Source: Methanosarcina barkeri str. Wiesmoor (lineage in GTDB: Archaea; Halobacteriota; Methanosarcinia; Methanosarcinales; Methanosarcinaceae). Taken from it: DNA of 64,000 nucleotides. The notes beneath the pieces were generated by a model. That model worked only from the letters and a program-made list of their open reading frames with translations, searched no databases and was not told the origin of the DNA. The stretch spans positions 4,464,001 to 4,528,000 of the forward strand of contig NZ_CP009526.1 of assembly GCF_000969985.1 (NCBI RefSeq), written 5' to 3'. Shown here in pieces: positions 1 through 64,000 of this stretch. Within the stretch, counting starts at the first letter, position 1. Every line of letters starts with the position of its first letter. A program made the translations under genes and the position numbers.

Positions 1-1141
1 GCACGATATCCGAAGCAGCTACGGTTGGGCAGGGAGCGATATCCAGACAAATCATGGGCATCTCAGCGAGTAAAGAAGCGCAATCTGCAGGGATATGGCA
101 GACAAGGTCAGCACACATTACAAAAGCTGCATCAACGTCCTTTTCTCGAAGCAAATCTACGGTTGTAAACTCTCCAGGATTATAACGCGGGTGTCCACGC
201 ATGAAGTCAAGCCCGAAGGGATAGCCGTACATATAGGCAGCGACCTGGTTAAAGCCTGCAACGTTGCAGTGGCCACGGAGAGCTCCGAGGGTAAACTTGG
301 AAAAATTATTCAGTTCCTTTACAAAATTCATTGCAATTTCGGCATTCCTATGTTTTCCAATGGATGAGGAGAGCCCGAGACCTACTGAGATAGCTCCGAA
401 TGTGCAGTTCTTCATCATATCGAGCATCTCTTCCATAACAGGAATAGGCACTCCTGTGATCTCTTCTACCGATGGATGAGGAGTCTTTCCATGAAGCAAG
501 GTCATAAGTGCGCTAATCAGTTCGTAATCCGAGCCGGGTTTGAGCTGTACGTGCAGGTCGGATGCTTCAGCAGTTGGAGTTTTTCTCGGGTCTACAGTTA
601 TAACTGTCCTGTCAAAACGTCCGCGTTTTGTCCAGTACCCTCTCGGGAAAACTGCGTACCTTGACATCTGTCTTGGCATGGATTCAAGAGGATTGGTTCC
701 CCAGTAAATCAGGAGGTCAGCCCTGTTTTTCTTCTGCCCTTCAGTTGCACCGACTTTTCCGGATTCCTGGATTCCCATAGCTGTTGGACCGTGGCAGATA
801 GTGGCATTAGAATCAACAATCGCACCAAGGTATTCCCCTAGCTTGAGCCCGATTTCATGTGCTTCACATGAGGTTTCACTGCCCATGAAAAGCAGAGGAC
901 GCTTTGCTGAAACAAGGATATCGGCTGCCCTTTCAAGAGCTTCGTCCCAGGCAGCAGGGGTCAGTTTTCCTTCGCTCTTTATAAGTGGTTGCCTGAGCCT
1001 GTGAGAACTTACAACTTCCTGAAATTTGGCATTTCCCATCTTACATGCGTTTTTAGCTTCAATCTTTCCGTCTCCAAATTCAACCTGGATATCATCACAG
1101 GCCGCCCCGCAGACCGGACAGACTATGTTTTTGTAAATCAT
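1..1141 (-). CDS. fmdB: Molybdenum formylmethanofuran dehydrogenase subunit B (partial, C-terminus outside window)
   Basis: Catalytic subunit that binds the molybdopterin cofactor and reduces CO2 to formate inside the formylmethanofuran dehydrogenase complex. The first 380 codons are present; the gene runs off the left edge. The N-terminus carries four cysteines for a [4Fe-4S] cluster (C8, C11, C15 and C33, beginning CPVCGAAC). C116 in NATICHGPTAMG is the expected metal-ligand cysteine, so this is a Cys and not a selenocysteine form. The ATG lies 2 bp after the fmdD stop, as expected for the last gene of fmdEFACDB. The gene order argues for the molybdenum (fmd) rather than the tungsten (fwd) isoenzyme; sequence alone does not prove metal choice. 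Confidence 0.95.
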   Translation of the reverse strand, partial: MIYKNIVCPVCGAACDDIQVEFGDGKIEAKNACKMGNAKFQEVVSSHRLRQPLIKSEGKLTPAAWDEALERAADILVSAKRPLLFMGSETSCEAHEIGLKLGEYLGAIVDSNATICHGPTAMGIQESGKVGATEGQKKNRADLLIYWGTNPLESMPRQMSRYAVFPRGYWTKRGRFDRTVITVDPRKTPTAEASDLHVQLKPGSDYELISALMTLLHGKTPHPSVEEITGVPIPVMEEMLDMMKNCTFGAISVGLGLSSSIGKHRNAEIAMNFVKELNNFSKFTLGALRGHCNVAGFNQVAAYMYGYPFGLDFMRGHPRYNPGEFTTVDLLREKDVDAAFVMCADLVCHIPADCASLLAEMPMICLDIAPCPTVAASDIV

Positions 1142-1143
1142 AC

Positions 1144-1533
1144 TCACTGCCCTCCGATATAAATTTTCAATACTACATCTTCGGCGCTAAGAACCTCTTC
1201 TTCAGTGGGCTCAATTGATACTGGGGCACCCTTATAGAGAGGAGAACCCGTAGAAAGAGTATCAGGATCGATGATAACATTTGACCAGATAGCCCTTGGC
1301 ATAAACACCTGTCCTGGCTGGACTGAATCCGTACATTTTGTATAAACTACAATCGAATGTTTTCCATTCTGGCTTGTTACTTTCACTTTAGATGGAGAAC
1401 AGAGTGATGCAAAATCCACAGGCGAAATCCAGCATGATGCACACTCCATGGTGTACTCGTCCGTGAACTTGTCCCCGCCTTTGGCAAGCCTGCCTTCATT
1501 AATCGTACTTCCGCTAATGAGTAATACTTCCAT
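1144..1533 (-). CDS. fmdD: Molybdenum formylmethanofuran dehydrogenase subunit D
   Basis: Small subunit (129 aa) with the molybdopterin-dinucleotide-binding beta-barrel fold that in larger molybdoenzymes is the C-terminal domain of the catalytic chain. It completes the cofactor site of FmdB. A longer reading frame extends upstream, but I place the start at the ATG of MEVLLISGSTINEGRLAKG because GAGGTGAG lies just before it and the longer form would overlap fmdC. The protein keeps the family pattern ISPVDFASL and the MPRAIWSN stretch. It sits between fmdC (10-bp gap) and fmdB (2-bp gap), so it is translated from one polycistronic message. Confidence 0.94.
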   Translation of the reverse strand: MEVLLISGSTINEGRLAKGGDKFTDEYTMECASCWISPVDFASLCSPSKVKVTSQNGKHSIVVYTKCTDSVQPGQVFMPRAIWSNVIIDPDTLSTGSPLYKGAPVSIEPTEEEVLSAEDVVLKIYIGGQ

Positions 1534-1543
1534 GCTTCTCACC

Positions 1544-2449
1544 TCAGAGTTCCGGGTTTGTGTCTGCAACCACGTAAAGAGCTCCTTTTGCCCGCTTGCT
1601 AATTGCATAGTCCCCTGTGAATTTCTTGAATTCGCCTATTAACTCAACCTCTCCGGATGTAATGCTATTTTCCATGGATACAAATTCGAAACCTGGGGAG
1701 AAACGCTCGATTTTGCCTCCTATGACTATGGTGCCTCCTGCCATTTCAGCACCTACTCCACGAAGAGCGCTGCCTTTTACGAAGATGAGCCCGCCGTTCT
1801 GGCGGATTCCGCAGAAGCTTTTAACATCGCCTTCAACTAGAATTTCGCCGCCGTCCATGCCGCCTCCTAGCTGGTGGCGCGCCGAACCTTCAATAACGAT
1901 GCGTCCGCCTTTCATGCCGTGCCATTTTCCTCTGTAAGCACAGCCTACATGGTCTCCGGCATTGCCTTTAATATGCAGCAGCCCACCTGTCATTTCCATA
2001 CCTGCCCAGGAATCCGCGTCTCCGTAAACGACGAGCTCTCCTCCTTTCATCCCAGTGCCTACGTGCATGCCAGCAGAACCTTCAATTTCGATTTTTCCTG
2101 CGCTCATGCTTTCACCGATTCTTTTGATCCTCATTGCATCACCTTTTATGCGGATCAGAGTCTCAGCTGCAGAACTGCCCCCATTACCTGTTACTTCAAA
2201 AAACTCGGAGAGAGGATAGGTCTTTGGCCCCTGCCAGACAGACAGTTTTCCGATTTCTTCGGCACTTTTGCCTGCAAAAGAATCAGGAGTTATAACATCG
2301 GCTTCCAGTTTAATGTCAATCGCTTTTTTAGGAATAAGTATTACTTCTGCCATTTCTCCAGCATTTTCGCCAGTAAATGAGCCAGGCTTTATAACTGCCT
2401 CAAGTTTACTCTCAACTTCATTTTCATTAATAAGAACTCCCTCTGTCAT
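1544..2449 (-). CDS. fmdC: Molybdenum formylmethanofuran dehydrogenase subunit C
   Basis: Structural subunit (301 aa) that links FmdA and FmdB/D. It resembles the C-terminal beta-helix domain of glutamate synthase large subunit. From about residue 100 the chain has repeated G-x-x-G-x-x-x-G units (for example GMHVGTGMKGGELVVYGDA, MTGGLLHIKGNAGDHVG, MDGGEILVEGDV), which stack as a right-handed helix. In the solved tungsten enzyme this scaffold holds the complex together. It follows fmdA with a 4-bp gap and is full length for the family. Confidence 0.94.
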   Translation of the reverse strand: MTEGVLINENEVESKLEAVIKPGSFTGENAGEMAEVILIPKKAIDIKLEADVITPDSFAGKSAEEIGKLSVWQGPKTYPLSEFFEVTGNGGSSAAETLIRIKGDAMRIKRIGESMSAGKIEIEGSAGMHVGTGMKGGELVVYGDADSWAGMEMTGGLLHIKGNAGDHVGCAYRGKWHGMKGGRIVIEGSARHQLGGGMDGGEILVEGDVKSFCGIRQNGGLIFVKGSALRGVGAEMAGGTIVIGGKIERFSPGFEFVSMENSITSGEVELIGEFKKFTGDYAISKRAKGALYVVADTNPEL

Positions 2450-2453
2450 TACC

Positions 2454-4208
2454 TCACCTCACAACGTTAATCTTTATGGGAGTCGGATTTTGCAGATACT
2501 TTTCTGGAGTTGGATAGTTGGCAAAGCCCAGAGTGTAGTACCTGAACCACTCCTTCACATCAGCCAGCATTTCCTTTTCCCGCTCGTCTTCTACATGTAC
2601 ATCGGAATAATAAGTCCGCTTTTCAGGTAAGGAAACAATATCACCTTTGACAGCTACAATTTCGCCACCCTTTACGGTGTATTCGGCCTTCCTGAAGGCC
2701 TGAAGTAGAGCTTCATAGTTGTTTGTGTCAAGCTGCTGTGGATTTATGTTATAGACTGTGACATCTCCATCAGCGCCCACGCCAAGAGAACCTTTCCTGT
2801 GGGCCATACCAATTGTTTTAGCGGGATTTGCTCTGGTCAGGATCGCAAGGTCATAGAGAGAAAGTTCCCGGTTTATGCCTCCGAGTTCACTCCTGTCGTT
2901 TGCCCATTTGTGGCATTCGCTGAAGGTCTGTTTCCTGAAAGCCTCAGACATGATCCAGGTCATAACCTCAGGATATTTCGTAAATGGCCCACCATTGGGG
3001 CTGTCCGTGGTCATAATTGTCTTCCAGGGGTCATTAATAAGCAGGAGGCATTCAAGGCCCATTGCCCACTGAAGGCTGTGTACCGGATTGGCTTTAAAGT
3101 AAGTGAAGGGAATGACACCTGACCCACCTTCCATCTCAACGTCAGTATTCGACCATTTGTTTCCTGTAAGCTTGTACATATCCTGGATGGCAGGCCCATC
3201 TCCTGTCATAACCGTGGCTTCTCCGAAAGGTGTGCATCCACTGTCGATTACTACGTGGTCTTTGTTGTTGATGTATTCTGCAATATCTTTTACTCCGGAT
3301 TCGCAGTCTCCCCAAGTAGTGCCTGCAAAACTGTTAAACATCAGATGGGCCAGGTATACGGACCGGTTCCTTGAAGGATCTATTTTGGTTTCAGCCCATT
3401 CCACATCCATGTCCTGCCTGGGCTTTACACCGTCGAGGATTTTGAGGGAATCCTTAGTAATTTCATAACAGCCAGGATGTCCCAGGTTATTTGCATGCAA
3501 GTGAAGAGGTACAGGCAGGCCTAGGAGTTCGTTGACCTCACTAAGCCCTTTTATAGTTTCTCTTGGGGTAACTTCGAAATGGATGTTAGCTTCATCAAGA
3601 GAATGTACGTTTTTACCCCAACCCCAGTTTTCGACTCCTGCAGGATTGACACATTTTATTCCATAGGACTTGTGAGTTTTCATCATCCAGGCCACATAAG
3701 CCGCAGCCTTTTCTATGTCCCCATCATGGAGATAGCGCATCAAAAAGAAGTTGTTTCCAAGTATCAGATAGCCACCCATGTCAAGGAGTGGAGTAGCACG
3801 CATTTCTTCGTGGGTATGGCGAGCTTCAAGAGGAGGAATTGCAGCTTCAAAAACAGTTGTATAACCCATTGCTGCGTAATCGTATCCCTGTTTGTAGACC
3901 GAAGGAACAGTGTAACCTGAGCCTGAATGAGTAAGTGAAGTCTTTTGGAGATTTGTTTTATAATGATCTTCGGGGCGCATCGACCTGCCAGCGTTAACCT
4001 TTGCACCTGCAACATGAGAATGAGAGTCAACTCCTCCTGGCATTACCGTCATACCAGAGGCATCAATAACCTTTGCGTTTTTCAATTCAGCCGTAGAAAG
4101 CTCTCTTACAACTTTTCCGTCCTTGATGAAGATATCCATAATTTCCCCATTTATTTCATTAAGGGGATCAAAGACGTATCCGTTCTTAACTGCAATTGTT
4201 CCTGCCAT
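2454..4208 (-). CDS. fmdA: Molybdenum formylmethanofuran dehydrogenase subunit A (amidohydrolase)
   Basis: Binuclear-metal amidohydrolase (584 aa) that condenses formate with methanofuran; formate reaches it through an internal tunnel from FmdB. Visible active-site elements are DSHSHVAGA (H63, H65) after the first beta strand, K185 in YGIKCVNPAG as the expected carboxylated lysine, PLHLHANN (H236, H238) and the late aspartate in TTDSPNGGPF. Length matches family members. The start ATG has GAGGTGAAATAA in front and directly follows the fmdF stop, so the two genes are translationally linked. Confidence 0.96.
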   Translation of the reverse strand: MAGTIAVKNGYVFDPLNEINGEIMDIFIKDGKVVRELSTAELKNAKVIDASGMTVMPGGVDSHSHVAGAKVNAGRSMRPEDHYKTNLQKTSLTHSGSGYTVPSVYKQGYDYAAMGYTTVFEAAIPPLEARHTHEEMRATPLLDMGGYLILGNNFFLMRYLHDGDIEKAAAYVAWMMKTHKSYGIKCVNPAGVENWGWGKNVHSLDEANIHFEVTPRETIKGLSEVNELLGLPVPLHLHANNLGHPGCYEITKDSLKILDGVKPRQDMDVEWAETKIDPSRNRSVYLAHLMFNSFAGTTWGDCESGVKDIAEYINNKDHVVIDSGCTPFGEATVMTGDGPAIQDMYKLTGNKWSNTDVEMEGGSGVIPFTYFKANPVHSLQWAMGLECLLLINDPWKTIMTTDSPNGGPFTKYPEVMTWIMSEAFRKQTFSECHKWANDRSELGGINRELSLYDLAILTRANPAKTIGMAHRKGSLGVGADGDVTVYNINPQQLDTNNYEALLQAFRKAEYTVKGGEIVAVKGDIVSLPEKRTYYSDVHVEDEREKEMLADVKEWFRYYTLGFANYPTPEKYLQNPTPIKINVVR

Positions 4209-5249
4209 TTATTTCACCTCTCTTTTTACAAGCCTGATCGCATCAACAGGGCAGATCATGGCGCAGGCTCCATCTGCTCCACAGCGGTCCTGATCTATGA
4301 CTTTAATTCTTCCGTTTTTAACCCCTAGAAGAGCTTTTTCGTCCATGTTGTTCAGGTGTCCGGCTGCAAGTTCACAGTCAGAAAGGGCATTCACCGGGCA
4401 GACAATTACACAGTTTCCGCAGCCCAAGCATGCAGCTTCATCAGTTTCCAGGCAGGTACGGAGCATAGTCTCTGGAGCAGGTTTTTCAAGCAGCTTCTTC
4501 TCAAGAACGCCCTTTTTCTCCATGTCCGGGAGAATTGCAGTTTTTCTTACATCTATGGCGTCAACAGGGCAGGCAACCGCACAGGCCCCACAGTAAATGC
4601 AGGCATCTGGACGGTGAGTGATCTTTTCGACTCTTTCTCCAGGTTTGGCTTTTTTATTGAAAATAGCATTTGCAGGACATACTTCCACACAGGTATGGCA
4701 GGTCTGGCAGACATCTTCATCCCTGGCCCAGTGTCCTTCGAATGGCTTTTCTACAGAAATAGCATTTACCGGACAGACTGCTGCACACCAGCCGCAGTGG
4801 ACACAGCATTCAGTATCAATATTGGTCTTTCCAACCAGCTTCAGTTTACCATCCGCTGAAATATCCCGTGTTACTTCAATACAGCCTTGAGGACAGATAT
4901 CCTCACAAAGCCCACAGTGGACGCAGCTTTCGTTTACTGACGTCGGTTTCATAGCCCTGAAAAGATAAGACTTGTCAGTGATGGTTTTTCCTTCCTGCTT
5001 CATTTCAAGAGCACCTGTGGGACAAGCTTTCGCACAAATTCCACAGACAAGGCAGGCTTCACGTTCTTTCATTTCCAGGAAATCCGCATCTACTAACCCT
5101 CTTGTTATAGCTCCAACAGCCCCTATGGCCAGGTTACCTTTCGGGCATGCCTGCACACAGGTCCCGCAGCCAATACATTTTTCGGGGGAATAGATCAGCT
5201 GCTTGTCTTTTTTTTCAGCAAAGACAGACAATCGCATATCTTCTTGCAT
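4209..5249 (-). CDS. fmdF: Polyferredoxin of the formylmethanofuran dehydrogenase operon
   Basis: Electron-wire subunit (346 aa) feeding low-potential electrons to FmdB. I count seven canonical CxxCxxCxxxCP motifs (such as CIGCGTCVQACPKG, CLVCGICAKACP, CVHCGLCEDICP, CVHCGWCAAVCP, CQTCHTCVEVCP, CIYCGACAVACP and CLGCGNCVIVCP). An eighth, C-terminal motif is altered to CGADGACAMICP, where the second cysteine of the canonical spacing is missing. Together they form four ferredoxin-like pairs. The gene is second in fmdEFACDB, 18 bp after fmdE and directly abutting fmdA. The altered last motif may hold a cluster with non-standard spacing or none. Confidence 0.95.
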   Translation of the reverse strand: MQEDMRLSVFAEKKDKQLIYSPEKCIGCGTCVQACPKGNLAIGAVGAITRGLVDADFLEMKEREACLVCGICAKACPTGALEMKQEGKTITDKSYLFRAMKPTSVNESCVHCGLCEDICPQGCIEVTRDISADGKLKLVGKTNIDTECCVHCGWCAAVCPVNAISVEKPFEGHWARDEDVCQTCHTCVEVCPANAIFNKKAKPGERVEKITHRPDACIYCGACAVACPVDAIDVRKTAILPDMEKKGVLEKKLLEKPAPETMLRTCLETDEAACLGCGNCVIVCPVNALSDCELAAGHLNNMDEKALLGVKNGRIKVIDQDRCGADGACAMICPVDAIRLVKREVK

Positions 5250-5267
5250 TTTGCTTACCTCTCAACG

Positions 5268-5882
5268 TTATTCTGTGCAACCGCCGCACAACAGCTCGTT
5301 GTCATGTTGAATAAACATTTCACCGCAATTTTTACAGCACTGTATCCTCTTCTTCCTTCGAACCGGAACATCGATGTCCACAAATTTCCAGGAATACACT
5401 TTATCTCCTGCAGCCAGGAGGATTGGTAAAACCTCCACATGAGGAAGCTTTTCAGTGTTCAGGAACCAGGCGTGGAGTTTGGGATAATCCTTCGTTTTTT
5501 CAGGGTCGAGAATAATTCGGATCCCTTTTATGCTGTTAGCTCCCTCAGGCGCCTGTTTATTTACTGTGACCGCCATCTTTCCAAAGTTCATGATTTTTAA
5601 CCCATTGTTTCCGATGGTAGCTCCAGCAAGGATCTGGAATGGGTCAGGCATGCAGCTTTTTGTTTCGCATGTCACGTATATGCGTTCCCCTTCCCGGACA
5701 TCAAGCTCCCGTCTTGCGATATTGAGCATCTGGATACCGATTAATGCCCCAGAGGTCAGGAAGCCATGAAAGGGGACTACTTTTTTGATTTGTGAAAGTA
5801 GTTCGGGATCCTTTACCTGCTTCAGAATCGTTTCCATCTGGTGTTTTTCTTCATCTGAATTTTTATGCAATTTGTACACCAC
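5268..5882 (-). CDS. fmdE: FmdE-family protein, first gene of the fmd operon
   Basis: FmdE-domain protein of 204 aa that copurifies with or accompanies formylmethanofuran dehydrogenase; its exact job is not settled. The N-terminal two thirds form the FmdE domain (GFLTSGALIGIQMLNIARRE, ETKSCMPDPFQILAGAT, with a conserved Cys). The C-terminus is a zinc-ribbon-like pair, CCKNCGEMF and CGGC. The start is a GTG with no obvious Shine-Dalgarno sequence, and a perfect dyad lies 12 bp upstream, so the message may be leaderless or very short-leadered. As the promoter-proximal gene it marks the start of the operon that runs to fmdB. Confidence 0.92.
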   Translation of the reverse strand: MVYKLHKNSDEEKHQMETILKQVKDPELLSQIKKVVPFHGFLTSGALIGIQMLNIARRELDVREGERIYVTCETKSCMPDPFQILAGATIGNNGLKIMNFGKMAVTVNKQAPEGANSIKGIRIILDPEKTKDYPKLHAWFLNTEKLPHVEVLPILLAAGDKVYSWKFVDIDVPVRRKKRIQCCKNCGEMFIQHDNELLCGGCTE

Positions 5883-5894
5883 CGTGGGTTTAAC

Positions 5895-5918
5895 CGTTAT
5901 GTTTAAATAAACATAACG
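5895..5918. promoter_or_regulatory. Perfect 24-bp dyad, candidate ModE operator of fmd
   Basis: Two perfectly complementary 11-bp arms (CGTTATGTTTA and TAAACATAACG) flank two central bases, 12 bp upstream of the fmdE start. The core GTTATGT-N8-ACATAAC is repeated with the same spacing upstream of two other genes in the window. The TTATTTAAA-like centre could double as the TATA box if transcription begins near the GTG. CGTTAT/ATAACG arms resemble the bacterial ModE box, and a ModE-like gene lies at 29.3 kb; the assignment to ModE is inference. Confidence 0.7.
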
Positions 5919-5986
5919 CTAAAGATATCAAATACCAACAGGATGAATTTAAGACAGTCAGGTTGCCTGGAAGAATTATATTGTCA

Positions 5987-6095
5987 GGACTTACGCAGTT
6001 GAAATGTGGATAGCGTTAAACCTTAAACTGTCCAAACTTTCTCATTAATTACGACTCCTATTGTGCGTGATTTTTTCTCGTAAGCACACAAGTCC
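5987..6095. repeat. MITE-like repeat, copy A (GGACTTACGCA end)
   Basis: A 109-bp element that begins GGACTTACGCA and ends ACAAGTCC. It aligns along its length with 63781-63893 in inverted orientation: both share the block GTTGAAA, then ATAGCGTTAAAC, TTAA, and TATTGTGC in the same order. It has no coding capacity. Short size, imperfect terminal inverted repeats and dispersal point to a non-autonomous transposable element. Confidence 0.7.
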
Positions 6096-6609
6096 CAATT
6101 ATTTAAATTCCAACATAACGCAGAAGGATACAGTGTATTTATAGGTAGCTTTTTATATAACTTTTTTACAGGAATGTACTTATTGTATGTTATATCGAGG
6201 CGAAATTCCAATATAAGGGATAGAACCTTAATATTGGCCGGCCACAGAAAAAACACCAGCCAGAGCTCTATATCTTCCAGATATGTAAAACTCAACATAT
6301 CTATAAAAATGGGAGATAAAACTTTCGCGCTCAATATATATAAACATATATTTTATAAAATTATCGATGAAAATAGGAATTTCCTGTTAAAAAAGGACAA
6401 TATAGAGAAATTCTTTTTTTAAAGTTTGGATAAGACGTGCTCTACATACATTATATTTTAAAGCATATCTATTTTAAAGAAGATGTAAACAGAGACAAAT
6501 AATTAATAAGGGGAAAACGAGGGTAAAAATTGAAATTTGCCCAAGTTGCCTGCCCCAATAAGAAAATGTAAATTTCATGTAGTTCTTGGAGAGGAATTTT
6601 CACTCATGC
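6096..6609. other. Non-coding AT-rich spacer between fmd promoter region and binding-protein gene
   Basis: No gene with family-like composition is visible here. Overlapping short frames exist on both strands (about 6023-6422) but lack ribosome sites and protein-like composition. The right part (6360-6600) is downstream of the minus-strand binding-protein gene and may hold its 3' end signals; T-rich runs are present but no clear hairpin. Confidence 0.5.
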
Positions 6610-7722
6610 TCAGGTTTTAGTTGCAGGGTTAAGGAGCGTGTTAAGTTCTTCATCCTTAAGGTCGTAGTGGAAGAACTCCGAGTAGAACTCACGTGTCAGC
6701 TTGGAGAGGTCCATATTTGCAAAACGGTCTGGATACAGCATTTTTGCAGTCCAGGCAGTTCCTAGAATAAGGTGAGGGCCCTGCGGTCTGTCAATCCAGC
6801 AGAAAGGATTCTGAGGAGCAAGGTATACTTTCTTATTTTTCACAGCATCCATACTTGCCCAGAGAGAATCAGAGTAAACTGTCGAATAGAACTGTGGATT
6901 TGACGTGATAATTACCTCAGGGTTCCAATTCATAACCTGCTCGATTGAGACCTGAGTCATGCCGCTTCCGGACGTGAGGGGACAGTCGGCAACGTTGATA
7001 CCTCCACAGATATCAATTACCTGAGAATGTTGCGAGCCTGAAGGATCGGTCATTAGCCCTTTTGGGCCTTCGGCATAATAAACACGTACTTTCTGGTCTT
7101 CAGGAATGTCTTTTACAGTACTGTTGATTTCATTAAGAATAGAACTGCGGAATTCAATCAGTTTTTTTGCCTGGGATTCACAGTTAAGCAGTTTGCCCAC
7201 ATATTCAATAGTAGGATCGGATTGTGTCACAAAAAGAATAGAATCATTAATAGCCACTACCGGAATGCTGCCAAGATTTTCCTGCCTGCGTTCTATAGCT
7301 TCATTAGTTTTTCCATTTGTGGCTGTGCTTTCAATAAAAATGTCAGGATGCATATCAATTACAGTTTCATAATTTCCGGTCTTGCTTCCTAACCAGTTTC
7401 CTATTACAGGTAGATTTGAGTAATTTTCATCCATGAAGGGTTGGGTGAAATTTTGTTTGGAGTTCCAGCCTGCAAGTTTATCCGGTGCAAGCATATACAC
7501 AAGGATGGCGGAAGGTGAAGAAGTACCTATAGTCGAGGATATTTCCGCAGGCACAGTTAACTGCCTTCCCAGCATGTCGGTGATTTGCACGGTACTTGAA
7601 TTCTGAAGCTCAGTGCTTGAGTTTAGTACAGCCTGTTGATCCGTATTTTCTACACATCCACAGAGCATAACAACTGGAAGCAGGAGGAGGAGAAGCACTA
7701 TACTATATATTTTTCGATTCAT
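6610..7722 (-). CDS. Class III ABC-type substrate-binding lipoprotein, possibly molybdate/tungstate (MolA-like)
   Basis: Extracytoplasmic binding protein of the BtuF/FhuD/MolA superfamily (two lobes joined by a rigid helix), 370 aa. The chain starts with a lipoprotein signal ending LLLLPVVMLCGC, then a Thr/Ser/Asn-rich linker. The domain opens with ITDMLGRQLTVPAEISS and contains the typical VIDMHPDIFIES and NWNPEVIITSN segments. I prefer the ATG of MNRKIYS at 7722 because AGGTG precedes it; a GTG 15 bp upstream is also in frame. Relatives bind siderophores, cobamides or molybdate. No permease or ATPase gene is adjacent, so it must share or have lost its partners. A ModE-type dyad 33 bp upstream suggests molybdate or tungstate; substrate is inferred. 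Confidence 0.8.
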   Translation of the reverse strand: MNRKIYSIVLLLLLLPVVMLCGCVENTDQQAVLNSSTELQNSSTVQITDMLGRQLTVPAEISSTIGTSSPSAILVYMLAPDKLAGWNSKQNFTQPFMDENYSNLPVIGNWLGSKTGNYETVIDMHPDIFIESTATNGKTNEAIERRQENLGSIPVVAINDSILFVTQSDPTIEYVGKLLNCESQAKKLIEFRSSILNEINSTVKDIPEDQKVRVYYAEGPKGLMTDPSGSQHSQVIDICGGINVADCPLTSGSGMTQVSIEQVMNWNPEVIITSNPQFYSTVYSDSLWASMDAVKNKKVYLAPQNPFCWIDRPQGPHLILGTAWTAKMLYPDRFANMDLSKLTREFYSEFFHYDLKDEELNTLLNPATKT

Positions 7723-7755
7723 AGAAACACCTGACACACTTTTGATTATTTAGCT

Positions 7756-7777
7756 GTTATGTTCAAACAAACATAAT
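7756..7777. promoter_or_regulatory. Candidate ModE operator upstream of the class III binding protein
   Basis: GTTATGT-N8-ACATAAT, identical to the fmd dyad in left arm and spacing and one base different in the right arm. On the minus strand a TATA-like CTATATGT at about 7780-7787 sits immediately before it, so the dyad would cover the transcription start, as for a repressor site. Confidence 0.65.
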
Positions 7778-8273
7778 ACATATAGAGGTTTTACCCTGTA
7801 AAAATATACACATGGTAGCCGGATATGTATAATTAATGATTGAGGAACGTCTATGGTGTTATTAAAATCTTGAAATAAGATTCTTAAAGGAAAACGGTTA
7901 CCTATTTCCTATATTAATATATATATCTTATTGTAATTCAGCCGCCTTTCCACAGATAACCGTTAAATTTTGCAATACTCCTTACTATCGTTTTCTGAAA
8001 AACTCCATGTTTACTCCAACTTATATTTTTGATATTTTCCAAAATTTTCAGCCAAGATTTTCAGTTTTTTGCCTCCATTGAAATCTTCCAGCAGCCATTT
8101 CCCTGGGCTTCAGTTGAGAAGATTGCTGTTAAGTAAAAAATAAACAAAGATAAATTATCTTATTGTATTCTTCTAAAAATTAGCTATACTTAATATTATT
8201 AATAAATAATTTTAGTATAATTTGTATTACAAAATAGAAAATTATTAATTATAAGATACTTAAGTACCTGTTA
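7778..8273. other. Divergent promoter region between binding protein and methyltransferase genes
   Basis: About 500 bp without a gene between oppositely oriented genes. It holds an AACGGTTA/TAACCGTT pair (near 7892-7900 and 7962-7970) with about 60 bp between the arms, and very AT-rich stretches at 7905-7930 and 8150-8260 that offer several TATA-like sequences. Neither has an assigned role. Confidence 0.45.
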
Positions 8274-9062
8274 ATGTCTTCTTCAGAAATCCAGACCAAA
8301 AATTCAGAAGTCCAGGTTAAAGAGATGGTAGCCCATAAATGGGACCTTGCATCCGAAACTTTTGATACTCATGCAGGACACGGGATCCAGACTCAAAAAG
8401 AAAGAGACGCCTGGAAGCGGGCTTTCTTGAAAGTTTTCCCGGGAAAAAGTTTGAAAATTCTCGACGTTGGCTGCGGGACAGGAGAATTAAGCTTACTGTT
8501 TGCTGAGATGGGGCATGAGGTTGCAGGAATCGACATTTCCGGACAAATGCTGAAAATAGCAAAAGCAAAGGCTGAAGCCCTCGGAGCGGACATAACCTTT
8601 AGGGAAGGAGACGCAGAAAACCCTCCTTTTGATACATCTTCTTATGACATTGTGTTTAGCCGTCATCTTCTCTGGACGCTCCCTAATCCGAAAGTAGCCG
8701 TAGAGAACTGGAACAGAATTCTGCGGAAAAATGGGAAAGTCGTGATTGTTGATGGAGTCTGGGACAGCGGCACCCTGGGATCCAGGGCTCGCAAAAATGC
8801 CGGTGCTCTTTTGACCCTGCTTCTTGAAAGAAAAGATCCCCGAAAAGGACACTCTGACTATTCTGATGAACTCAAAGCCCAGCTCCCGCATTTTGGAGGA
8901 GCTCCGCTTGAAAAAGTAAATGAGTACCTTTCAAATTCAGGCTTTGGAAATATCCAGATTTTTGACCTGAAAGAAGTAAGAGATGCTCAGAAAGAGAAGA
9001 TGCCGTTAGGTGAACGGGTTGTACGCAGTTATCAGTACTACCTCATCTGCGGCCGAAAATGA
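8274..9062 (+). CDS. Class I SAM-dependent methyltransferase (first of two paralogues)
   Basis: Soluble methyltransferase of 262 aa. The SAM-binding motif DVGCGTGE is at residues 64-71, followed by AGIDIS and the acidic GDAENPPF. It shares an unusual set of blocks with the second methyltransferase at 14314-15075: HKWDLASETFDTHAGHGI at the N-terminus, SRHLLWTLPNP, DGVWDSG and ERKDPRKGHSDY. The substrate is unknown. It lies 28 bp upstream of the importer binding protein on the same strand, so cotranscription is likely. Its place, with its paralogue closing the operon, suggests that it modifies the compound or metal chelate handled by the importer; this is inference. Confidence 0.85.
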   Translation: MSSSEIQTKNSEVQVKEMVAHKWDLASETFDTHAGHGIQTQKERDAWKRAFLKVFPGKSLKILDVGCGTGELSLLFAEMGHEVAGIDISGQMLKIAKAKAEALGADITFREGDAENPPFDTSSYDIVFSRHLLWTLPNPKVAVENWNRILRKNGKVVIVDGVWDSGTLGSRARKNAGALLTLLLERKDPRKGHSDYSDELKAQLPHFGGAPLEKVNEYLSNSGFGNIQIFDLKEVRDAQKEKMPLGERVVRSYQYYLICGRK

Positions 9063-9090
9063 CATTCATTAAAAAAGATGGTGTTCCTAA

Positions 9091-10728
9091 ATGAAAAATA
9101 AAAACTTCCCCTTGATTATATTGTTAATTATCCTGCTGACCTGCGCTATCCTGACGACTTCCGGGTGCAGCAGTACAGAAGAAAGTGGAGCAAAAGACGC
9201 AGTCTCCGGGATGGAGGTTAACTCAGGATCAGATGATGCTTCCCAGATAGAAGGAGGCTCTGAAAATAATACACTTGTACTTGGTGAAATGTGGAATATC
9301 GAATCGATTGACCCAATTAATGGGGATGGCACCCTTGTCTGCGAGAAAGCTGCAATAACCGAAACTCTTGTTGGTGCCAATGACGATTTCTCGCTCAAAC
9401 CTGGGCTTGCAACTTCCTGGGAACAGCTTGATGAAAATACCTGGGAATTTAAGCTGAGAAATAATGTTACCTTCCATGACGGAAGCAAAATGACTGCAGA
9501 AGACGTAAATTTCACTCTGGAAAAAGTCATCTCGGAAAACGCGAAAGTTGCTTCCATGCTAAAAATAGATTCGATAGAAATAGTTGACAACTATACTCTT
9601 AAAATCAAAACCAAAGAAATAAACCCTATCCTTCCTGGAGTTCTCCATTATCCTGATACTGCTATAATAAGTCCCTCTTCTTATAATGAAAATGGAGAGT
9701 TTGTAAAACCTGTAGGAACGGGTCCATATAAATTAGAATCATTTGACGAACAGACCAGAGTTCTGACAGTTGTAAAGAACGATAACTGGTGGGGAGGAGA
9801 AGTAGGGCTTGATAAAATGATCCTTAAGGGAATACCAGACCCCAACACGAGAGCAATGGCGATCGAAAATGGAGAAGTTGACTTTACCGTCGATGTACCC
9901 TATAGTGAAACTGACAGGATTGACGCTATAGACGGCATTAACGTAGAGAAATACAAAACCCCAAGAGTCTACAAACTTGACCTGAACCTGAAACATGAAC
10001 CCCTTGAAGATGTTAGAGTAAGGCAGGCTATGTCCTATGCCATTGACAGGTCTGACATCGCAGAAAATGTACTGTACAATGTAGGAGAAGCTGCTGCAGG
10101 TCCTTTCCTGCCCACAATGGTCTGGGCAAATAAGAGCCTGAAACCCTACAGCCAGGACCTTGAGAAAGCTGATGAGCTCCTTACAGCTGCTGGCTGGGTG
10201 GATACTGACGGAGACGGCATCAGGGATAAGGATGGACAACCTCTCAAGTTCAACCTGATGACCTATTCGGCAAGGCCTGGACTTCCTCCAATGGCTGAAG
10301 CTATGGCTGCCCAGTTAAGGGAGGCAGGCATAGGCATAGAGACAGAAGTTCTGGAAATGGGGTCAATCGATGACAGAAGGGAAAGCGGAGACTGGGACCT
10401 CTACCTTGCAGCTTACAATATTGCGATGGTTCCGGACCCAGAATATATTCTCACAAACTGGTACATGACAAACGGGACTGACAATAACGCAGGATATTCC
10501 AATCCTAAAGTAGACTCCCTAATAACAGAAGCCAGAAAAATCACGAACATGAGTGAACGCTATAAAAAGTTCAATGAGGTAGAAGCTATCGCTTATGATG
10601 AACAGCCCATGATCATAGTGGCTTACTACGGCTGTGCAATCGTAAAGAAAGACTATGTAAAAGGATACGTCTTCGATCCGACAGCTCATGACTACCGTAT
10701 AAACGCAGATATGCATATCGAGAAGTAA
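9091..10728 (+). CDS. Nickel/peptide-type ABC transporter substrate-binding lipoprotein
   Basis: Family 5 extracellular solute-binding protein (NikA/OppA/DppA type), 545 aa. A lipoprotein signal (LLTCAILTTSGCSS) is followed by a Ser/Glu-rich linker to about residue 55. The domain then shows hallmark segments: LKPGLATSWEQLDENTWEFK, FHDGSKMTAEDVNFTLEKV, PVGTGPYKLESF, RVRQAMSYAIDR and ADELLTAAGWVDTDGDGIRD. Relatives bind nickel chelates, other metallophores, heme or peptides; the pocket cannot be assigned by eye. It is the first transporter gene of the operon that continues with two permeases and two ATPases. Confidence 0.92.
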   Translation: MKNKNFPLIILLIILLTCAILTTSGCSSTEESGAKDAVSGMEVNSGSDDASQIEGGSENNTLVLGEMWNIESIDPINGDGTLVCEKAAITETLVGANDDFSLKPGLATSWEQLDENTWEFKLRNNVTFHDGSKMTAEDVNFTLEKVISENAKVASMLKIDSIEIVDNYTLKIKTKEINPILPGVLHYPDTAIISPSSYNENGEFVKPVGTGPYKLESFDEQTRVLTVVKNDNWWGGEVGLDKMILKGIPDPNTRAMAIENGEVDFTVDVPYSETDRIDAIDGINVEKYKTPRVYKLDLNLKHEPLEDVRVRQAMSYAIDRSDIAENVLYNVGEAAAGPFLPTMVWANKSLKPYSQDLEKADELLTAAGWVDTDGDGIRDKDGQPLKFNLMTYSARPGLPPMAEAMAAQLREAGIGIETEVLEMGSIDDRRESGDWDLYLAAYNIAMVPDPEYILTNWYMTNGTDNNAGYSNPKVDSLITEARKITNMSERYKKFNEVEAIAYDEQPMIIVAYYGCAIVKKDYVKGYVFDPTAHDYRINADMHIEK

Positions 10729-10734
10729 AAATTT

Positions 10735-10787
10735 AAGGAAATCTCGGAAAGGTATGGCAGACTAAACTCATACCCCGGGATTTCCTT
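10735..10787 (+). other. Intercistronic hairpin between binding-protein and permease genes
   Basis: AAGGAAATC pairs with GATTTCCTT as outer stem, and GGTATG pairs with CATACC as inner stem, just after the binding-protein stop codon. It lacks a following T-run, so it is more likely an mRNA-stabilising or processing hairpin that lets the binding protein be made in excess over the permeases than a terminator. Function is inferred. Confidence 0.6.
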
Positions 10788-10847
10788 TCACTCGAATAAC
10801 GCGGAAAAGTCGGAATTCTCGTCTTCTGTCCACGTTGAGGAGGAAAA

Positions 10848-11789
10848 ATGAAATATTTACTAAAAAGGGCAGGCTTCATGGTTCTTACACTTTTTGCGGT
10901 TTGTGCCCTGACCTTTTTCCTTATGAACATTATTCCAGGAGGTACGGCTGAGTTGATTCTAAAGCATACTCTCGTGGGCCTGGAAGATAGCGTTACCGAA
11001 GAACAGCTTAGCCAGATTTCAGGTAGATATAACCTGGATGCCCCTCTTTACCTGCAGTTTTTCAGTTGGATTAAAGAAGCGTTATTAAGAGGGGACATCG
11101 GAACCTCCTATGTTTTCAAAAAGCCAGTCCTTTATCTTCTGGCTTTACGCCTTCCAGCAACTATCCAGCTTGCAGGGTTGAGTATGGTAATTGCAATACT
11201 TGCTGGAGTAAGCCTGGGAATTTACTCAGCCCTAAGGGAAAACAAGATTTCGGATCACATTCTTAGGATTGTGACTCTCTTTGGAGTTTCAATGCCCGGT
11301 TTCTGGGTAGCCCTGCTTCTTATTCTGATATTTTCCCTTAAGCTGAAACTCGTGCCTGTGACAGGTTACGGGAGCCTGGAAAATCTGCTTTTGCCAGCTG
11401 CAGCCCTTTCTCTTCATTCCGTTGCTGCGGTTATGAGAGTTACGAGGACAAGCATGCTTGAGACCCTGGGACAGGAGTATATCAGGTTTGCAAAAGCCAA
11501 AGGGCTTCCTTTATGGAAAATCGTAAGCAGGCATGCCCTTAAAAATACCATGCTTCCTGTAATCACAGTTATTGGTTTTCAGATGGGAAGCTTGCTTGGA
11601 GGATCGGTTGTGATTGAAAAGATCTTTGCCTGGCCAGGGATCGGAAGCCTGCTTGTGGACTCTATTTCTGCCAGGGATTTGCCTGTGGTCCAGGGCTGTG
11701 TACTTGCGATCGTTACGATGTTTCTCCTTGTGCATTTCTTTGTGGATATGCTCTATACCCATCTGGACCCACGGATTAGGTACGGCTGA
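10848..11789 (+). CDS. Nickel/peptide-type ABC transporter permease (NikB/DppB-like)
   Basis: Integral membrane permease of 313 aa with about six membrane segments, starting MKYLLKRAGFMVLTLFAVCALTF after a GAGGAGG ribosome site. The binding-protein-dependent transport signature is seen near the C-terminal third (TSMLETLGQEYIRFAKAKGL, the EAA-loop that contacts the ATPases). The ending VDMLYTHLDPRIRYG is typical of DppB-type permeases. It pairs with the following permease to form the heterodimeric channel. Confidence 0.93.
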   Translation: MKYLLKRAGFMVLTLFAVCALTFFLMNIIPGGTAELILKHTLVGLEDSVTEEQLSQISGRYNLDAPLYLQFFSWIKEALLRGDIGTSYVFKKPVLYLLALRLPATIQLAGLSMVIAILAGVSLGIYSALRENKISDHILRIVTLFGVSMPGFWVALLLILIFSLKLKLVPVTGYGSLENLLLPAAALSLHSVAAVMRVTRTSMLETLGQEYIRFAKAKGLPLWKIVSRHALKNTMLPVITVIGFQMGSLLGGSVVIEKIFAWPGIGSLLVDSISARDLPVVQGCVLAIVTMFLLVHFFVDMLYTHLDPRIRYG

Positions 11790-11793
11790 TATT

Positions 11794-12696
11794 ATGGACA
11801 GTGTATTTGCTAACAAATTAAGAAAAAAGAGAGTTTCACTTCCGAAAGCTTACGGAAGTCAATTTACAAAAAGAGTTTTTCAAAGAAAAGATATGCTTTT
11901 TGCACTTTCATCCCTTTTGCTTTTTGCTGGGCTTGCCATTTTTGCTCCCCTGCTTTCCCCTTACGACCCCAATGCAATTGACCTGAAGAACAAGAATCTG
12001 AGTCCTTCAGAAGAGCACATCCTGGGTACCGATTACCTCGGAAGGGATATCCTGAGCCGAATCCTTATAGGAGCCCGGACTTCCCTTTCAATTGCTTCAG
12101 GAGTAGTGCTGATTTCCCTGTTCCTGGGAACTGCTGCGGGATGTGCAGCAGGCTATTATGGAGGCTTTGTGGATGAAAGCATCTCCAGAGTTATAGATAT
12201 CTTCCTTTCTTTTCCAGGGATCATCTTTGCTCTCACTATTATGGGGGCACTCGGGACCGGAGTTTTCAACCTGATGCTTGCTCTCTCTATAGCCAACTGG
12301 GCAAAGTACGCCAGGATGATGCGGGGGCAGGTCCTTTCTATCAAAAAACAGGAGTTTGTCCTTTCCGCGATAACGGGCGGAGCCGGAGATTTTTATATAA
12401 TCCGCAAGCATATTGTACCCAATGCCATAGCCACTATCCTCGTGCTGGCCACAATAGATTTCGGGCACGTAATTCTCTCTATTGCTACATTAAGTTTTCT
12501 TGGAATAGGGCTGCCTGCCGATGTGCCTGAATGGGGGGCAATGCTTTCCTCAGGAAAGGAATTCATGAGGACAGCTCCTTACCAGACGATCTTTCCAGGG
12601 CTTGCCATAACCTTCATTGTGATCATTTTCAGCATTCTTGGAGACGGTATGAGGGATATCCTTGACCCAAACCACGAAGGAGGCGAAATCGATTGA
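11794..12696 (+). CDS. Nickel/peptide-type ABC transporter permease (NikC/DppC-like)
   Basis: Second permease, 300 aa from the ATG of MDSVFANKLRKKRVSLPK, 4 bp after the stop of the first permease. An in-frame opening reaching back to 11614 lies inside the previous gene and is not used here. The family hallmarks are YDPNAIDLKNKNLSPSEEHI followed by LGTDYLGRDILSRILIGART, the EAA loop around YARMMRGQVLSIKKQEFV, and the ending FSILGDGMRDILDP. Its stop overlaps the next start (ATTGA). Confidence 0.93.
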   Translation: MDSVFANKLRKKRVSLPKAYGSQFTKRVFQRKDMLFALSSLLLFAGLAIFAPLLSPYDPNAIDLKNKNLSPSEEHILGTDYLGRDILSRILIGARTSLSIASGVVLISLFLGTAAGCAAGYYGGFVDESISRVIDIFLSFPGIIFALTIMGALGTGVFNLMLALSIANWAKYARMMRGQVLSIKKQEFVLSAITGGAGDFYIIRKHIVPNAIATILVLATIDFGHVILSIATLSFLGIGLPADVPEWGAMLSSGKEFMRTAPYQTIFPGLAITFIVIIFSILGDGMRDILDPNHEGGEID

Positions 12697-13634
12697 GCCT
12701 GCTTGAAATAAGAGACCTTTCGGTTGATTTTCCTGCAGAGGAAAACACTGTAAAAGCAGTTTCTCATGTCTTCTTTAATATAAGAGAAGGAGAGACTTTT
12801 GGGATAATTGGGGAAAGCGGGTCAGGGAAATCTGTTATTGGTCTTTCCTTGCTGAGGCTTCTTCCGACAAATGCAATTGTCTCAGGAACAGTGTTTTTTC
12901 ATGGGCAGGACCTTTTTTCTCTTAGACCTTCAGAACTCAGGAAAATTAGGGGAAAACACATTTCGCTCATGCCTCAGAATCCTGCTGGAGCCCTGAACCC
13001 TGTTCTGAAAAACCGGCTTCAAATAGAGGAGGTTTTCGAAGAAAGAGGAGTTGACAAAAAGGAAGGGATGAAAAAATCGCTGAGGCTTATGAAAAAACTT
13101 CTTTTGAGAAACCCAGAAAAACTTTGCGACCTCTATCCCCACCAGCTATCTGGAGGCATGAGGCAGAGGTTGATAGCTTGCATGTCTCTTTCTTTTGAGC
13201 CCGAACTTCTGATTGCGGATGAACCTACAAAAGGGCTGGACCCCGAGGCAAAAGAAGGAGCAGTGGAGCTTTTTACTAAAATTAAAAAAGAGTGTGGGAA
13301 GACGATGCTCCTGATCACTCATGACCTTGATCTGGCTCTTGAGGTTTGCGACCGGATAGCTGTGATGTATGCAGGAGAGATTGTGGAACTGGATGAGGCT
13401 TCGAAAGTTTTGAACGCACCCTCGCATCCCTATACAAAAGGGCTCATCAGAGCTCAGCCGAGAAACGGGCTTGTTCCCCTGAGCGGGCAGAGCCCAAGCA
13501 GGATAAGCCTTCCTGAAGGCTGCTTTTTCCATGAGAGGTGCAGGTACTCGAGTATCGAGTGCTTCAGAATACACCCTGAAATGAAAAAACATAAGGGAGG
13601 ATGGATCAGGTGTCACTTCCAGTCCTTGAAGTAA
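12693..13634 (+). CDS. Nickel/peptide-type ABC transporter ATP-binding protein (NikD/DppD-like)
   Basis: ATPase of 313 aa with Walker A GESGSGKS (residues 40-47), ABC signature LSGGMRQR, Walker B LLIADEPTKGLD and the H-loop ITHDLD. The C-terminus has the oligopeptide/dipeptide transporter extension with cysteines (GCFFHERCRYSSIECF), which binds an iron-sulfur cluster in some relatives. The start is a TTG overlapping the upstream TGA by four bases, a sign of translational coupling. It overlaps the next ATPase gene by 34 bp. Confidence 0.93.
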   Translation: MSLLEIRDLSVDFPAEENTVKAVSHVFFNIREGETFGIIGESGSGKSVIGLSLLRLLPTNAIVSGTVFFHGQDLFSLRPSELRKIRGKHISLMPQNPAGALNPVLKNRLQIEEVFEERGVDKKEGMKKSLRLMKKLLLRNPEKLCDLYPHQLSGGMRQRLIACMSLSFEPELLIADEPTKGLDPEAKEGAVELFTKIKKECGKTMLLITHDLDLALEVCDRIAVMYAGEIVELDEASKVLNAPSHPYTKGLIRAQPRNGLVPLSGQSPSRISLPEGCFFHERCRYSSIECFRIHPEMKKHKGGWIRCHFQSLK

Positions 13635-14317
13635 ACGAACTGGCAATGAGTTTTGGGACTCTAGAGGTGTTCAGGAATGTCAGTTTTTCAGTATCTCGCG
13701 GAGAAATTCTGGGACTTTTCGGAAAAAGTGGGTCCGGAAAAACCACTATTGGCAAATGTATTGTAGGGCTTGAAAGACCCACGGGAGGAGAAATCCGGGT
13801 CCAGGGAGCGGATATACTGAACATGGGAAAAAAAGAGTTCAGGAAACTGCGCCCTAAAATCCAGATGATTTTCCAACACCCTGAGACTTCTCTTGACCCC
13901 CGTATGAAAGCTTTTGAGAACCTTATAGAACCCCTGAAACTCCATTCCGGGCTAAAGCAAGATGCCCTCCTGAAACGAGGAGAGGAACTGGCAGAACTTA
14001 CAGGGCTGCGACCTGAACACCTTGCTCGTTATCCGGTTCAGCTTAGCGGAGGAGAGATCCAGAGGATAGTGCTTGCAAGGATCATGGCTTTATCTCCTGA
14101 TTTTATCGTTGCTGACGAGCCGACTTCTATGCTTGATGTTTCAGTGCAAGCACAGATTCTGCGCCTTATGCAGAAGCTTCAGAGAGAGACAGGCGTTTCC
14201 TACCTGCTGATCTCGCATGACCTTGAGGTGTTAAGGAAGGTCTGCCACAGGATTGCCTATCTCGATAATGGAACCATTACCTCAATTGAAAATATAAAGA
14301 GAGGCATTAAAGTATGA
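13601..14317 (+). CDS. Nickel/peptide-type ABC transporter ATP-binding protein (NikE/DppF-like)
   Basis: Second ATPase, 238 aa, with Walker A GKSGSGKTT (residues 41-49), signature LSGGEIQR, Walker B FIVADEPTSMLD and switch region LLISHDLE. It lacks the long C-terminal extension of its partner. The ATG follows GGGAGG inside the end of the preceding gene. It forms the heterodimeric motor with the upstream ATPase. Confidence 0.93.
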   Translation: MDQVSLPVLEVNELAMSFGTLEVFRNVSFSVSRGEILGLFGKSGSGKTTIGKCIVGLERPTGGEIRVQGADILNMGKKEFRKLRPKIQMIFQHPETSLDPRMKAFENLIEPLKLHSGLKQDALLKRGEELAELTGLRPEHLARYPVQLSGGEIQRIVLARIMALSPDFIVADEPTSMLDVSVQAQILRLMQKLQRETGVSYLLISHDLEVLRKVCHRIAYLDNGTITSIENIKRGIKV

Positions 14318-15075
14318 CCATCCATGAAAACCAGATCAAACAGACAATTGCCCGCATATGGGACGTTTCGTCCGAGACCTATGACAGCTATGAAGGGCAT
14401 GGGATTAAGAGTGAAGTTGAAAGAGAAGCCTGGAAAAACGTGTTTAAAAACCTGCTTCCTCCAGGCAGGCTGAAGGTGCTTGACGTAGGCTGCGGGACCT
14501 GCGAAATTGGGCTGCTGTTTGCTGAAATGGGACATCATGTTACGGGCCTTGACCTTTCAAAAAAAATGCTTGCAAAAGCCAGGGACAAAGCTTCCAGAAG
14601 AGGGTTTGACAGTGTTTTCAAAAAAGGGGATGCCGAGGCTCCTCCTTTTAAGGCTGGGTCATTTGATGTAGTTGTCAACCGCCATCTCCTCTGGACCCTT
14701 CCTCACCCTGATACTGCGGTCCAAAACTGGAAAAAAGTGCTTGTGGGAGGAGGAAAGCTTATTGTTATTGATGGCATCTGGAATGACGGTTCAATCGAAA
14801 CAAACGCAAGGAGGTTTGTAAGCGATTTCCTCACTTTGCTTGTTGAAAGAAGGAATCCCAGAAAAGGACATTACTCTAGAGAGGTAGACAGTGAACTTCC
14901 AAATAAGCAAGGAGTCCCTCCTGAAAAAATGCTTGAATACTTCAGGGCTGCGGGATTCAAAAATATAAAAGATATCGACCTGAAAGATATCATGGATCTT
15001 CAGAGAGAGAACATGCCGTTCAGGAAACGGATAGCTTATGACTACAAATATCATTTAATCTACGGAGAAAAGTGA
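14314..15075 (+). CDS. Class I SAM-dependent methyltransferase (second paralogue, end of importer operon)
   Basis: Methyltransferase of 253 aa with motif DVGCGTCE at residues 57-64, then TGLDLS and GDAEAPPF. It resembles the enzyme at 8274-9062 along its whole length, including the N-terminal WDVSSETYDSYEGHGI, NRHLLWTLPHP, DGIWNDG and ERRNPRKGHYS. Its ATG overlaps the ATPase stop (ATGA), so it is translationally coupled to the importer. Both methyltransferases therefore belong to one transcription unit with the ABC genes. They may act on one transported chelate, or one may be a diverged backup; substrate unknown. Confidence 0.86.
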   Translation: MTIHENQIKQTIARIWDVSSETYDSYEGHGIKSEVEREAWKNVFKNLLPPGRLKVLDVGCGTCEIGLLFAEMGHHVTGLDLSKKMLAKARDKASRRGFDSVFKKGDAEAPPFKAGSFDVVVNRHLLWTLPHPDTAVQNWKKVLVGGGKLIVIDGIWNDGSIETNARRFVSDFLTLLVERRNPRKGHYSREVDSELPNKQGVPPEKMLEYFRAAGFKNIKDIDLKDIMDLQRENMPFRKRIAYDYKYHLIYGEK

Positions 15076-15093
15076 ACCTGAAGGAATGTGAAA

Positions 15094-15137
15094 GTGAACT
15101 GCCACTAAGCTAAAGACTTAGCAGCTTCCTAATTCAT
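15094..15137. mobile_element. Solo IS605-type end (remnant)
   Basis: Forty-odd bases closely match the terminal segment of the IS605-type remnant at 45536-45580, including CTAAGCTAAAGACTTAG and AGCTTCCTA.TTCAT. The hairpin CTAAG..CTTAG is the kind of structure TnpA recognises at IS200/IS605 ends. No transposase sequence is attached here, so this is an excision scar or a decayed copy. Confidence 0.6.
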
Positions 15138-15517
15138 AGATGACCATCGCACCTCCAAAGGCTTAAATTTCAGCTAAGCCGTCCGTACTGAGTATCTCTT
15201 TTGTTCATTTCGGCTTTACGTAGTTACAAGCTAGAGTCGAAGGTTTTTCTATGACCTACTGAGCCTGAGGGCAGACTCTTGGAAAAAGATTGCATGGTTT
15301 ACGCATACCCTAATCTAATATTAAATTATCCGAGGGTCTATATGAAGTAAAGAATACTGAAAAGAATAGAGAAGAAGTTGGCGCTTATATCCCCTGAGTT
15401 AAGGACACAGGGGTTTTACGCGTATTCATATAAAAAGAATACAGGATAATAGGTAAGAGTCGATATGCATAGGCTATTTAAATCGAGAAACAAAGAGACC
15501 AGTGTAGGAGGCAATAG
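15138..15517. other. Spacer with terminator-like hairpin and promoter of the MTH865-like gene
   Basis: No gene seen. CCCCTGAGTTAAGGACACAGGGG at about 15391-15413 forms a stem-loop followed by TTTTAC, so it may end transcription of the importer operon. A GATATGCATAGGCTATT string at 15463-15479 resembles one arm of the inverted repeat at 43002-43094. GGAGG lies before the next start codon. Confidence 0.45.
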
Positions 15518-15757
15518 ATGGGCATAAAGGAAGAAGTTTACGAACAGATCATTGAAATTCTTAAAGATGCAAAATTCCCCATAAACACAATGGATGAGTT
15601 GATTGATTCCTTGCCTGAAGGGCTTGACACCACAGGCAGAATTGGTGATGTTGAAGTTACTGCAAGAGAGGCAGAAAACCTGATTACTGAAAAGGATTTT
15701 CCGTTGAAAGACGCAAAATATGTGGCAGATCTACTGATTGAAAGAGCCGGACTCTAA
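15518..15757 (+). CDS. MTH865-family small protein
   Basis: Small acidic protein of 79 aa, MGIKEEVYEQIIEILKDAKF at the start and IGDVEVTAREAENLITEKDF in the middle. It matches what I recall of Methanothermobacter MTH865, including the FPIN and DFP blocks and the terminal ERAGL. The family fold is a small helical EF-hand-like bundle; its function is unknown. The GTGTAGGAGG sequence 5' of the ATG is a good ribosome site. No neighbouring gene on the same strand gives a functional hint. Confidence 0.8.
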   Translation: MGIKEEVYEQIIEILKDAKFPINTMDELIDSLPEGLDTTGRIGDVEVTAREAENLITEKDFPLKDAKYVADLLIERAGL

Positions 15758-15895
15758 CTTGACTTTCTCAGATCTGAATAGGCAAATAGAGATACTGAGA
15801 ACAAATTCTATAGAAAAAAGCTTGCGTTTTCCAAATCCAAAACGAACGGTATCCTAACATTGATTCCAAAGTATGTATAAAATGAATTTTTTGAA

Positions 15896-15964
15896 AACCA
15901 CTGAAAGCACGGAAGACACGGAAATAAGTAGTAAAGGCGTGGTTCTTCCGTGTTTTCCGTGGTT
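15896..15964. repeat. Inverted repeat element of about 70 bp
   Basis: AACCACTGAAAGCACGGAAG on the left pairs with CTTCCGTGTTTTCCGTGGTT on the right (17 of 20 positions), with about 30 bp between. It encodes nothing and would fold into a long hairpin. It is probably a small palindromic repeat of the type scattered through Methanosarcina intergenic DNA. Confidence 0.6.
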
Positions 15965-16000
15965 GTAATATCCAGATTGAATCACTCTGCAACTGGCTAT

Positions 16001-16102
16001 ATTTTCCATGTTACAGAATTCCATATGACTTTAAAATAATATTTACTTTATAAGCTGTAATTGTTTTCTTATTATGTATTTATTTGAGAATCGAAGCACT
16101 AG
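16001..16102. repeat. Dispersed 100-bp repeat, copy 1
   Basis: Aligns with 51140-51238 in the same orientation: both contain ACAGAATTCCAT, TTTAAAATAATATTT, a TTTTTATTATGTA-like stretch and TTATTTGAGAATCGA.GCACTAG. No coding potential. It lies just right of the 15896-15964 inverted repeat, and the copy at 51 kb is preceded by the related string TTTTCCGTGGT, so the two may be parts of one element. Confidence 0.65.
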
Positions 16103-16186
16103 AAAATACAATTCCAGTAATATGTGCGTAGCAGAATATGGTGGAAAAGTGTGAATATATTTATAATAAAGGAGCTTATATTTAGA

Positions 16187-16304
16187 CAGGAATTACGCAC
16201 CTGAACTGAGAAATCAATAGTATGAAGCATTGAACTGCCTGAATATAAATATCCTTGATAGATCAATGCATGCTTTTATTTGTCCCTCAAGCGCGTAAAT
16301 CCTG
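16187..16304. repeat. MITE-like element related to the GGACTTACGCA family
   Basis: A 118-bp segment bounded by CAGGAATTACGCACCTGA and, in inverted orientation, CAGGATTTACGCGCTTGA. The ends resemble those of the 5987 and 63781 elements (GGACTTACGCA) and the length is similar, but the interior differs. It is probably a diverged member or relative. Confidence 0.5.
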
Positions 16305-16475
16305 TAAGGAAATTACCTGGCAGTGTCGCAAGTTTGCTGTAAATTCAAATTAAGTTTTTGTACGCTATGGATGAAATTTATCTGCACGTATAAAATCTTC
16401 TATCCAGCAACTTCTAGAAACTTATGATTTTACAGAAAATTGGCACACTGTCTTTTATAGCCACCTTTTATATTT

Positions 16476-16569
16476 TTATTTTATAGCTAGTTTTCACTTT
16501 ATTTTATAGCTAGTTTTCACTTTATTTTATAGCTAGTTTTCACTTTATTTTATAGCTAGTTTTCACCGC
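16476..16569. repeat. Tandem 23-bp repeat, four copies
   Basis: The unit TAGCTAGTTTTCACTTTATT plus TTA occurs at 16484, 16507 and 16530 without change and at 16553 in part. The array ends two bases before the stop codon of the minus-strand coiled-coil gene, so it lies in that gene's 3' untranslated region. TAGCTA is palindromic. Confidence 0.9.
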
Positions 16570-16571
16570 TT

Positions 16572-16976
16572 TTATTTCTTATATTTTTGTTCCAGAACCT
16601 TGTAGTTCTTTAAACAGTTATTGTATTTTGTTTCCCATGTTTTATATTTGTTTAGACATTTGTTATATTTGGTTAAAAAGTTATTATAATTCTTGAGCCA
16701 GTTCTGATACTCTTTGTCAGTTTTATTTTTTGTGCTCAATTTCTTCTTCTGTGCTTCCCACATCTGTTTTTCTTTTTCACACTGAGCCTTCTCTTTCAAT
16801 ATTAATATTTTTTCTTTTTCCAATTTAGCCTTTTCTGTATCTAACTTTGCCTTCTCTACTTTATATGTATCATTTGACCCTGCACTTACTGATGCAACTG
16901 TCAATGACATTACAAAAAAGACCAGTGTAAACATACACATGAGCTTTTTTATTCCGTCAAGTGTTTGTTTTCCCAT
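16572..16976 (-). CDS. Secreted small coiled-coil protein
   Basis: Unrecognised protein of 134 aa. Residues 10-32 form a signal peptide (LMCMFTLVFFVMSLTVASVSAG). The mature part is almost all charged helix: VEKAKLDTEKAKLEKEKIL reads as heptad-like EKAKLE repeats, then a second zone rich in Lys, Asn, Tyr and Trp with repeated NKCLNKYKTWETKYNNC motifs. Two Cys in NKCLNK and NNCLKN are spaced 14 residues apart, another is in AQCEKEK. It may coat the cell surface or act as a periplasmic-space spacer; function not known. It is monocistronic, with a 23-bp tandem repeat after its stop. Confidence 0.65.
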   Translation of the reverse strand: MGKQTLDGIKKLMCMFTLVFFVMSLTVASVSAGSNDTYKVEKAKLDTEKAKLEKEKILILKEKAQCEKEKQMWEAQKKKLSTKNKTDKEYQNWLKNYNNFLTKYNKCLNKYKTWETKYNNCLKNYKVLEQKYKK

Positions 16977-17595
16977 AGTACTATCCTACTTTTGTTTTTA
17001 ATTTAATAAATTAATATACTTTAGTATAATATATAATAGGTTTTAGTAAGGTTTTTTAATATATTTTAATTCGTTTTTAATATATTTTAATTTATTTTTA
17101 ATATATTTTGATACAATTTTGTTTCATATCTATAAGGAACTCATGCATATGAGGTTCAAAATAAAGCGCAAATAAATCTGTCAGATATACTTTGGTATAA
17201 ATGATAGAAAATTCCTGCTACTGTTTTCTCAGTTCAATAGCATAAGTCCCATTGTTTTATTGTCTTCTAATTTTCCTGCCAACCATTAACGGTTGACATG
17301 CCTTGAATTAGCTGGAAAAAATATATACATACTTACATGCGTAGAGAAATTATAAAAATTAGATTTATAAAAAAAGCTTTATAGGGCATATAATTTGAAA
17401 TATAACCTTTAATGTGAGGATTAATCCATACTGGAAGCCTTAAAATTCATATAATTTTAAAAAACAGAGAATTTACCGAGAATAAGTATCTTTCAACTAC
17501 CAGTATCATTTGATCTGCGGAAAAACAATTCGGCAATGGAAATTACTTAAAATTAATAAGAAATCTTCTAAAAGAGAAGAGTCTTCTCTTTAATT
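16977..17595. other. AT-rich spacer with promoter of the coiled-coil gene
   Basis: About 620 bp with no gene. Near 17055-17112 TTTTTAATATATTTTAATT is repeated three times with small changes (about 22-bp spacing). The first 60 bp beside 16977 contain TATA-like AATATATAATAGG for the minus-strand coiled-coil gene. Nothing else recognised. Confidence 0.5.
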
Positions 17596-18297
17596 TTAGC
17601 CTTCATAATGCTTTACTATAGCTCTCTGTTCAGCAATGACATTGCTGCTTTTTGTGTCAATAACCTTAAGGGTAATTTCAGAGCCTGCTTTAAAGCCGTA
17701 ATTATCGGAGGTGTCACTGTCCCCATCCACACTAACTTTTACGCTGGATTTTGTAGCCCCTTCTGCACTATCCTGTCCACAGAGAACAAGTCTTTCCCCT
17801 ACATTCCATGAGTTGTCTTCAAGAGTGGCTTTGTTTTTATCAGCATAGTATTTGTTGTTCTTTCCTCTGGGACTCAAATCCAAGTAGAGAAGGGAAATAT
17901 TTCCTGTAAGAAAATCCTGTCCAAACACAGGCCTGTAGGAATTTCCATACCCGAATATCTTTATCGAGATAGAATCTAAGGGCAGGGAATCACCTCCCTC
18001 GTGTACAAGCACAATCTTATTTTCTTGAAAACGGGCTCTCTTTTTATCCTCTTTCTCATCCTCATCATAATTATTAGGCGAAAGTCCTCCCTCGCACGAT
18101 TCAACTAAAATCCTTGCCATCAGCGGTTGAGTGCTTTTGCCTTCATTGGCAATATTGGAAAAACTGATAGCAGCCACGCCTGCAAGTGCGACCAGAACAA
18201 TCAACATAAGAAGAGAACCTATAATAGGAGTTACGGCATCAGATACTGTTTCTGATGAAAATAATTGTTTATTCCGGATTTTTCCCCAGATTTTCAT
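17596..18297 (-). CDS. Archaeal type IV pilin-like protein
   Basis: Pilin-family protein of about 233 aa. A basic leader (KIRNKQLFSSETVS) is followed by the hydrophobic pilin helix DAVTPIIGSLLMLIVLVALA, the hallmark of archaeal pilins processed by a prepilin peptidase. The remaining 170 residues are a polar beta-rich head with two isolated cysteines (ESCEGG and LVLCGQ). I take the ATG of MKIWGK at 18297; a longer frame upstream would add another hydrophobic stretch and is less likely. No pilus assembly ATPase is nearby, so it would rely on distant assembly genes. Confidence 0.78.
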   Translation of the reverse strand: MKIWGKIRNKQLFSSETVSDAVTPIIGSLLMLIVLVALAGVAAISFSNIANEGKSTQPLMARILVESCEGGLSPNNYDEDEKEDKKRARFQENKIVLVHEGGDSLPLDSISIKIFGYGNSYRPVFGQDFLTGNISLLYLDLSPRGKNNKYYADKNKATLEDNSWNVGERLVLCGQDSAEGATKSSVKVSVDGDSDTSDNYGFKAGSEITLKVIDTKSSNVIAEQRAIVKHYEG

Positions 18298-18395
18298 CAA
18301 TAAGAAAATACAACAAACTGCCATAAATAATTTATTAACTTCAAAAAAAGAGTTACTATTCATGAATAAAATCTGGAGGGAAAATATTTCCCAGA

Positions 18396-19253
18396 TTATT
18401 TTCTTTTTCGCTGTTTCCTCTCATATTCTTTTTCTAGATCGAGAATTCCTCTAACAGCCTCAAGTTCCTTTTTACTTCTGGCATAATGTAAAAGTACAAG
18501 TCCAACTCCACAGAGCAGGGCTATAATTGCGGCTGAGAATAGCAGGGGTGCTGACTGGGTATAGTATTTCACCTGAATAGTTTCTTCCCGTTCTCCCATC
18601 TTCGAGGAAATCCACAGGAGAGTTTGCCTTCCTTTTTCATCATAGGTTACACTCGAAGGTTCAGGCCTTGCTATCCCAAATACCCTGTTGCCCGTAACAT
18701 ATCCTTCTGGAAGTATCACGCGGATGAATTCGGAATCGGGTTTAACAAATGTAAAACTCCGATCTCCAGAAGACCTTAGCGTATACGCGATAAAACCTGT
18801 AACAGGTTCCTTGAACTCCAGATTTATAACTTTTATACCCTGGGTGACTTCCTGGGTTAGAGTATAATTAATAGCCGAAGTTTCATTTTTGCTGAAAAGT
18901 TCTTGAAATGTTTGCGGGTCCGCTACGGTCTGGTTTGCCGGGACCACAAGCTGTACAAAATCTTGAATAGGACTCTCCTCTACACCACCATCCAGTGTGT
19001 CGGGAGGATAAATCTCAAGCTTGCTGGTATTTACTACCATATTGACAACTTGTATTTTTGTATCGTTTTCCATCATGTAGTAGGTAGTGGTATTTGCAAG
19101 AGTCTGATTGCTCGACTCATTCTGAAAAATATCAAATTCATAGCTAGAGATATTACCAGGCTTATCTATGACAATTTCCTTTTTTTGCTCCATACAACCC
19201 GATAAAAAGACCACCATCAGGGCAAGGAGCATAAACACGATTTTTGTTCTCAT
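18396..19253 (-). CDS. Membrane-anchored lipoprotein of unknown function
   Basis: Protein of about 285 aa from MRTKIVFMLLAL. It has a lipoprotein signal ending VVFLSGCMEQ, a long beta-rich exposed domain with repeated NXS/T sites (NESSNQTLANTTT), one membrane span near the C-terminus (SAPLLFSAAIIALLCGVGLV) and a highly basic cytoplasmic tail (ERKQRKRK). The family looks restricted to methanogens; I recall it only as a domain of unknown function. Its neighbour downstream is the pilin, with a gap of about 100 bp, so the two may be expressed together. Confidence 0.65.
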   Translation of the reverse strand: MRTKIVFMLLALMVVFLSGCMEQKKEIVIDKPGNISSYEFDIFQNESSNQTLANTTTYYMMENDTKIQVVNMVVNTSKLEIYPPDTLDGGVEESPIQDFVQLVVPANQTVADPQTFQELFSKNETSAINYTLTQEVTQGIKVINLEFKEPVTGFIAYTLRSSGDRSFTFVKPDSEFIRVILPEGYVTGNRVFGIARPEPSSVTYDEKGRQTLLWISSKMGEREETIQVKYYTQSAPLLFSAAIIALLCGVGLVLLHYARSKKELEAVRGILDLEKEYERKQRKRK

Positions 19254-19471
19254 TTTCACAGACAAATTCCCCCTTGAGCTCAAAGCGGTCTCTTTTCAGT
19301 CGGCGGCAATTTTCCTCGCTTTCGAGGAAAAGCCTGTACAGGGTATGGAACAGGTTAACATTACCATATGCTCTCTCTTCTTAATAAACAACACGGATAG
19401 ACATCTCTACGAAGTATGACATAAAGATCACTTTATTATATAAAAGTAGTCGGCCCGGCAGGTAACAAAAT

Positions 19472-19729
19472 TCAGATATTGAACTCTCCGGAAGAATTCA
19501 GGAACCTTTCTACCATAGGCCAGTCAACTTTCTTTATATACTTTGCTTGAAGCTTGGAAACATAAAGAATATTGCTACCAATAAGGATTTTAAGGTCTGA
19601 TGGCTTGGACTCGGCTGTACCGATTGGAAGAAGCACAGGACCCCTAGGAGAGGTGCAGAGCCTGAAATCCTGCCCACTCTTTCTTATATAAGCTCTTACC
19701 TTTTCATCAATTGTAAAAGACGGAATCAT
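19472..19729 (-). CDS. Small conserved hypothetical protein
   Basis: Unrecognised soluble protein of 85 aa (MIPSFTIDEKVRAYIRKSGQ at the start). It has a balanced composition and features such as TSPRGPVLLPIG and LKILIGSNILYVSKLQAKYI that look like an alternating beta/alpha fold. One cysteine. It is divergent to the SRP19 gene, 156 bp apart, suggesting separate promoters in the shared spacer. Confidence 0.6.
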   Translation of the reverse strand: MIPSFTIDEKVRAYIRKSGQDFRLCTSPRGPVLLPIGTAESKPSDLKILIGSNILYVSKLQAKYIKKVDWPMVERFLNSSGEFNI

Positions 19730-19885
19730 ATTAACACCATGCAGAACTTGTCCAGGAAAGATAAATAATTACAGGTTATAGATTCAATATAATATAAATT
19801 TTCATAAACAGGAAAAAGTCCTGGTCTGTAGAGGTCTCCGGGGCAGTTTTAAATTTCATGAAAGCAATTTAGGACAAAGATAACC

Positions 19886-20197
19886 ATGATGATGAGAGAT
19901 AGGGGAAAACTTGTAATCTGGCCGGTATATCTCGACCAGACAAAGTCAAGGAGCAGCGGCAGAATAATTTCCCGGAAAAATGCTATAAAGGAACCGCAGC
20001 TTAATGAGATAAAAGAAGCAGCCCGACAACTTGGCCTGAATCCCGAAGTAGAGCCTCATAAAGCATATCCCAAGTCCTGGTGGGAAGTAAGCGGGAGAGT
20101 GCTCGTGGATGATAATGGTCCGAAAACCGTTATTGCAAAACAGATAGCTTTAGCCATAAAGAAGATGCGCGGGCCGGAGAGCTCTGCTAAAGCTTAA
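19886..20197 (+). CDS. srp19: Signal recognition particle 19 kDa protein
   Basis: RNA-binding protein of about 103 aa that binds SRP RNA helices 6 and 8 and helps load SRP54. Typical features are KLVIWPVYLDQTKSRSSGR at the N-terminus, the basic ISRKNAIKEPQ, and the YPKSWWEVSGRVLV block. Three in-frame ATGs occur at the start (MMMRDRG); the third may be the true one. It converges on the RNase P subunit gene, and a shared hairpin lies between them. Confidence 0.95.
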   Translation: MMMRDRGKLVIWPVYLDQTKSRSSGRIISRKNAIKEPQLNEIKEAARQLGLNPEVEPHKAYPKSWWEVSGRVLVDDNGPKTVIAKQIALAIKKMRGPESSAKA

Positions 20198-20296
20198 ATT
20201 TTATATTGCTTCTTAATAGAGAACGTTAGTAGAGAAACGTTAATCAAGAAACGTTAACAGAGAAAAAAGGATTTTGCAAAATCCTGAGAAGTCAAA

Positions 20297-20335
20297 AAAG
20301 CCCCAGATACCTGAGAATCCTTTTATCTGGGCTTT
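20297..20335. terminator. Bidirectional terminator-like hairpin between srp19 and rnp4
   Basis: AAAGCCCCAGATA pairs with TATCTGGGCTTT across a 14-base loop, between two converging genes. A-rich flanks on the left and a short T-run in the reverse direction fit termination from both sides. The tract just before it (20217-20265) has three copies of an AGAAACGTTAA-like string. Confidence 0.6.
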
Positions 20336-20363
20336 CAGAAACTTAAATAAGCTCAGCTAACCT

Positions 20364-20687
20364 TTATTTTAACTTTTTATACGGATACCTCATCTCTTTT
20401 CCGCAGCGCTGGCAAGAAACAACGATATATCCGTCCTTTAACCTGTAACGGGCGTTATTCCCGGGTACGAGAAAAGCATAGCAATGTTTGCAAATTCTGT
20501 TTTTAATTTCTCTCGGAATACTCATACGGTTTCTCATAGAAATGTTTCTGATAAGCTGCACGTAACGCTCGCTACGGTCAGGGTGTTCTGCATATTCGCT
20601 TTTTGCAAGCTCAAAAAGCCGCCACATTCGCTGGATTGCAATTGCCTGTATCAGGTTTTTCTGCTGTTTTCTTGCTATTCTAGACAT
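20364..20687 (-). CDS. rnp4: Ribonuclease P protein component 4
   Basis: Archaeal Rpr2/Rpp21 homologue, 107 aa, a subunit of the tRNA 5'-processing ribonucleoprotein. Two N-terminal helices (ARKQQKNLIQAIAIQRMWRL and ERYVQLIRNISMRNRM) are followed by a zinc ribbon with CKHCYAFLVPG and CQRCGKEMRYPY. Full length for the family. Confidence 0.95.
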   Translation of the reverse strand: MSRIARKQQKNLIQAIAIQRMWRLFELAKSEYAEHPDRSERYVQLIRNISMRNRMSIPREIKNRICKHCYAFLVPGNNARYRLKDGYIVVSCQRCGKEMRYPYKKLK

Positions 20688-20749
20688 GGGTAGATTGATC
20701 CTGCATTTTTGTCTCAGACCTTGATTTTAAGCTTCTTTAAAAATCAAAA

Positions 20750-21412
20750 TCAGGAATCAAGAATAATCACATTAATATCTGGGTTTTTGCCGTGTACAAG
20801 AGCTTTAAACTTTTCGGGATCTCCACCTGTTATGTCTGGCTTTCCGTAGTGCATCGGAATTACATCTTTTGGGGAAATTGCTGCGGCTGCACTTGCTGCT
20901 TCCTCTTCATCCATTGTATACGTACCCCCTATAGGCAAAAGGGCGACATCGACCCTGATATTTTTCATTTCAGGAATAAAATCGCAGTCTCCGGCATGAT
21001 AGATCCGGATTCCTCCAAGTTCTACTATATACCCCACTCCCAATCCATGGGGATGATAGGGTTTATCGAGGTTATAAGCCGGAACTACTTCAATTCTGGT
21101 TCCCTTTATTTCAAGCCCGTCGGCCAGCACATCTCCCTCAGCAACCCGCCTTGCGTCCCCTTTGAATTGCAGGGATAAACTTTCAGGTATCAGAGTGGTT
21201 GAGTCCGACCGCCGAACCTTTCGGATATCATCAGGGCTGCAGTGGTCAAAGTGCTCATGAGTAATCAACAGGATATCAGCTTTATCTTCAAAAGCTGGCT
21301 CTTCGCTGAGGTCGTAGGGGTCAATATAAATTTTCTTTTCATCCCCTTCAAGTAAAAAGCCAGAGTGACCCAACCACTGAATTGTAACATTTCCAATCTT
21401 TACTCGGTTCAT
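20750..21412 (-). CDS. Metallo-beta-lactamase-fold hydrolase (UPF0173 type)
   Basis: Predicted metal-dependent hydrolase, 220 aa. It has the two-metal motif THEHFDHC, the preceding GHSGFLLEG strand-turn, YHAGDCDFIPEM with a metal-bridging Asp, and PMHYG near the end. Relatives are annotated UPF0173; substrate unknown. I choose the ATG of MNRVKIGNVTIQWLGHSG; the open frame continues 108 bp upstream but that part has a composition unlike the family. Confidence 0.85.
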   Translation of the reverse strand: MNRVKIGNVTIQWLGHSGFLLEGDEKKIYIDPYDLSEEPAFEDKADILLITHEHFDHCSPDDIRKVRRSDSTTLIPESLSLQFKGDARRVAEGDVLADGLEIKGTRIEVVPAYNLDKPYHPHGLGVGYIVELGGIRIYHAGDCDFIPEMKNIRVDVALLPIGGTYTMDEEEAASAAAAISPKDVIPMHYGKPDITGGDPEKFKALVHGKNPDINVIILDS

Positions 21413-21633
21413 TTCATACACCTGTGGACTTCCGTAACTGAGTTTAATGAGAAAGAGAAAGATTATTTCACGATTATATTTATAGAAGGATTGTTTTCTG
21501 ATTATATTAATAGTGCCCAAAAGAGTTTATTCTATTTTCAAAGAGAAAAATAACCTTTAAAAAGCTAGCAAATTCCTGCTTTATGTTAGTATTCACAGAA
21601 GCATTAAGAGATATTGAGAAAATTAGGGAATTC

Positions 21634-22416
21634 TTACTGATTGCTGGTTACTGCCTTATTTGACAAAACCTGGTTCAAGCACTTCTCATAGATCAGTTTC
21701 TGCATATAAGAGACAATCGGCAGTTTGATTATCACTGCTTCTCTTTTGTTTCCTGCGCTGTGAACCCCTATTGATTCCTTTCCATCGGCAATCAGAAAAA
21801 ATTCTTCTTTATACTGGATGCCATCAATTACAATGTTATTCATGAAATCCGTAAACTCTTGATTAGTTTCTTTGAACTCAAAAGGAAGTGAACTGAAACT
21901 ATCCAGTTCATCAACGATAAGAATTAGATTACAAGTTTTTTCTAGTTTTTTAATTTCCTGCTTAAATTCCTTGAGTAACTCAGGGCTGGACGAAAAAATA
22001 ATTAATTCGTCTTTTACTCCGGCCATGATTTCACGTATCCGGTTCTTTATTCCCCAATCACTCTGGATGTACCATATAGGAGAAGTTTTTGGAAGTTCAT
22101 AACTCAATTCATTGAGCTGGCCAAGTGTCTCGAGTGCACAGTTTAGGAATTCGTTTTTTATCTCTCCGATTACCTTCTTAGGATCAACTGCTCGGAAATA
22201 CGTTGGAGATCCCTGTCTCACTTCCAGATAGCCTTTTTTCGCAAGTACTTTAAGGATTTCATATATTTTGGCTCTTGGCACATTTGTAAGTTCATGAATT
22301 TCGCGGGCTGTAGCCTCTCTCAAACTAACGAGCCCAATATATGCTTTTGCTTCATTTTCGGTTAGCCCTAGTTTTTCAAGATTATGAATTAACTGAGGAT
22401 TAGTTTGTAATACCAT
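21634..22416 (-). CDS. TrmB-family transcriptional regulator
   Basis: Regulator of 260 aa. Residues 10-75 form a winged helix (LGLTENEAKAYIGLVSLREA then NVPRAKIYEILKVLAKKGYL), residues 76-115 a short linker helix, and the rest a TrmB-type effector domain (WYIQSDWGIKNRIREIMAGV, DELIIFSSSPELL). Sugar-binding TrmB proteins act as repressors or activators, but this C-terminus is shorter and its effector is not evident. It is divergent to the RND exporter operon across a repeat-bearing 340-bp spacer, so that operon is the natural first target to test. Confidence 0.88.
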   Translation of the reverse strand: MVLQTNPQLIHNLEKLGLTENEAKAYIGLVSLREATAREIHELTNVPRAKIYEILKVLAKKGYLEVRQGSPTYFRAVDPKKVIGEIKNEFLNCALETLGQLNELSYELPKTSPIWYIQSDWGIKNRIREIMAGVKDELIIFSSSPELLKEFKQEIKKLEKTCNLILIVDELDSFSSLPFEFKETNQEFTDFMNNIVIDGIQYKEEFFLIADGKESIGVHSAGNKREAVIIKLPIVSYMQKLIYEKCLNQVLSNKAVTSNQ

Positions 22417-22531
22417 CTGTTACCCCTAATGTAACAATAAATTTAAATCTTTTCTGTCTGTATACGTCAAAAGATCTAAGTCACTGAATATTTGCCTCAA
22501 AATAGTATAATTATTAAATATATGCAAATAT

Positions 22532-22705
22532 TAGATAATAAGCCTTCAGCTCAGAGAGAAAAAAAGGCAAGTATTATTAAACTATATACAAAGTTTAAAT
22601 AATAAGTATTCAGTTCAGAGAGAAAAAAGGCAAGTATTATTAAAATGCATGCAAATCTTAGATAATAAGCCTTCAGCCCAGAGAAAAAAGGCAAGTTCGA
22701 GACGT
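22532..22705. repeat. Three direct repeats of about 64 bp between trmB-like gene and exporter operon
   Basis: AGATAATAAGCCTTCAGC then TCAGAGAGAAAAAAGGCAAGTATTAT recurs with spacing 64 and 63 bp; the third copy is cut after GGCAAGT. Variation is concentrated at the AT-rich end of each unit. The copies fill the divergent promoter region, so they may carry regulator sites, though no dyad is obvious. Confidence 0.75.
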
Positions 22706-22759
22706 GCACCAAGTTCCTTAAATTGCATTTCATATTAAAAACTATGAGGGGAATCCACT

Positions 22760-25120
22760 ATCACTAAATTTTTTGAAAAACTGGGACTTTTTATTCAGAA
22801 TAACCGTTTTTCCGTACTCCTGATAGCTTTACTGTGTATAGTTATAGCAACGCAGGGAGCGCAACTCATTGAGATGGAATCAGGAACAGAAACCTTTGTC
22901 GGAAAAGACTCTCCTCTCTACCAGGATTATGATCACCTTTATCAAAAAATATTCCAGACACAATCTGTTGTGGTAATGGTAGAGGGCAACGATGTAGAAA
23001 CTGCTGACGTGATGAAAGCTGTAGACAGGTTAGAACATCAGGTTCAGGCAACCAATGGGGTAATTGAAACTACAAGCCCCGCTTCACTGACCAAACAGAT
23101 CAATTATAAGATGACAGGGAAATCTGAAATCCCTGATACCGATAAAGAAATAAAAACCATTGTGGATGGAAACCCTGATATTTTCGGCCAGCTTATTCCT
23201 GACAATACTCATATGGTAATTTCGGTAGTCATGGCCGGTTCAGCTAGTGAAGATAATCAGGAAGATATCCTTGTTTCCACTCAAGAAGCTGTTTCGTTGG
23301 CGGATTTTCCACCTTCTTACAACATCATTGTTACTGGCGATCCAGCATTCATGGTTTCCATGAACAATGAGATGAATTCCAGTATGGGAGTGCTTCTAGG
23401 ACTTTCAGCGGTTTTCATGGTTATTGTACTGCTTATAGTGTTCAGGCACGTTCGTTGGTGTCTTCTTCCTCTGCCGATAGTTCTTCTTGGTATTGTTTAT
23501 ACCTTCGGGGCTATGGGTTATGTAGGAATTCCAATGTCCATGGTTTCCATGGCTGCATTCCCTATCCTTATAGGCTTAGGAATTGACTATGCTATTCAGT
23601 TCCATAACCGACTTGAGGAGGAACTGCAGGAAAAAGGAAACAAAAAAACAGCAGTTATAGAAACCGTAAAGCATACTGGACCTGCAGTCCTCACAGCTCT
23701 GGCGATGACAGCCCTTGGATTTATCTCTCTTTTTACATCTACGGTACCAATGATCCGGGATTTTGGTAAATTGCTCATGATAGGCATTTTAATGTGTTAC
23801 TTATCCTCTATCTTCGTAGGGGTTATTACAATTTCTTTATTTGACAAATACTCGGATAAAAACCCCCTGAGGAAGGTAGCCAGTAAGATAAAATCCGCAA
23901 ATCCGGAAAAGAAGAAAAAGTCTGAGGATGGAGAAGAAAGTGGTCGCCTTATAGGAAGGATACTCCAGAAAACCACAAAACTAACTATCAAGTATGACAT
24001 TGTCGTACTGGGAGTTGCACTCTTGCTCTGCTTTGGCGGTCTTTACCTCGACAGGTCTGTGCCTATTCAGACTGATGTTGAAACCTTTGTGCCTCAGGAC
24101 ATGCCTGCACTCGTGGATCTCCACCATATGGGAAACATCATGGGCAATGGCGATGAATTAAACCTTATCATCAAGGTTAAGGATGTAGCTAATCCAGATG
24201 TCCTTAAGTGGATTGACCAGTTTTCCGAACATGAAGCGGAGTCCAATAGCCACATTTACGGCTCTTCGAGCATTGTAGATCTTGTAAAGGAATACAATGG
24301 AGGAGTAATTCCCGATACCAGCCAGGAAATAAAGGATATTTACTCTGAAATTCCTGAGTCACAGAAAGACCGCTATATATACGGGAATAATATGCTTCTC
24401 CTGAACTTCGACATAGGGAATGCGGTTGCGGACATAAAGGTAACAGGTATTGAAGAACTCAGGAACATTGTCAAGCAGGATATGCAGTGGATGCCGGCTC
24501 CACCAGGCACCGCTGTCACGATTACTGGAAACTCGGTTGTGTATATAGAGGTTATCTCTGCTCTTACCAGCGGAAGAATAGCAATGACTTTCCTTGGTCT
24601 GATTCTCGTGCTTGCAGGGCTTCTTATTGTATACAAAGACTGGGTGAAAGCCCTGGTTCCTATAATCCCAATGTTAATAGTTATTGGATGGTCAGGCGGA
24701 GTAATGAGCCTTCTCAATATTAGCTATACTCCTCTCACAGCAACCCTGGGAGCTCTTATACTGGGAGTAGGGTCGGAATACGCTATCCTCATGATGGAAC
24801 GTTACTTTGAAGAAAAGGAGAAAGGTGCAAGTCCTTTAGAAGCTATTCTGATGACCAGTTCCAAAATAGGAAGTGCAATTGTTGCTTCAGGAGCCACGAC
24901 AGTATTCGGGTTTATGGCCCTGCTGGCTTCTCCTTTCCCCATAATAACCGACTTCGGTACAGTTACAGTTATCGATGTCTTGCTGGCTCTCCTGGCAACC
25001 TTTGTAGTCTTCCCTCCGCTTATGATTACTTTTGATACCTGGCGCGATAAAAGAAAAGGAGCTAGGAAAGCAGAAAAACAGGAAGAGACAAAAAAGCAAA
25101 TACAGGGGGCCGAGATATGA
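22760..25120 (+). CDS. RND-superfamily exporter (HAE3/MmpL type)
   Basis: Large membrane exporter of the hydrophobe/amphiphile efflux-3 group, about 786 aa. The architecture is duplicated: membrane segment, exposed loop domain, five membrane segments, then the same again. GLGIDYAIQFHNRLEEEL and GVGSEYAILMMERYFEE are the paired signature sequences in the fourth helix of each half. The reading frame including the first helix (QNNRFSVLLIALLCIVIATQ) opens at 22748 and has no ATG, GTG or TTG before residue-equivalent M at 22874. GAGGGGA followed after 7 bases by ATC at 22760 suggests a non-standard start; starting at 22874 would remove the first membrane helix. Its stop overlaps the next start by 4 bases. 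Confidence 0.88.
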   Translation: MTKFFEKLGLFIQNNRFSVLLIALLCIVIATQGAQLIEMESGTETFVGKDSPLYQDYDHLYQKIFQTQSVVVMVEGNDVETADVMKAVDRLEHQVQATNGVIETTSPASLTKQINYKMTGKSEIPDTDKEIKTIVDGNPDIFGQLIPDNTHMVISVVMAGSASEDNQEDILVSTQEAVSLADFPPSYNIIVTGDPAFMVSMNNEMNSSMGVLLGLSAVFMVIVLLIVFRHVRWCLLPLPIVLLGIVYTFGAMGYVGIPMSMVSMAAFPILIGLGIDYAIQFHNRLEEELQEKGNKKTAVIETVKHTGPAVLTALAMTALGFISLFTSTVPMIRDFGKLLMIGILMCYLSSIFVGVITISLFDKYSDKNPLRKVASKIKSANPEKKKKSEDGEESGRLIGRILQKTTKLTIKYDIVVLGVALLLCFGGLYLDRSVPIQTDVETFVPQDMPALVDLHHMGNIMGNGDELNLIIKVKDVANPDVLKWIDQFSEHEAESNSHIYGSSSIVDLVKEYNGGVIPDTSQEIKDIYSEIPESQKDRYIYGNNMLLLNFDIGNAVADIKVTGIEELRNIVKQDMQWMPAPPGTAVTITGNSVVYIEVISALTSGRIAMTFLGLILVLAGLLIVYKDWVKALVPIIPMLIVIGWSGGVMSLLNISYTPLTATLGALILGVGSEYAILMMERYFEEKEKGASPLEAILMTSSKIGSAIVASGATTVFGFMALLASPFPIITDFGTVTVIDVLLALLATFVVFPPLMITFDTWRDKRKGARKAEKQEETKKQIQGAEI

Positions 25121-26259
25121 TACGAGTGCCCATAACAAAATTAAGGCAAAGCATGATTACGAAAATTACTACGTTTGCGTTAATTCTATTAATAGTATCA
25201 GTGACTGCACTCCCAGTTCTCGGGGAAGGTGATGAAACCAACTTCATTGCTCTAGATCATGGGTATACTGTGGATTACTACAAAAGTTACGGGTCGCCAG
25301 TAATACAGGCGTCAATTACAGGAGATCCCGAGCTTGAAAGGGGAGAAACTGCAGATCTGAAGATCAAAATCGCAAATGCCGGAGCTGTATCTGGTTTTAA
25401 GAGGTTAAACGCAAATCAGAAAAGAATAAATGATTCCATTGAAGAAACAATTGCACTGGAAGAGATGGGAGAAGAAAAAGAATGTACGACAGCAAAAGAC
25501 ATAGAAGCTGTTCTCCAATCAGAAACGAAGTACATTGAAGTAGAATCGACAGGCAATTACCAGAATGTTGAAGAACTTGAAACCGGGCATATGGCACTTC
25601 TTAGTTATACAGTAAAAGTTGATGGCAATGCACCTGCTGGAAATTATGAACTTCTTTTGCCAGTGACCTATCAATACCAGGCAAATGTCCGAACTGTAAC
25701 TGCGGATGCAATAAATCTCGGGATTACGGATGTAGACTATGCAAGAGAGTACAAAACGAAAACAGAGACTCTCAAAATACCAATTTCCATAAAAAGTGAA
25801 CCTAAATTCGAAGTAACCAATGTCTCTGGCAACCTGGTTCAGGGTGAAAGTAAGGTTGTTAATGTTACTTATAAAAACACAAGAGAAACCGTGGCAAAAG
25901 ACGCTTTTGCCCGGATGATTGTGATGAGCCCTCTGAGCACTGAAAAATCTACAGTAAGATTAGGGGATATTGGACCGGGAGAAGAAAAGACTGCCAGTTT
26001 TGAAATTAAGGCCGATCAGGATGCCAATGTAAAAAAGTATGGAGTCAATAGTGAAATAAAATATTTTGATAATGACGGAGATACTAAATTTTCAGAAAGT
26101 ATGAAAGTAGACTTACCTCTTAAAGCAACAGAACAAAAATTCAGCATAACAGGAATAGCAATTTTACTGATTATAGTTATCGCCCTTTACCAGATAGTAA
26201 GCGTACACCGGAAAAGAAACCAGAATGACGAGAATGTATCAGGTGATGAAAATGAATAA
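25117..26259 (+). CDS. Secreted CARDB/S-layer-like protein with C-terminal membrane anchor
   Basis: Exported protein of 380 aa: signal peptide (ITTFALILLIVSVTALPVLG), two Ig-like/CARDB-type beta domains (ASITGDPELERGETADLKIK and EVTNVSGNLVQGESKVVNVT), a C-terminal membrane helix (ITGIAILLIIVIALYQIV) and a charged tail. The start overlaps the exporter stop (ATGA). It is a paralogue of the next gene, so the operon codes for an exporter and two surface partners. The proteins may form an accessory outside the exporter; role inferred from context. Confidence 0.8.
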   Translation: MIRVPITKLRQSMITKITTFALILLIVSVTALPVLGEGDETNFIALDHGYTVDYYKSYGSPVIQASITGDPELERGETADLKIKIANAGAVSGFKRLNANQKRINDSIEETIALEEMGEEKECTTAKDIEAVLQSETKYIEVESTGNYQNVEELETGHMALLSYTVKVDGNAPAGNYELLLPVTYQYQANVRTVTADAINLGITDVDYAREYKTKTETLKIPISIKSEPKFEVTNVSGNLVQGESKVVNVTYKNTRETVAKDAFARMIVMSPLSTEKSTVRLGDIGPGEEKTASFEIKADQDANVKKYGVNSEIKYFDNDGDTKFSESMKVDLPLKATEQKFSITGIAILLIIVIALYQIVSVHRKRNQNDENVSGDENE

Positions 26260-27310
26260 TAAAAATGGATTATTTATTACTGTCACAACTCTTCTGATCC
26301 TTTGCTGGGCAGTCTTCCCAGCGCAGGCAGCTGTACCAGAACATTTTGATATTAGTGAAAATTACTACTCAGTATACGGAGGGCCTGACCTTAATGCAAC
26401 ACTTGTTGGGGACAATCAGTACTCTAGAGGAGATACTGTAACTCTCAATCTAAATATGATGAATAAGGGTGAAATTTCCGGCTTTAAATCTGAAAAAGAT
26501 GCAGATATTGGAGATTATGCAGATGAGATGCTACAGCAGTCAGAGATGCAGTATGAAGCGCAGGCTACGACAGCAATAGGCATTCTTGCAACCCTTAGAT
26601 CTGATAGTCCTAACATTAAAGTTAAGTCTGGACCTCAAGAAGCTGGAACTCTCAAGCAGGGAAAAGAAAGTGCAAGTCCCACAAAGTTTACAATTGAGAT
26701 TAATAAAGATACTCCTGCAGGTATATATCCTCTGACCCTCGACATTTCGTATCAGTACCAGAATAATGTCCAGGTCGGCGGAGACGATTTTGACAGTGTT
26801 ACAGGCCTCGTAACAAATAAGGAAGTAGGTATCTGGTATGAAAATAAGACCCAGACGCAGACCATAAACATCGAAGTCAAGAAGGAACCTTATTTTGAAG
26901 TTACAAACGTAACAGGTGACCTTTACCCCGATGACGGTGGGATGCTTTACGTTACATATAAAAACACAGGAGAAGAAACCGCAAAAGATGCAACCGTTAG
27001 AATTAGCGCATCTGATCCCTTCAGTACCACTGATGACCAGGCTTATCTTGGAACTCTGAAAACCGGAGACAGTGAAGTTGCTGTTTTCGATATGGGTGTA
27101 GATGAAACTGCAACTGCAAAGCCATACTCTATAAGCAGCGAGATTTTCTACGAGGATTCTGATGGGCATGACCAGACTTCGGATACTGTCAAGGTCAATA
27201 CCGAAGTTCTGGAGGCAAAAAACTCTCTTCCGGGATTTGAGCTTGGGACAGGCATTACAATGGCTCTAGCTGCATGCTTTGTAATGCTCAGGAGAAAGAA
27301 ACAGGATTGA
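26252..27310 (+). CDS. Secreted CARDB/S-layer-like protein with PGF-CTERM-type anchor
   Basis: Paralogue of the preceding gene, about 352 aa from MNNKNGLFITVTT. Signal peptide ends PAQAA. The same two beta domains follow (ATLVGDNQYSRGDTVTLNLN and EVTNVTGDLYPDDGGMLYVT). The C-terminus, LPGFELGTGITMALAACFV then MLRRKKQD, is a PGF-CTERM-like sorting signal, which archaeosortase cuts and replaces with a lipid. AGGTG lies 5 bases upstream of the chosen ATG, within the end of the previous gene. An ATG two codons earlier is possible. Confidence 0.82.
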   Translation: MNNKNGLFITVTTLLILCWAVFPAQAAVPEHFDISENYYSVYGGPDLNATLVGDNQYSRGDTVTLNLNMMNKGEISGFKSEKDADIGDYADEMLQQSEMQYEAQATTAIGILATLRSDSPNIKVKSGPQEAGTLKQGKESASPTKFTIEINKDTPAGIYPLTLDISYQYQNNVQVGGDDFDSVTGLVTNKEVGIWYENKTQTQTINIEVKKEPYFEVTNVTGDLYPDDGGMLYVTYKNTGEETAKDATVRISASDPFSTTDDQAYLGTLKTGDSEVAVFDMGVDETATAKPYSISSEIFYEDSDGHDQTSDTVKVNTEVLEAKNSLPGFELGTGITMALAACFVMLRRKKQD

Positions 27311-27336
27311 AGCAAAAGGTAAAATAAAGTATGCAC

Positions 27337-27356
27337 GTAGCCTTTTTAAAGGCTAC
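27337..27356 (+). terminator. Terminator-like hairpin after the exporter operon
   Basis: GTAGCCTTT and AAAGGCTAC form a 9-bp perfect stem with a 2-base turn, 26 bp after the last stop of the operon. A CTCTATTTTT stretch follows within 10 bases. Confidence 0.65.
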
Positions 27357-27500
27357 AACCCTCTATTTTTGGAAATATACTCATGTAATTTTTCGTGCAG
27401 TTTTATTACTTTTGAACTTTTACCTCAGTTGTAAAACAATGATTATAATTTAAAGTTTTAATATATTATTTAAAGTTTTAATCTATTGTATAACTGAATT

Positions 27501-27540
27501 AGTCTATTGTAGTCTATTGTAGTCTATTGTAGTCTATTGT
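27501..27540. repeat. Four exact tandem copies of a 10-bp unit
   Basis: AGTCTATTGT is repeated four times without change, and ATAACTGAATT lies on both sides of the array. Probably a slippage product; no function suggested. Confidence 0.95.
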
Positions 27541-27624
27541 ATAACTGAATTAATTTGATTCTGTCACATACAGAAAAGTAGTAAGAGGCTCAAGAGTTCC
27601 GATCCTGGTCTTCTGTAATGAAAA

Positions 27625-28805
27625 TAGTCCCCTCTTAATTTCTTCATTCAGAGAAGGCTTGCAATTCCTTCCTTTCATTAATACCGTAATTTACAGTTGC
27701 CCCTACTAAAAGTACAGCTAAAGAACAGTATTTTTGGACAGAACTCCTTGTATATCTGTGTAAATTCTCCATAGAGTATGCTTTCTTCGCTATTTTGAAT
27801 ACATCTTCTATAATTGACCTTACAGATCTGAGTTCTTTCCATTTGCTTATTAACTCTTTAAACTTTGCAATTATTTCTTTGTAGAATTTAATTTCTTTTT
27901 CAGTATTTCTTCTTAAATCAAATATTTTCAGAGGATATCTAAACATATTGAAAAGTTTCTTAAAATTACAGTTTTTCCTTGGAAAAATTAAAGGTACTAC
28001 CTTAAAATTTCTTACAGATATAACGTAGTTTTCATAGGAATAGTATCCTCTATCAGCATAGATAACGTCACCTGCTTTTATTATTCTCTTTCTTTTAAGT
28101 TCTTTAAGTATTTCAGGATAAATTTTAGGTTCTGCTACATTTGCTTCATTAATCAGAAACGCTAAAGGTTTTAATGTTTGAGAATCAAGTGCAAGAGTAA
28201 GTTTCATGCCAATGAAGAAACCTCTATGGGTTGAATGGCCCCACTTGTATTCTTTGTTTTTTAGGCTTTCTTTGGTAATCTTTTTAGCGTGCCAGTTCAG
28301 GTTAAGGTTTATGTCAGTACTATCAATAATAATGTCTCTTGATCCATTTTTTCTCTTAGGGCATAAATCATTCAATATTTCAAAAACAAAAGCAGTAAAC
28401 TCTTGGGGTTCATACTTACTAAGAATGCCATAAACTTCCTTTTCAGTTGGTACTAAACTGATTTTTAAAAAGTTTCTCAAGATTTCTCTTTCTTTTAATT
28501 CCTTTATAGCATAAGAGATTTCACAAGAAAAAAACATGCTTAGAAGAACAATTTTTATAGTAGGTACTGATCTGTGGAGGGGCACAATGCCCCTCCTTGT
28601 AAGAGTTTGCTTACAGAATCTCAAATCAAAAACATTTAATATTTCGGACAACAATTGCCATTTGAAATCTTCATTTAGTGGTATAAGTGGAGGTTTCGTA
28701 ATAATCACCAGAGAAGGATTGAAAATCCTTCTCAATAAAATTTACGATTTTTTATGACATTAATTAAAATTCAGACGAAAAATTGAATGTACTTTTTTGA
28801 GGGGA
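27625..28805 (-). mobile_element. Insertion sequence with DDE transposase
   Basis: Approximately 1.18 kb bounded by short inverted ends: TAGTCCCCTC on the left and, read inverted, TAGTTCCCCTC on the right. One intact transposase gene fills it. I could not define a target duplication with certainty. It separates the exporter operon from modE. Confidence 0.75.
27644..28735 (-). CDS. DDE transposase (IS4/IS5-like fold)
   Basis: Transposase of 363 aa with no internal stops. DIIIDSTDINLNLNWHAKK has the first catalytic Asp, IKAGDVIYADRGYYSYENY the second, and the EDVFKIAKKAYSMENLHRYT region the Glu with the Y-x-x-x-x-x-x-R/K-type helix. N-terminal residues 60-110 look like the usual helical DNA-binding part. 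The IS is probably still able to move, since the frame and both ends are intact. Exact IS family not assigned. Confidence 0.85.
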   Translation of the reverse strand: MRRIFNPSLVIITKPPLIPLNEDFKWQLLSEILNVFDLRFCKQTLTRRGIVPLHRSVPTIKIVLLSMFFSCEISYAIKELKEREILRNFLKISLVPTEKEVYGILSKYEPQEFTAFVFEILNDLCPKRKNGSRDIIIDSTDINLNLNWHAKKITKESLKNKEYKWGHSTHRGFFIGMKLTLALDSQTLKPLAFLINEANVAEPKIYPEILKELKRKRIIKAGDVIYADRGYYSYENYVISVRNFKVVPLIFPRKNCNFKKLFNMFRYPLKIFDLRRNTEKEIKFYKEIIAKFKELISKWKELRSVRSIIEDVFKIAKKAYSMENLHRYTRSSVQKYCSLAVLLVGATVNYGINERKELQAFSE

Positions 28806-29017
28806 ACTACTAATAACCTTAATAAATGGAACAAATAAGTAATAACCTCTAGTTTGAGAGTGAGTTTAAGAGGACCCTATAATGAAAAGCAAAGCTGAAA
28901 TTTCTGTTAACTGGAAGCCTTTGAGTAAATAAATCAGAATTCAGGACTAAGAGGTGTAAACTAAATACCAAAAAGATATTCATTGCGCCGACACAAATCT
29001 TTGAGAAAATAAAGAAT
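28806..29017. other. Spacer between IS and MITE, nothing recognised
   Basis: About 210 bp of low-complexity AT-rich DNA. A 62-codon minus-strand frame crosses into the neighbouring MITE and has no ribosome site, so I do not call it. The sequence may be 3' debris of whatever the IS interrupted. Confidence 0.4.
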
Positions 29018-29147
29018 GAGCCTATCCCAAAAGCCACTTTACTCCTAATCGTTAGGAATTTTCAGAATTGTTTTCATGATCATGAACTTGATTGATTATT
29101 CAAAATACAAGGCTCAAGAAGCAAATTTCAAGTTTTGGGATGAACTC
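29018..29147. repeat. MITE-like element of 130 bp
   Basis: Ends are GAGCCTATCCCAAAA and, inverted, GAGTTCATCCCAAAA (12 of 15 equal). No coding capacity. The ends resemble those of transposons that start GAGTTCATCCCAAA; a full-length parent is not in this window. Confidence 0.65.
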
Positions 29148-29271
29148 AATACTAAAAATCCAAAAACATACCATAAAATTATAAATTGCGACAAGTAGAG
29201 AAATGATAGAAAATATAATTTCCGTCCATGTATTGGAAAATGTATGCTTCTGTTAAATTGGGTTATAATTT

Positions 29272-29868
29272 TCAGTCGGAGCGATCTGTCTCCTTTGAAT
29301 CGATTTTTGTAGGTTCTTTTTCACCGACAATTTTTGCAACCATTACCTCGGTAGATTTAATGACCGCGTAAACCCTGTCTCCGGGTTTGATATCAAGTTT
29401 TTCTACAGCTTCTTCAGTGACTACTGAGGTTATAACTGAGGGTTCCATTTCAATCGTAATTTTAGATACAAGCCCGTTTTTTTTCACTTCCAGCACTTTA
29501 CCAGGTAGCTGGTTTCTAGCTGATAATTTGAAGCTTACATTTTCCCAGGCTGTTTCATCTCCGATGGTTTCACTAATAAGCTGCTTACTGGCTTCGTACT
29601 CAGCCAACAATTTTCTTCCGAGGTCGGTCAGGAAAGTACCCTGATTTTTTCCCCCTCGTACTGTGAGGACTGCAGGTTCGCCAAGAGCTTCATTCATTTT
29701 TTTAAGTACTATCCAGGCTTGTTTATATGATATCCCAAGCTTCTTACAGGCTTTCCGAAGCGAGTGCTCTTCTTCTATTGTCTTTAGTAATGTAGCTCTT
29801 CCAGCACCCATGACGGTCTTTCCGTCTTCTGTAAACCAGACCTTTGTTCTTGCTTTCACAAATTTCAC
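29272..29868 (-). CDS. modE: ModE-type molybdate-responsive regulator with one Mop domain
   Basis: Transcription regulator of 195-198 aa. Residues 18-105 are the ModE winged helix (GAGRATLLKTIEEEHSLRKA, KKLGISYKQAWIVLKKMNEA, RGGKNQGTFLTDLGRKLL). Residues 118-185 are a single Mop/TOBE domain with SARNQLPGKVLEVKKNGLVS and IKPGDRVYAVIKSTEVMV, the oxyanion-binding fold. Bacterial ModE has two Mop domains per chain; one is present here, so oxyanion would be held between subunits. Two GTG codons compete for the start; the second (29859) has AGGTGA 5 bases before it. Upstream lies the wtpA pseudogene. Matching dyads at 5895, 7756 and 30558 are candidate targets. Confidence 0.9.
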   Translation of the reverse strand: MKFVKARTKVWFTEDGKTVMGAGRATLLKTIEEEHSLRKACKKLGISYKQAWIVLKKMNEALGEPAVLTVRGGKNQGTFLTDLGRKLLAEYEASKQLISETIGDETAWENVSFKLSARNQLPGKVLEVKKNGLVSKITIEMEPSVITSVVTEEAVEKLDIKPGDRVYAVIKSTEVMVAKIVGEKEPTKIDSKETDRSD

Positions 29869-29948
29869 CTTTTACACGGAGCACATAGACAGAACTTGCC
29901 CTGAATTGGGCATATACCGGAACTCCATGGAGAATACCCATTTCCTTT

Positions 29949-29995
29949 GTTGATTGCCGGGTTATGAGGGCATTAAGAAAAACGCCGCAATCAAC
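29949..29995. other. Hairpin between wtpA remnant and modE
   Basis: GTTGATTGC and GCAATCAAC form a perfect 9-bp stem with a 29-base loop, 80 bp upstream of modE. It may be a terminator of the former upstream operon on the minus strand or a leader structure of modE. The rest of 29870-30180 holds no gene that I recognise, though it may contain further transporter debris. Confidence 0.5.
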
Positions 29996-30179
29996 CTTCC
30001 CCTAACAAGAGTTTCCAGCATATAGAATTCGGTAACTCTGCCCTGTAGAGAGTTTCTGATGCTGGATTGTGCAGAAGTTTTACTTAAAACTATGTTCTCA
30101 GGACTAAGAAAGGCATATACCTAACTCCCTGCTTCAATATTCCATGAAGCATGAATAAATTATCTCTCCAGTTTCAATT

Positions 30180-30556
30180 CTTAAAAATCCACATACGCAG
30201 AGATAACCCTTCCGTTTAACATATCCTCAAACATTCCGAAGCTAGCTATCCAGTTGTCAACCGATTAAAGCAAGTAATCTTTTAAATTCTATGTGCTTCC
30301 CGCAATTTCTCGCTGGAAATCGACCTCAAAATTCTGGGCTTAGAACTAGGTTTCAAGTTCTTCAAAAGGTTTGCCCAAATTCCTGCATGGAAAACTACCA
30401 GAACTTCACTTCCCCAACAGAAACATTTCCAGAGGTATTTTCCGTTGAGTTTGTTATTTTGTTCTAGCCCTGACCACCAACGCAGATAATGCCGGCAAAA
30501 GCAAGCATCATTATGAGAACTGCCATCTACCTGAATACTCTGGTTTTACCTCTCAT
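30180..30556 (-). pseudogene. wtpA: Decayed tungstate/molybdate-binding protein gene (wtpA/modA type)
   Basis: Reading the minus strand in shifting frames gives a recognisable WtpA-like protein: a signal peptide (MRGKTRVFR, stop, MAVLIMMLAFAGIICVGGQG), a Ser/Thr/Asn linker (NKITNSTENTSGNVSVGEV), VVFHAGI, GKPFEELET, stop, F, stop, AQNFEVDFQREIAGST, and further on DNWIASFGM. These match the WtpA pattern FHAGSL..PFEE(L)E..F.A..P.VD.QRE.AGS. At least five stops and two frame changes make it non-functional. A ModE-type dyad sits directly upstream of its first ATG. It was probably the first gene of a lost wtpABC operon next to modE. Confidence 0.78.
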
Positions 30557-30557
30557 G

Positions 30558-30579
30558 GTTATATGATTTTGGACATAAC
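30558..30579. promoter_or_regulatory. Candidate ModE operator upstream of the wtpA remnant
   Basis: GTTATAT-N8-ACATAAC: the same 22-bp layout as the fmd and class III binding-protein dyads with one changed base in one arm. On the minus strand a TATA-like AAAAATATGG precedes it and the pseudogene ATG follows one base after. The site has survived although the gene has not. Confidence 0.62.
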
Positions 30580-31056
30580 AAATGCCATATTTTTGAGGAT
30601 GTATAACTACTTTTTGCAAAAATGGCTTTGGGGCTATAATAACCCTTTATTCAATAAACACACGCTGATTAATAATGGAAATCACAAAATAGACTGAACA
30701 TATCTTCAAAAAATAAAAAATAAAAACTGATGGTTAAATATATACAAATAAAAACTACAAGCAAGACAAGTACAAATAAAAAAATACAAACAAGAAAATA
30801 CTAATAAGAATAATAAATGTGATTTTAATTCAAGTTAATTTGTGCAGGTGAAAAAAAGAGTTCCTCAGACAGTAAAAAACTAAATATATATTATAATAAT
30901 AGTAAAAGTTTATTAGTTTATTGTGTCAATACGATGTCAATATTATAAGATCCTATGTCTTAAAAGTTGAATAATATCCTGAAAGAATAATATCCTGAAA
31001 ATTTCTATAAAACGAGTGACTCTCAAACACTAACTAATATTTTTGAAGGTTTCTTT
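30580..31056. other. AT-rich spacer, promoter region of the symporter
   Basis: About 480 bp with no gene. It is dominated by A-rich tracts with near-repeats of ACAAATAAAAA and AAGAAAATAC (30720-30810). The symporter promoter should lie near the TATA-like TAAATATATATTATAAT at 30882-30898, which would give a leader of roughly 130 bases. A dyad CAGGTG..CACCTG is not present. Confidence 0.45.
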
Positions 31057-32976
31057 ATGAATGGTTATAGTATTTTCCTTGTAATGCTCACAGTCTATAT
31101 AGCTGGACTTGTGGCTATTGGCTGGTACTTCAATAGTAGACAGAAATCCATTACAGACTTCTGGCTTGCTGGCCGCAGGATAGGGCCTTCCGCCCTTGGA
31201 TTTTCAGCTGCAGCGTCCTGGCTGACAGCGGGAGGAATTCTTGCAGTAATAGGTTATTATATGCTTCAGGGAATGGGCTCTATATGGGCTTTTGTAGCTC
31301 CAAACATCATTTCCCTCCTATTCCTTGCTGTGCTTGTGAAGAAAATCAAAAATTTGCCTGCAATCACCCAGCCTGAACTTCTGGAACAACGTTATGGCAG
31401 TATAGTCCGATTGCCAATTGCCCTGATCATAACTGTTGTAATGATTCTTTTTTCAGTATCCGATATTACAGGGCTTTCCCTTGTGCTACAAACTTTTTAT
31501 GGTGTTGATCCTCTCTATGCCGCAGCTATTGTTGCAATTGCGGTTTCTCTTTACGTAACTCTCGGAGGGTTGTATGCAGTTATCTGGACAGACACTATCC
31601 AGTTTTCATTCCTTGCTCTTTTTGCAATAGTAATGGCTTTTGCCACAGTAGGAACAGTCGCTGATGGAGGCCTCAACACTTCTGCAATAAGCGTTTCACA
31701 GCTTTTCGGAAATGTATCTGGAGACTGGTGGAACCCCTTCTCAATCGGCCTTCCCATGGTTTTAATTTTTTCCTTTGCCTTAATTCCGGGCTGGATTACA
31801 GAACAAGACCCCTGGCAGAAAATCTGGTCTGCAAAAGATGAAAAATCTGCTAGTGTAGGAATGGTACTTGGCGCTCTCATGATCACTGTGATCTTTGCAG
31901 TCTGCGCTGTGATTGCAATAGCTCTAAACAATATATACCCTGAAATAGCAGGAATGGGCTATCCAGCAGGAATGGCCTCTGCAGAGCCTGCGCTCCTGTC
32001 CTTTGTCAGTGAGCGTTTCGCCTCAGCACCGGTAGTAGTAGCCTTCAGTGCAATCGGGCTTGCAGCAGCTTCCATGTCCTGTACAGACACTTTTTCAACA
32101 TCAGGTGCTTCCTGTATTTCAAGGGATATTTACCAGAGGTATATAAAGCCAGACGCTACAATGAAGGAAATGATGCTGGTAAACAGGGCCAGTGTACTGT
32201 TTATCATACTCGCTGCAACAGCAGGTTCATTCATCATTCCCAATATTCTTGATGCCATTCAAATTGCAACTTTCATTGCGAGTTCTTCTTATTTCTTCCC
32301 ACTAATGGGAGGCCTGTACTGGAAGCGAGCTACCAAGGAAGGAGCGTTTGCAGGCATGGTAATCGGGTTTATTGTTCAGGTGTCTCTTGTGGCTCTGGAC
32401 CTTATAAATACACCTCCTCTTGCCGCTAGTTATCTGGAAAGTGTTCACCCCATTCTCATGGGCCACGGAGTTATTGTGGGAATGTCTCTGAGTGCAATTG
32501 CTTTCTTTGGAGTTTCACTAATGACAAAACCCTCAAGCAAGGTTAATCTTGCACCTTTCTTTGAAGAGGAAGCCAAAGAACTTTCTCTCTCCGAAACGAA
32601 AAAAATCAATGAGAAAGACCCTGAATATAGCGCTTTCCTTAAAAATCTTAATGAAAAAGTTACAGGAGAACGTGCTCACCTCCAGCTCAATCTCCATACT
32701 TCCGGAAATCTTAGCTGGCAAGAAGTGACTGAAAACCTTAAAACAATGTCTCCTGCGTGGGTAACTCCTACAGGGATTGATTCAGTCTACAGGTTGACTC
32801 ATGGAGATATGCTTGCTTGTGTTGCAGTTACAAGGGGAACCGGAGAAAGGGATATCTGGCTTAAAGCAGAGCCCAGGCTTGAAACCCTGGGAACGCAGAA
32901 GAGAGAACTTTTCACGGCCTATGAAGAGTTGAAAAAAGTGTTTGGTCAGAAAAATGTAAAACTTGACTACATCTAA
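31057..32976 (+). CDS. Sodium:solute symporter family protein with C-terminal cytoplasmic domain
   Basis: Secondary transporter of 639 aa. About 13 membrane segments fill residues 1-495. Family features include FWLAGRRIGPSALGFSAAAS near the second helix, the sodium-site helix with VTLGGLYAVIWTDTIQF, and IPGWITEQDPWQKIWSAKDE. AASMSCTDTFSTSGA is the eighth-helix motif. Residues 505-639 form a soluble extension with acidic linker and the block NLHTSGNLSWQEVTENLKTM. The substrate (amino acid, pantothenate, proline or monocarboxylate) is not evident. It is monocistronic and convergent to the next gene. Confidence 0.88.
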   Translation: MNGYSIFLVMLTVYIAGLVAIGWYFNSRQKSITDFWLAGRRIGPSALGFSAAASWLTAGGILAVIGYYMLQGMGSIWAFVAPNIISLLFLAVLVKKIKNLPAITQPELLEQRYGSIVRLPIALIITVVMILFSVSDITGLSLVLQTFYGVDPLYAAAIVAIAVSLYVTLGGLYAVIWTDTIQFSFLALFAIVMAFATVGTVADGGLNTSAISVSQLFGNVSGDWWNPFSIGLPMVLIFSFALIPGWITEQDPWQKIWSAKDEKSASVGMVLGALMITVIFAVCAVIAIALNNIYPEIAGMGYPAGMASAEPALLSFVSERFASAPVVVAFSAIGLAAASMSCTDTFSTSGASCISRDIYQRYIKPDATMKEMMLVNRASVLFIILAATAGSFIIPNILDAIQIATFIASSSYFFPLMGGLYWKRATKEGAFAGMVIGFIVQVSLVALDLINTPPLAASYLESVHPILMGHGVIVGMSLSAIAFFGVSLMTKPSSKVNLAPFFEEEAKELSLSETKKINEKDPEYSAFLKNLNEKVTGERAHLQLNLHTSGNLSWQEVTENLKTMSPAWVTPTGIDSVYRLTHGDMLACVAVTRGTGERDIWLKAEPRLETLGTQKRELFTAYEELKKVFGQKNVKLDYI

Positions 32977-33048
32977 GTTATTCAGAACTTATATGAGCTA
33001 AGGTTCCTGATCGGACCCTTGCTTCCTTTTTTTACAATTTATCCTTTC

Positions 33049-33858
33049 TTATAGCTTGAAAGCATTCTCAAGAGTCTTTTTTCCAAAAAGAAGATCTTCA
33101 AGAGAGAATACCTCAAAATTATAGACACCTCTATATCCCGAAAGCAACTTCAGGACTGAAAAGTCCACGCAACCTTCTCCGGGAGCCATATGCTCGTCTC
33201 CGTCGTATTTTTCTGTCCATTGCCCACTATTATCATGCAGGTGAAGATGAATGATATATTTCTGCAAGGTCCAAACAAACTCCCTGAGTTTGTCAGGATC
33301 TCCTCCGCAGGTAAGGTTTGCGTGTCCGATATCAAAGGTGGCTTTCAGGTGTTCAGAATTCACAGCTTCTATAGTCCTGGAAAGCTCTTCGGCCTCACAG
33401 CAAAAGTTCGAGGGGTCTGTACCTTCCTTGTTTTCAAGGCCCAGAGTAACTCCATAATTTTCAGCTAAGGATGAAAGCTTTTTGAGGTTTTTAACCATAG
33501 AGAAATAAGATTTTTCCCTATCAGGTCCAATCCTGCCCGGATGTAACACCACAACGGGGGCTCCGATCCGACTTGCAAGCGAGATTGATTCTTCCATAAG
33601 GATAAATTCCCTCTCGCGCATTCTTGCAGTATCAACCTGGAGAGCTGAAGGATATTTCGAGTCTCCAGCAGAGTAAGGGGCATGAACTGTAACTGCAAAA
33701 TCATATGTCGAGATTTCATCGAGTATTAGGTCAAGCTTTTCAATTTCAAGTGTCGAACCATTGTAAATCCCAAGCTTGGGGATATACAGTTCTATGGACT
33801 CGACATATTCCTTTAAATCTTCAGGGTGGCCGGCAAAAGAAGAGGCTCCTAAAATCAC
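33049..33858 (-). CDS. Sugar-phosphate isomerase/epimerase-like TIM-barrel protein
   Basis: Protein of 269 aa of the xylose-isomerase-like/AP endonuclease 2 superfamily. Metal-site segments are visible: VTVHAPY, VVLHPGRIG, LGLENKEGTD (Glu), ATFDIGHANLTCGG (Asp and His), IIHLHLHDNSG and GEGCVDFSVL. It lacks the features of endonuclease IV needed for DNA repair, so an isomerase or epimerase acting on a small sugar is likelier. Substrate unknown; the neighbours give no clue. Confidence 0.82.
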   Translation of the reverse strand: MILGASSFAGHPEDLKEYVESIELYIPKLGIYNGSTLEIEKLDLILDEISTYDFAVTVHAPYSAGDSKYPSALQVDTARMREREFILMEESISLASRIGAPVVVLHPGRIGPDREKSYFSMVKNLKKLSSLAENYGVTLGLENKEGTDPSNFCCEAEELSRTIEAVNSEHLKATFDIGHANLTCGGDPDKLREFVWTLQKYIIHLHLHDNSGQWTEKYDGDEHMAPGEGCVDFSVLKLLSGYRGVYNFEVFSLEDLLFGKKTLENAFKL

Positions 33859-34668
33859 ACATTATGCAAGGAAACTAAATATAAAAATCCTTCTCTAATG
33901 TCTGCCGAAATCAAATTTGTGAGTTAAAATTATTATCCATATCCCAAATGCCAAATTTCTAAAATAATTAATTCCTTAATAGGCAAAATTGAAATATACA
34001 GTAATTTTCTCTTAAATCGCATCCAAACAGTTTTTTACCTCATTAATATAAAAAATCCAGCCAACATATTTATATATAAATAACTGTTACCCATCGAACA
34101 ACTATATTATATTTATAAATAGATATTATAATAAATATATAGTTTCTTATGAAAAATATATTTTAATTGTAGGTGCAAACAGTGTTAAATAAGTTTCTGT
34201 GTGTGATACAGAAAACATACATTATTTTTTTCTCAAATAAACGAGAAAGTTAATAAATTTTCCATTTTATAAAAACTAATAGCATAAAAACCACATCAAG
34301 AATGCTTATTAATATAAAATTAGTAATTATATTTTAAAAAATGAATTCAAAAATTCATTAGTTACAATCGGAATCTTTATATTATATTGAAAAGAGTAGA
34401 ATTTTTTTATTTATATAAATATGAAATTTTGCTTGTTTTTACCTGCGCAATCTGTCTTATAAAATTGATTATATATTATATAGTCATATAATAATATTTT
34501 AAAAGCCTACATATTTCGAAAGGTTTATGAATGATCCTCTCTAATCAAAAAATTAACGCGCGTCATAATCATATTTCTTTGTAATGATATGGCAGACGAT
34601 TTTAAAAAAATGTACAGCGTTTTTTGAATCCACCTTATTACATGTAATAATACAAAGGAGGAAAATGA
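33859..34668. promoter_or_regulatory. Long AT-rich upstream region of the mtr operon
   Basis: 810 bp without coding potential before mtrE. It is exceptionally AT-rich (34080-34500), with many possible TATA boxes such as TATTATATAGTCATATAATA near 34473. A palindrome TTACATGTAA lies at 34637-34646, and AGGAGG at 34656-34661 is the mtrE ribosome site. A second GCGCGTCATAATCAT stretch at 34558-34572 breaks the AT richness. Length suggests a long leader or several promoters for this highly expressed operon. Confidence 0.55.
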
Positions 34669-35577
34669 ATGGAACCACTCATAAGCATGGGAGTGCTTGC
34701 ACTTATTGGAGTGGCTGCGACCATTGCAGGTGCCTCAGAGGACCTGGAATCTGATATCGGTTCGCAGAGTAACCCTAACTCTCAGGTGCAGTTAGCTCCC
34801 CAAATGATGTTTCCCCACAGAATATTTAACAAAGCGATATCGGGAGAACCACCATCAAATGCATTAATGTGTTCGATTGGTGCAGCCGTTGCAACAGTAT
34901 TAATAAGTGAGTTTACCATGTCCCCACTCTTTGCACTGGTATTTGGTTCACTTATTGCAGCATGCGTGCACGCTACTTTTGCGGTAACTTCTACAATGGG
35001 CAGATGTGCCAGTCAGAGTCGGTTCAAGCAGCCGATTTATCTTGATATGATAAGAAGTCACATCACACCAATTATGGGATATGCGTTCATAACAACCTTC
35101 TGTATTCTAGTGGTATCATACTTGATGACCGTTGTACTCGGGCATCCCTTCCCGCTAACTATGCTGGCTTTTATATGGGGTATCACGATAGGTGCAATTG
35201 GATCGTCAACAGGCGACGTTCACTACGGTGCAGAACGTGAGTTCCAGCAGTTTGAATTCGGTTCAGGTCTGAACGCTTCAAACTCAGGAAACATTGTAAG
35301 ATATGCCGAATCCGGCCTTAGGGATGGGTTCGATAACTCCTGGTTCTGTGCCAAGTTCGGAGGTCCTGTCACAGGGCTTGCTTTTGGTATGACTGTATTC
35401 CTTGGAAGCTGGATAACCACTATTTTTGATCCTGCAAAAGGCCTGGGATGGCTCTCTGTTATTGCAGGCATTGTTATTGTCTTTATTTTAATTATCTGGA
35501 ACTGGAAGATGGAAGTTTATGCCCGCAAAGCATATGGGCCTTATAAAGAAGATAAGACTGAGGAGGCTTCAGCATGA
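34669..35577 (+). CDS. mtrE: Tetrahydromethanopterin S-methyltransferase subunit E
   Basis: Integral membrane subunit (302 aa) of the sodium-pumping methyl-H4SPT:coenzyme M methyltransferase. About seven membrane segments; polar loop DLESDIGSQSNPNSQVQLAP after the first helix, and STGDVHYGAEREFQQFEFG between central helices are typical. MtrE, MtrD and MtrC form the membrane core, and MtrE is thought to carry the sodium path. First gene of mtrEDCBAFGH; ATG chosen because AGGAGG is 7 bases upstream; stop overlaps mtrD. Confidence 0.97.
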   Translation: MEPLISMGVLALIGVAATIAGASEDLESDIGSQSNPNSQVQLAPQMMFPHRIFNKAISGEPPSNALMCSIGAAVATVLISEFTMSPLFALVFGSLIAACVHATFAVTSTMGRCASQSRFKQPIYLDMIRSHITPIMGYAFITTFCILVVSYLMTVVLGHPFPLTMLAFIWGITIGAIGSSTGDVHYGAEREFQQFEFGSGLNASNSGNIVRYAESGLRDGFDNSWFCAKFGGPVTGLAFGMTVFLGSWITTIFDPAKGLGWLSVIAGIVIVFILIIWNWKMEVYARKAYGPYKEDKTEEASA

Positions 35578-36326
35578 TTGACGCTATCTTAGGAAATATC
35601 ATCTGGATGGCTCTTATCACAATAGGCGGCGTTTTGATTTCCTGGAGTGTCCACTTCGTGCCTGTGGGCGGTGCACCTGCAGCTATGGCTCAGGCAACTG
35701 GTATTGGTACCGGTACAGTGCAGCTGGCAGCAGGTGCCGGTCTGACAGGGCTTGTTAGTGCAGGCTTTATGATGAACGTAACAGATAACCTTCCGCTGAT
35801 TCTCGCATCAGGCTCAGTGGGAGCAATGATCATGATCGCTGTGACCATGATTGTCGGTAGCATTGTCTACGTCTATGGTGTGGGTGTTGTACCTTCTTCC
35901 GCAAAAGTAAAGGTTGACCCAATTACAAAGTACAGGCAGGACCTTTATGTATCTCAGGGTACTGAAGGGCACGGGCTTCCGACAGTAAGTTATGTGAGTG
36001 GAATTATAGGCGGTGGCCTTGGTGGAATAGGAGGGTCCCTTGTTTACTATTCACTCATAGAAGTGGGCATGAGTGCAGGCCTGGAAGCGGTCGGAGTTAC
36101 CAATTCAGTCACAGGACATGAGCTTGTAGCAGTTGCAGCAATATTTGCAATAGGCATTTTCTTCGTGAACGCTGTAATTCCATCCTATAACATAGGAGGT
36201 ACAATTGAAGGGTTCCACGATCCAAAATTCAAAAAATGGCCAAAAGCGGTAGTTTCTTCTCTCGTAGCATCAATAATGTGTGCTATCGTGGCGGTAGTTG
36301 CAATCGCACAGCTCGGAGGTATTTAA
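35574..36326 (+). CDS. mtrD: Tetrahydromethanopterin S-methyltransferase subunit D
   Basis: Membrane subunit of 250 aa with about six helices rich in Gly and Ala (for example GTVQLAAGAGLTGLVSAGFM). A conserved polar stretch, SSAKVKVDPITKYRQDLYVS, lies on the cytoplasmic side. Overlaps mtrE by 4 bases and is followed by mtrC after one base, so translation is coupled. Confidence 0.97.
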   Translation: MIDAILGNIIWMALITIGGVLISWSVHFVPVGGAPAAMAQATGIGTGTVQLAAGAGLTGLVSAGFMMNVTDNLPLILASGSVGAMIMIAVTMIVGSIVYVYGVGVVPSSAKVKVDPITKYRQDLYVSQGTEGHGLPTVSYVSGIIGGGLGGIGGSLVYYSLIEVGMSAGLEAVGVTNSVTGHELVAVAAIFAIGIFFVNAVIPSYNIGGTIEGFHDPKFKKWPKAVVSSLVASIMCAIVAVVAIAQLGGI

Positions 36327-36327
36327 A

Positions 36328-37131
36328 ATGTCTGCAGGTGGAGCAGGAGGAGAAGCAAAGGGAGGCTATCCTCCACAAACAATAATGGCTTTAGGTATCG
36401 TCGGCGGTCTTGTCGGGATTTACCTTGGTAACTTCGCACCTCCAGCATATTCCTTCTTTGGAGGTCTTGGAGCGATCTGTGCAACTGTCTGGGGTGCTGA
36501 TGCGGTTCGCCGTGTAGCAAGCTATGGACTTGGTACAGGTGTCCCATCAATCGGTATGCTTGCCCTTGGTATGGGTATTCTAGCAGCTCTCTTCGGGCTT
36601 TCAGTAGGAGGCACTGCAGGGCCTATAGTAGCCATCGTTGTAGCAGCAATTATAGGTGGCGTTATTGGTGCCCTTGCAAACAAAGTAATCGGAATGGGCA
36701 TCCCCATAATGGAAAAGGCAATGGTAGAGATTTCATGTGCAGGCACCCTTGTAATCCTCGGGCTGAGCGTTGTTATTGCCGGATCCTTTGATTTTGCTTC
36801 AGTTGTCCAATACGTCGTTGCAAACGGATACATTGCACTGATCTTTATAATAGGTGGTATGGGAATCCTTCACCCCTTCAACGCTAGCTTGGGACCTGAT
36901 GAGAAACAGGACAGAACCCTTATGCTTGCTGTTGAAAAAGGAGCAATTGCATTAATAATTGCAGGCTTTGCCTCTTCACTCCATGAAGGATTAATGGCTG
37001 CTGGCTTAAACATGCTTATAGGCATTATCATCTGGTATGTCGCTTTCAGCAAGCACTATGCACTTATTAAGAGAGATGCATACGCAGTGGTTGGAAGTGG
37101 TATGCTGCCTAGTTCGGAGGAACTACAATGA
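36328..37131 (+). CDS. mtrC: Tetrahydromethanopterin S-methyltransferase subunit C
   Basis: Membrane subunit of 267 aa beginning [19 protein letters not shown]. The open frame continues 30 bp upstream into mtrD, but GGAGG 8 bases before the chosen ATG decides the start. About seven Gly/Ala-rich helices plus a loop [20 protein letters not shown]. Overlaps mtrB by 4 bases. Confidence 0.97.
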
Positions 37132-37454
37132 GCATGATTAGAATAGCTCCCGAGTTAAATTTAGTTATGGATCCGGAAACAGGAACCATAACACAAGAAC
37201 GGAAAGACTCGATTCAGTATTCCATGGAGCCCGTATTTGAGAGAGTGGACAAACTGGATGCAATTGCAGACGACCTGGTGAATTCCCTTTCACCCAGCAA
37301 TCCGCTCCTTAATTCCTGGCCAGGCCGTGAGAACACCTCCTATATGGCAGGATTTTATGGAAACACTTTCTACGGAGTCATTATAGGGCTTGCCTTCAGC
37401 GGGCTACTGGCCCTTGTCATATACATAGCAAGTTTGATGAGAGGGGTGGTGTAA
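37128..37454 (+). CDS. mtrB: Tetrahydromethanopterin S-methyltransferase subunit B
   Basis: Small subunit of 108 aa: soluble N-terminal part ([20 protein letters not shown]) and a single C-terminal membrane helix ([20 protein letters not shown]). It is one of the single-helix subunits that surround the membrane core with MtrA, F and G. Confidence 0.97.
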
Positions 37455-37455
37455 A

Positions 37456-38178
37456 ATGGCAGATAAGAAAGAACCAGCCCCAGGATGGCCTATCCTGAAA
37501 GGAGAATATGAAGTAGGCGATGTCAAGAACTGTGTACTGGTAATTACCTGCGGGTCACACCTTCCCGGACAACCAATTCTTGATGCAGGAGCAGCCGTTA
37601 CCGGATCATGTAAGACCGAAAATCTCGGTATTGAAAAGGTAGTTGCTCACATTATCTCGAACCCTAACATCAGGTACCTGCTTGTGACTGGCTCTGAAGT
37701 TAAAGGGCACATTACCGGGCAGTCAGTGATGAGCCTGCACGCAAACGGTGTAAAAGATAACAGGATTTCAGGGGCATTGGGTGCAATTCCATATGTGGAA
37801 AACCTGAATGAAGACGCAATTGCTCGTTTCCAGGAACAGGTTGATGTTGTCAACCTTCTTGATACTGAGGATATGGGTGCCATCACCTCCAAAGTGAAAG
37901 AACTCGCCTCAAAAGACCCGGGTGCTTTTGATGCAGAACCTATGATCGTGGAGATCAGTGAAGAAGGCGAAGAAGAAGAAGAGGGCGGTGCTGTCAGGCC
38001 TGTCTCTGGGGAAATTGCAGTTATCCGCAGCAGACTGAAGGCAATTGAAGCCCGCATGATGGACATAGGAAACTTGAACAAGTTCCACTCAGGAGTTCAC
38101 GCAGGAAAGATCGAAGGTGCCATGATAGGGTTGACAGTAACCATATCCCTGCTTGGGTTATTACTGCTAGGGAGGTAA
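37456..38178 (+). CDS. mtrA: Tetrahydromethanopterin S-methyltransferase subunit A (corrinoid protein)
   Basis: Corrinoid-bearing subunit of 240 aa. The cobamide accepts a methyl group from methyl-H4SPT (via MtrH) and passes it to coenzyme M, and the accompanying change in cobalt coordination drives sodium export. H85 in [12 protein letters not shown] is the expected lower-ligand histidine. An acidic linker ([11 protein letters not shown]) leads to a C-terminal membrane helix ([20 protein letters not shown]). It follows mtrB after one base. Confidence 0.97.
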
Positions 38179-38399
38179 TGAAAGTGGCAGAAGAATACGA
38201 TAAAGGCGTCCCAATGATGCTTGCCCCTCAGATGGGCGCAATTGATGCTACTGTTGAGAGTATTCGATATAGAGCACAGTTGATTGCAAGAAACCAGAAG
38301 CTGGATTCCGGGGTTGCAGCTACCGGAATGATAGGCTTTGCAGCAGGTTTCCTCTTTTCGCTGCTGATGGTCATTGTACTCCCGTTATTGTTCTGGTGA
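38178..38399 (+). CDS. mtrF: Tetrahydromethanopterin S-methyltransferase subunit F
   Basis: Small subunit, 71-73 aa, resembling the C-terminal part of MtrA: soluble helix ([20 protein letters not shown]) and one membrane helix ([17 protein letters not shown]). An ATG overlaps the mtrA stop by one base; a GTG two codons later has GGAGG at better spacing (9 bases), giving VAEEYDKG as the likely true N-terminus. Confidence 0.95.
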
Positions 38400-38412
38400 G
38401 AGGTGAAATAAC

Positions 38413-38631
38413 ATGGATGGAAAAGCACCAGCAGCATTTGTAGAGCCAGGTGAATTTAACGAAGTAATGAAAAGGCTCGATAAGATAGATGAAAAGATTG
38501 AGTTTGTCAACAGTGAAGTTGCACAAAAAATCGGAAAGAAAGTAGGAAGGGATATTGGAATTCTGTACGGCGGATTTATTGGCCTGCTGCTCTTCCTGAT
38601 ATATACCGTGGTATCATCAATGTTCATGTAA
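38413..38631 (+). CDS. mtrG: Tetrahydromethanopterin S-methyltransferase subunit G
   Basis: Small subunit, 72 aa: a charged helix (VMKRLDKIDEKIEFVNSEVA) with heptad character that could form a coiled coil with other single-helix subunits, then a membrane helix (LYGGFIGLLLFLIYTVVSSM). AGAGGTG lies upstream of the ATG. Confidence 0.96.
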   Translation: MDGKAPAAFVEPGEFNEVMKRLDKIDEKIEFVNSEVAQKIGKKVGRDIGILYGGFIGLLLFLIYTVVSSMFM

Positions 38632-38644
38632 GTGAGGGATCAAA

Positions 38645-39595
38645 ATGTTCAAGTTTGACAAGAAACAGGAAGTTTTTGAAATCGGTGGAGTTAAATTCGG
38701 CGGACAGCCGGGTGAATTCCCAACCGTGTTAGTCAGTACTATGTTCTATGCAAGGCACAAGATTGTGACTGATGAAGACAAGGGTATCTTCGACAGGGCT
38801 GCTGCAGAAACCCTCTGGAACACCCAGGTCTCACTGAGCGATGCCACTGGAAACCCCTACGTAAATCAGATTGTAGGAGAAACCCCCGAATCAATCAAGC
38901 GCTATATTGACTGGTTCGTTGAGATTGACGACAGGACTCCTTTCCTGATTGACTCCTCAGCCGGAAATGTGCGTGCAGCCGCCGCGCAGTACTGTACTGA
39001 AATCGGTGTTGCAGATAGGGCAATCCACAACTCGATTAACGCAAGTATTGAGCAGGAGGAAATTGATGTCCTCACAGAAAGCGATGTAGAAGCTGCAATC
39101 GTCCTTGCTTTCAACGCAACCGACCCGACCGTAAAAGGAAAGATGGACATTCTTGAAGTCGGTGGTTCTGGATTAACAAAAGGAATGCTTCAGATCTCAG
39201 AGGAATGTGGAATTAAGTATCCATTAATCGACGTCGCTGCAATGCCTCTTGGCGCAGGTTCCGGCCCTACTATCCGCTCGATACCCACAATGAAAGCAAA
39301 ATTCGGGCTGCCAATCGGCGGTGGATACCACAACATGGCCTCAGCATGGGACTGGCTCCGCAAGTTCAAGAAGACCCAGCCTGACGCCAAGGCAATCTAC
39401 ATGCCTGCAGACATTGGTACCAATCTGGTAGCACAGATTGCAGGCTCTGACTACCTCCTTTACGGGCCTATCGAGAATGTCAACCAGATTTTCCCAGCAG
39501 TTGCAATGGTAGACATCATGCTTGGAGAAACTGCAAAGGATCTTGGTGTCGAGATCGCAGATCTGGAAAACCACCCGGTAACCAAGCTGACATAA
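38645..39595 (+). CDS. mtrH: Tetrahydromethanopterin S-methyltransferase subunit H
   Basis: Soluble TIM-barrel methyltransferase of 316 aa that moves the methyl group from methyl-tetrahydrosarcinapterin to the corrinoid of MtrA. It starts MFKFDKKQEVFEIGGVKFGG and keeps family blocks TPFLIDSSAGNVRAAAAQYC, RAIHNSINASIEQEEIDVL and DIGTNLVAQIAGSDYLLYGP. Last gene of the operon, followed by a hairpin and T-run. Confidence 0.97.
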   Translation: MFKFDKKQEVFEIGGVKFGGQPGEFPTVLVSTMFYARHKIVTDEDKGIFDRAAAETLWNTQVSLSDATGNPYVNQIVGETPESIKRYIDWFVEIDDRTPFLIDSSAGNVRAAAAQYCTEIGVADRAIHNSINASIEQEEIDVLTESDVEAAIVLAFNATDPTVKGKMDILEVGGSGLTKGMLQISEECGIKYPLIDVAAMPLGAGSGPTIRSIPTMKAKFGLPIGGGYHNMASAWDWLRKFKKTQPDAKAIYMPADIGTNLVAQIAGSDYLLYGPIENVNQIFPAVAMVDIMLGETAKDLGVEIADLENHPVTKLT

Positions 39596-39631
39596 ATAAA
39601 AAGGAGAAAATTACAGAGAGTCTCAGGACTC

Positions 39632-39664
39632 AAAAGCAGAGGAAATTTTCCTTTGCTTTTTTTT
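39632..39664 (+). terminator. Terminator of the mtr operon
   Basis: AAAGCAGAGGAAA pairs with TTTCCTTTGCTTT in a near-perfect stem, followed by an eight-base T-run and further T-rich DNA. It lies about 40 bp after the mtrH stop. Confidence 0.75.
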
Positions 39665-39819
39665 CTTTTAAAAAGTTGTAGTTTTTTTAGCTAATTCAGG
39701 TTCTTATTCTTGATCTTTTGGTTTTTGCTGTCCCTGTGCTTTCTGCCTTTATTCTCTATACAACTTTATGAATATTTTTGTTTTGATTATTTATTTTTAG
39801 GATACTCTGCCTGTCTACT

Positions 39820-40604
39820 GTGAACTACATCTCCCTTAATTCTTCGCCTTTCGGGCCAGTTTCGAAGGAAAAGCTTCCTGGTTCATTCCTTTCTCTTTTG
39901 AGAACAAGTCCCCAGGCCCTTCCCCGCGTTCTGCAGGTGTCAAATAACTATAAGATTTTGATCCTGAAGTGAGAATTTTTTGATATTGATTGCAGCATTA
40001 ATGTCCTTATCATGTTTTGTTTTACAATCAGGACATTCCAATTCTCTAGCATCAAGAGTCAGATTAGAGTTATAATACCCACAAACATTACAAAGTTTAG
40101 ATGAGAGTTCAAACTGTCCAATTTTCAGGATAGTTTTACAAGACTCTTTTCAAAATCTACTGTATAATGTTGTGGCATTTGACATGATTGAACAGGATTT
40201 TTCTTAGATTTAAACCTGGGAAATCCGTTCTTTTCCCTGAAAAACCTGGTAAAAGCTGATTCTACATTGACTAAACATGCCAGCAAAGTTTGAGAATTAG
40301 CTTCTTTCAACCAGGCATTAGCAGGTTTTACTTCATGAACTAAAATTCGTTGTAAGTCAAACCGTGAGATGGATTTATTTTATTGTTCATAAGTTTTAAT
40401 CTTCTGTTCTAAAGCCCAATTATAGACAAATCTACAAGCTCCAAAATGAACTTTTATAAGTCTTTTCTGATCTTTGTTGGGGTAGACTTGGCATTTATAG
40501 GCTTTTAACATCCGAGAGTAATAGGGTTTAAAAAAAATAATTTTTGTTAAAGAATATTGAACTTGACAGCTTTCATCCCCCACCCGCCACCTGCCGATTC
40601 TCAA
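39820..40604 (-). mobile_element. IS605-type element remnant (copy 1)
   Basis: The left part (39820-39939) matches the non-coding end region of the second remnant at 45536-45632, including GTCCCCAGGC and GCAGGTGT. The rest is a broken tnpB. The 40560-40620 stretch with CCACCCGCCACCTGCCGATTCTC may be the other element end. No tnpA is attached. Confidence 0.65.
39940..40511 (-). pseudogene. tnpB: Internally deleted tnpB
   Basis: The N-terminal 43 residues (MLKAYKCQVYPNKDQKRLIK then CRFVYNWALEQKIKTYEQ) are those of TnpB, the RNA-guided nuclease of IS605-type elements. A stop follows, then the frame resumes to [10 protein letters not shown], stop. It then jumps to [20 protein letters not shown], the C-terminal zinc finger, and [20 protein letters not shown] with the last RuvC Asp. 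About half the protein, including the first two RuvC catalytic motifs, is missing. The same junction occurs in copy 2. Inactive as a nuclease. Confidence 0.82.
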
Positions 40605-41623
40605 TGGAAGCTGGCGAGGAAGAGGACTTCACGCATTAGAGTTAAAACACTTCTTTTGTCTACTTTTGAATATAATCTCCAGATGAACCTGAATAATAGA
40701 ATACTTTGATAAGCCAGAGAAATAATACCAAGTGATGAAAAATATGAATTTAAGGGAAAAAAGGGTGATATAGATGATTATAACGAAAAAGATGATAATA
40801 TTAAAAAAGGTTCTGTCATTCTCCAGGAGAAAAGTCCCTGGCTGGCTAAATAATTCCATCTGAACCTGCCAGGTACTTATGAATCCACTCCCAAACTCGC
40901 TTTTTGGGACTGTTATCGCCTCTGAAGATTGTGAGTTTTCAGGAAAATTGCAATAACCTGTGAGTTTTTACCCTACGCTTAAGCAGGAGCTATACAATCT
41001 ACTCAGACACTCACGGTTTTTGAACATGTCAACCTATGCCCTCGAAATTAAATTAGGATAGATAATCGAAGATTAAGTAAACTATAAGGATAGGGTGAAA
41101 TCAATAATGCGATCTTCCAGGTTATAGCAGTCCGACTTACATCTCAATATTTTTAATTTACATATTGTACACTCTCTTAACATATATATATAAAGAGTTG
41201 TGAACCGATGTCATTCATTTCTGGTCATTTGTCAAGCTTTAGTTTAACATTCTAAGAAAAACTTAATTAAGCTTCGAAAATAGGGCAGCGTACAAAAAAA
41301 TATACATCCAGGTAATTTAACGGAATTCATAAGGATACCAATATTGTATTATATTTTAAAATGAAATGGGACTTTGGATGTAACACCTTTTAATTCTAAT
41401 CATCAAAGAGTAGTAATAAATAGAAAGATTTAATATTCGGTAGCACTTACCAGTACCATAAATAGAGATTTAAATAAGAACTTTTAGGATTCACAGTGTA
41501 CTTCTTTAGAAAAAATGTTTTTCTATAATATCTAACCGGAAACCACAAAAAGTCCTGATCTTACGGGCATCAAAACGGATCATAGCATAAATAGCCAGGA
41601 AACCGGATCTATCGGGTGGAAAT
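40605..41623. other. Long spacer without recognisable genes
   Basis: About 1 kb. A 76-codon minus-strand frame at 40629-40859 is hydrophobic and Phe/Ile-rich, but reads like AT-rich noise. A TATA-like CATATATATATAAAGAG occurs at 41179-41195, far upstream of the next gene. I see no structured repeat here and no RNA gene that I recognise. Confidence 0.4.
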
Positions 41624-42736
41624 ATGCTGATCAGAAAGAACATTTCCCTGGATGATAAATACCTTAAAAAGTTACAGCCCTTTCTGGATGCCAATAATGG
41701 GAATTTGAGTGCTGCAGTTAGGGATACCATTGAAGTTGCGGATACAGCTCTTTTATATCATAAAAGTATTGATGAAGCAATTCGATTTTTAAAAGAAACA
41801 CCTGCAAAAGAAGAATTAAACGAAACAATCCAGAACGGAGAAAATATCGTTATAAATAAAACGATGCTTGAATGGCTGTTTAGGTGTACCAGGGGCAGGC
41901 TTACGGATGAAGAACTCGTTAATGAGCTTATCAATCCATTTGAGATTCAGGATATGAAACAACTCGAAGGCTACCTTAACAAGGTTTCCAGAAGCTATCA
42001 ATGGGTAATTCGAACTTCAATAAAGTGCGAAGATATTAATAATCCTGAATCCGCACTGGTACTTATTTCCAACTCGACTGTATACAGTAGAGACTTTTTT
42101 GCCCAACTGGTAGCTCATTTCCTTTCAAAATGGAAACAGCTTGACGTTGAGCATGTTTTCAGGAGATCAAACTCGACCCAGATTTCTTTCAAAAGAAACA
42201 CCTCTATCTCATCAAACGAGATCATGCCCGGAATCCGGAAGCATTTTGGATATCTTGATGTTTTATGTAAGGAGTTAGACGACAATACTGAATTTTGGAC
42301 TCAGCTCATGTATACTTATAATGCTGAGAGGTTCAATCTAGTGACTCTTCAGCGGAGTCAGTTTGAAGTTTTTGCAACTGGAGAAGTACCAAACCCGACA
42401 AAAACCCTTGAGCGCCTTTGCAAGCAATCGGTAAGTGATATGACTCTTCCGGACTTGCTGGTTCATTTTAGAAAAATGTACCTTTCAACTCAGCTTGTCA
42501 AAAATATAGAAATCTTCCTAGAACCTGGAAACGAATCAGTAACCATTTTCCACGACTTCAAAAATGAAATGGTTATTCGTAATCTTGTAAAGTATTTTTC
42601 AAATATATTCAGAGAAAACGGCACGCCTTTTGAGACATTTTCATATTCAAGCATGATTGTATTTCGGTTTTTCCAGGAGCGGGAACCTGACGGTTCAGAT
42701 TTATATTTGGTGGAATCAATGGAAGAGCACGAATAA
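41624..42736 (+). CDS. Hypothetical protein with N-terminal ribbon-helix-helix-like segment
   Basis: Protein of 370 aa, unrecognised beyond the N-terminus. Residues 1-42 (MLIRKNISLDDKYLKKLQPF, then GNLSAAVRDTIEVAD) look like a ribbon-helix-helix DNA-binding unit: a short strand followed by two helices with the conserved NLSAAVRD-type turn. Residues 85-370 form an alpha/beta domain with blocks LISNSTVYSRDFFAQLVAHF and VTIFHDFKNEMVIRNLVKYF that suggest two similar halves. It could be a regulator with a sensor domain, present in Methanosarcina as a lineage-specific family. GGGTGG precedes the ATG. Single gene with long flanking spacers. Confidence 0.7.
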   Translation: MLIRKNISLDDKYLKKLQPFLDANNGNLSAAVRDTIEVADTALLYHKSIDEAIRFLKETPAKEELNETIQNGENIVINKTMLEWLFRCTRGRLTDEELVNELINPFEIQDMKQLEGYLNKVSRSYQWVIRTSIKCEDINNPESALVLISNSTVYSRDFFAQLVAHFLSKWKQLDVEHVFRRSNSTQISFKRNTSISSNEIMPGIRKHFGYLDVLCKELDDNTEFWTQLMYTYNAERFNLVTLQRSQFEVFATGEVPNPTKTLERLCKQSVSDMTLPDLLVHFRKMYLSTQLVKNIEIFLEPGNESVTIFHDFKNEMVIRNLVKYFSNIFRENGTPFETFSYSSMIVFRFFQEREPDGSDLYLVESMEEHE

Positions 42737-43001
42737 CCCGACTATAATAACCTGGCCTTAACAGCCGACCCTAATAACTCGAAAAAGTTCAAAGGTCTAC
42801 TAGAGTTCAAAAATCTATTGGCCAGAACCAGAAAACGGATATAATATTTAAATGACTAGATTGAAAAACTAAGGGGATATTATTAAAGAGTAAAATAAAG
42901 GGGTAAAATTAAAAGGTAAAACTTTAGCCTGTAGATTAAAGTTCCCATAGAAGCTTCAGGCACTGAAGCCTATAATTTCTGACGCTTAGTGCACGCAACG
43001 A

Positions 43002-43094
43002 AATAACCTATGCAACTTATACTTTCTTGCAACTTTGATTGACGACTTTGATAGTGGAAATCAAAATGCCCAATCGGGATATGCATAGGTTATT
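43002..43094. repeat. Small inverted-repeat element (93 bp)
   Basis: AATAACCTATGCA and TGCATAGGTTATT are perfect 13-bp inverted repeats 67 bp apart. The DNA between is non-coding. One arm with minor changes occurs alone at 15463-15479. Remaining spacer 42737-43001 holds no gene; 42955-42970 has a CAGGCACTGAAGCCTATA turn that could be a weak terminator. Confidence 0.6.
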
Positions 43095-43130
43095 CTGTGA
43101 CGGAACCTTATGGTTTAAACCTTGTTTTAG

Positions 43131-44633
43131 TTAACCTTTTGTAACTCCTAAAGGAAGAACTCTTGCGACTTTACGGGCAATACCGAGCTCATGCACAACA
43201 TTTACCACTTCACTGCTGGACTTGTATACATCTGGAGCTTCCTCTGCAATGACTGAAGGATGAGTGGCTCTTACTGTAATGCCCCGAGCTTCAAGGTTTT
43301 CTTTTATGCTCTGTCCGCGGAATTCTTTTTTTGCATGTGCTCTGCTCATGACCCTGCCAGCCCCATGACAGGCACTACCGAAAGAAACATTCATAGCCTC
43401 TTCTAAACCGCAGAGAATATAAGAAGGAGTCCCCATGCTTCCGGGAATCAGAACCGGTTGACCTACATCTCTGTATACGGCCGGAACTTCGGGATGCCCT
43501 GGAGGGAAGGCTCTTGTTGCTCCTTTCCTGTGCACATACACCTCTTTTTTCTTGCCGTCCACGAGATGTTTTTCAAGTTTTGCCACATTGTGGGCAACGT
43601 CATAAAGCAGATCCATGCCCAGGTCGTCAGCATCTCTCCCAAATACATTTTCAAACGATTCCCTTGTCCAGTGAGTAATTATCTGACGATTTGCCCATGC
43701 ATAATTTGCAGCACAGAGCATGGCTTTAAAATAGTTCTGGGCTTCCCTTGACTGGGCAGGGGCACAGGCAAGTTGTTTGTCCGGAATTTCAATTTTATAG
43801 TTTTTTACGGCCTGAGAGAGTTCCTTTAAGTGGTCAGTACAGATCTGGTGACCTGCGCCCCTTGACCCACAGTGGATCATTACCGTAACCTGGCCTTCTT
43901 GAAGCCCAAAGGTCGAGGCTATTTCCTGATCATAGATCTTATCAACGTACTGAACCTCAAGGAAATGGTTGCCGCTTCCAAGAGTTCCTAACTGAGGTTT
44001 CCCTCTTTTTCTGGCTTTCGCGCTTACCTGGGCAGGGTCGGCTCCTTCCATATACCCATTAGCTTCACAGTGTTTGACATCAGCTTCTACGCCATACCCG
44101 GCTTCTACAGCCCAGTTTGCCCCTTCTAGAAAAGCACTGTCCAGTTCCTGGTCCGAAGCCCTGATCCGACTTTTGGAACCAACGCCTGCGGGTATATTAC
44201 TAAAAAGCTCGTCGGTTAACCTTTTTATGTTCGGAACGACCTCTTCTTTCTGAAGATTGGTACGAATGAGCCTCACCCCGCAATTGATATCAAAGCCTAC
44301 CCCACCCGGGCTGATAATCCCTTCTTCTACATCAAAAGCGGCAACTCCTCCTATAGCAAAGCCATAACCAAGATGAGCATCAGGCATTGCCATGGAGTAC
44401 TTCTGAATGCCAGGTAAGGTTGCCACATTTGCAATCTGGTCAATAGTCCCGGGTTCAATGCCTTCAAGCAAACTCTGGGATACAAACAGGCGGCCCGGAA
44501 CTCGCATGTTCGGAATGTGCCCAACAGGAATTTCCCATTCGTTTTCAGAAAGTTTCCTGACCATACCCTTCACCTCCTTCTGTACGTTTTCCGTGCTTGA
44601 TTCCTCAATAGCTGTATCTTCACTTTCTACCAT
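43131..44633 (-). CDS. rtcB: tRNA-splicing ligase RtcB
   Basis: RNA ligase joining 2',3'-cyclic phosphate and 5'-hydroxyl ends after tRNA intron removal, GTP- and manganese-dependent; 500 aa, with no intein (many archaeal rtcB genes have one). Active-site blocks: [31 protein letters not shown] (metal-binding Cys), [22 protein letters not shown], and [13 protein letters not shown] with the guanylylated histidine. The first about 20 residues ([20 protein letters not shown]) are an acidic extension that may not be translated if an internal start is used. Its partner archease is the next gene upstream. Confidence 0.96.
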
Positions 44634-45051
44634 GATTTATGCTCCCTGCTCCTTTATGCTTTAGATATAATTCTGGAATTACTAATTTATCTTCCGTTTC
44701 CTAAAGGTTCTGCAAATTAATATGGAAACGTGATCAAGATACACTGTGTCAGGCTGGATTAAAGCCACAATGAATTTTGGAAACGGCTGATTAAGATCGG
44801 TTAGATATAATAAAGTCGATCTAAATATGACTGAACCAATTCAGGACTAGATAACTCAACTTGAGATATACTTGAAATATTATAGTACGTGAAATATTAT
44901 AGTACTTGAGATATTATAGTACTTGAGATATTATAGTGCAGAATAGGATAATTCCTATACATGAAGATATGCATGGTGCAAGTGGTTAGAGGAGAAACAG
45001 CCAGTATTCGGTGAACCAATTCCAGGGGATAGGAAGATAACTTCTGCTCCT
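44634..45051. other. Spacer between archease and rtcB with tandem repeat
   Basis: About 420 bp, no gene. It holds the 17-bp tandem array at 44869-44936 and the rtcB promoter. The stretch 44760-44860 has nothing I recognise. Confidence 0.5.
44869..44936. repeat. Four tandem copies of a 17-bp unit
   Basis: TACTTGAGATATTATAG occurs four times head to tail (first two copies with one or two changes), and ACTTGAGATA precedes as a partial copy. The array is about 235 bp upstream of rtcB. ATATTATA within each unit resembles a TATA box, so the array may offer several promoter elements. Confidence 0.9.
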
Positions 45052-45492
45052 TTAAATATCCACAACAACCTGAGCCTTCCAGCCGTCAGCAGTCTTCGTT
45101 ATTTCTAACTGGTTATAGGTAACAGCCTTAATTTCAGTCTCAAAGGGAAGGCTTTTTAGATCGTACTTTTCGCCCAGTGCCTGAGCTGTTATTGAATATT
45201 CACCGTTTTCTTCCCTGATATTATCAACTCGAAACTCCCTGAAAACGATTTCATCAACTTCAAAGAGATATAGAAGTTCAGAAAGCCAGTCCACAAGCAG
45301 GGACTCCAGGTCAGGCGACTTGAGAAAAATTTCTCTTGCGGTGTCTCCCGAGATTTTTTTTGTATCAATTATAACATTAAACATCGCAAGAGCCGCATTT
45401 TCAAATACTTCTTCCCTGGTTTTTCCGTAAGCCTGGAACTTGATATCTGCAGTGTGATCCAGATACTCATACTGTTTTCCTTGAGATGACAT
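45052..45492 (-). CDS. Archease (RtcB cofactor)
   Basis: Protein of 146 aa that helps RtcB turn over and broadens its nucleotide use. Family features: EYLDHTADIKFQAYGKTREE at the N-terminus with the metal-binding D-H-T-A-D, ENAALAMFNVI, LLVDWLSELLYLFEVDEIVF, and the terminal KAVTYNQLEI. It is on the same strand as rtcB, about 420 bp upstream, so the pair is functionally linked even if separately transcribed. Confidence 0.95.
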   Translation of the reverse strand: MSSQGKQYEYLDHTADIKFQAYGKTREEVFENAALAMFNVIIDTKKISGDTAREIFLKSPDLESLLVDWLSELLYLFEVDEIVFREFRVDNIREENGEYSITAQALGEKYDLKSLPFETEIKAVTYNQLEITKTADGWKAQVVVDI

Positions 45493-45535
45493 AGCCAGGT
45501 AATTGTGTTTTTTGTTACATTAACTTATTTACCGC

Positions 45536-45936
45536 GTGAACTACCCCTAAGCTAAAGACTTAGTAGCTTCCTAGTTCATTCCTCCCTCCATTGAGGACAA
45601 GTCCCCAGGCTCTTCCCCACGTTCCGCAGGTGTTACAACCCAATTAGATTTTGATCTATGAGAGCGAATTTCTTGATATTGATAGCGGCATTTATGTCTC
45701 TATCATGTTTTGTTTTACAGTCTGGGCAAGTCCATTCTCTAGCATCAAGAGTCAGATTAGAGTTATAATACCCACAAACATTATAAAGTTTAGATGAGAG
45801 TTCAAACTGTCCAATTCTCAGGATAGTTTTACAAGACTCTTTTCAAAATCTACTGTATAATGTTGTGGCATTTGATATGATTGAATTGGATTTTTCTTTG
45901 ATTTAAACTTAGGAAATCCATTCTTTTCTCTGAAAA
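45536..45936 (-). mobile_element. IS605-type element remnant (copy 2)
   Basis: Begins with the hairpin-bearing end (CTAAGCTAAAGACTTAG), then the same non-coding block as copy 1, and a tnpB fragment that stops abruptly at about 45936. Beyond this the DNA changes to a short AACTTAGACA-type repeat (45939-46000), marking a truncation point. Confidence 0.68.
45633..45936 (-). pseudogene. tnpB: Truncated, internally deleted tnpB (copy 2)
   Basis: C-terminal zinc finger and last RuvC segment ([18 protein letters not shown]) are joined to the [10 protein letters not shown] segment through the same junction and stop as in copy 1 at 39940-40511. The copy lacks everything upstream of the KNGFPKFKSK region. 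The nucleotide match to copy 1 is high (roughly nine in ten by eye), so the deletion predates the duplication. Confidence 0.78.
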
Positions 45937-46054
45937 TAACGAACTTAGACAGCGAACTTAGACAATAAATCGAGAAAGGACTTAGACAATGAACCGATAA
46001 AAGAACTCAAATTGAAATAAAACTAAATTGAAAAATTATTAAAAAAGGATGTTG

Positions 46055-46666
46055 TTACTGCAACTCTTTCCATATATAGTAGATTCTCTGGATTGCTGTT
46101 ATGTGGCTGGTTACAGCAATCAGGATGACGGCCCAGCCAAGAATTGAAAAACCTGCAATTGGCACTGGAAAGGCAAAGTTGCCGAAAGATGCAAAAATTA
46201 TAACTACAAGTCGGTCAGCCCTGCCCATTATCCCACCATAGTATCTTCCAAGGCTGAGCGCCTGGGCCTGGGTCCCGAGATAGCTGGTAAGCAGCACACC
46301 TACAATTGCCGTAACTCCTAACTGCCAGGAGACGTAACCTGCAAAAAAGATGCTACATATTATAAAAACATCCGAGTAACGGTCAATCACATGATCCAGA
46401 AAGTCACCTCTTGGGGTTGCCCTATTTGATTTCCGTGCAATTATCCCGTCAAGGGCGTCAAAAATAGAGTTAAGTATTACCAGGATGCCTGCCAGCAGGA
46501 TAAATTCCCTGGACGCAGGTGAGTAATAAAAACTCAGTCCTGCAAAGAATGCACATATAAGGGAAGCTATGGAAACCGTGTTAGGTGAGACCTCATATCT
46601 AACGAAATAGTCTGCCAATGGGTCGATAACTTTTGAGGCAAAAGGTCTCAAGGTGTTAAACGTCAT
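46055..46666 (-). CDS. CDP-alcohol phosphatidyltransferase, probably archaetidylinositol-phosphate synthase type
   Basis: Membrane enzyme of 203 aa, about six helices, that transfers a phospho-lipid group from a CDP-archaeol donor to a polar alcohol. The family motif D-G-x2-A-R-x8-G-x3-D-x3-D is complete: DALDGIIARKSNRATPRGDF then LDHVIDR. The N-terminal RPFASKVIDPLADYFVRYEV and GIMGRADRL fit archaeal inositol-phosphate-type enzymes; glycerol-phosphate or serine acceptors cannot be excluded. Confidence 0.85.
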   Translation of the reverse strand: MTFNTLRPFASKVIDPLADYFVRYEVSPNTVSIASLICAFFAGLSFYYSPASREFILLAGILVILNSIFDALDGIIARKSNRATPRGDFLDHVIDRYSDVFIICSIFFAGYVSWQLGVTAIVGVLLTSYLGTQAQALSLGRYYGGIMGRADRLVVIIFASFGNFAFPVPIAGFSILGWAVILIAVTSHITAIQRIYYIWKELQ

Positions 46667-46996
46667 GGTACTCGAGATTTTTCTTTAGGTGATACCTGTA
46701 ACAGAAAGTCGCCCCGGAAACAGGCGTCTTATCTTACTCGGTATTCTAGTCTGGATTCGCTTTTATTCGTTTCTGTGTTTACCTGCTTTTTTATATTTAT
46801 ACTTAAGCTGTATGATTATCGCTTATTCGATAGATAAGTTTACTCATTCTATTTCCTGTTTCTCATGCTTTTACTTCTAATCATGGATTAAACAAGCGAA
46901 CGTTTATGTCTACTCATTTTCTCTTTCTGCTGTCACACGATCTTACGGATAAACGAGGATCAAATGGGCAAGCGTTTGCAATCGAGCGTTTATAGT
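46667..46996. other. Spacer with apparent duplication of the aldolase 3' end
   Basis: No gene. CGTTTATGTCTACTCATTTT and CTCTTTCTGCTGTCACACG near 46899-46940 weakly mirror CGTTTATAGTTTATTTACTT and CCCTTTCTGTTTTCGCACG at 46990-47026, which is the aldolase C-terminal coding end. This looks like an old, decayed tandem duplication. Confidence 0.4.
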
Positions 46997-47566
46997 TTAT
47001 TTACTTTCCCTTTCTGTTTTCGCACGCTCGTACAGGTACTTAACTTTGCAGGAATGCTCAAGCTGCGTGGTCGCTATATAGGCGTCTCCAAGCGTTCTCC
47101 CGATTGCAAAAGTTCCGTGACTGTAAACTATAGCGCCTCTATGCCTTGAGAGCGCATTTGCAAGATTTCCTGCAAGCTCGCAGCTGCCTATTCCTCCTCC
47201 GACGACCGGAATTTCCCCAAGGAAGTACTGTCCTTCACTATCTACAGGTGAAATTCGTCCCTCGGGGCCTGCGAGCAGAGACTCAACAACCGCATATGGA
47301 GCATGAGCGTGAATGATTGCAAGTGCTGAGGTCTGCCTGTAAATTTCTCTGTGTACTACAGCTTCGGAAGACGCAATTATATCCAGGGAAGAAGTGTCCC
47401 AAACGTCAACTTCAACAACATTATTCTCTGTGATTTCGTCAAGTGCGGCACCTGTCCGGGTGATAAGCATCCTGTCGCCAGCCCTGAGGCTGATATTTCC
47501 AAAGTTAGATTCGACAAGCCCGTGTTCAACCAGCTTGCGCCCATATTTTGCAATTTCCTGCCACAT
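46997..47566 (-). CDS. Class II aldolase family protein (fuculose-phosphate aldolase-like)
   Basis: Zinc-dependent aldolase of 189 aa. Metal ligands appear as IIHAHAPYAV (two His) and YSHGTFAIG (third His), and E68 region SSEAVVHREIYRQ has the general-base Glu position. GNISLRAGDRMLITRTGAAL binds the phosphate. In methanogens a relative makes lactaldehyde from fuculose-1-phosphate for coenzyme F420; related proteins split methylthioribulose phosphate. The substrate here is open. Single gene. Confidence 0.85.
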   Translation of the reverse strand: MWQEIAKYGRKLVEHGLVESNFGNISLRAGDRMLITRTGAALDEITENNVVEVDVWDTSSLDIIASSEAVVHREIYRQTSALAIIHAHAPYAVVESLLAGPEGRISPVDSEGQYFLGEIPVVGGGIGSCELAGNLANALSRHRGAIVYSHGTFAIGRTLGDAYIATTQLEHSCKVKYLYERAKTERESK

Positions 47567-47696
47567 CTTGAGCGGTATATTATACCTTTGGTTAATAATA
47601 TATATTGCTTAGGAGTTCGCGTTTCTTCTTCTAAAAAATAGACTCTAATAATTGTTCTTTTCTTCTTAAAGTCCAAAAAATCTGAAACTATCAAAG

Positions 47697-48305
47697 TTGC
47701 GCTGGCGCACCCCGCTGCAAGCAACGGGGTATGTTCGCGCCACCGCTCGGTTGTATTGGCTTATTGAAAATCGATTATTTTCATTTGTTTGTATGCTTCT
47801 TTTTCTTCCTGATTTCCCTGATTTTCAATATAGCTTTTTATTACATCGGAAGTTGTTCCATCTCCTACAGTTCCGATGTATCCTCCATCACTCCACAGTT
47901 CACTACCCCAAAGCTGTTTTTTGATCTCGGGGTATTGCTTAAAAATTTGTCTTGCTGTAATGCTTTTTATTATTTGCATTACTCTTGAAGGAGAATATTT
48001 TGGTTCGGCACCAACAAAAAGATGGACATGATCACCATCAGTACCAATTGCATCAAACTCAAAACAGTACCTTTCACCAATTCCAAAGCATATGGTTTTC
48101 AAAAAACTAATGATTTCAGCATCTAAAAGAAGCTTTTTCCGATATTTCATACAAAAAACCATGTGGTATCTTATTTTATAGACACAATGGTTTGCATGTC
48201 TGAGTTCCATTTACAGTACAAATGTAGCTAAAAATATAAGGTAGTTATTTAACAACGGTTCTCGGGGAAGTTTTCCATCCCCGCAGCAAGCTAGCGGGGT
48301 ATTCG
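47697..48305 (-). mobile_element. IS200-type insertion sequence
   Basis: A 0.6-kb element with one gene, tnpA, and hairpin ends: CCCCGCTGCAAGCAACGGGG at 47710-47729 on one side and CCCCGC..GCGGGG at 48272-48292 on the other. Both ends share the GCAAGC..CGGGGTAT string. There is no tnpB, which fits the IS200 subgroup. Intact and possibly active. Confidence 0.8.
47761..48210 (-). CDS. tnpA: IS200/IS605-family Y1 transposase TnpA
   Basis: Single-strand transposase of 149 aa of the HUH superfamily. ELRHANHCVYKIRYHMVFCM opens the protein, GDHVHLFVGAEP is the HUH metal motif, and the catalytic tyrosine is in SDVIKSYIENQG. Full length with no disruption. It cuts and joins single-stranded ends at the hairpins that flank it and could in principle mobilise the tnpB remnants at 39.8 and 45.5 kb if their ends match, which seems unlikely by eye. 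Confidence 0.93.
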   Translation of the reverse strand: MELRHANHCVYKIRYHMVFCMKYRKKLLLDAEIISFLKTICFGIGERYCFEFDAIGTDGDHVHLFVGAEPKYSPSRVMQIIKSITARQIFKQYPEIKKQLWGSELWSDGGYIGTVGDGTTSDVIKSYIENQGNQEEKEAYKQMKIIDFQ

Positions 48306-48501
48306 AATGAAATAATCCATTTTATCTTTTTAATTTTATGAAATTTCACCTGTTTTGAGCGTATGCTTAATGGGCACACTAACCTCAGCTCTATTCTTCA
48401 AAAAGTCCATAGGGTCCTTATGGTTCCCAATAACAGGAATATCTAGAATACTATACCTGCTCTTCTTCTAAGAATATTATGTAAAAAAGAAAAATTAATG
48501 A

Positions 48502-49086
48502 TTACTTCCTTTTAAGAAATTCTATAAAAGAATCTAAATTCTGCTCTTTCATTTGAATACAAAAATCATTATTTTTGTCGATATTTTTATACTGTTCGTA
48601 CATGGAAGTTAATTGATTATGCATTGTTGAGTTTACTGATTTATACCATTGTGCATAATCATGAATTATGTTAACAGACATCGGACACAATAACAACGTT
48701 AAACCAAATCCAGCGTCCTCATCCTGAAAAATTACGAAAGGAAAAGTTCTACATGCTTCCGACCTGTTATCATATATTCTGCATTTTGAGTTTATCAGTA
48801 ATGGGCACTGTTCAGCGGCATTTATTGCTTTATAACATCCTTCCAACTCTGATTTTACCGCATTCGATTTTAAAATATTCGCACTTTCTCGATCTACATT
48901 TTTTAAAATTTTCTCATATTCTTTTCTATGAAAATCAATAATATGATGTTTGCAGCAACTCGCATTACATGATTCAGGACAGCTATAATGTTTAAGTATG
49001 CTTTGAGTTTTTGAGAGTAACCAGTCGTGCTTTTCAAAACGTTGTCTTCGATCCATGACTAAGCCTCGTAAACTTTCTTTTTTCAC
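48502..49086 (-). CDS. YkgJ-family cysteine-cluster protein
   Basis: Protein of 194 aa with the zinc- or iron-chelating cysteine pattern of the YkgJ family: CPESCNASCCKHH, then CPLLINSKCRIYDNRSEACR and LLCPMSV. The rest is helical. Function unknown; some relatives attend metal-containing methyltransferases or flagellar proteins. Start has several candidate codons; MDRRQRFEKHDWLL (10 residues in) could be the real N-terminus. Confidence 0.78.
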   Translation of the reverse strand: MKKESLRGLVMDRRQRFEKHDWLLSKTQSILKHYSCPESCNASCCKHHIIDFHRKEYEKILKNVDRESANILKSNAVKSELEGCYKAINAAEQCPLLINSKCRIYDNRSEACRTFPFVIFQDEDAGFGLTLLLCPMSVNIIHDYAQWYKSVNSTMHNQLTSMYEQYKNIDKNNDFCIQMKEQNLDSFIEFLKRK

Positions 49087-49089
49087 TTC

Positions 49090-49450
49090 TCATAAAGTCT
49101 TTTTCTTTCCAGTGCTTCCTTTGCTACTCTCAATAATGTCTCTGCTTTCTCTCTGCTTCAAGAATAGAAATCATAGGAGTCGGACCCTTCTTATCTGCTT
49201 ATGTAATTAATTCCTCTGGGAATTTGCCTATATTCAGTGTAAATTTCCAGTGCTCTTACGTAAGTGTTCGGTTGTTTTTTGGGATTTGTTGTATCAATCT
49301 ACTCTATGAATATGGGGTCATGCTTCAGTGCTGCAAACTTGAATTTAGTATCTTCGTTACGGAACATTAGATACCCTGGATATAATGTCTTAAGCAAGAT
49401 AAACACAGGACTCTCTAAGGTTTATGTACTATGACCTCTGGAACCTGACA
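49090..49450 (-). pseudogene. Possible tyrosine-integrase remnant next to tRNA-Thr
   Basis: Minus-strand translation with frame shifts gives FKFAALKHDPIFIE, stop, IDTTNPKKQPNTYVRALEIY followed by TEY and, in another frame, KFPEELIT, stop, AD. This resembles the SAM-like N-terminal domain of archaeal phage integrases (pattern NPN/KTxxxYxxAL..Y.EF..K.PEELI.EAD). The catalytic domain is missing. Position beside a tRNA gene supports the reading, but the similarity is by eye and short. Confidence 0.4.
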
Positions 49451-49562
49451 AAAAGAGAACAGATCACAAGCAAGTAAAGACGGATAGCTTCTAGATAAAG
49501 AATTCAGCCATAAAGTTTATCTGTGAGTATTGTATTTAGATAAGTCGCAGCATTTTCCAATT

Positions 49563-49635
49563 GCCTCGTTGGCTCAGCCCGGTAGAGCGAGTGACTTGTA
49601 ATCACTAGGTCGCGTGTTCAAATCACGCACGGGGC
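49563..49635 (+). tRNA. tRNA-Thr (anticodon TGT)
   Basis: Complete cloverleaf: acceptor GCCTCGT with ACGGGGC, D stem GCTC/GAGC, anticodon arm AGTGA-CTTGTAA-TCACT giving anticodon TGT, variable AGGTC, T arm GCGTG-TTCAAAT-CACGC. Discriminator base T; no CCA encoded. No intron. It is the best-preserved of three related sequences in the window. Confidence 0.93.
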
Positions 49636-49743
49636 TTCTGAATTTTTGTTCAAAGTACTTTCTTGCTATTTTGTCCTAATTTTTTTAGAATTTCGTTAAG
49701 GCATGGTACTGTAGACAGTGTAGCGAAAGTTCTGTAAGATATG

Positions 49744-49796
49744 ATTGACTCTGTATCTTTTTTCTTTCACCACAAAAAACAGGATGTAGAGTCAAT
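49744..49796. repeat. Short hairpin repeat
   Basis: ATTGACTCT and AGAGTCAAT form a 9-bp perfect stem, with GTATC/GATGT partly continuing it and about 25 bases of loop. Non-coding; a T-run inside the loop. Probably a small palindromic repeat. Confidence 0.5.
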
Positions 49797-49972
49797 GGTT
49801 GATATTATCTCTTATAAAAGATTATTTTTTCGATCAGGAAGACGGAATCTACTGTAGTAGGTCATGTTTGATTATTTCTGAAGATATTATGTTTTTAGGG
49901 TCCTTCCAAATCAGTACTAAAACTAAGGGCATACAATACTTATTTTAGATGATAAGTATGCATTTAGAGTTC

Positions 49973-50233
49973 CCCCAATTAAGGTACAGTCTAAAAATCA
50001 ATTTTTTAGATAAATAATCTATAATACTCTTTTAAATCAAGAAAAAATTGAGATAAATACTTTATTCTTTTACAATTTATGTTTATTTATAAATAAGGCA
50101 TCTGATGTCATTTTCATCCATACAAAATTCAATGTTAAAAGTAAGGATAAATCAACGTTTAATTTAACAATTAAAGTATTTAAGTCATTTAAACAGCAAA
50201 TAGATCATTTAATGAATGTACCTTAACTGGGGG
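49973..50233. repeat. MITE-like element with 17-bp terminal inverted repeats
   Basis: CCCCCAATTAAGGTACA on the left and TGTACCTTAACTGGGGG on the right are inverted repeats with one mismatch. The 260 bp between are very AT-rich and encode nothing. No clear target duplication. Confidence 0.7.
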
Positions 50234-50381
50234 AGGGCTGACACTATATTTAATTGGGCAAATAAAGTTTAATATCCCTTAAAAAACTAATCATTTTTCA
50301 AGGGGTCTATATGTTTTTTAAATGGATTACTACCAATTTGGCAGGAATTGGTAGTTTTTGGTAGTAATTGACATTAGAGTA

Positions 50382-50617
50382 TCAACCATCATTTCTTACT
50401 CTTTTATACCTGTACATATAACTCCGGCCTCTTTTTATCATTTCAATGTAACCAAGCTTTGCAAGATATTGCAGATCATTCCTTGCTGTATCGTAAGCCA
50501 CGTTGTATTTACTTTTGATTTCAGCTATGGAGACGTATCTCTCAGGTTCTTTAATTTCAATACCATTTGCTCTCAAAACTGCTTGATCTACGTCCCTGCC
50601 AGATTTATCATAGTCCT
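50382..50617 (-). pseudogene. Truncated protein with C-terminal winged helix (Fic-protein-like tail)
   Basis: The last about 78 codons of a gene: YDKSGRDVDQAVLRANGIEI, then RYVSIAEIKSKYNVAYDTAR and NDLQYLAKLGYIEMIKRGRS. The winged helix, including DLQYLAKLGYIE, looks like that at the C-terminus of many Fic-domain proteins. The 5' part is cut by a stop exactly where the dispersed repeat at 50622 begins, so the repeat or its deletion removed the catalytic domain. A 64-residue product could still be translated from a TTG. Confidence 0.5.
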
Positions 50618-50621
50618 ATTT

Positions 50622-50715
50622 TATATACAGATATAGTCCTAGATTTTTATTTCGTGCTTTCAGGTCTCTTTTATAAGCTCGTTTTAAAGAATTTCAGGTA
50701 TTTTTTCGCTTTTCT
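50622..50715. repeat. Dispersed 95-bp repeat, copy 1 (paired with 52831)
   Basis: Matches 52831-52925 in the same orientation: TATACAG.CATAGTCCTAGAT-like start, TTTTTATTTCGTGCT, CTCGTTTTAA and TTTTTCGCTTT. About five in six bases agree. Each copy lies downstream of a tRNA-Thr-like sequence. Confidence 0.7.
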
Positions 50716-51162
50716 ATCAACATTCAAAAAGTTGTCAAGGTAGTTCAAAGGTGGTGGACTCAAGATCAAATATACAGGTAAATTTTGTCTAGATAAATCT
50801 GAAGCATCTTCCAGTGTAGGACCAGCAAATACCATTACGTAGGTTTTTCTCAACCCGCCAACCAGATTTGAGAAACAGTTTCTTCTTTGTTTTCACTTAT
50901 TGAGTCTGGAACTATATCTGTAGGGATACTGAGTCCGCCATATACTGGTTTTCTTTGCGATACAGGTTTGAAGATCTTTGCCAAATGCACATGAAATTCT
51001 TCGAATAACAGGCACAAAGAAATGAAAGTACTTTTCACCTATCCTTTTTTGACTATAGATATCATCATTATCTTGGGCAGTAAGGTTGTCCTTGTTTCGG
51101 TTTGTGTTTTCGCACTTCGTTTCCACACGCTCAGCTGCGTTTTCCGTGGTACAGAATTCCAT
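50671..51162 (-). pseudogene. Fragmented reading frames of unknown origin
   Basis: Two adjacent minus-strand frames join through a TTGA overlap: FKPVSQRKPVYGGLSIPTDI up to QIWLAG, stop, then LRKTYVMVFAGPTLEDASDL to DRKAKKYLKFFKTSL. The composition looks protein-like but I recognise no family. They could be one gene broken by a frameshift. A third frame at 50893-51162 overlaps and is probably spurious. Confidence 0.35.
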
Positions 51163-51238
51163 GTGGTTTTAAAATAATATTTGCGTCATAAGTTGTAGTT
51201 ATTTTTATTATGTAATTATTTGAGAATCGATGCACTAG
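51140..51238. repeat. Dispersed 100-bp repeat, copy 2 (paired with 16001)
   Basis: Matches 16001-16102: ACAGAATTCCATGTGG, TTTTAAAATAATATTT, TTATTTGAGAATCGATGCAC. The preceding CGTTTTCCGTGGT recalls the inverted repeat end at 15964. The remaining spacer to 51357 has no gene. Confidence 0.65.
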
Positions 51239-51357
51239 TCGATTGGCATTGTTCCAAAATAATTAATTCAGCTGCTAGAATCAACCTTTATGCAAGCGTA
51301 TAAACATAAGTAAAAGAAAGGATGAGGAGTTTAACTCCTCACATATTGGTGATATTT

Positions 51358-52071
51358 TCAGGCTACATCTTTAATTGTGCTCAGTAACTCATCTTGACTA
51401 ACAGTTTCATCAGGTCTTACAGCTTTTCCATCATCAGTTAATTTGAACTTACCCTGTACATATCCTGTAACTACAAAATGTTCAGAACCAACATCCTTAG
51501 TGTATGGGTAAGTATCATTGGATAAATAGAGTAAAACCTTTTCATCAGGTTTGAAACTAGGTTCAATATCTGATGTCATAGTAATATTTCCAATTGTTCC
51601 ACCAACCACTCTCACAGTAACTTCATTGGAAGATAGCGGATTTTTAAGGTATTTATCTACACTTATAATGATATCAGTGTAGATGAGTTCACCTCGTTTG
51701 ATCTTCTCAGTAAATGACTTATTCGTCTGTTCAGTGTTCCATTTAGGTGGAAGAATTTCCTTAACTTTACCTATTATAACGGTATCAGCGTGGTTATTTA
51801 AGTCATCGTAAGTGTATTCTTCAAGTGATCCACTTATGCCAATAGTTCTTAGTTTATCAGTATCAACGTTGTTTGAGGGTTTATCTATATTGGTTGCTTC
51901 TGAATAATCAGGTTGTTCTACTGTTTTGAGAATAGCTTGTGATGAATCAGATAGCGTTAAAAAACCTACCATCAGCAAAGAAAGTACTCCAACCAAAATA
52001 ACACCATATTTTGCATTATTTCTTATAGTCACAGCAAACCACCGCCCTTTAGTAAATAGATTTGATACCAT
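51358..52071 (-). CDS. Secreted or membrane-anchored protein of unknown function
   Basis: Protein of 237 aa with one N-terminal membrane helix (YGVILVGVLSLLMVGFLTL) and a beta-rich exposed domain. DDLNNHADTVIIGKVKEILP and VTVRVVGGTIGNITMTSDIE followed by FKPDEKVLLYLSNDTYPYT resemble secreted domains that accompany metalloproteases. Its start overlaps the end of a truncated matrixin-like protease gene by 23 bases, so the two once formed an operon. Exact role unknown. Confidence 0.68.
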   Translation of the reverse strand: MVSNLFTKGRWFAVTIRNNAKYGVILVGVLSLLMVGFLTLSDSSQAILKTVEQPDYSEATNIDKPSNNVDTDKLRTIGISGSLEEYTYDDLNNHADTVIIGKVKEILPPKWNTEQTNKSFTEKIKRGELIYTDIIISVDKYLKNPLSSNEVTVRVVGGTIGNITMTSDIEPSFKPDEKVLLYLSNDTYPYTKDVGSEHFVVTGYVQGKFKLTDDGKAVRPDETVSQDELLSTIKDVA

Positions 52072-52261
52072 TTATGTAGTCTGAATGAAGAGAACGTTTC
52101 CAGATATCACCTGCTGCTATCCCTTGAATCATTGTTGCCCAAGCAACAATAGAATGTCCTAAGCCTAAACCATGTCCAAATTCATGAGTAGCTACACTCT
52201 GAACATCAAACTTTCCAGATTCCCCATTTGAAGCGGTAGACCAAGCCTTATTACTGTTAAA
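52049..52261 (-). pseudogene. 5'-truncated matrixin-like zinc metallopeptidase
   Basis: Seventy codons with the full zinc-binding motif: FDVQSVATHEFGHGLGLGHS, i.e. HExGHxxGxxH, then ATMIQG with the expected Met-turn region and LHSDYINGIKSIY at the C-terminus. The N-terminal half, including signal peptide, is absent and a stop precedes residue 1. The Met-turn and motif show a matrixin-type protease that decayed by truncation. Confidence 0.72.
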
Positions 52262-52264
52262 TTA

Positions 52265-52700
52265 TATGTAAAAACTGTTAAATACATCGACAGGTTCGGG
52301 CGGATATGGAAAGCGCATCTGAACTCCATAAGTTATATTAACTTAATTTGTTATAAATTTATAGAGTGAAATGTGAAATTATGTTATTTTTATGTTATTT
52401 TGAATCTGAAATTGGCTATTCACCTTTGATTGTTCAAAAATTTATACAGAAATTATATTATAGGATGTAACGCCCTAACTCGCATTCAAAGATATACTGA
52501 AGCCAGAGAGCAAAATCGAAGTGATAGTTTGGGAGCTTGAAGTCGAATACCAAGAACTACATCTTCTGAGCAATGCGAAAAAATTGAATAATTAGCAAAA
52601 TGGATATATGCAGATCAGATGCATTTAGTGTGTAATAGCAAATCAACAAAAAAGAGGGCTTTAAACACTCGATTCTATGGGTTTTCAAGTATAAAATCAA
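52265..52700. other. Spacer with possible gene debris
   Basis: About 430 bp with no intact gene. ATACTGAAGCCAGAGAGCAA and the following frame (ILKPESKIEVIVWELEVEYQ) read like a protein fragment, not identified. CTTTAAACACTCG.TTCTA at 52660-52678 also occurs upstream of the third tRNA-like copy (61709-61727). Confidence 0.45.
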
Positions 52701-52773
52701 GTCTCGTTGGCTCAGCCCGATAGAGCTAGTGATTTGTAATCACTAGGTCGCGTGTTCAAATCACGCACGGGGT
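52701..52773 (+). tRNA. tRNA-Thr-like sequence (anticodon TGT), second copy, possibly a pseudogene
   Basis: Same cloverleaf as the gene at 49563 with changes: acceptor GTCTCGT/ACGGGGT now has two G-T wobble pairs at the end, D loop GATA for GGTA, and anticodon loop TTTGTAA. Anticodon, T arm and D stem are intact, so it can fold. Whether it is expressed is unclear. Confidence 0.6.
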
Positions 52774-52830
52774 TTTTACTATTTTTTGTTCAAAACACCT
52801 TTCAATTCTGTTTTCTTCAATGCTTAATGT

Positions 52831-52925
52831 ATTTATACAGACATAGTCCTAGATTTTTATTTCGTGCTATCAAGTCTCTTCTTTAAGCACGTTTTAAGGA
52901 ATTCTAGTATTCTTTTCGCTTTCCT
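52831..52925. repeat. Dispersed 95-bp repeat, copy 2 (paired with 50622)
   Basis: Second copy of the repeat described at 50622-50715, here only about 60 bp after the tRNA-Thr-like sequence. From here to 53350 there is no gene; a TATA-rich tract at 53100-53165 is the likely promoter of the PLP enzyme gene. Confidence 0.7.
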
Positions 52926-53350
52926 CATCATGCTCCTCGAATTAAATTGTCTGTATATAATTTATCAAAAACTAAAATATATAAAAATATTTTTTAGAGT
53001 AAAACTTCAAAACCCATCATATTGTCCTAATTTCCGTTAATGAATAATATTAAGGAAACAATATTCTTATTGATTTATCTATCCCCCTATTATCTAATTT
53101 TATATAACGGCGTGAAAACATTTAAATTAATTGACATAAAAAACGGTTTATTTAAAATAATTTAAGGAGTTGTCTGCTTGGATAGGCCTTAAATATGCTT
53201 TCCATTAGGTAGCCAGTCCAACGCCTCGTTCCCGTTCAATTATGAGATCATTCAAAAGGGCCGTTCCTGTTTGGAAAAGAAAGGAAGATAAGCTGAAAGG
53301 CATGAATTGTCACGAATTTAGGGAAGAATAATTTAGGGGAGAATAAATGT

Positions 53351-54895
53351 ATGCATTCGCCAGAGAAATATCTAGAAGTACCACTTGATTTCAGTCCCGA
53401 AAAAATGAATAATTCTTTTGCGGAGTTCAAGCAGGATTATCCGGAGTTTGAAACAACGCACATTCTCGATGAGCTAAGGGACCTTGAGTATGCACGCTTG
53501 GACTGGCATGATCAAATATATCTGGATTATACAGGTGGAGGGCTATACGCTAATAGTCAGCTTCTCAAACATATGGAACTGCTTCGATGCAATGTTTTTG
53601 GGAATCCTCATTCTGAAAATCCGACTTCAATAGCTATGACAAAGCTTGTGGAACGGGCCAGAATTAAAATATTAAGCTTTTTTAATGCGTCTCCTGATGA
53701 ATATGTAGCTATTTTTACTCCCAATGCTACAGGTGCTCTCAGATTAGTAGGAGAAGCCTATCCGTTCGAAAAAGGAGATCGGTATTTGTTGACCGCAGAT
53801 AATCATAACTCCGTCAACGGCATTAGAGTTTTTGCAGAAAGTAAAGGAGCTTCCGTAAGCTACATTCCTATGATTTCCTCTGAGCTGAGAGTGGACGAAG
53901 AAAAGCTGGAGTTTTATCTTGACCAGGCCAGACCTGAGAGAAACAACCTGTTTGCTTATCCAGCTCAATCCAACTTTTCGGGAGTGCAGCATCCCCTGGA
54001 CTGGATTGAGAAAGCCCGGAAAAAAAACTGGGATGTCTTGCTGGATTCTGCTGCCTTCGTACCTACTAACCGCCTTGACTTGAGTCTATGGCACCCTGAT
54101 TTTGTCTCAATTTCATTTTACAAAATTTTTGGTTACCCGACTGGTCTCGGTTGTCTTATTGTCCGAAAAGATGCTTTGAATAAACTAAAAAGACCCTGGT
54201 TTTCCGGGGGTACTATCAGCATAGTTTCTGTCCAGAAAGAAAACTGGTATTGCCTTCATCAGAGCGCTGAAGCCTTTGAGGCTTTTGAAGACGGCACTGT
54301 CAATTATCTCAGCATACCTGCCCTGGAAATAGGATTGAAGCATATAGAAGGGATTGGTGTGGATGTCATTCACAAAAGAGTGATGTGCCTTACTGGCTGG
54401 CTGCTGGATAAGATGCAGTCTCTGGAGTATCCCAATGGTCAGGCTATAGTAAAGATTCATGGTCCGTCCGGACTTGAGAGGCGGGGAGGGATAATTGCTT
54501 TTAACCTCTACCATGCAGACGGAACGCCTTTTGATTGCCAGACAGTTCAGGAGGCTGCAAATAAGGCAGGTATTTCTTTAAGAACCGGCTGTTTCTGTAA
54601 TCCTGGAGACGGTGAAGTAAGCCATAATATCACCAGAAAAGAAATGGCTTCATGCTTTGAGAATTTGAAACCTTCCAGCAGATATCCCTATGGCTCAGAT
54701 TGCAAGAACCAGGAATCCTGCCTTGCTGTAAAAACTAAAATGTCAAGCATACGTGTATCGCTTGGTCTTGTGACAAACTTCTCAGACGTCTATCGATTTA
54801 TGAACTTCCTTCAAGGACTGATGTATGAACCGGAGATCAGAGTTCTGAAAGCAGAAAAGGTAAAGCGAAGAGTATTCCTGAACAGAGGACCATAA
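53351..54895 (+). CDS. Molybdenum-cofactor-sulfurase-like class V aminotransferase
   Basis: PLP enzyme of 514 aa related to NifS-type cysteine desulfurases and specifically to the N-terminal domain of MoCo sulfurases (ABA3/MOCOS). Hallmarks: IYLDYTGGGLYANSQLLKHM, FGNPHSENPTS, K258 in SFYKIFGYPTGLGCLIVRKD as the PLP lysine, and C414/C416 in LRTGCFCNPGDGE, the GCFCNPG sulfur-carrying loop. No C-terminal MOSC domain is present. AGGGGAG precedes the start. In eukaryotes this activity makes the sulfido-form of the molybdenum cofactor; in methanogens the target is unknown, and general sulfur transfer is equally possible. Confidence 0.85.
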   Translation: MHSPEKYLEVPLDFSPEKMNNSFAEFKQDYPEFETTHILDELRDLEYARLDWHDQIYLDYTGGGLYANSQLLKHMELLRCNVFGNPHSENPTSIAMTKLVERARIKILSFFNASPDEYVAIFTPNATGALRLVGEAYPFEKGDRYLLTADNHNSVNGIRVFAESKGASVSYIPMISSELRVDEEKLEFYLDQARPERNNLFAYPAQSNFSGVQHPLDWIEKARKKNWDVLLDSAAFVPTNRLDLSLWHPDFVSISFYKIFGYPTGLGCLIVRKDALNKLKRPWFSGGTISIVSVQKENWYCLHQSAEAFEAFEDGTVNYLSIPALEIGLKHIEGIGVDVIHKRVMCLTGWLLDKMQSLEYPNGQAIVKIHGPSGLERRGGIIAFNLYHADGTPFDCQTVQEAANKAGISLRTGCFCNPGDGEVSHNITRKEMASCFENLKPSSRYPYGSDCKNQESCLAVKTKMSSIRVSLGLVTNFSDVYRFMNFLQGLMYEPEIRVLKAEKVKRRVFLNRGP

Positions 54896-55134
54896 ATAAG
54901 AAGTGTACAAGAATATTTTTTCTGAATTATATGCATTCGCATTCAATTACTCAAAATGTGTCGCTTGAAATTGCCTGATGATAAATAATTTCTAAAAGAT
55001 TCGTTAGAGAGTTGATAAGCTTCTCTAAAAAATTAAGCACTTGATACTTCAGTACTTGATATTTCAGTACTTGCTTAAGTTTCCTATATTTCAGCAGAAA
55101 TTCACAACAAGTGGCAGATATTTGAGAGATAAGA

Positions 55135-57231
55135 ATGACTGCATCGAATAGTTGGAGAAAAACTGTAGTTTATACTGCATTAATACTCTGCCTGATCAGT
55201 TTTCTGTTGATAGTACATGCTGGATATGAGTATTATAGCAACAATACAGACGATAAAATTCTGGAAAAGGCAAAGGGAGATGCGTACAACAAAGCCAGCG
55301 TTGTTTTGGAAAATATATCGGGCGAACTTAATTCTACGAGCCTCCTGACTGACGGAATTGCAAAGGAACTGAGTTCTGGAAAACTGAAAAACGATTCCAT
55401 TATCAGGCAGCATATCCTGGATGAAATGGAGGGTAATCCAAATATTTTCAGCATTGTCATTGCTTATTCCCCTGCTTATTATGGGAAGCTTCATTCGCTT
55501 CATTTAAAAAAGAATGGTTCAAATATCCTGGAATTTCCAATCCTGTACGACTATACGAACAATAATGAAGAAACAACGGCCTGGTATACTAATGCCATGA
55601 AAAAGAAGTGTGGAGTCTGGAACCGGCCTTATTTCGGAGTGGCAGATGGTACCTATCTGATAGATTATTCAACTCCATTTTATCTTGCAGAATTCAAAAA
55701 CGGGAGCGAAGTTGCAGGAGTTGTGTGTGCAAGCCATTCTATTGAAGGAATAAGGACGCAGATAGGAAGCCTTGATCTTGGAAATACGGGTTACGGTTTT
55801 ATTTTCTCTGAGGAAGGATTGATCATTTCCTATCCTGTTCAGGATTATCTACTCAGAAATATTCACAAACTGGCAAAAGAAGATACCGAACTTAACCTTA
55901 TAGGCGAGAACATAAGCAAAAACATGACAGATCGAGTTGTAGAAAATGATCGGACAGGGCAATCTTCCTGGGTATTTTACAAAAATATCCGTTCTACAGA
56001 CTGGATACTGGGGACTGCCCTTCCTCAAGAAGAAATTTTGCTGAATAAAGATATAGAGCAGGATCGCTCTATTATCCAGGTCATGCTTTTAACTTTTGCC
56101 TTTTTATTCTTCCTGTCCCTATTTTTTGTCTCCATTTACAGGTATGACGATAGAAGTCTCTGGCTGTTAGCTCTTGTTTTTTCATCCCTCTGCATCCTGG
56201 GAATGGGCATCATTTGGCACTTTACTTTAAATGAATCGTCGATTGAAGTCGAGAATGGTAATATTGTTGTTTTCGACATAGCAGATGTTGAAACAGTACT
56301 GCTGAATTCCGATACGAACCCGAAAGCCTTCAGGATTCCCACGGGGGTCTTTATCCAGTCCATAGAGTTTTCGACTTCTAATGACATCACCATGACTGGG
56401 TATGTCTGGCAAAATATTTCAGGGCTGAGTGTTGAGAAGGCTTCGCCGAGATTTAGTTTCCCGGAATCAAAAGAAAGCACAGTTGAAAGAGACTATATGG
56501 ATGAGGACAAGAATATCGTAGGTTGGCGTTTCACGACTATTCTGCGCCAGCAATTCGATTATTCCAGATACCCATTTGACGAGGAAAATATATGGATTAA
56601 ATTCTGGAACAACACTTCTGAAGAAAGTGTTCTGGTTCCAGATTTTGATTCCTATGACAGCCTGTCTCCGGAAAAACTTATCGGCCTAGAAAACTCTCTC
56701 GTGCTTGAAGGCTGGAAGCCACAAAAAACTTTTTTCAGTTACAGGATGAATTCCTATAACACCAATTTTGGGGTAAAAGATTTTAAACATAGGAACTTAT
56801 CCGAGCTTTACTTCAACGTTGCTATCAAAAGAGACCTAAAGTCCCCATTTGTTTCCGACTTGCTACCCATAATAGTAGTAGCCATCCTTCTATTTGTGGT
56901 GCTTTTGATAACGACCAGGGAAGAAGAGAAAAATCAGTTCGGGTTTAAATCTTCGGGAGTCTTGACCTATTGTGCCTCTCTCTTTTTTGTTCTTATTGTT
57001 TCCCATGCCTCCCTCAGGGCTAAAATCCCTACGAATTGTATGATTTACCTTGAATATTTCTACCTTATACTGTATATGGCAATTCTAGGTGTATCTCTGA
57101 ATTCAATAGTATTTGCGTCCCATATGAATATCCCTTTTATTGATACAAAGGACAATCTGTATGTGAAAGTGCTTTACTGGCCTATAATTACGGGATTTCT
57201 GTTGATTATTACGCTCCTGAATTTCTATTGA
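55135..57231 (+). CDS. Cache sensor fused to pentameric ligand-gated ion channel-like domain
   Basis: Membrane protein of 698 aa. Residues 12-32 are a membrane helix; about 35-300 a Cache-type extracellular sensor (TTAWYTNAMKKKCGVWNRPY, DYSTPFYLAEFKNGSEVAGV, GNTGYGFIFSEEGLIISYP). Two helices follow (about 310-365). Residues 370-575 resemble the extracellular beta domain of Cys-loop-type channels, with DYSRYPFDEENIWIKFW matching the region before the Pro-loop, and PFVSDLLPIIVVAILLFVV as M1. Three more helices fit M2 (VLTYCASLFFVLIVSHASL), M3 (NCMIYLEYFYLILYMAILGV) and the C-terminal M4. No kinase, HAMP or signalling domain. The channel assignment is by pattern, not proven. Confidence 0.68.
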   Translation: MTASNSWRKTVVYTALILCLISFLLIVHAGYEYYSNNTDDKILEKAKGDAYNKASVVLENISGELNSTSLLTDGIAKELSSGKLKNDSIIRQHILDEMEGNPNIFSIVIAYSPAYYGKLHSLHLKKNGSNILEFPILYDYTNNNEETTAWYTNAMKKKCGVWNRPYFGVADGTYLIDYSTPFYLAEFKNGSEVAGVVCASHSIEGIRTQIGSLDLGNTGYGFIFSEEGLIISYPVQDYLLRNIHKLAKEDTELNLIGENISKNMTDRVVENDRTGQSSWVFYKNIRSTDWILGTALPQEEILLNKDIEQDRSIIQVMLLTFAFLFFLSLFFVSIYRYDDRSLWLLALVFSSLCILGMGIIWHFTLNESSIEVENGNIVVFDIADVETVLLNSDTNPKAFRIPTGVFIQSIEFSTSNDITMTGYVWQNISGLSVEKASPRFSFPESKESTVERDYMDEDKNIVGWRFTTILRQQFDYSRYPFDEENIWIKFWNNTSEESVLVPDFDSYDSLSPEKLIGLENSLVLEGWKPQKTFFSYRMNSYNTNFGVKDFKHRNLSELYFNVAIKRDLKSPFVSDLLPIIVVAILLFVVLLITTREEEKNQFGFKSSGVLTYCASLFFVLIVSHASLRAKIPTNCMIYLEYFYLILYMAILGVSLNSIVFASHMNIPFIDTKDNLYVKVLYWPIITGFLLIITLLNFY

Positions 57232-57439
57232 TGGATTAATTTTATTTGGAAACTGATATCGTTATCCAATTTCCTCAGTAATAATTGCCCCATATTTATT
57301 ACATAAGTAGAAAACAGGAAAGTCGGGATCAGGCTCTTTATCATCTTAGAACAGAATCATGCCAGGAGTAAGATCCATATAGTGGGCTGTTTTTGCTGAA
57401 AGGCTTATCTCTCTTCCCTCTTCGGGGGATTAAGTGCAA

Positions 57440-57658
57440 ATGTGTTTTGCATTCTTCTTTTGTAGCTATTGTTACAAAAGATGAAAGCAATACCACAGCT
57501 ATAGAACCTGCTCAAACAACAATAAACAGTAACTAAAGCGATAATGTGAGCAAGATTGCAAGTAAAGCAGTTGTAAAATAACCAAAATTTCCTGGATTTG
57601 GGATAATTATTGAAGTTACTGCCTACTACGTGTATTTTTGTATATAATTAAAGAAAAA
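57440..57658 (+). pseudogene. Ghost of a PGF-CTERM surface protein
   Basis: One frame reads SSFVAIVTKDESNTTAIEPA, QTTINSN, stop, SDNVSKIASKAVVK, stop, PKFPGFGIIIEVTAYYVYF, CI, stop, LKKNKRN. Signal-like start, Thr/Asn-rich linker, PGFG followed by a hydrophobic stretch and basic tail match a PGF-CTERM protein with three stops. The flanking spacer (57232-57439 and 57659-57899) shows nothing else. Confidence 0.55.
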
Positions 57659-57911
57659 TAAACGTAATATGAATCATGGCCAGGTAATCGGAAGAATTAA
57701 TTAAGTCTGGCAAGCCGGTATATTTACCTTATTATTCCAGATTTAAAATATATTTTCTACTTGTTTTCCCGATACCTGTTTAACTATGAGAGCATTGGAA
57801 AAGTAAACTTTCCTTTCTTTTTTCTATTTATTCTAATCTTTTAATACAAATAGGGAACAATGATAATATTAAGGCTTATTTGTTAAAGGTTAGATAAATT
57901 TGGGGGGAATA

Positions 57912-60344
57912 ATGAGGACTAAAGAAGAGCTATGTTCAATAAGTTTACCTTCAACGTTTTTGATTTTCATTTTCTTAGTTTCCATATCAACTACTGCATC
58001 AGCAAGGGAAATTACAGTAGATGATAATTCAGGAGCTGATTTCATATCAATTCAGGAAGCTGTGAATAACTCTATAGCAGGGGACATAATAATCGTGAAG
58101 CCTGGAACTTATACTGAAAACGTTCTTGTTAATGTAAAAGGTCTAACTATTAGGTCAGAATCAAACAATGGCGATGCGCAGGTAATACCGCTGAATGAAA
58201 GTGTAAGTACTTTTCTGATAACAGCTAATAGCACAACGATCAGGGGTTTAAATATAACAGGAGCCAGTAAAAATCATGGTAAAAATGCGATCTTTGTTTA
58301 TAGCGATATGAATAATGTGACAGGTAATACCATTGAAAACGGTTCTATTATTTTGGGATCCCACGTACCAGACAATTTAACAATCATCTTTCATGGTGAT
58401 ATGAATAATGTGACAGGTAATACCATTGAAAACGGTTCTATTATTTTGGGATCCGAGCTATCAGGCAATTTAATAGCCGAAAATAAAATTTCTAACGGCG
58501 AAGGTGTACATATTTCCTGCTGTGGAAGAAATAATACAGTATTAGGTAATACGATCTCAAATTGTTCCACTGGCATCTATGCATATGATCAGAAAGTAGA
58601 TATTCGTAATAACAGGATTAATAACTGCGATTATGGGATTAGGCTTGCGATGTCAAGTTCAGGAATTGACAATAATACAATATTAAACTGTGATGTAGGG
58701 ATTCATTTAGATGATGCCTGTATTGGTGTTGAAATTATCAATAACACGATAATTTCCAGTGCAGAATGCGGGATTACTGATCTGTACGATGAAGGTGGTA
58801 AACGGATCTACAACAATTACTTTAATAACACTGTAAACGTAAGGCTTGGAGCTGGCAGAGGGAATACCTGGAACAGTTCGCTTACTCAAGGTACTAACAT
58901 TGTCGGAGGCCCTTATATTGGAGGAAACTTCTGGGCAAAACCCGATGGAACCGGATTTTCTCAGATCTGTGCGGATTTGGATGGAAATGGGATTGGAGAC
59001 CTGTCTTATAAAGTCTATGAGGATCCTTATAACGTCCATGAGGACAAGTTCGACTATTTACCTCTTGTATCTATGTCCAGTCTGCAAAATTCGGTTACTC
59101 CAACTGCTAACTTTACAGCCAGTCTCACTAATGGGTCTGCACCCCTTGTTGTCAAGTTTACAGACCTTTCGAAAAACGCAGTTGTGTGGGACTGGGACTT
59201 TGATGGTGATGGGGTATCAGATTCCACAAAACAAAATCCTGTATATGCGTACAAGACTTCAGGAAACTATACCGTTAATTTGACAGTTAGCAATGGAATC
59301 AATACTAGTTTCAAACTTGTTAACATAACTGTTGGAAAGAGAGTTTCATCCACGTGGCCATTTGTATACATCACAAATAACGGTGCATTCTCTGTAATTG
59401 ACACAGCCACAGGAATAGTTATAACATCTGTGAAAGTAGGACGTGGCCCTGAAGGAATTGCAGTCATACCTAATGGAAAAACGGCATATGTGGCGAACTC
59501 TCGGGACAACAATGTTTCTGTGATTGATACTACAACAAATACCGTTATAGCTACAGTAAATGTAGGACGTGACCCTTCTGAAGTTGCAGTTACACCGGAT
59601 GGAACAAAGGTATATGTGACGAACTATAACAGCAATAATGTTTCTGTAATTGACACAGCCACTAATACTGTTATAGCTACTATGCCTGTAGAAAGTGGCC
59701 CTTCTGGAGTCGCAATAAGTCCAGATGGAACAAAGGTATATGTGACTAACTATAACAGCAACACTACCTCTGTAATTGACACAGCAACAAACAAGGTTAA
59801 AGCTACAATAAATGTAGGCGAACATCCTTGGGGAGTTGCAGTAAGTCCAGATGGAACAAAGGTGTATGTGACAACCTACTACGATGTCTCTGTAATTGAT
59901 ACAGCTACAAATACCGTTACAGCTAAGGTGGATGTAAGAAGAAGACCTCATGAAATTGTAGTCAATACAGCAGGAACAAAAGTATATGTGGCTGGCGGAG
60001 ATGGCTTTGTCTCTGTAATTGATACAGTTACGAGAAAAGTTATAACCAGAGTGAATGTAGGAAAGGACACTGAAGGAGTTGCGGTCACACCTAATGGAAA
60101 AAAGGTATATGTGGTAACCAGGGGCAGTTATGAGATCAATTATAGCAACACTATCTCTGTAATTGATACTTCAAACGATACTGTCTCAGCAACAGTGGAT
60201 ATCGAGGTTTCTCCCGGGGGACTTGCAATCATCCCAGATCCAGAATCAGTATTTCCAGTAGCTAATTTCAGCAGCAATGTCAGTGAAGGTTTTACACATC
60301 TCTCAGTTCAGTTTATTGACAACTCAGAAAACGCAACCGAATGA
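57912..60344 (+). CDS. Secreted beta-helix, PKD and beta-propeller surface protein
   Basis: Exported protein of about 810 aa from ATG (57912) with GGGGGG upstream. Signal peptide FLIFIFLVSISTTASA; residues 20-380 a right-handed beta-helix of NosD/PbH1 type (FISIQEAVNNSIAGDIIIVK, repeated NNVTGNTIENGS); PKD domain (VVWDWDFDGDGVSDSTKQNP); residues 480-770 a YVTN/NHL beta-propeller of about seven units (DGTKVYVTNYNSNNVSVIDT). A second PKD starts (VANFSSNVSEGF) and is cut by TGA at 60342. The frame remains open for 50 more PKD-like codons to 60497 (NWDFGDNTCSTAKNTLHTYN). A 57-bp exact direct duplication (58306 and 58399) lies in the beta-helix part. Confidence 0.87.
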   Translation: MRTKEELCSISLPSTFLIFIFLVSISTTASAREITVDDNSGADFISIQEAVNNSIAGDIIIVKPGTYTENVLVNVKGLTIRSESNNGDAQVIPLNESVSTFLITANSTTIRGLNITGASKNHGKNAIFVYSDMNNVTGNTIENGSIILGSHVPDNLTIIFHGDMNNVTGNTIENGSIILGSELSGNLIAENKISNGEGVHISCCGRNNTVLGNTISNCSTGIYAYDQKVDIRNNRINNCDYGIRLAMSSSGIDNNTILNCDVGIHLDDACIGVEIINNTIISSAECGITDLYDEGGKRIYNNYFNNTVNVRLGAGRGNTWNSSLTQGTNIVGGPYIGGNFWAKPDGTGFSQICADLDGNGIGDLSYKVYEDPYNVHEDKFDYLPLVSMSSLQNSVTPTANFTASLTNGSAPLVVKFTDLSKNAVVWDWDFDGDGVSDSTKQNPVYAYKTSGNYTVNLTVSNGINTSFKLVNITVGKRVSSTWPFVYITNNGAFSVIDTATGIVITSVKVGRGPEGIAVIPNGKTAYVANSRDNNVSVIDTTTNTVIATVNVGRDPSEVAVTPDGTKVYVTNYNSNNVSVIDTATNTVIATMPVESGPSGVAISPDGTKVYVTNYNSNTTSVIDTATNKVKATINVGEHPWGVAVSPDGTKVYVTTYYDVSVIDTATNTVTAKVDVRRRPHEIVVNTAGTKVYVAGGDGFVSVIDTVTRKVITRVNVGKDTEGVAVTPNGKKVYVVTRGSYEINYSNTISVIDTSNDTVSATVDIEVSPGGLAIIPDPESVFPVANFSSNVSEGFTHLSVQFIDNSENATE

Positions 60345-60497
60345 AACTGGGACTTTGGAGACAACACATGTTCAACAGCTAAAAACACTTTACATACTTA
60401 TAATAAAACAGAGAAATATAACATCAGCTTAACAGTAAAGAATGCTATGGGAAGTAACACTAAAACTATGTCTGGATGTATTATAGCCAAAAAATGA
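60345..60497 (+). pseudogene. Separated C-terminal PKD segment behind a premature stop
   Basis: In the same frame as the upstream gene, after a TGA where family members have Trp (E-W-N-WDFGD), the sequence continues NWDFGDNTCSTAKNTLHTYN, KTEKYNISLTVKNAMGSNTK and ends GCIIAKK, stop. The strongest explanation is a TGG to TGA mutation. The spacer after it, to 60921, has no gene. Confidence 0.75.
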
Positions 60498-60921
60498 ACT
60501 TCTAATCAGAAAAAAATAATTAAAAAAATTGGGACTAAAGAGGAGTGGAAAATCCATTTGTTCGTGGAATTGCTCTGACAAGTAATTAAGCAGAGGACAT
60601 TTAATGAAGTGCCAAAACTATAGTCCTTCTATTATATCTAAGCCTGTCTGATGTCTAGTCTGTCTGGAATATTGTTGCTATTTGGAACAGCTTAAGTAAT
60701 TATTAGTTGCCCCAGATATGGAGCTGTCTGATTCGTCTAAGTTAGTTTCTACTCTTAAAGGTACTTCCCCACCCGTGATAAATATAAAAAGGAAGGCAAA
60801 AACGGTTGAACATCTTGGACGGCAGGGCATATCAAAACAATATAAACCAAATACCCATATTAGCAACATCCAGAAAGCTTTAATTTAAGATATAGTTTTC
60901 AACAAGTTTTTCATATAGTTG

Positions 60922-61243
60922 TGGCCGAAATGTAATTAGTCTTTACTTTGCTATTGATATCGATTGTCTTTAAGTCTTTGAGCTTAGTAAGGTTCCTGGA
61001 GATTGTACTTTCTGAAATTTGTAAATGATCAGCTCAATTGCCTCATCATTTGAGTTGTTCCACTGCACCACAAAGAATATACACCATTGAAAGACACAGA
61101 CCAACCAACAAAGCGCAAGCCAGTTGATTTTTTGGGTCTCCGCTTAGTAAAACGATGGCAGAAAGACATATACCTATGATACATAAAATTAATATGTTTA
61201 ATATAGTTCTAAATATAGTTCTAAATACAGTATTTATCTTCAT
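60922..61243 (-). pseudogene. Small membrane protein frame and helix-turn-helix remnant
   Basis: 61046-61243 reads as a 65-residue protein with two membrane helices (ILNILILCIIGICLSAIVLL and NQLACALLVGLCLSMVYI). Just downstream, in another frame, the text DHLQISESTISRNLTKLKDL then KTIDINSKVKTNYISA looks like the recognition part of a winged-helix regulator. The two may be the broken pieces of one membrane-bound regulator, or the small frame may be a gene by itself. Not resolvable by eye. Confidence 0.42.
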
Positions 61244-61285
61244 GGTTTATGCCTTCTTGCGACGATCTTGAAATGCCGGTAAACT

Positions 61286-61446
61286 GCAATTAACTTGAAA
61301 ACTCAATAGAAAGTGAAACTATTTCTTTAGTATTATAATAATCGCTGCTTATTTATTGCAATTAACTTAAAAACTGATTGGAGATTGAAACCATTTTCAC
61401 GTTGGAACGTTGTTATAAGTGATCCAAAATTGCAATTAACTTGAAT
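61286..61446. CRISPR. CRISPR-like relic: three degenerate 34-bp repeats
   Basis: Repeats start at 61286, 61358 and 61432, so the periods are 72 and 74 bp with spacers of 38 and 40 bp. Units 1 and 2 begin GCAATTAACTT and end TGAAAC, with 6 differences over 34 bases; unit 3 keeps only GCAATTAACTTGAA. The ..GAAAC end and spacing fit archaeal CRISPR repeats. There are no cas genes in the window and the repeats are degenerate, so this would be a decayed array or a chance repeat. Confidence 0.45.
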
Positions 61447-61746
61447 CCGGGCAGAAGATAGTTTAAAGAAGATACTTTATTCAGTCGAGTAATCTACAAT
61501 TTGATACCAGGGCGTGAATTTATCCAATAACTGCAGAAAACTACACGACAATTGTTCCTAACCTCCTTTCTTGTAGTTGTATCAATTATAGATACCGTGG
61601 CACTGTGTAGTATGTTATTGGGGGTGGAACTTTGTGCAGCGGCTACCAAAAACGCTTATGTAGGCCAATTAAATTTGCCAGTAATTATACAAATAAAATA
61701 GAGAACTTTAAACACTCGGTTCTAGTGAGTCCTAAGAGAAAATAAA
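61447..61746. other. Spacer before third tRNA-like copy
   Basis: 300 bp with no gene recognised. ACTTTAAACACTCGGTTCTA at 61708-61727 matches the flank of the second tRNA-like copy. Nothing else stands out. Confidence 0.4.
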
Positions 61747-61818
61747 GCCTCATTGGCTCAGCCCGATAGCGCGAGTGACTTGAATCACTAGGTCGCGTGT
61801 TCAAATCACTCACGAGGC
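61747..61818 (+). pseudogene. Degenerate tRNA-Thr copy
   Basis: 72 bases aligned to the tRNA-Thr gene at 49563: GCCTCAT..ACGAGGC acceptor with one A-C mismatch, D stem GCTC/GCGC with a mismatch, anticodon loop CTTGAA one base short (the T of TGT lost) and T stem GCGTG/CACTC with a mismatch. It cannot act as tRNA-Thr. It keeps the AGGTCGCGTGTTCAAATCAC block, the part usually used as an integrase attachment core. Confidence 0.8.
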
Positions 61819-61831
61819 TTAAAATTCTTTT

Positions 61832-62263
61832 TTGTTTAAGAACCTTAGCTTAGATATGGATCTTGAAGGGAATATTTTCTTCGATATCGATATTGCAGTC
61901 CCTCTTGGGCTAATTGTCAATGAAATTATTTCAAACTCTCTCAAGTATGCATTCTCAGGCAGAACTAACGGAATAATTCAAATCAGGCTTTGTAAAGATC
62001 TTTGTAAAGAAATAGATACAGAGTTTTTAAATGACGCACCAGGAAGCATAAAAGGAGATTACGAAAACAAGGTTACTAACTTTATCTTAACCGTTTCAGA
62101 TAATGGAGTTGGCATCCCAGAAAACATTAATTTAGAAGATTCTGGCACTCTTGGCTTTCAGTTAATTGCTATCCTTGTAGACCAACTAGAAGGCAAATTT
62201 GAATTAAAAAGAAACTCTGGAACTGAATTTTTTATAAAATTTGCAATACCGGAAAAGGAATAA
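61832..62263 (+). pseudogene. 5'-truncated sensor histidine kinase (ATPase domain only)
   Basis: 143 codons coding for the C-terminal HATPase_c domain of a HisKA_2-type methanogen kinase: N box PLGLIVNEIISNSLKYAF, G1 box DNGVGIP, G2-like GTLGFQLI and the terminal GTEFFIKFAIP. The sensor and phospho-accepting His part are missing. The truncation point is about 14 bp after the tRNA-Thr-like copy, consistent with an integration or excision event cutting the gene. A TTG could start a short product; function is doubtful. Confidence 0.7.
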
Positions 62264-62554
62264 GAATTTTCTCAGGGACTTTCGTTACTCTTATATTTAA
62301 GTTGTACAGTAAATATGGTATATAATTTCAATCTTCAGAAAAGTTTAGAATCACTAACATTTCACCGGTTATTGCACCAACTCTGGATATAAATAAGAAC
62401 AACAGTGTCTGTCAGTTATTGAAAAATCGAATATATAAAAATTTTTATATGTTTACTTAAAAATAACAAATCCACTCATTTTTTATAATTGATTGACAAT
62501 TCACGGGCATAACCTAAGAAAGGTTGATTTTATTACATTTAATGGTGTTTAACA
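62264..62554. other. Spacer, nothing recognised
   Basis: About 290 bp of AT-rich DNA. TTATATGTTTACTTAAAAATAA and a TATA-like TATATAAAAATT near 62431 may be the promoter of the small gene that follows. Confidence 0.4.
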
Positions 62555-62695
62555 ATGTCCAAAAAAACTTCTAAACCAATATCTCGTAGAGAACACGATC
62601 AAATGAAACGCAGTAGAATAAATAATAGCACACAATCATCGGATAATAAAGGTATAATTGAAAAATGCAAGAACCTTCTCAAGAAAAAAAACTAA
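62555..62695 (+). CDS. Small basic protein, 46 residues
   Basis: MSKKTSKPISRREHDQMKRS opens a 46-codon frame ending KNLLKKKN with strongly basic composition (about one third Lys and Arg). GGTG lies near the start. One Cys. It looks like a nucleic-acid-binding or ribosome-associated small protein, or could be noise; the charged, evenly spread composition in AT-rich DNA makes a real gene plausible. No family recognised. The spacer 62696-63034 contains no further gene. Confidence 0.45.
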   Translation: MSKKTSKPISRREHDQMKRSRINNSTQSSDNKGIIEKCKNLLKKKN

Positions 62696-63034
62696 GAAAA
62701 TTAAGTAAATAAGATTTAAAATTAATTTTACCATAATTTCAAGTTCACTATGCGTTTTAGGTAGAGAAGAGAAACAAAGTTTTTATAATCATTTAAAGGC
62801 TGTTGATTATTTAGTCCTTTTTATTCATACTATTTTTACTTTTGTTTCCCACCTCTTTTTTAATATAAACCATTCTTAACGTTATTTTTACTTTATCTCC
62901 AGATTTGAACCTTTTTTACATTCCAATCTTTACTTCTCGTTGTCAAAGATGTCAAACTGCAAGCAGTGTTAAACAGGTCAGCAAGCAGACAATTTATTAA
63001 ACATAGACGATTTTATTGAATTGGGGAAATTATC

Positions 63035-63511
63035 ATGAGTGGGATTAAAATCGGAGACAAAATCCAGGATTTCAGGCTAAGAGACCATAAACAGAAAGAA
63101 GTACATCTATATGATTTCGCTGGCAAGAAAGTTCTTTTATCATTCCATCCACTCGCCTGGACAAGCGTGTGTGCAGAACAGATGAAATCACTTGAGGAAA
63201 ACTACGAAATGTTCACAAGATTGAACACGGTGGCTTTTGGTATAAGTGTGGATCCCATACCATCAAAAAGAGCCTGGGCTAAGGAACTTGGAATTACACA
63301 TATCAAGCTTCTTTCAGACTTCTGGCCGCATGGGGAGGTTGCCAGATCATATGGAATATTCAGAGAAAAAGAGGGGGTCTCTCAGAGGGCGAACATAATT
63401 ATTGACGAGGAACAGAAGGTTATATTCTTCGAAGAGTACCCTATGCATGAACTTCCTGATATAACAAAAATTGCAAAAATTCTGAAACAGGGGAGTAAGG
63501 TTCAGCTCTAA
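63035..63511 (+). CDS. Peroxiredoxin (AhpC/TSA family, single cysteine)
   Basis: Thiol peroxidase of 158 aa reducing peroxides. Peroxidatic C46 lies in HPLAWTSVCAEQM, the PxxxTxxC pattern. FGISVDPIPSKRAWAKELGI and LLSDFWPHGEVARSYGIF are the usual downstream segments, with R120-like QRANIIID supplying the active-site Arg. There is no second cysteine, so the sulfenate must be resolved by another thiol (1-Cys type). GGGGAAATT precedes the ATG. Confidence 0.9.
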   Translation: MSGIKIGDKIQDFRLRDHKQKEVHLYDFAGKKVLLSFHPLAWTSVCAEQMKSLEENYEMFTRLNTVAFGISVDPIPSKRAWAKELGITHIKLLSDFWPHGEVARSYGIFREKEGVSQRANIIIDEEQKVIFFEEYPMHELPDITKIAKILKQGSKVQL

Positions 63512-63657
63512 AAAACAAAGCAGTAGAGATAACATAAGTAATAAAACCACAGGAACCAAGAAGGGAGAAAGTAAACAACGAATCACAGAATGAAGGTGGT
63601 AAAGAGAAAAAGGTCAGAAAACCCACCGTTTCAATAATTATTCTCTTATTTGCTCTT

Positions 63658-63751
63658 CAAATTTTATTATATATTATTCAAATTTTATTATATATTATTC
63701 AAATTTTATTATATATTATTCAAATTTTATTATATATTATTCAAATTTTTT
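63658..63751. repeat. Tandem 21-bp AT-rich repeat, four copies plus part
   Basis: CAAATTTTATTATATATTAT plus T repeats exactly at 63658, 63679, 63700 and 63721, with a fifth partial copy. Downstream of the peroxiredoxin gene; no function apparent. Confidence 0.95.
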
Positions 63752-63780
63752 CATTTTATTTATTCCGAATTATCCACATA

Positions 63781-63893
63781 GGACTTACGCACTCAAGATA
63801 CAAAACCAAGCACAATAAGCGGCGTAATTAGAGATTCTTTTTAGACCGTTAAAGTTTAACGCTATCGATTTCCCGTTTCAACCGCGTAAGTCT
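63781..63893. repeat. MITE-like repeat, copy B (inverted relative to 5987)
   Basis: GGACTTACGCA at the left and GCGTAAGTC at the right are inverted repeats. The inside, read on the other strand, lines up with 5987-6095 (GTTGAAA, ATAGCGTTAAACTTTAAC, TATTGTGC.TG). This copy keeps cleaner ends than copy A. Confidence 0.75.
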
Positions 63894-63905
63894 TGCACGT
63901 ATGAT

Positions 63906-64000
63906 TTAGCCCATTGTAAATTCCATACTACTTAATTCCGTATCAATTCCCTCAAAGAGTTCTCTCAGTGCTATCCTGAGTCTGCGGACCTCTACCTGCC
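63906..64000 (-). CDS. C-terminal end of an unidentified gene (cut by the window edge)
   Basis: The minus strand gives QVEVRRLRIALRELFEGIDT then ELSSMEFTMG and a stop, with amphipathic helix character. Open to the window end. Family not recognised from 31 residues. Confidence 0.5.
   Translation of the reverse strand, partial: QVEVRRLRIALRELFEGIDTELSSMEFTMG

Follow-up and report, generated by a model that had tools for sequence, protein, structure and literature searches.

The locus described here lies in a window of 64,000 nucleotides of the Methanosarcina barkeri str. Wiesmoor genome (genome G000, G000:C2:4464001-4528000; relatives carry G handles of the same kind). Starting from a divergent symporter gene and reading along the minus strand, one finds in order a ModE box, a wtpA relic, a wtpC relic, and modE:

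31057..32976, plus strand: sodium:solute symporter, divergent, the upstream neighbor in 25 of the 27 aligned genomes
30582..30588, minus strand: relic of the wtpA TATA box, reading ATGGCAT where most relatives have TTTATAT (upstream-region alignment)
30558..30579, no strand assigned: ModE box, a 7-8-7 dyad, GTTATAT-GATTTTGG-ACATAAC on the plus strand (exact class match, orthologous position)
30280..30556, minus strand: wtpA pseudogene, 5′ part (~92 codons), with stops and frame shifts (three-frame translation, tblastn, DNA alignment)
30263..30280, minus strand: deletion junction (blastn against G012, positions 830 to 3239)
29876..30263, minus strand: wtpC pseudogene, 3′ part (codons ~220-348), with several stops (NF040840 matches, tblastn)
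29272..29868, minus strand: modE, Mo-responsive regulator (ModE_repress plus Mop/TOBE), intact and under purifying selection

The symporter is complete in 23 of the 25 genomes that have it as neighbor and cut by the end of the record in 2; it was not found upstream in G011, and the G014 contig is too short. An intact DDE transposase (PF01609) is present at 27644-28735, some 0.5 kb past modE on its 3′ side, with no part of it inside the fossil operon. An Rfam scan of the window reports three tRNAs only, and nothing at the wtp/modE locus.

The original prediction was that a recognizable WtpA pattern persists at 30180-30579 through several stops and changes of frame, and both three-frame translation and tblastn bear it out. 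On the minus strand, frame 2 has a signal-peptide-like stretch (about 30538-30470), frame 1 has FHAG, and frame 0 has both KPFEELE and VDFQREIAGS, the pieces being separated by stops and frame shifts. Using as tblastn query the intact genus operon of G001 (wtpA, wtpB, wtpC, modE), the similarity to WtpA that had been expected of this locus is significant, with residues 46-78 matching 30393-30295 (E-value 3e-5). At the DNA level, the relic at 30556-30280 has 210 of 277 bases identical to the wtpA of G012, in an alignment with 16 gap positions, of which 14 are in the window sequence and 2 in that of G012. The tblastn search also places WtpC residues 220-306 at 30261-30001 and residues 308-348 at 29998-29876 (E-value 6.7e-31), and a profile search with NF040840 independently recovers the same two pieces. 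There is no tblastn match to wtpB at the window locus; that gene is completely gone.

A blastn comparison shows the window to be collinear with the intact G012 locus through the upstream region of the symporter, the box, and wtpA as far as 30280, at which point the G012 alignment jumps 2409 bases and resumes in wtpC at 30263. Relative to G012, a deletion of ~2.4 kb took the 3′ end of wtpA, the whole of wtpB, and the 5′ part, that is most, of wtpC. No uninterrupted frame is left that could encode a functional WtpA, as all three frames carry stops and frame shifts, and a profile search finds no WtpA above the family cut-off anywhere in the genome. The remains align collinearly with the intact orthologues of this locus and carry disabling lesions, as a wtpABC pseudogene should. 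The remnants match two proteins of the WtpABC tungstate/molybdate ABC importer (WtpA, NF003196; WtpC, NF040840) in the same order and operon position, but unlike a functional WtpABC they lack wtpB altogether and the greater part of both wtpA and wtpC. The WtpA-type tungstate/molybdate importer is dead, and has been lost at this locus. In announcing a lost importer, the original prediction was right about the WtpA-type system and incomplete about its extent, since the loss hit wtpABC and not wtpA alone. A residual TOBE mini-protein encoded by the tail of the window wtpC was considered and rejected on account of several stops and a frame change.

Downstream, modE is still intact, as had also been claimed. 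The frame at 29272-29868 is open, its product combines a ModE_repress DNA-binding domain with Mop/TOBE as a ModE regulator does, and dN/dS against the sister genome G003 is 0.04. The TIGR00637 match has an E-value of 3.5e-18 but stays below the curated cut-off (65.5 of 98.5 bits); TIGR00638, at 63.9 bits, is over its cut-off of 55, and TOBE is also found. Across seven pairs compared after loss, dN/dS is 0.04-0.25, and where measured, modE is under purifying selection after the loss of the operon. Close named relatives include M. spelaei MC-15; its ModE and that of the window are 94% identical.

The erosion of this operon is not confined to the window. Out of 30 genus genomes, 27 have an alignable wtpC-modE junction; those left out are G015 and G016, without full-length modE, and G018, whose contig ends there. 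The intact wtpABC that was expected upstream of modE in other Methanosarcina is found complete in 12 of the 27, and the remaining 15, window included, show losses. A tree built from modE and symporter DNA requires seven losses, at least five of which are forced by well-supported branches. The loss groups are the window with G003; G014; the G013 clade; G023 with G024; G002; G028 with G005; and G008/G026, the last counted as one loss for their same relic pattern, even though the tree, with little G026 sequence, does not pair them. The operon has thus eroded about seven times, and on each occasion both modE and a short block from the 3′ region of wtpC survived. Two variants of the locus can be mentioned here. 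G005 (locus L082) retains an intact wtpA, with wtpB and most of wtpC gone, so that the binding protein is left as an orphan with a ModE box in front of it. G009 (L093) has a partial tandem duplication of ~80 bp, covering the end of wtpC and the start of modE, just before modE.

We say that a dyad is a ModE box if it reads GTTATRT-N8-AYATAAC and stands at the start of a Mo/W-related gene in a genome with modE. The dyad at 30558-30579 is such a box, with an exact fit and a position orthologous to that of the boxes upstream of intact wtpA in relatives. The E. coli modA operator (GTTATATTGTCGCCTACATAAC) has the same 7-8-7 dyad with the same arms, and the window box likewise sits beside the start of a Mo/W importer and a modE gene; unlike the E. 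coli operator, it fronts a dead gene and adjoins a broken TATA box, in an archaeal promoter context. ModE elements are reportedly conserved in Archaea, to go by the title of the 2003 work of Studholme and Pau. At the 13 genus loci with an intact wtpA, a TATA box and the dyad precede the start, in the form TTTATAT-NN-GTTATRT-N8-ACATAAC or one to two bases off it, and in nearly all of them directly before the ATG. The window does not retain a functional wtpA promoter of this form, as its TATA box reads ATGGCAT instead of TTTATAT. The description of the dyad as nearly intact therefore holds for the arms of the box, and not for the TATA box of the same promoter.

How much should one read into the preserved arms? 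Undecayed arms are also what one expects of a living operator, which is what the box had been taken for. But the chance of seeing at most one change in the 14 arm bases is 0.06-0.20 (for a neutral divergence of 0.29-0.20), so the preservation of the window box does not show selection. Moreover, modE persists without a recognizable box in 8 of the 14 loss genomes that could be tested (the sister G003, and G029, G027, G025, G004, G013, G024, and G023), so modE evidently does not need it. In G028, G008, and G002 the dyad has decayed and the TATA box remains; in G026 the dyad has decayed and the TATA region is partly unread. The idea of a living operator finds no support in these observations, and to judge from the sequences the window box has the look of a relic.

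What has been preserved best in the fossil operon is, instead of the operator, a block of ~50 bp within the wtpC relic, about -250 to -191 from modE:

30046..30100, minus strand: conserved block embedded in the wtpC relic, kept in 15 of 15 loss rows and in the intact rows
30096-30077, minus strand: core of the block, AACATAGTTTTAAGTAAAAC
30071-30050, minus strand: second part of the block, CACAATCCAGCATCAGAAACTC

All 15 loss genomes have the block, ~230 bp before modE in most, and further upstream in G002 owing to an insertion before modE. Pairwise identity among the 15 loss rows is 0.875 in the block, compared with 0.640 in the upstream flank, 0.702 in the downstream flank, and 0.858 at the start of modE. 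Variable columns within five loss clades number 28 of 300 in the block vs. 174 of 870 in the flanks (p = 1.3e-5), while the block does not differ from modE (30 of 410, p = 0.34). The G028/G005 pair runs in the opposite direction (9 of 60 block columns variable, 18 of 174 in the flanks).

The same stretch stands out where the operon is alive. Scanning wtpA, wtpB, wtpC, and modE of the 12 intact operons in 1119 overlapping windows of 12 codons, synonymous identity reaches its maximum at the block (codons 275-286; 0.93 vs. a mean of 0.63, z = 3.8). Three genera (g1, g4, and g5) share the codons ATA GYT TTA AGT AAR. Comparing g1 with g4 at conserved residues, codon identity is 0.88 in the core and 0.46 elsewhere in wtpC, and in g4 the core differs by one base at most although WtpC itself is only 67-71% identical. 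The distance from block to modE is 230 bp in g5 and 358-369 bp in g4. In g2, g9, and g14, wtpC also precedes modE, but the core codons differ. In most rows the core holds a TATA-like TTTAAGTA, which would make only a fair TATA box, and conservation reaches ~25 bp past it. No second copy of the block was found in this genome, the site being single, and the core matches with two mismatches that were checked in other genera (L147, L151, L153, L154, L157, L161, and L162) fall outside wtpC/modE loci. The clustering of deletion endpoints was discarded as evidence for being too weak, since seven endpoints uniform along wtpC would all fall before the block with a chance of ~0.17. A possible antisense frame spanning the block was also discarded by eye, as its start codon is lost in G029, G005, and G012 for example, and the frames break in G013 and G003.

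Our reading of the whole, to which we give a probability of about two in three, is a fossil wtpABC-modE operon in which modE has been kept and the block within wtpC is a candidate promoter or control element of modE. The importer genes were removed by an internal deletion and by point decay, with modE staying intact. Its retention would reflect the role of ModE as the Mo/W sensor for many further promoters that have boxes (vnf and anf nitrogenases, fmd, other importers); because ModE, judging by the boxes, serves so many of them, modE presumably cannot go with its operon mates. Eight loss genomes have modE and no recognizable ancestral promoter, so modE must in all likelihood be expressed from something nearer. 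The block is the only upstream DNA kept in all eight at a gene-like level of conservation, and from this we infer that it is the promoter or control element. If modE is transcribed from the block, or controlled via it, deletions that stop short of the block would be tolerated. The box before the dead wtpA is probably still able to bind ModE, and would control nothing important because its promoter is broken. A more specific proposal is that the block is a cis-regulatory DNA element in the wtpC coding sequence of at least three genera, that it controls modE, and that it is the unit kept by selection through about seven independent decays; this we put forward tentatively, at something short of an even bet.

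One could instead propose that the old wtpA promoter with its ModE box still drives and autoregulates modE across the shortened operon, as the intact arms at the ancestral position in the window, and the TATA box standing before a decayed dyad in G028, G008, and G002, might suggest. The broken window TATA box, the sister genome and seven more loss genomes with an intact modE and no recognizable box, and an arm preservation that is not significant by itself make this quite improbable. A second possibility is that the block is conserved as a small RNA, an antisense RNA, or an RNA structure and not as a promoter. That conservation extends beyond the TATA-like core is in its favor; on the other hand, folding the window leader gives no structure (z = -0.64), RNAalifold on the 27 aligned rows finds no structure that beats those of shuffled columns, whichever strand is taken (z = +1.3 and +0.4; leader, +0.2), and the spacing to modE is variable. 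We regard the RNA explanation as unlikely.

It could also be that the block has no function now, and that we are looking at the inherited coding conservation of a recent pseudogene. The block is the most conserved stretch of intact wtpC as well, so recent losses would look conserved in any case, and the G028/G005 pair indeed has no excess of block conservation. But changes inside loss clades are about twice as frequent in the flanks as in the block, and in intact genes it is the synonymous sites, not just the protein, that are conserved, which leaves this explanation with little probability. A candidate modE control element in the block remains the reading we prefer.

As a fossil, the locus adds another case to a known class, the decayed operon that retains a relic operator. 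Internal promoters occur inside operons, and the block would resemble them in that a downstream gene is served by a control element in the preceding coding sequence; unlike internal promoters generally, here the host gene has died repeatedly and the embedded candidate has outlived it. If that is true, the coding sequence of a gene can die while the switch embedded in it survives. No literature on wtp decay or on an element embedded in wtpC was found among the titles and abstract openings of the open-access papers searched. On sequence grounds, the block is a good candidate, and one open to testing, for a control element that survives its host gene. The genus offers a replicated natural experiment in operon decay in which the importer goes and the sensor stays, and a comparison among the fossils indicates which DNA the sensor gene depends on. 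Should the block be the modE promoter, this would account for the persistence of Mo/W control over nitrogenases and formylmethanofuran dehydrogenase after the ancestral operon was lost, and the idea could be tested in genetically tractable Methanosarcina. There is also a caution here, namely that a readable operator before a dead gene need not be in use.

The sensor still has much to control. In the 30 genus genomes there are 75 exact GTTATRT-N8-AYATAAC sites, vs. 8 for a reversed control, and the two genomes without full-length modE (G015 and G016) have 0 and 1 sites. Sites with zero or one mismatch in this genome lie upstream of vnfH-vnfD, the anfD cluster, fmdE-F-A, modA, Peripla_BP_2 proteins, and the wtpA relic, and a site with two mismatches lies upstream of a ModA-like/WtpC-like importer. 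In the window, five sites of the class are found with up to two mismatches where 0.23 are expected, which is above chance. They include:

5896..5917, no strand assigned: ModE box without mismatch, 14 bp ahead of the FmdE-family ORF in a formylmethanofuran dehydrogenase operon, part of the same regulon
7756..7777, no strand assigned: ModE box with one mismatch, 19 bp ahead of a Peripla_BP_2 substrate-binding protein (6610-7737)

Further upstream of the FmdE-family ORF there are two weaker boxes with two mismatches each (6098-6119 and 6280-6301). We take the Peripla_BP_2 protein at 6610-7737 to be possibly a Mo/W binding protein of the MolA type, and similar pairs of a box and a Peripla_BP_2 protein are seen at G000:C2:572906 and 3195224. 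The genome still encodes importers, both ModABC-type and Peripla_BP_2-type systems with ModE boxes upstream. As these remain, Mo/W import as such, to go by the gene content, is not lost, and the wtp importer is dispensable.

For the Methanosarcinales, PMC9765008 states that ModE controls modABC and affects nitrogenase regulation, and by that statement the ModE regulon as such was already known. The V-nitrogenase cluster of this genome (L126, G000:C2:3170000-3180000) comprises vnfH, two PII-like ORFs of about nifI size, and a vnfD that passes the VNFD cut-off; three ModE-type boxes precede vnfH.

Follow-up and report, generated by a model that had tools for sequence, protein, structure and literature searches.

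A probable Cys-less pentameric ligand-gated channel subunit with a double-Cache sensor in Methanosarcina barkeri, and the genomic settings of its relatives

The window, that is, the whole stretch of DNA analysed here, comprises 64,000 nucleotides of the genome of Methanosarcina barkeri str. Wiesmoor. At positions 55135-57231 of its plus strand lies a single open frame that starts with ATG, lacks internal stops and encodes a protein of 698 amino acids; the opposite strand of the same interval contains many stops. Comparison with three orthologues at 92, 70 and 62% identity yields dN/dS values of 0.28-0.34 for the whole gene and of 0.21-0.43 within either half, and these low values in both the Cache half and the channel half indicate that both are maintained by selection. 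The gene is intact and under purifying selection. The orthologue that is 70% identical resides in a Methanosarcina genome designated G004, and the homologue at 62% identity was found in G015. Scans for promoters and terminators returned sites no more numerous than in shuffled sequences. A class-V aminotransferase gene (PF00266, 2.1e-39; 53351-54895, plus strand) ends 239 bp upstream of the channel gene on the same strand, and downstream, at 57900-60344 (plus strand), there is a surface-type protein that combines NosD/beta-helix, PKD and YNCE-like beta-propeller regions. Among the archaeal loci compared, the aminotransferase is the sole adjacent gene held in common, and with one genome only (G361); the neighbourhood comparison found no conserved partner gene around the archaeal copies. 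The features of the gene are the following:

55135-57231, plus strand: whole gene, Cache-pLGIC fusion of 698 aa (open reading frame; dN/dS).
55165-55221, plus strand: TM1, residues 11-29, preceding the Cache sensor (hydropathy 2.53; model helix 2-35).
55306-56016, plus strand: double-Cache sensor, residues 58-294, predicted to be extracellular (PF02743; PDB matches).
56080-56214, plus strand: hairpin of TM2 (core 316-334) and TM0 (core 342-360), linking Cache and channel (hydropathy; model helices 298-335 and 339-365).
56320-56841, plus strand: predicted beta domain of the pLGIC ligand-binding type, residues 396-569, with YPFD at 479-482 and W527 (model strands; superposition on GLIC).
56830-56832, plus strand: R566, the pre-M1 arginine that pairs with D482 in the salt bridge of the superfamily (HMMER against GLIC; Arg in 80/82 relatives).
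56860-56919, plus strand: M1, about 576-595, with the kink proline P578 (model; hydropathy).
56950-57015, plus strand: pore helix M2, about 606-627, with R628 (19') and the M2-M3 proline P632 behind it (both models; R628 in 81/82).
57031-57117, plus strand: M3, about 633-661, starting YLEYFY; E640 in 81/82 (models; hydropathy).
57157-57225, plus strand: M4, about 675-697, with W682-P683, the proline in 82/82 (models; hydropathy).

The initial annotation described the protein as a Cache sensor fused to a Cys-loop-type channel, quoting the motifs RYPFDEEN and PFVSDLLP, which are indeed present at residues 478-485 and 571-578, respectively. Curated models are of little help here: the channel half alone gives no match to the channel families of Pfam and NCBIfam (PF02931 and PF02932 do not reach it), and the Pfam channel families recover nothing in the genome of the window and, across the phylum, one match over threshold plus scattered weak ones. 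The profile search proposed at the outset thus fails with curated Pfam models and succeeds with profiles built from the protein's own relatives. A profile of 12 archaeal relatives run against all PDB sequences retrieved 56 matches, every one a variant or chimera of GLIC (best E 0.0084). Enlarging the profile to 39 relatives brings a GLIC-glycine-receptor chimera to the top (4.6e-5) and GABA-A beta1 to 0.0018, and the 60 best PDB matches listed are all pLGICs; the profile of 82 relatives gives pLGICs in 40 of the 40 matches listed. A model of the full protein from 11 close relatives was poor in the channel half, which leaves its geometry between Cache and channel tentative; AlphaFold2 run on just the channel half, with an alignment of 82 relatives, reached a pLDDT of 88.6 and a pTM of 0.82. 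Foldseek relates this second model to 840 PDB chains at E < 0.001, the best 50 of the 840 being all GABA-A receptors (7.3e-13 for the best subunits), and re-alignment by VIA-align ranks GLIC first, with a Z of 20.7 and an rmsd of 2.3 over 273 residues (model 61-362, corresponding to residues 396-697). The predicted structure has all four helices in place behind the beta domain, in the M1-M4 order that had been proposed. Residues 396-697 are accordingly modelled with the pLGIC fold and, with profile and prediction both relating them to pentameric channels and the helices corresponding to M1-M4, the channel interpretation is supported.

The signature residues of the superfamily are also in their places. 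Table 1 of Jaiteh et al. (PMC4795631) names seven positions that are conserved in the superfamily, and the seven are present here as Y479, P480, D482, W527, R566, P578 and P632, the first six placed by HMMER alignment to GLIC and P632 by our own count. The YPxD segment, W527, R566, P578 and P632 belong to the gating pathway. The [F/Y]PxD loop between beta6 and beta7 reads Y479-P480-F481-D482 and aligns to YPFD of GLIC, P480 being found in 82/82 relatives. Across the channel half P480, R628, E640, W682 and P683 show little or no variation; this protein has the M2-M3 proline, yet only 14/82 relatives do. No Cys-loop cysteines exist, residues 366-575, which include the beta domain, being devoid of any Cys, and the protein is therefore a Cys-less, or Pro-loop, member. 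As a consequence, the pentameric-channel part of the "Cys-loop-type" label holds and its cysteine part does not: signature residues, superposition of the beta-sandwich and M1-M4, and profile homology place the protein in the Pro-loop superfamily, outside the strict animal Cys-loop receptors with their two disulphide-bonded cysteines flanking the Pro-loop. In M2, counted from P632, there is Phe at 9', Val at 0' (V609), Gly at -1' (G608), Ser at -2' (S607) and Arg at 19'. Since the cationic residue frequent at 0' in the superfamily is absent and no charged ring stands at -1'/-2', ion selectivity is not readable with confidence from the pore helix.

The N-terminal half fits the proposed Cache sensor. 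The dCache_1 family (PF02743) matches residues 58-294 with an E-value of 6.5e-17 and 62.3 bits against a Pfam gathering cut-off of 45, and the same match appears in 36 of the 38 full-length relatives scanned. PDB sequences matching this half are Cache domains of histidine kinases and MCP chemoreceptors (best 7.8e-8). In the Cache sensors for amino acids and amines, a ligand-contacting Asp is found at D173 of PctA and D235 of PctD (PMC10104139). Alignments to solved relatives put Ser200 of the window protein at that position, which sets it apart from the dCache_1AA and dCache_1AM classes; the position is mixed across the wider family (Asn in 11, Ser in 10 and Asp in 7 of 38). The replacement of Asp by Ser200 makes the known amino-acid and methylamine classes unlikely as ligands, and judging from the sequence this Cache probably senses something other than the free amino acids and methylamines that those classes recognise.

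Hydropathy delimits seven membrane segments, at residues 11-29, 316-334, 342-360, 576-594, about 604-627, about 635-660 and 677-695, which agree with the helices of both predicted models. The Cache half had been said to carry membrane helices of its own, and three of the segments are these, adding to M1-M4 to make seven per subunit. The sensor is placed between TM1 and TM2, and TM2 is followed by a short loop, TM0 and the beta domain. Directly after TM0 stands W361, a position occupied by Trp in 77/82 relatives. TM0 alone constitutes the N-terminal helix of stand-alone relatives, Cache-less proteins of about 380 residues (among them L072, L077, L089, L094, L097, L103, L111 and L114), whose sequences suggest five-helix pLGIC subunits. 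On reading these sequences, no obvious signal-peptidase site is seen in their TM0, which ends with the near-invariant Trp. The Streptomyces copies, in turn, read as having several N-terminal helices and a length too small for a Cache domain.

The family to which the protein belongs is widespread and patchy. Scanning 84,980 genomes, one per species, gave at least 78 loci, the matches listed including Methanosarcinales, Cyanobacteriota, Pseudomonadota, Nitrospinota, Nitrospirota, Chloroflexota, Thermomicrobiota, Acidobacteriota, Myxococcota, Bacteroidota, Streptomyces and others; within Methanosarcinaceae, the channel is carried by 11 of the 91 genomes sampled. Other prokaryotic pLGICs are reported to be likewise patchy (Jaiteh et al., PMC4795631; Tasneem et al., PMC549065). 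On the tree of the channel, the archaeal copies cluster in a single group of 15 rows (SH-aLRT 99) among bacterial long-form copies, and the stand-alone copies fall mainly into one group. L049 (SXND01000095.1), a MAG contig labelled Proteobacteria, falls inside the archaeal group, through recent transfer or else through misbinning of the contig. Of the sampled relatives, 55/82, from many phyla, are of the long form that has an N-terminal part of sensor size. The family, as read from its sequences, is modular: with Cache, without Cache, and nearly always with TM0.

Several variants accompany these main forms. At L046:1247-5047 and in L025 (contig C41 of G265) there is a frame of 1276 residues with the channel at its end and two N-terminal stretches that match the Cache region, which suggests an enlarged or duplicated sensor part. 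Channel genes broken or truncated by stops or missing helices occur at L006/L130 (G036), L007/L131 (G033) and on contigs C191, C310 and C320 of G018, a pattern that reads as decay of the channel gene in some Methanosarcinales. In another family of the phylum, L029:1153-2148 and L031 (G388 and G294) encode a short protein (about 330 aa) that lacks Cache but has YPFD and several hydrophobic segments in its C-terminal part; its identity to part of the channel half is about 24%, and it is probably another archaeal pLGIC group. Genes of the Peripla_BP_6/5 type adjoin some of the bacterial Cache-channel genes, in part overlapping them (L058:1605-2762, L057:4906-6240, L151:4776-6014), and similar binding-protein genes are seen in L053, L055, L060, L061, L062, L063, L078, L082 and L083; three of these neighbours were confirmed by Pfam and the others by similarity. 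The periplasmic binding protein beside the bacterial copies is likely a ligand-delivery partner, in line with Tasneem et al. 2004.

We consider it very probable that the gene encodes a subunit of a homopentameric, Cys-less pLGIC equipped with an N-terminal double-Cache sensor. Five identical subunits would assemble into a pore lined by M2, and a small molecule would bind the extracellular Cache domain, the beta domain, or both. The signal would then travel via the hairpin of TM2 and TM0, pass the beta domain and reach M1-M2, opening an ion path, and the response may be the resulting shift in membrane potential or ion balance. The weakest step of this scheme is the gating of the pore by Cache, which we infer. 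As stand-alone forms exist, a channel should be able to work without Cache, which is then an extra input. This also lends weight to a serious rival, in which the agonist site would lie primarily in the beta domain and Cache would only modulate the channel or aid its assembly, a role like that of the additional N-terminal domain of DeCLIC. Stand-alone relatives are common and keep the entire beta domain and TM0 without any Cache, and the Cache domain itself departs from the amino-acid and amine motifs at the Asp position; against this, the sensor-sized N-terminal part is retained in most of the sampled relatives across many phyla, and the Cache half is under purifying selection. On balance we find a purely modulatory Cache plausible, though somewhat doubtful.

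A different kind of proposal arises from the neighbours of the relatives, several of which include proteins with the eCIS_core domain (PF13699) of extracellular contractile injection systems (eCIS), which resemble phage tails. Genomes were searched for phage sheath, eCIS_core and CIS tube families and for the channel. Seven genomes have sheath and channel no more than 25 kb apart on a single contig (G112, G423, G424, G466, G469, G474 and G475), and in all seven the channel is downstream of the sheath on the same strand. In six of them, G469 being the exception, the channel is located at or near the end of an essentially one-strand eCIS operon, 14-24 kb past the sheath gene, and these six runs have sheath, tube, hub and wedge families in common. 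The Thermoanaerobaculia MAG G469 was dropped from the operon count, since other-strand genes intervene. The linked stretches of the six genomes are the following:

L146: G112, Methanosarcinaceae.
L147/L148: G423, Methanosarcinaceae.
L149/L150: G424, Methanosarcinaceae.
L151/L152: G466, Cellvibrio sp. OA-2007.
L155/L156: G474, Nitrosomonas MAG.
L157:1213-19901 and L158:1-6100: G475, Yoonia sediminilitoris.

In Yoonia, 6 bp separate the preceding gene from the start of the channel; in Cellvibrio, the channel frame and the binding-protein frame before it overlap at the end of the latter; and in Nitrosomonas the channel is flanked by two eCIS_core-type genes. Pfam identifies in the Yoonia operon sheath 1C (6.5e-12), CIS_tube (7.5e-42), Phage_base_V (4.5e-17), gp25 (8e-25) and AAA (2.2e-28), and also names the sheaths of G112 and G474. 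Among the eCIS-linked orthologues, the one nearest to the window protein is that of G004, whose channel (L122:8322-10487) is adjoined and preceded, on its upstream side, by two eCIS_core-type genes (L122:1553-7797, minus strand). The products of the latter contain LQRTIGNRAV and HExxH motifs, one of the two being confirmed by Pfam, and a CIS tube gene is found 20 kb from the channel on the other strand. Under random placement, a crude estimate for seven linked genomes out of approximately 27 that hold both gives P ~2e-7, and counting only four lineages, which are not fully independent, gives 9e-4. Co-occurrence of channel and sheath is weak (4/11 carriers versus 14/80 others in the 91 Methanosarcinaceae genomes), so the eCIS argument rests on physical linkage. 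G265 and G430 hold both, though on different contigs.

It is possible, albeit rather unlikely in our estimation, that in some eCIS the Cache/TM0 channel family has a working role, as a stimulus-gated channel coupling an outside chemical signal to particle firing, release or lysis of the producer cell; the window gene would then be, jointly and at the same low probability, a copy persisting without the system. Put as a rival account of the window gene, namely a stimulus-gated eCIS accessory that controls firing, release or lysis and is kept by the lineage after loss of the system, we judge it unlikely. It draws on the six genomes in which the channel closes or nearly closes a same-strand operon, on the G004 orthologue beside its eCIS_core-type genes, and on the separate places that the eCIS-linked rows take on the channel tree. 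Unlike its relatives in those six genomes, the window gene is outside any eCIS operon, and the family search found no sheath, eCIS_core or CIS tube genes in its genome, nor in G015 and G361, two near-complete Methanosarcina carriers. Moreover, unlinked carriers are the majority, and cargo genes gather at eCIS loci, where the channel may be a passenger, its linkage being no proof of a role. In the literature searched (Cache with pLGIC; contractile injection with ligand-gated channels) no paper links eCIS and pLGIC, and a term search finds no mention of ion channels in the main text of PMC8213781 and PMC12998442; a pLGIC within eCIS operons thus seems to be unreported. If it holds, the operon link would supply the family with a genomic setting whose phenotype can be tested.

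The unusual M2 (Phe at 9', no cation at 0', no acidic or basic ring at -1'/-2') would also suit a non-conducting receptor of pLGIC fold that passes its signal to a partner by conformation. However, Phe is the second commonest 9' residue in the superfamily (PMC4795631), the gating-path residues of the pre-M1 segment, the Pro-loop and M1 are retained, the protein has no signalling domain on its cytoplasmic side, and the archaeal copies have no conserved partner gene beside them; a non-conducting receptor is improbable, slightly more so than the eCIS accessory. Chance resemblance without kinship to pentameric channels, for which the failure of the protein alone to match Pfam or NCBIfam channel families might speak, is rejected as next to impossible given the GLIC alignment at Z 20.7 and the agreement of sequence profile, fold and signature residues.

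The preferred reading, a Cache-equipped Cys-less channel, can be set beside several known systems. GLIC shares with the window protein the superposable beta domain and M1-M4 as well as YPFD, the Trp, the pre-M1 Arg and the M1 Pro, but the identity is about 15% and GLIC is proton-gated and has neither Cache nor TM0. The animal GABA-A and glycine receptors likewise have, by our own count, Arg at 19', whereas the window protein lacks their Cys-loop cysteines and long M3-M4 loop and differs in its M2 charge pattern. DeCLIC, the Desulfofustis pLGIC, resembles it in having an extra periplasmic module ahead of the beta domain, although that module, in the parts of its description drawn on here, is a calcium-dependent modulatory domain and not Cache. 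We know of no extra membrane helices before the beta domain of DeCLIC. On the sensor side, the window protein shares its fold with the dCache_1 chemoreceptors and with histidine kinases, the kinase sensor domains 3LI8 and 3LIB among them; their output is a kinase or methyl-accepting domain, in contrast to a channel, and the ligand-contacting Asp stands where the window protein has Ser200.

The closest precedents are the Cache-fused ART-LGICs of Methanosarcina barkeri, M. acetivorans, Cytophaga and Microbulbifer reported by Tasneem et al. in 2004 (PMC549065). According to the parts of that report drawn on here, archaeal pLGIC homologues occur in one genus, Methanosarcina, an N-terminal MCP-N and Cache fusion is described, with M. 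barkeri and M. acetivorans sequences aligned, and operons with periplasmic binding proteins led to the proposal of a role in chemotaxis. Genus and part order (N-terminal sensor with Cache, beta domain of the ligand-binding type, four-helix channel) match the window protein, although the strain is probably a different one, and on this account the Cache-channel architecture has been known for Methanosarcina since 2004. The same parts of the report do not contain the TM2-TM0 hairpin, the TM0 stand-alones or the contractile-injection link, which are described here; functional or structural work on Cache-fused pLGICs was not found in the literature searched. The natural variants with and without Cache offer a way to test the role of the extra sensor by comparison. 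That methanogens carry relatives of nerve receptors has been documented since 2004; what is added here is a confidently predicted fold, a seven-helix topology, a narrowed list of ligands and the modular make-up of the family.
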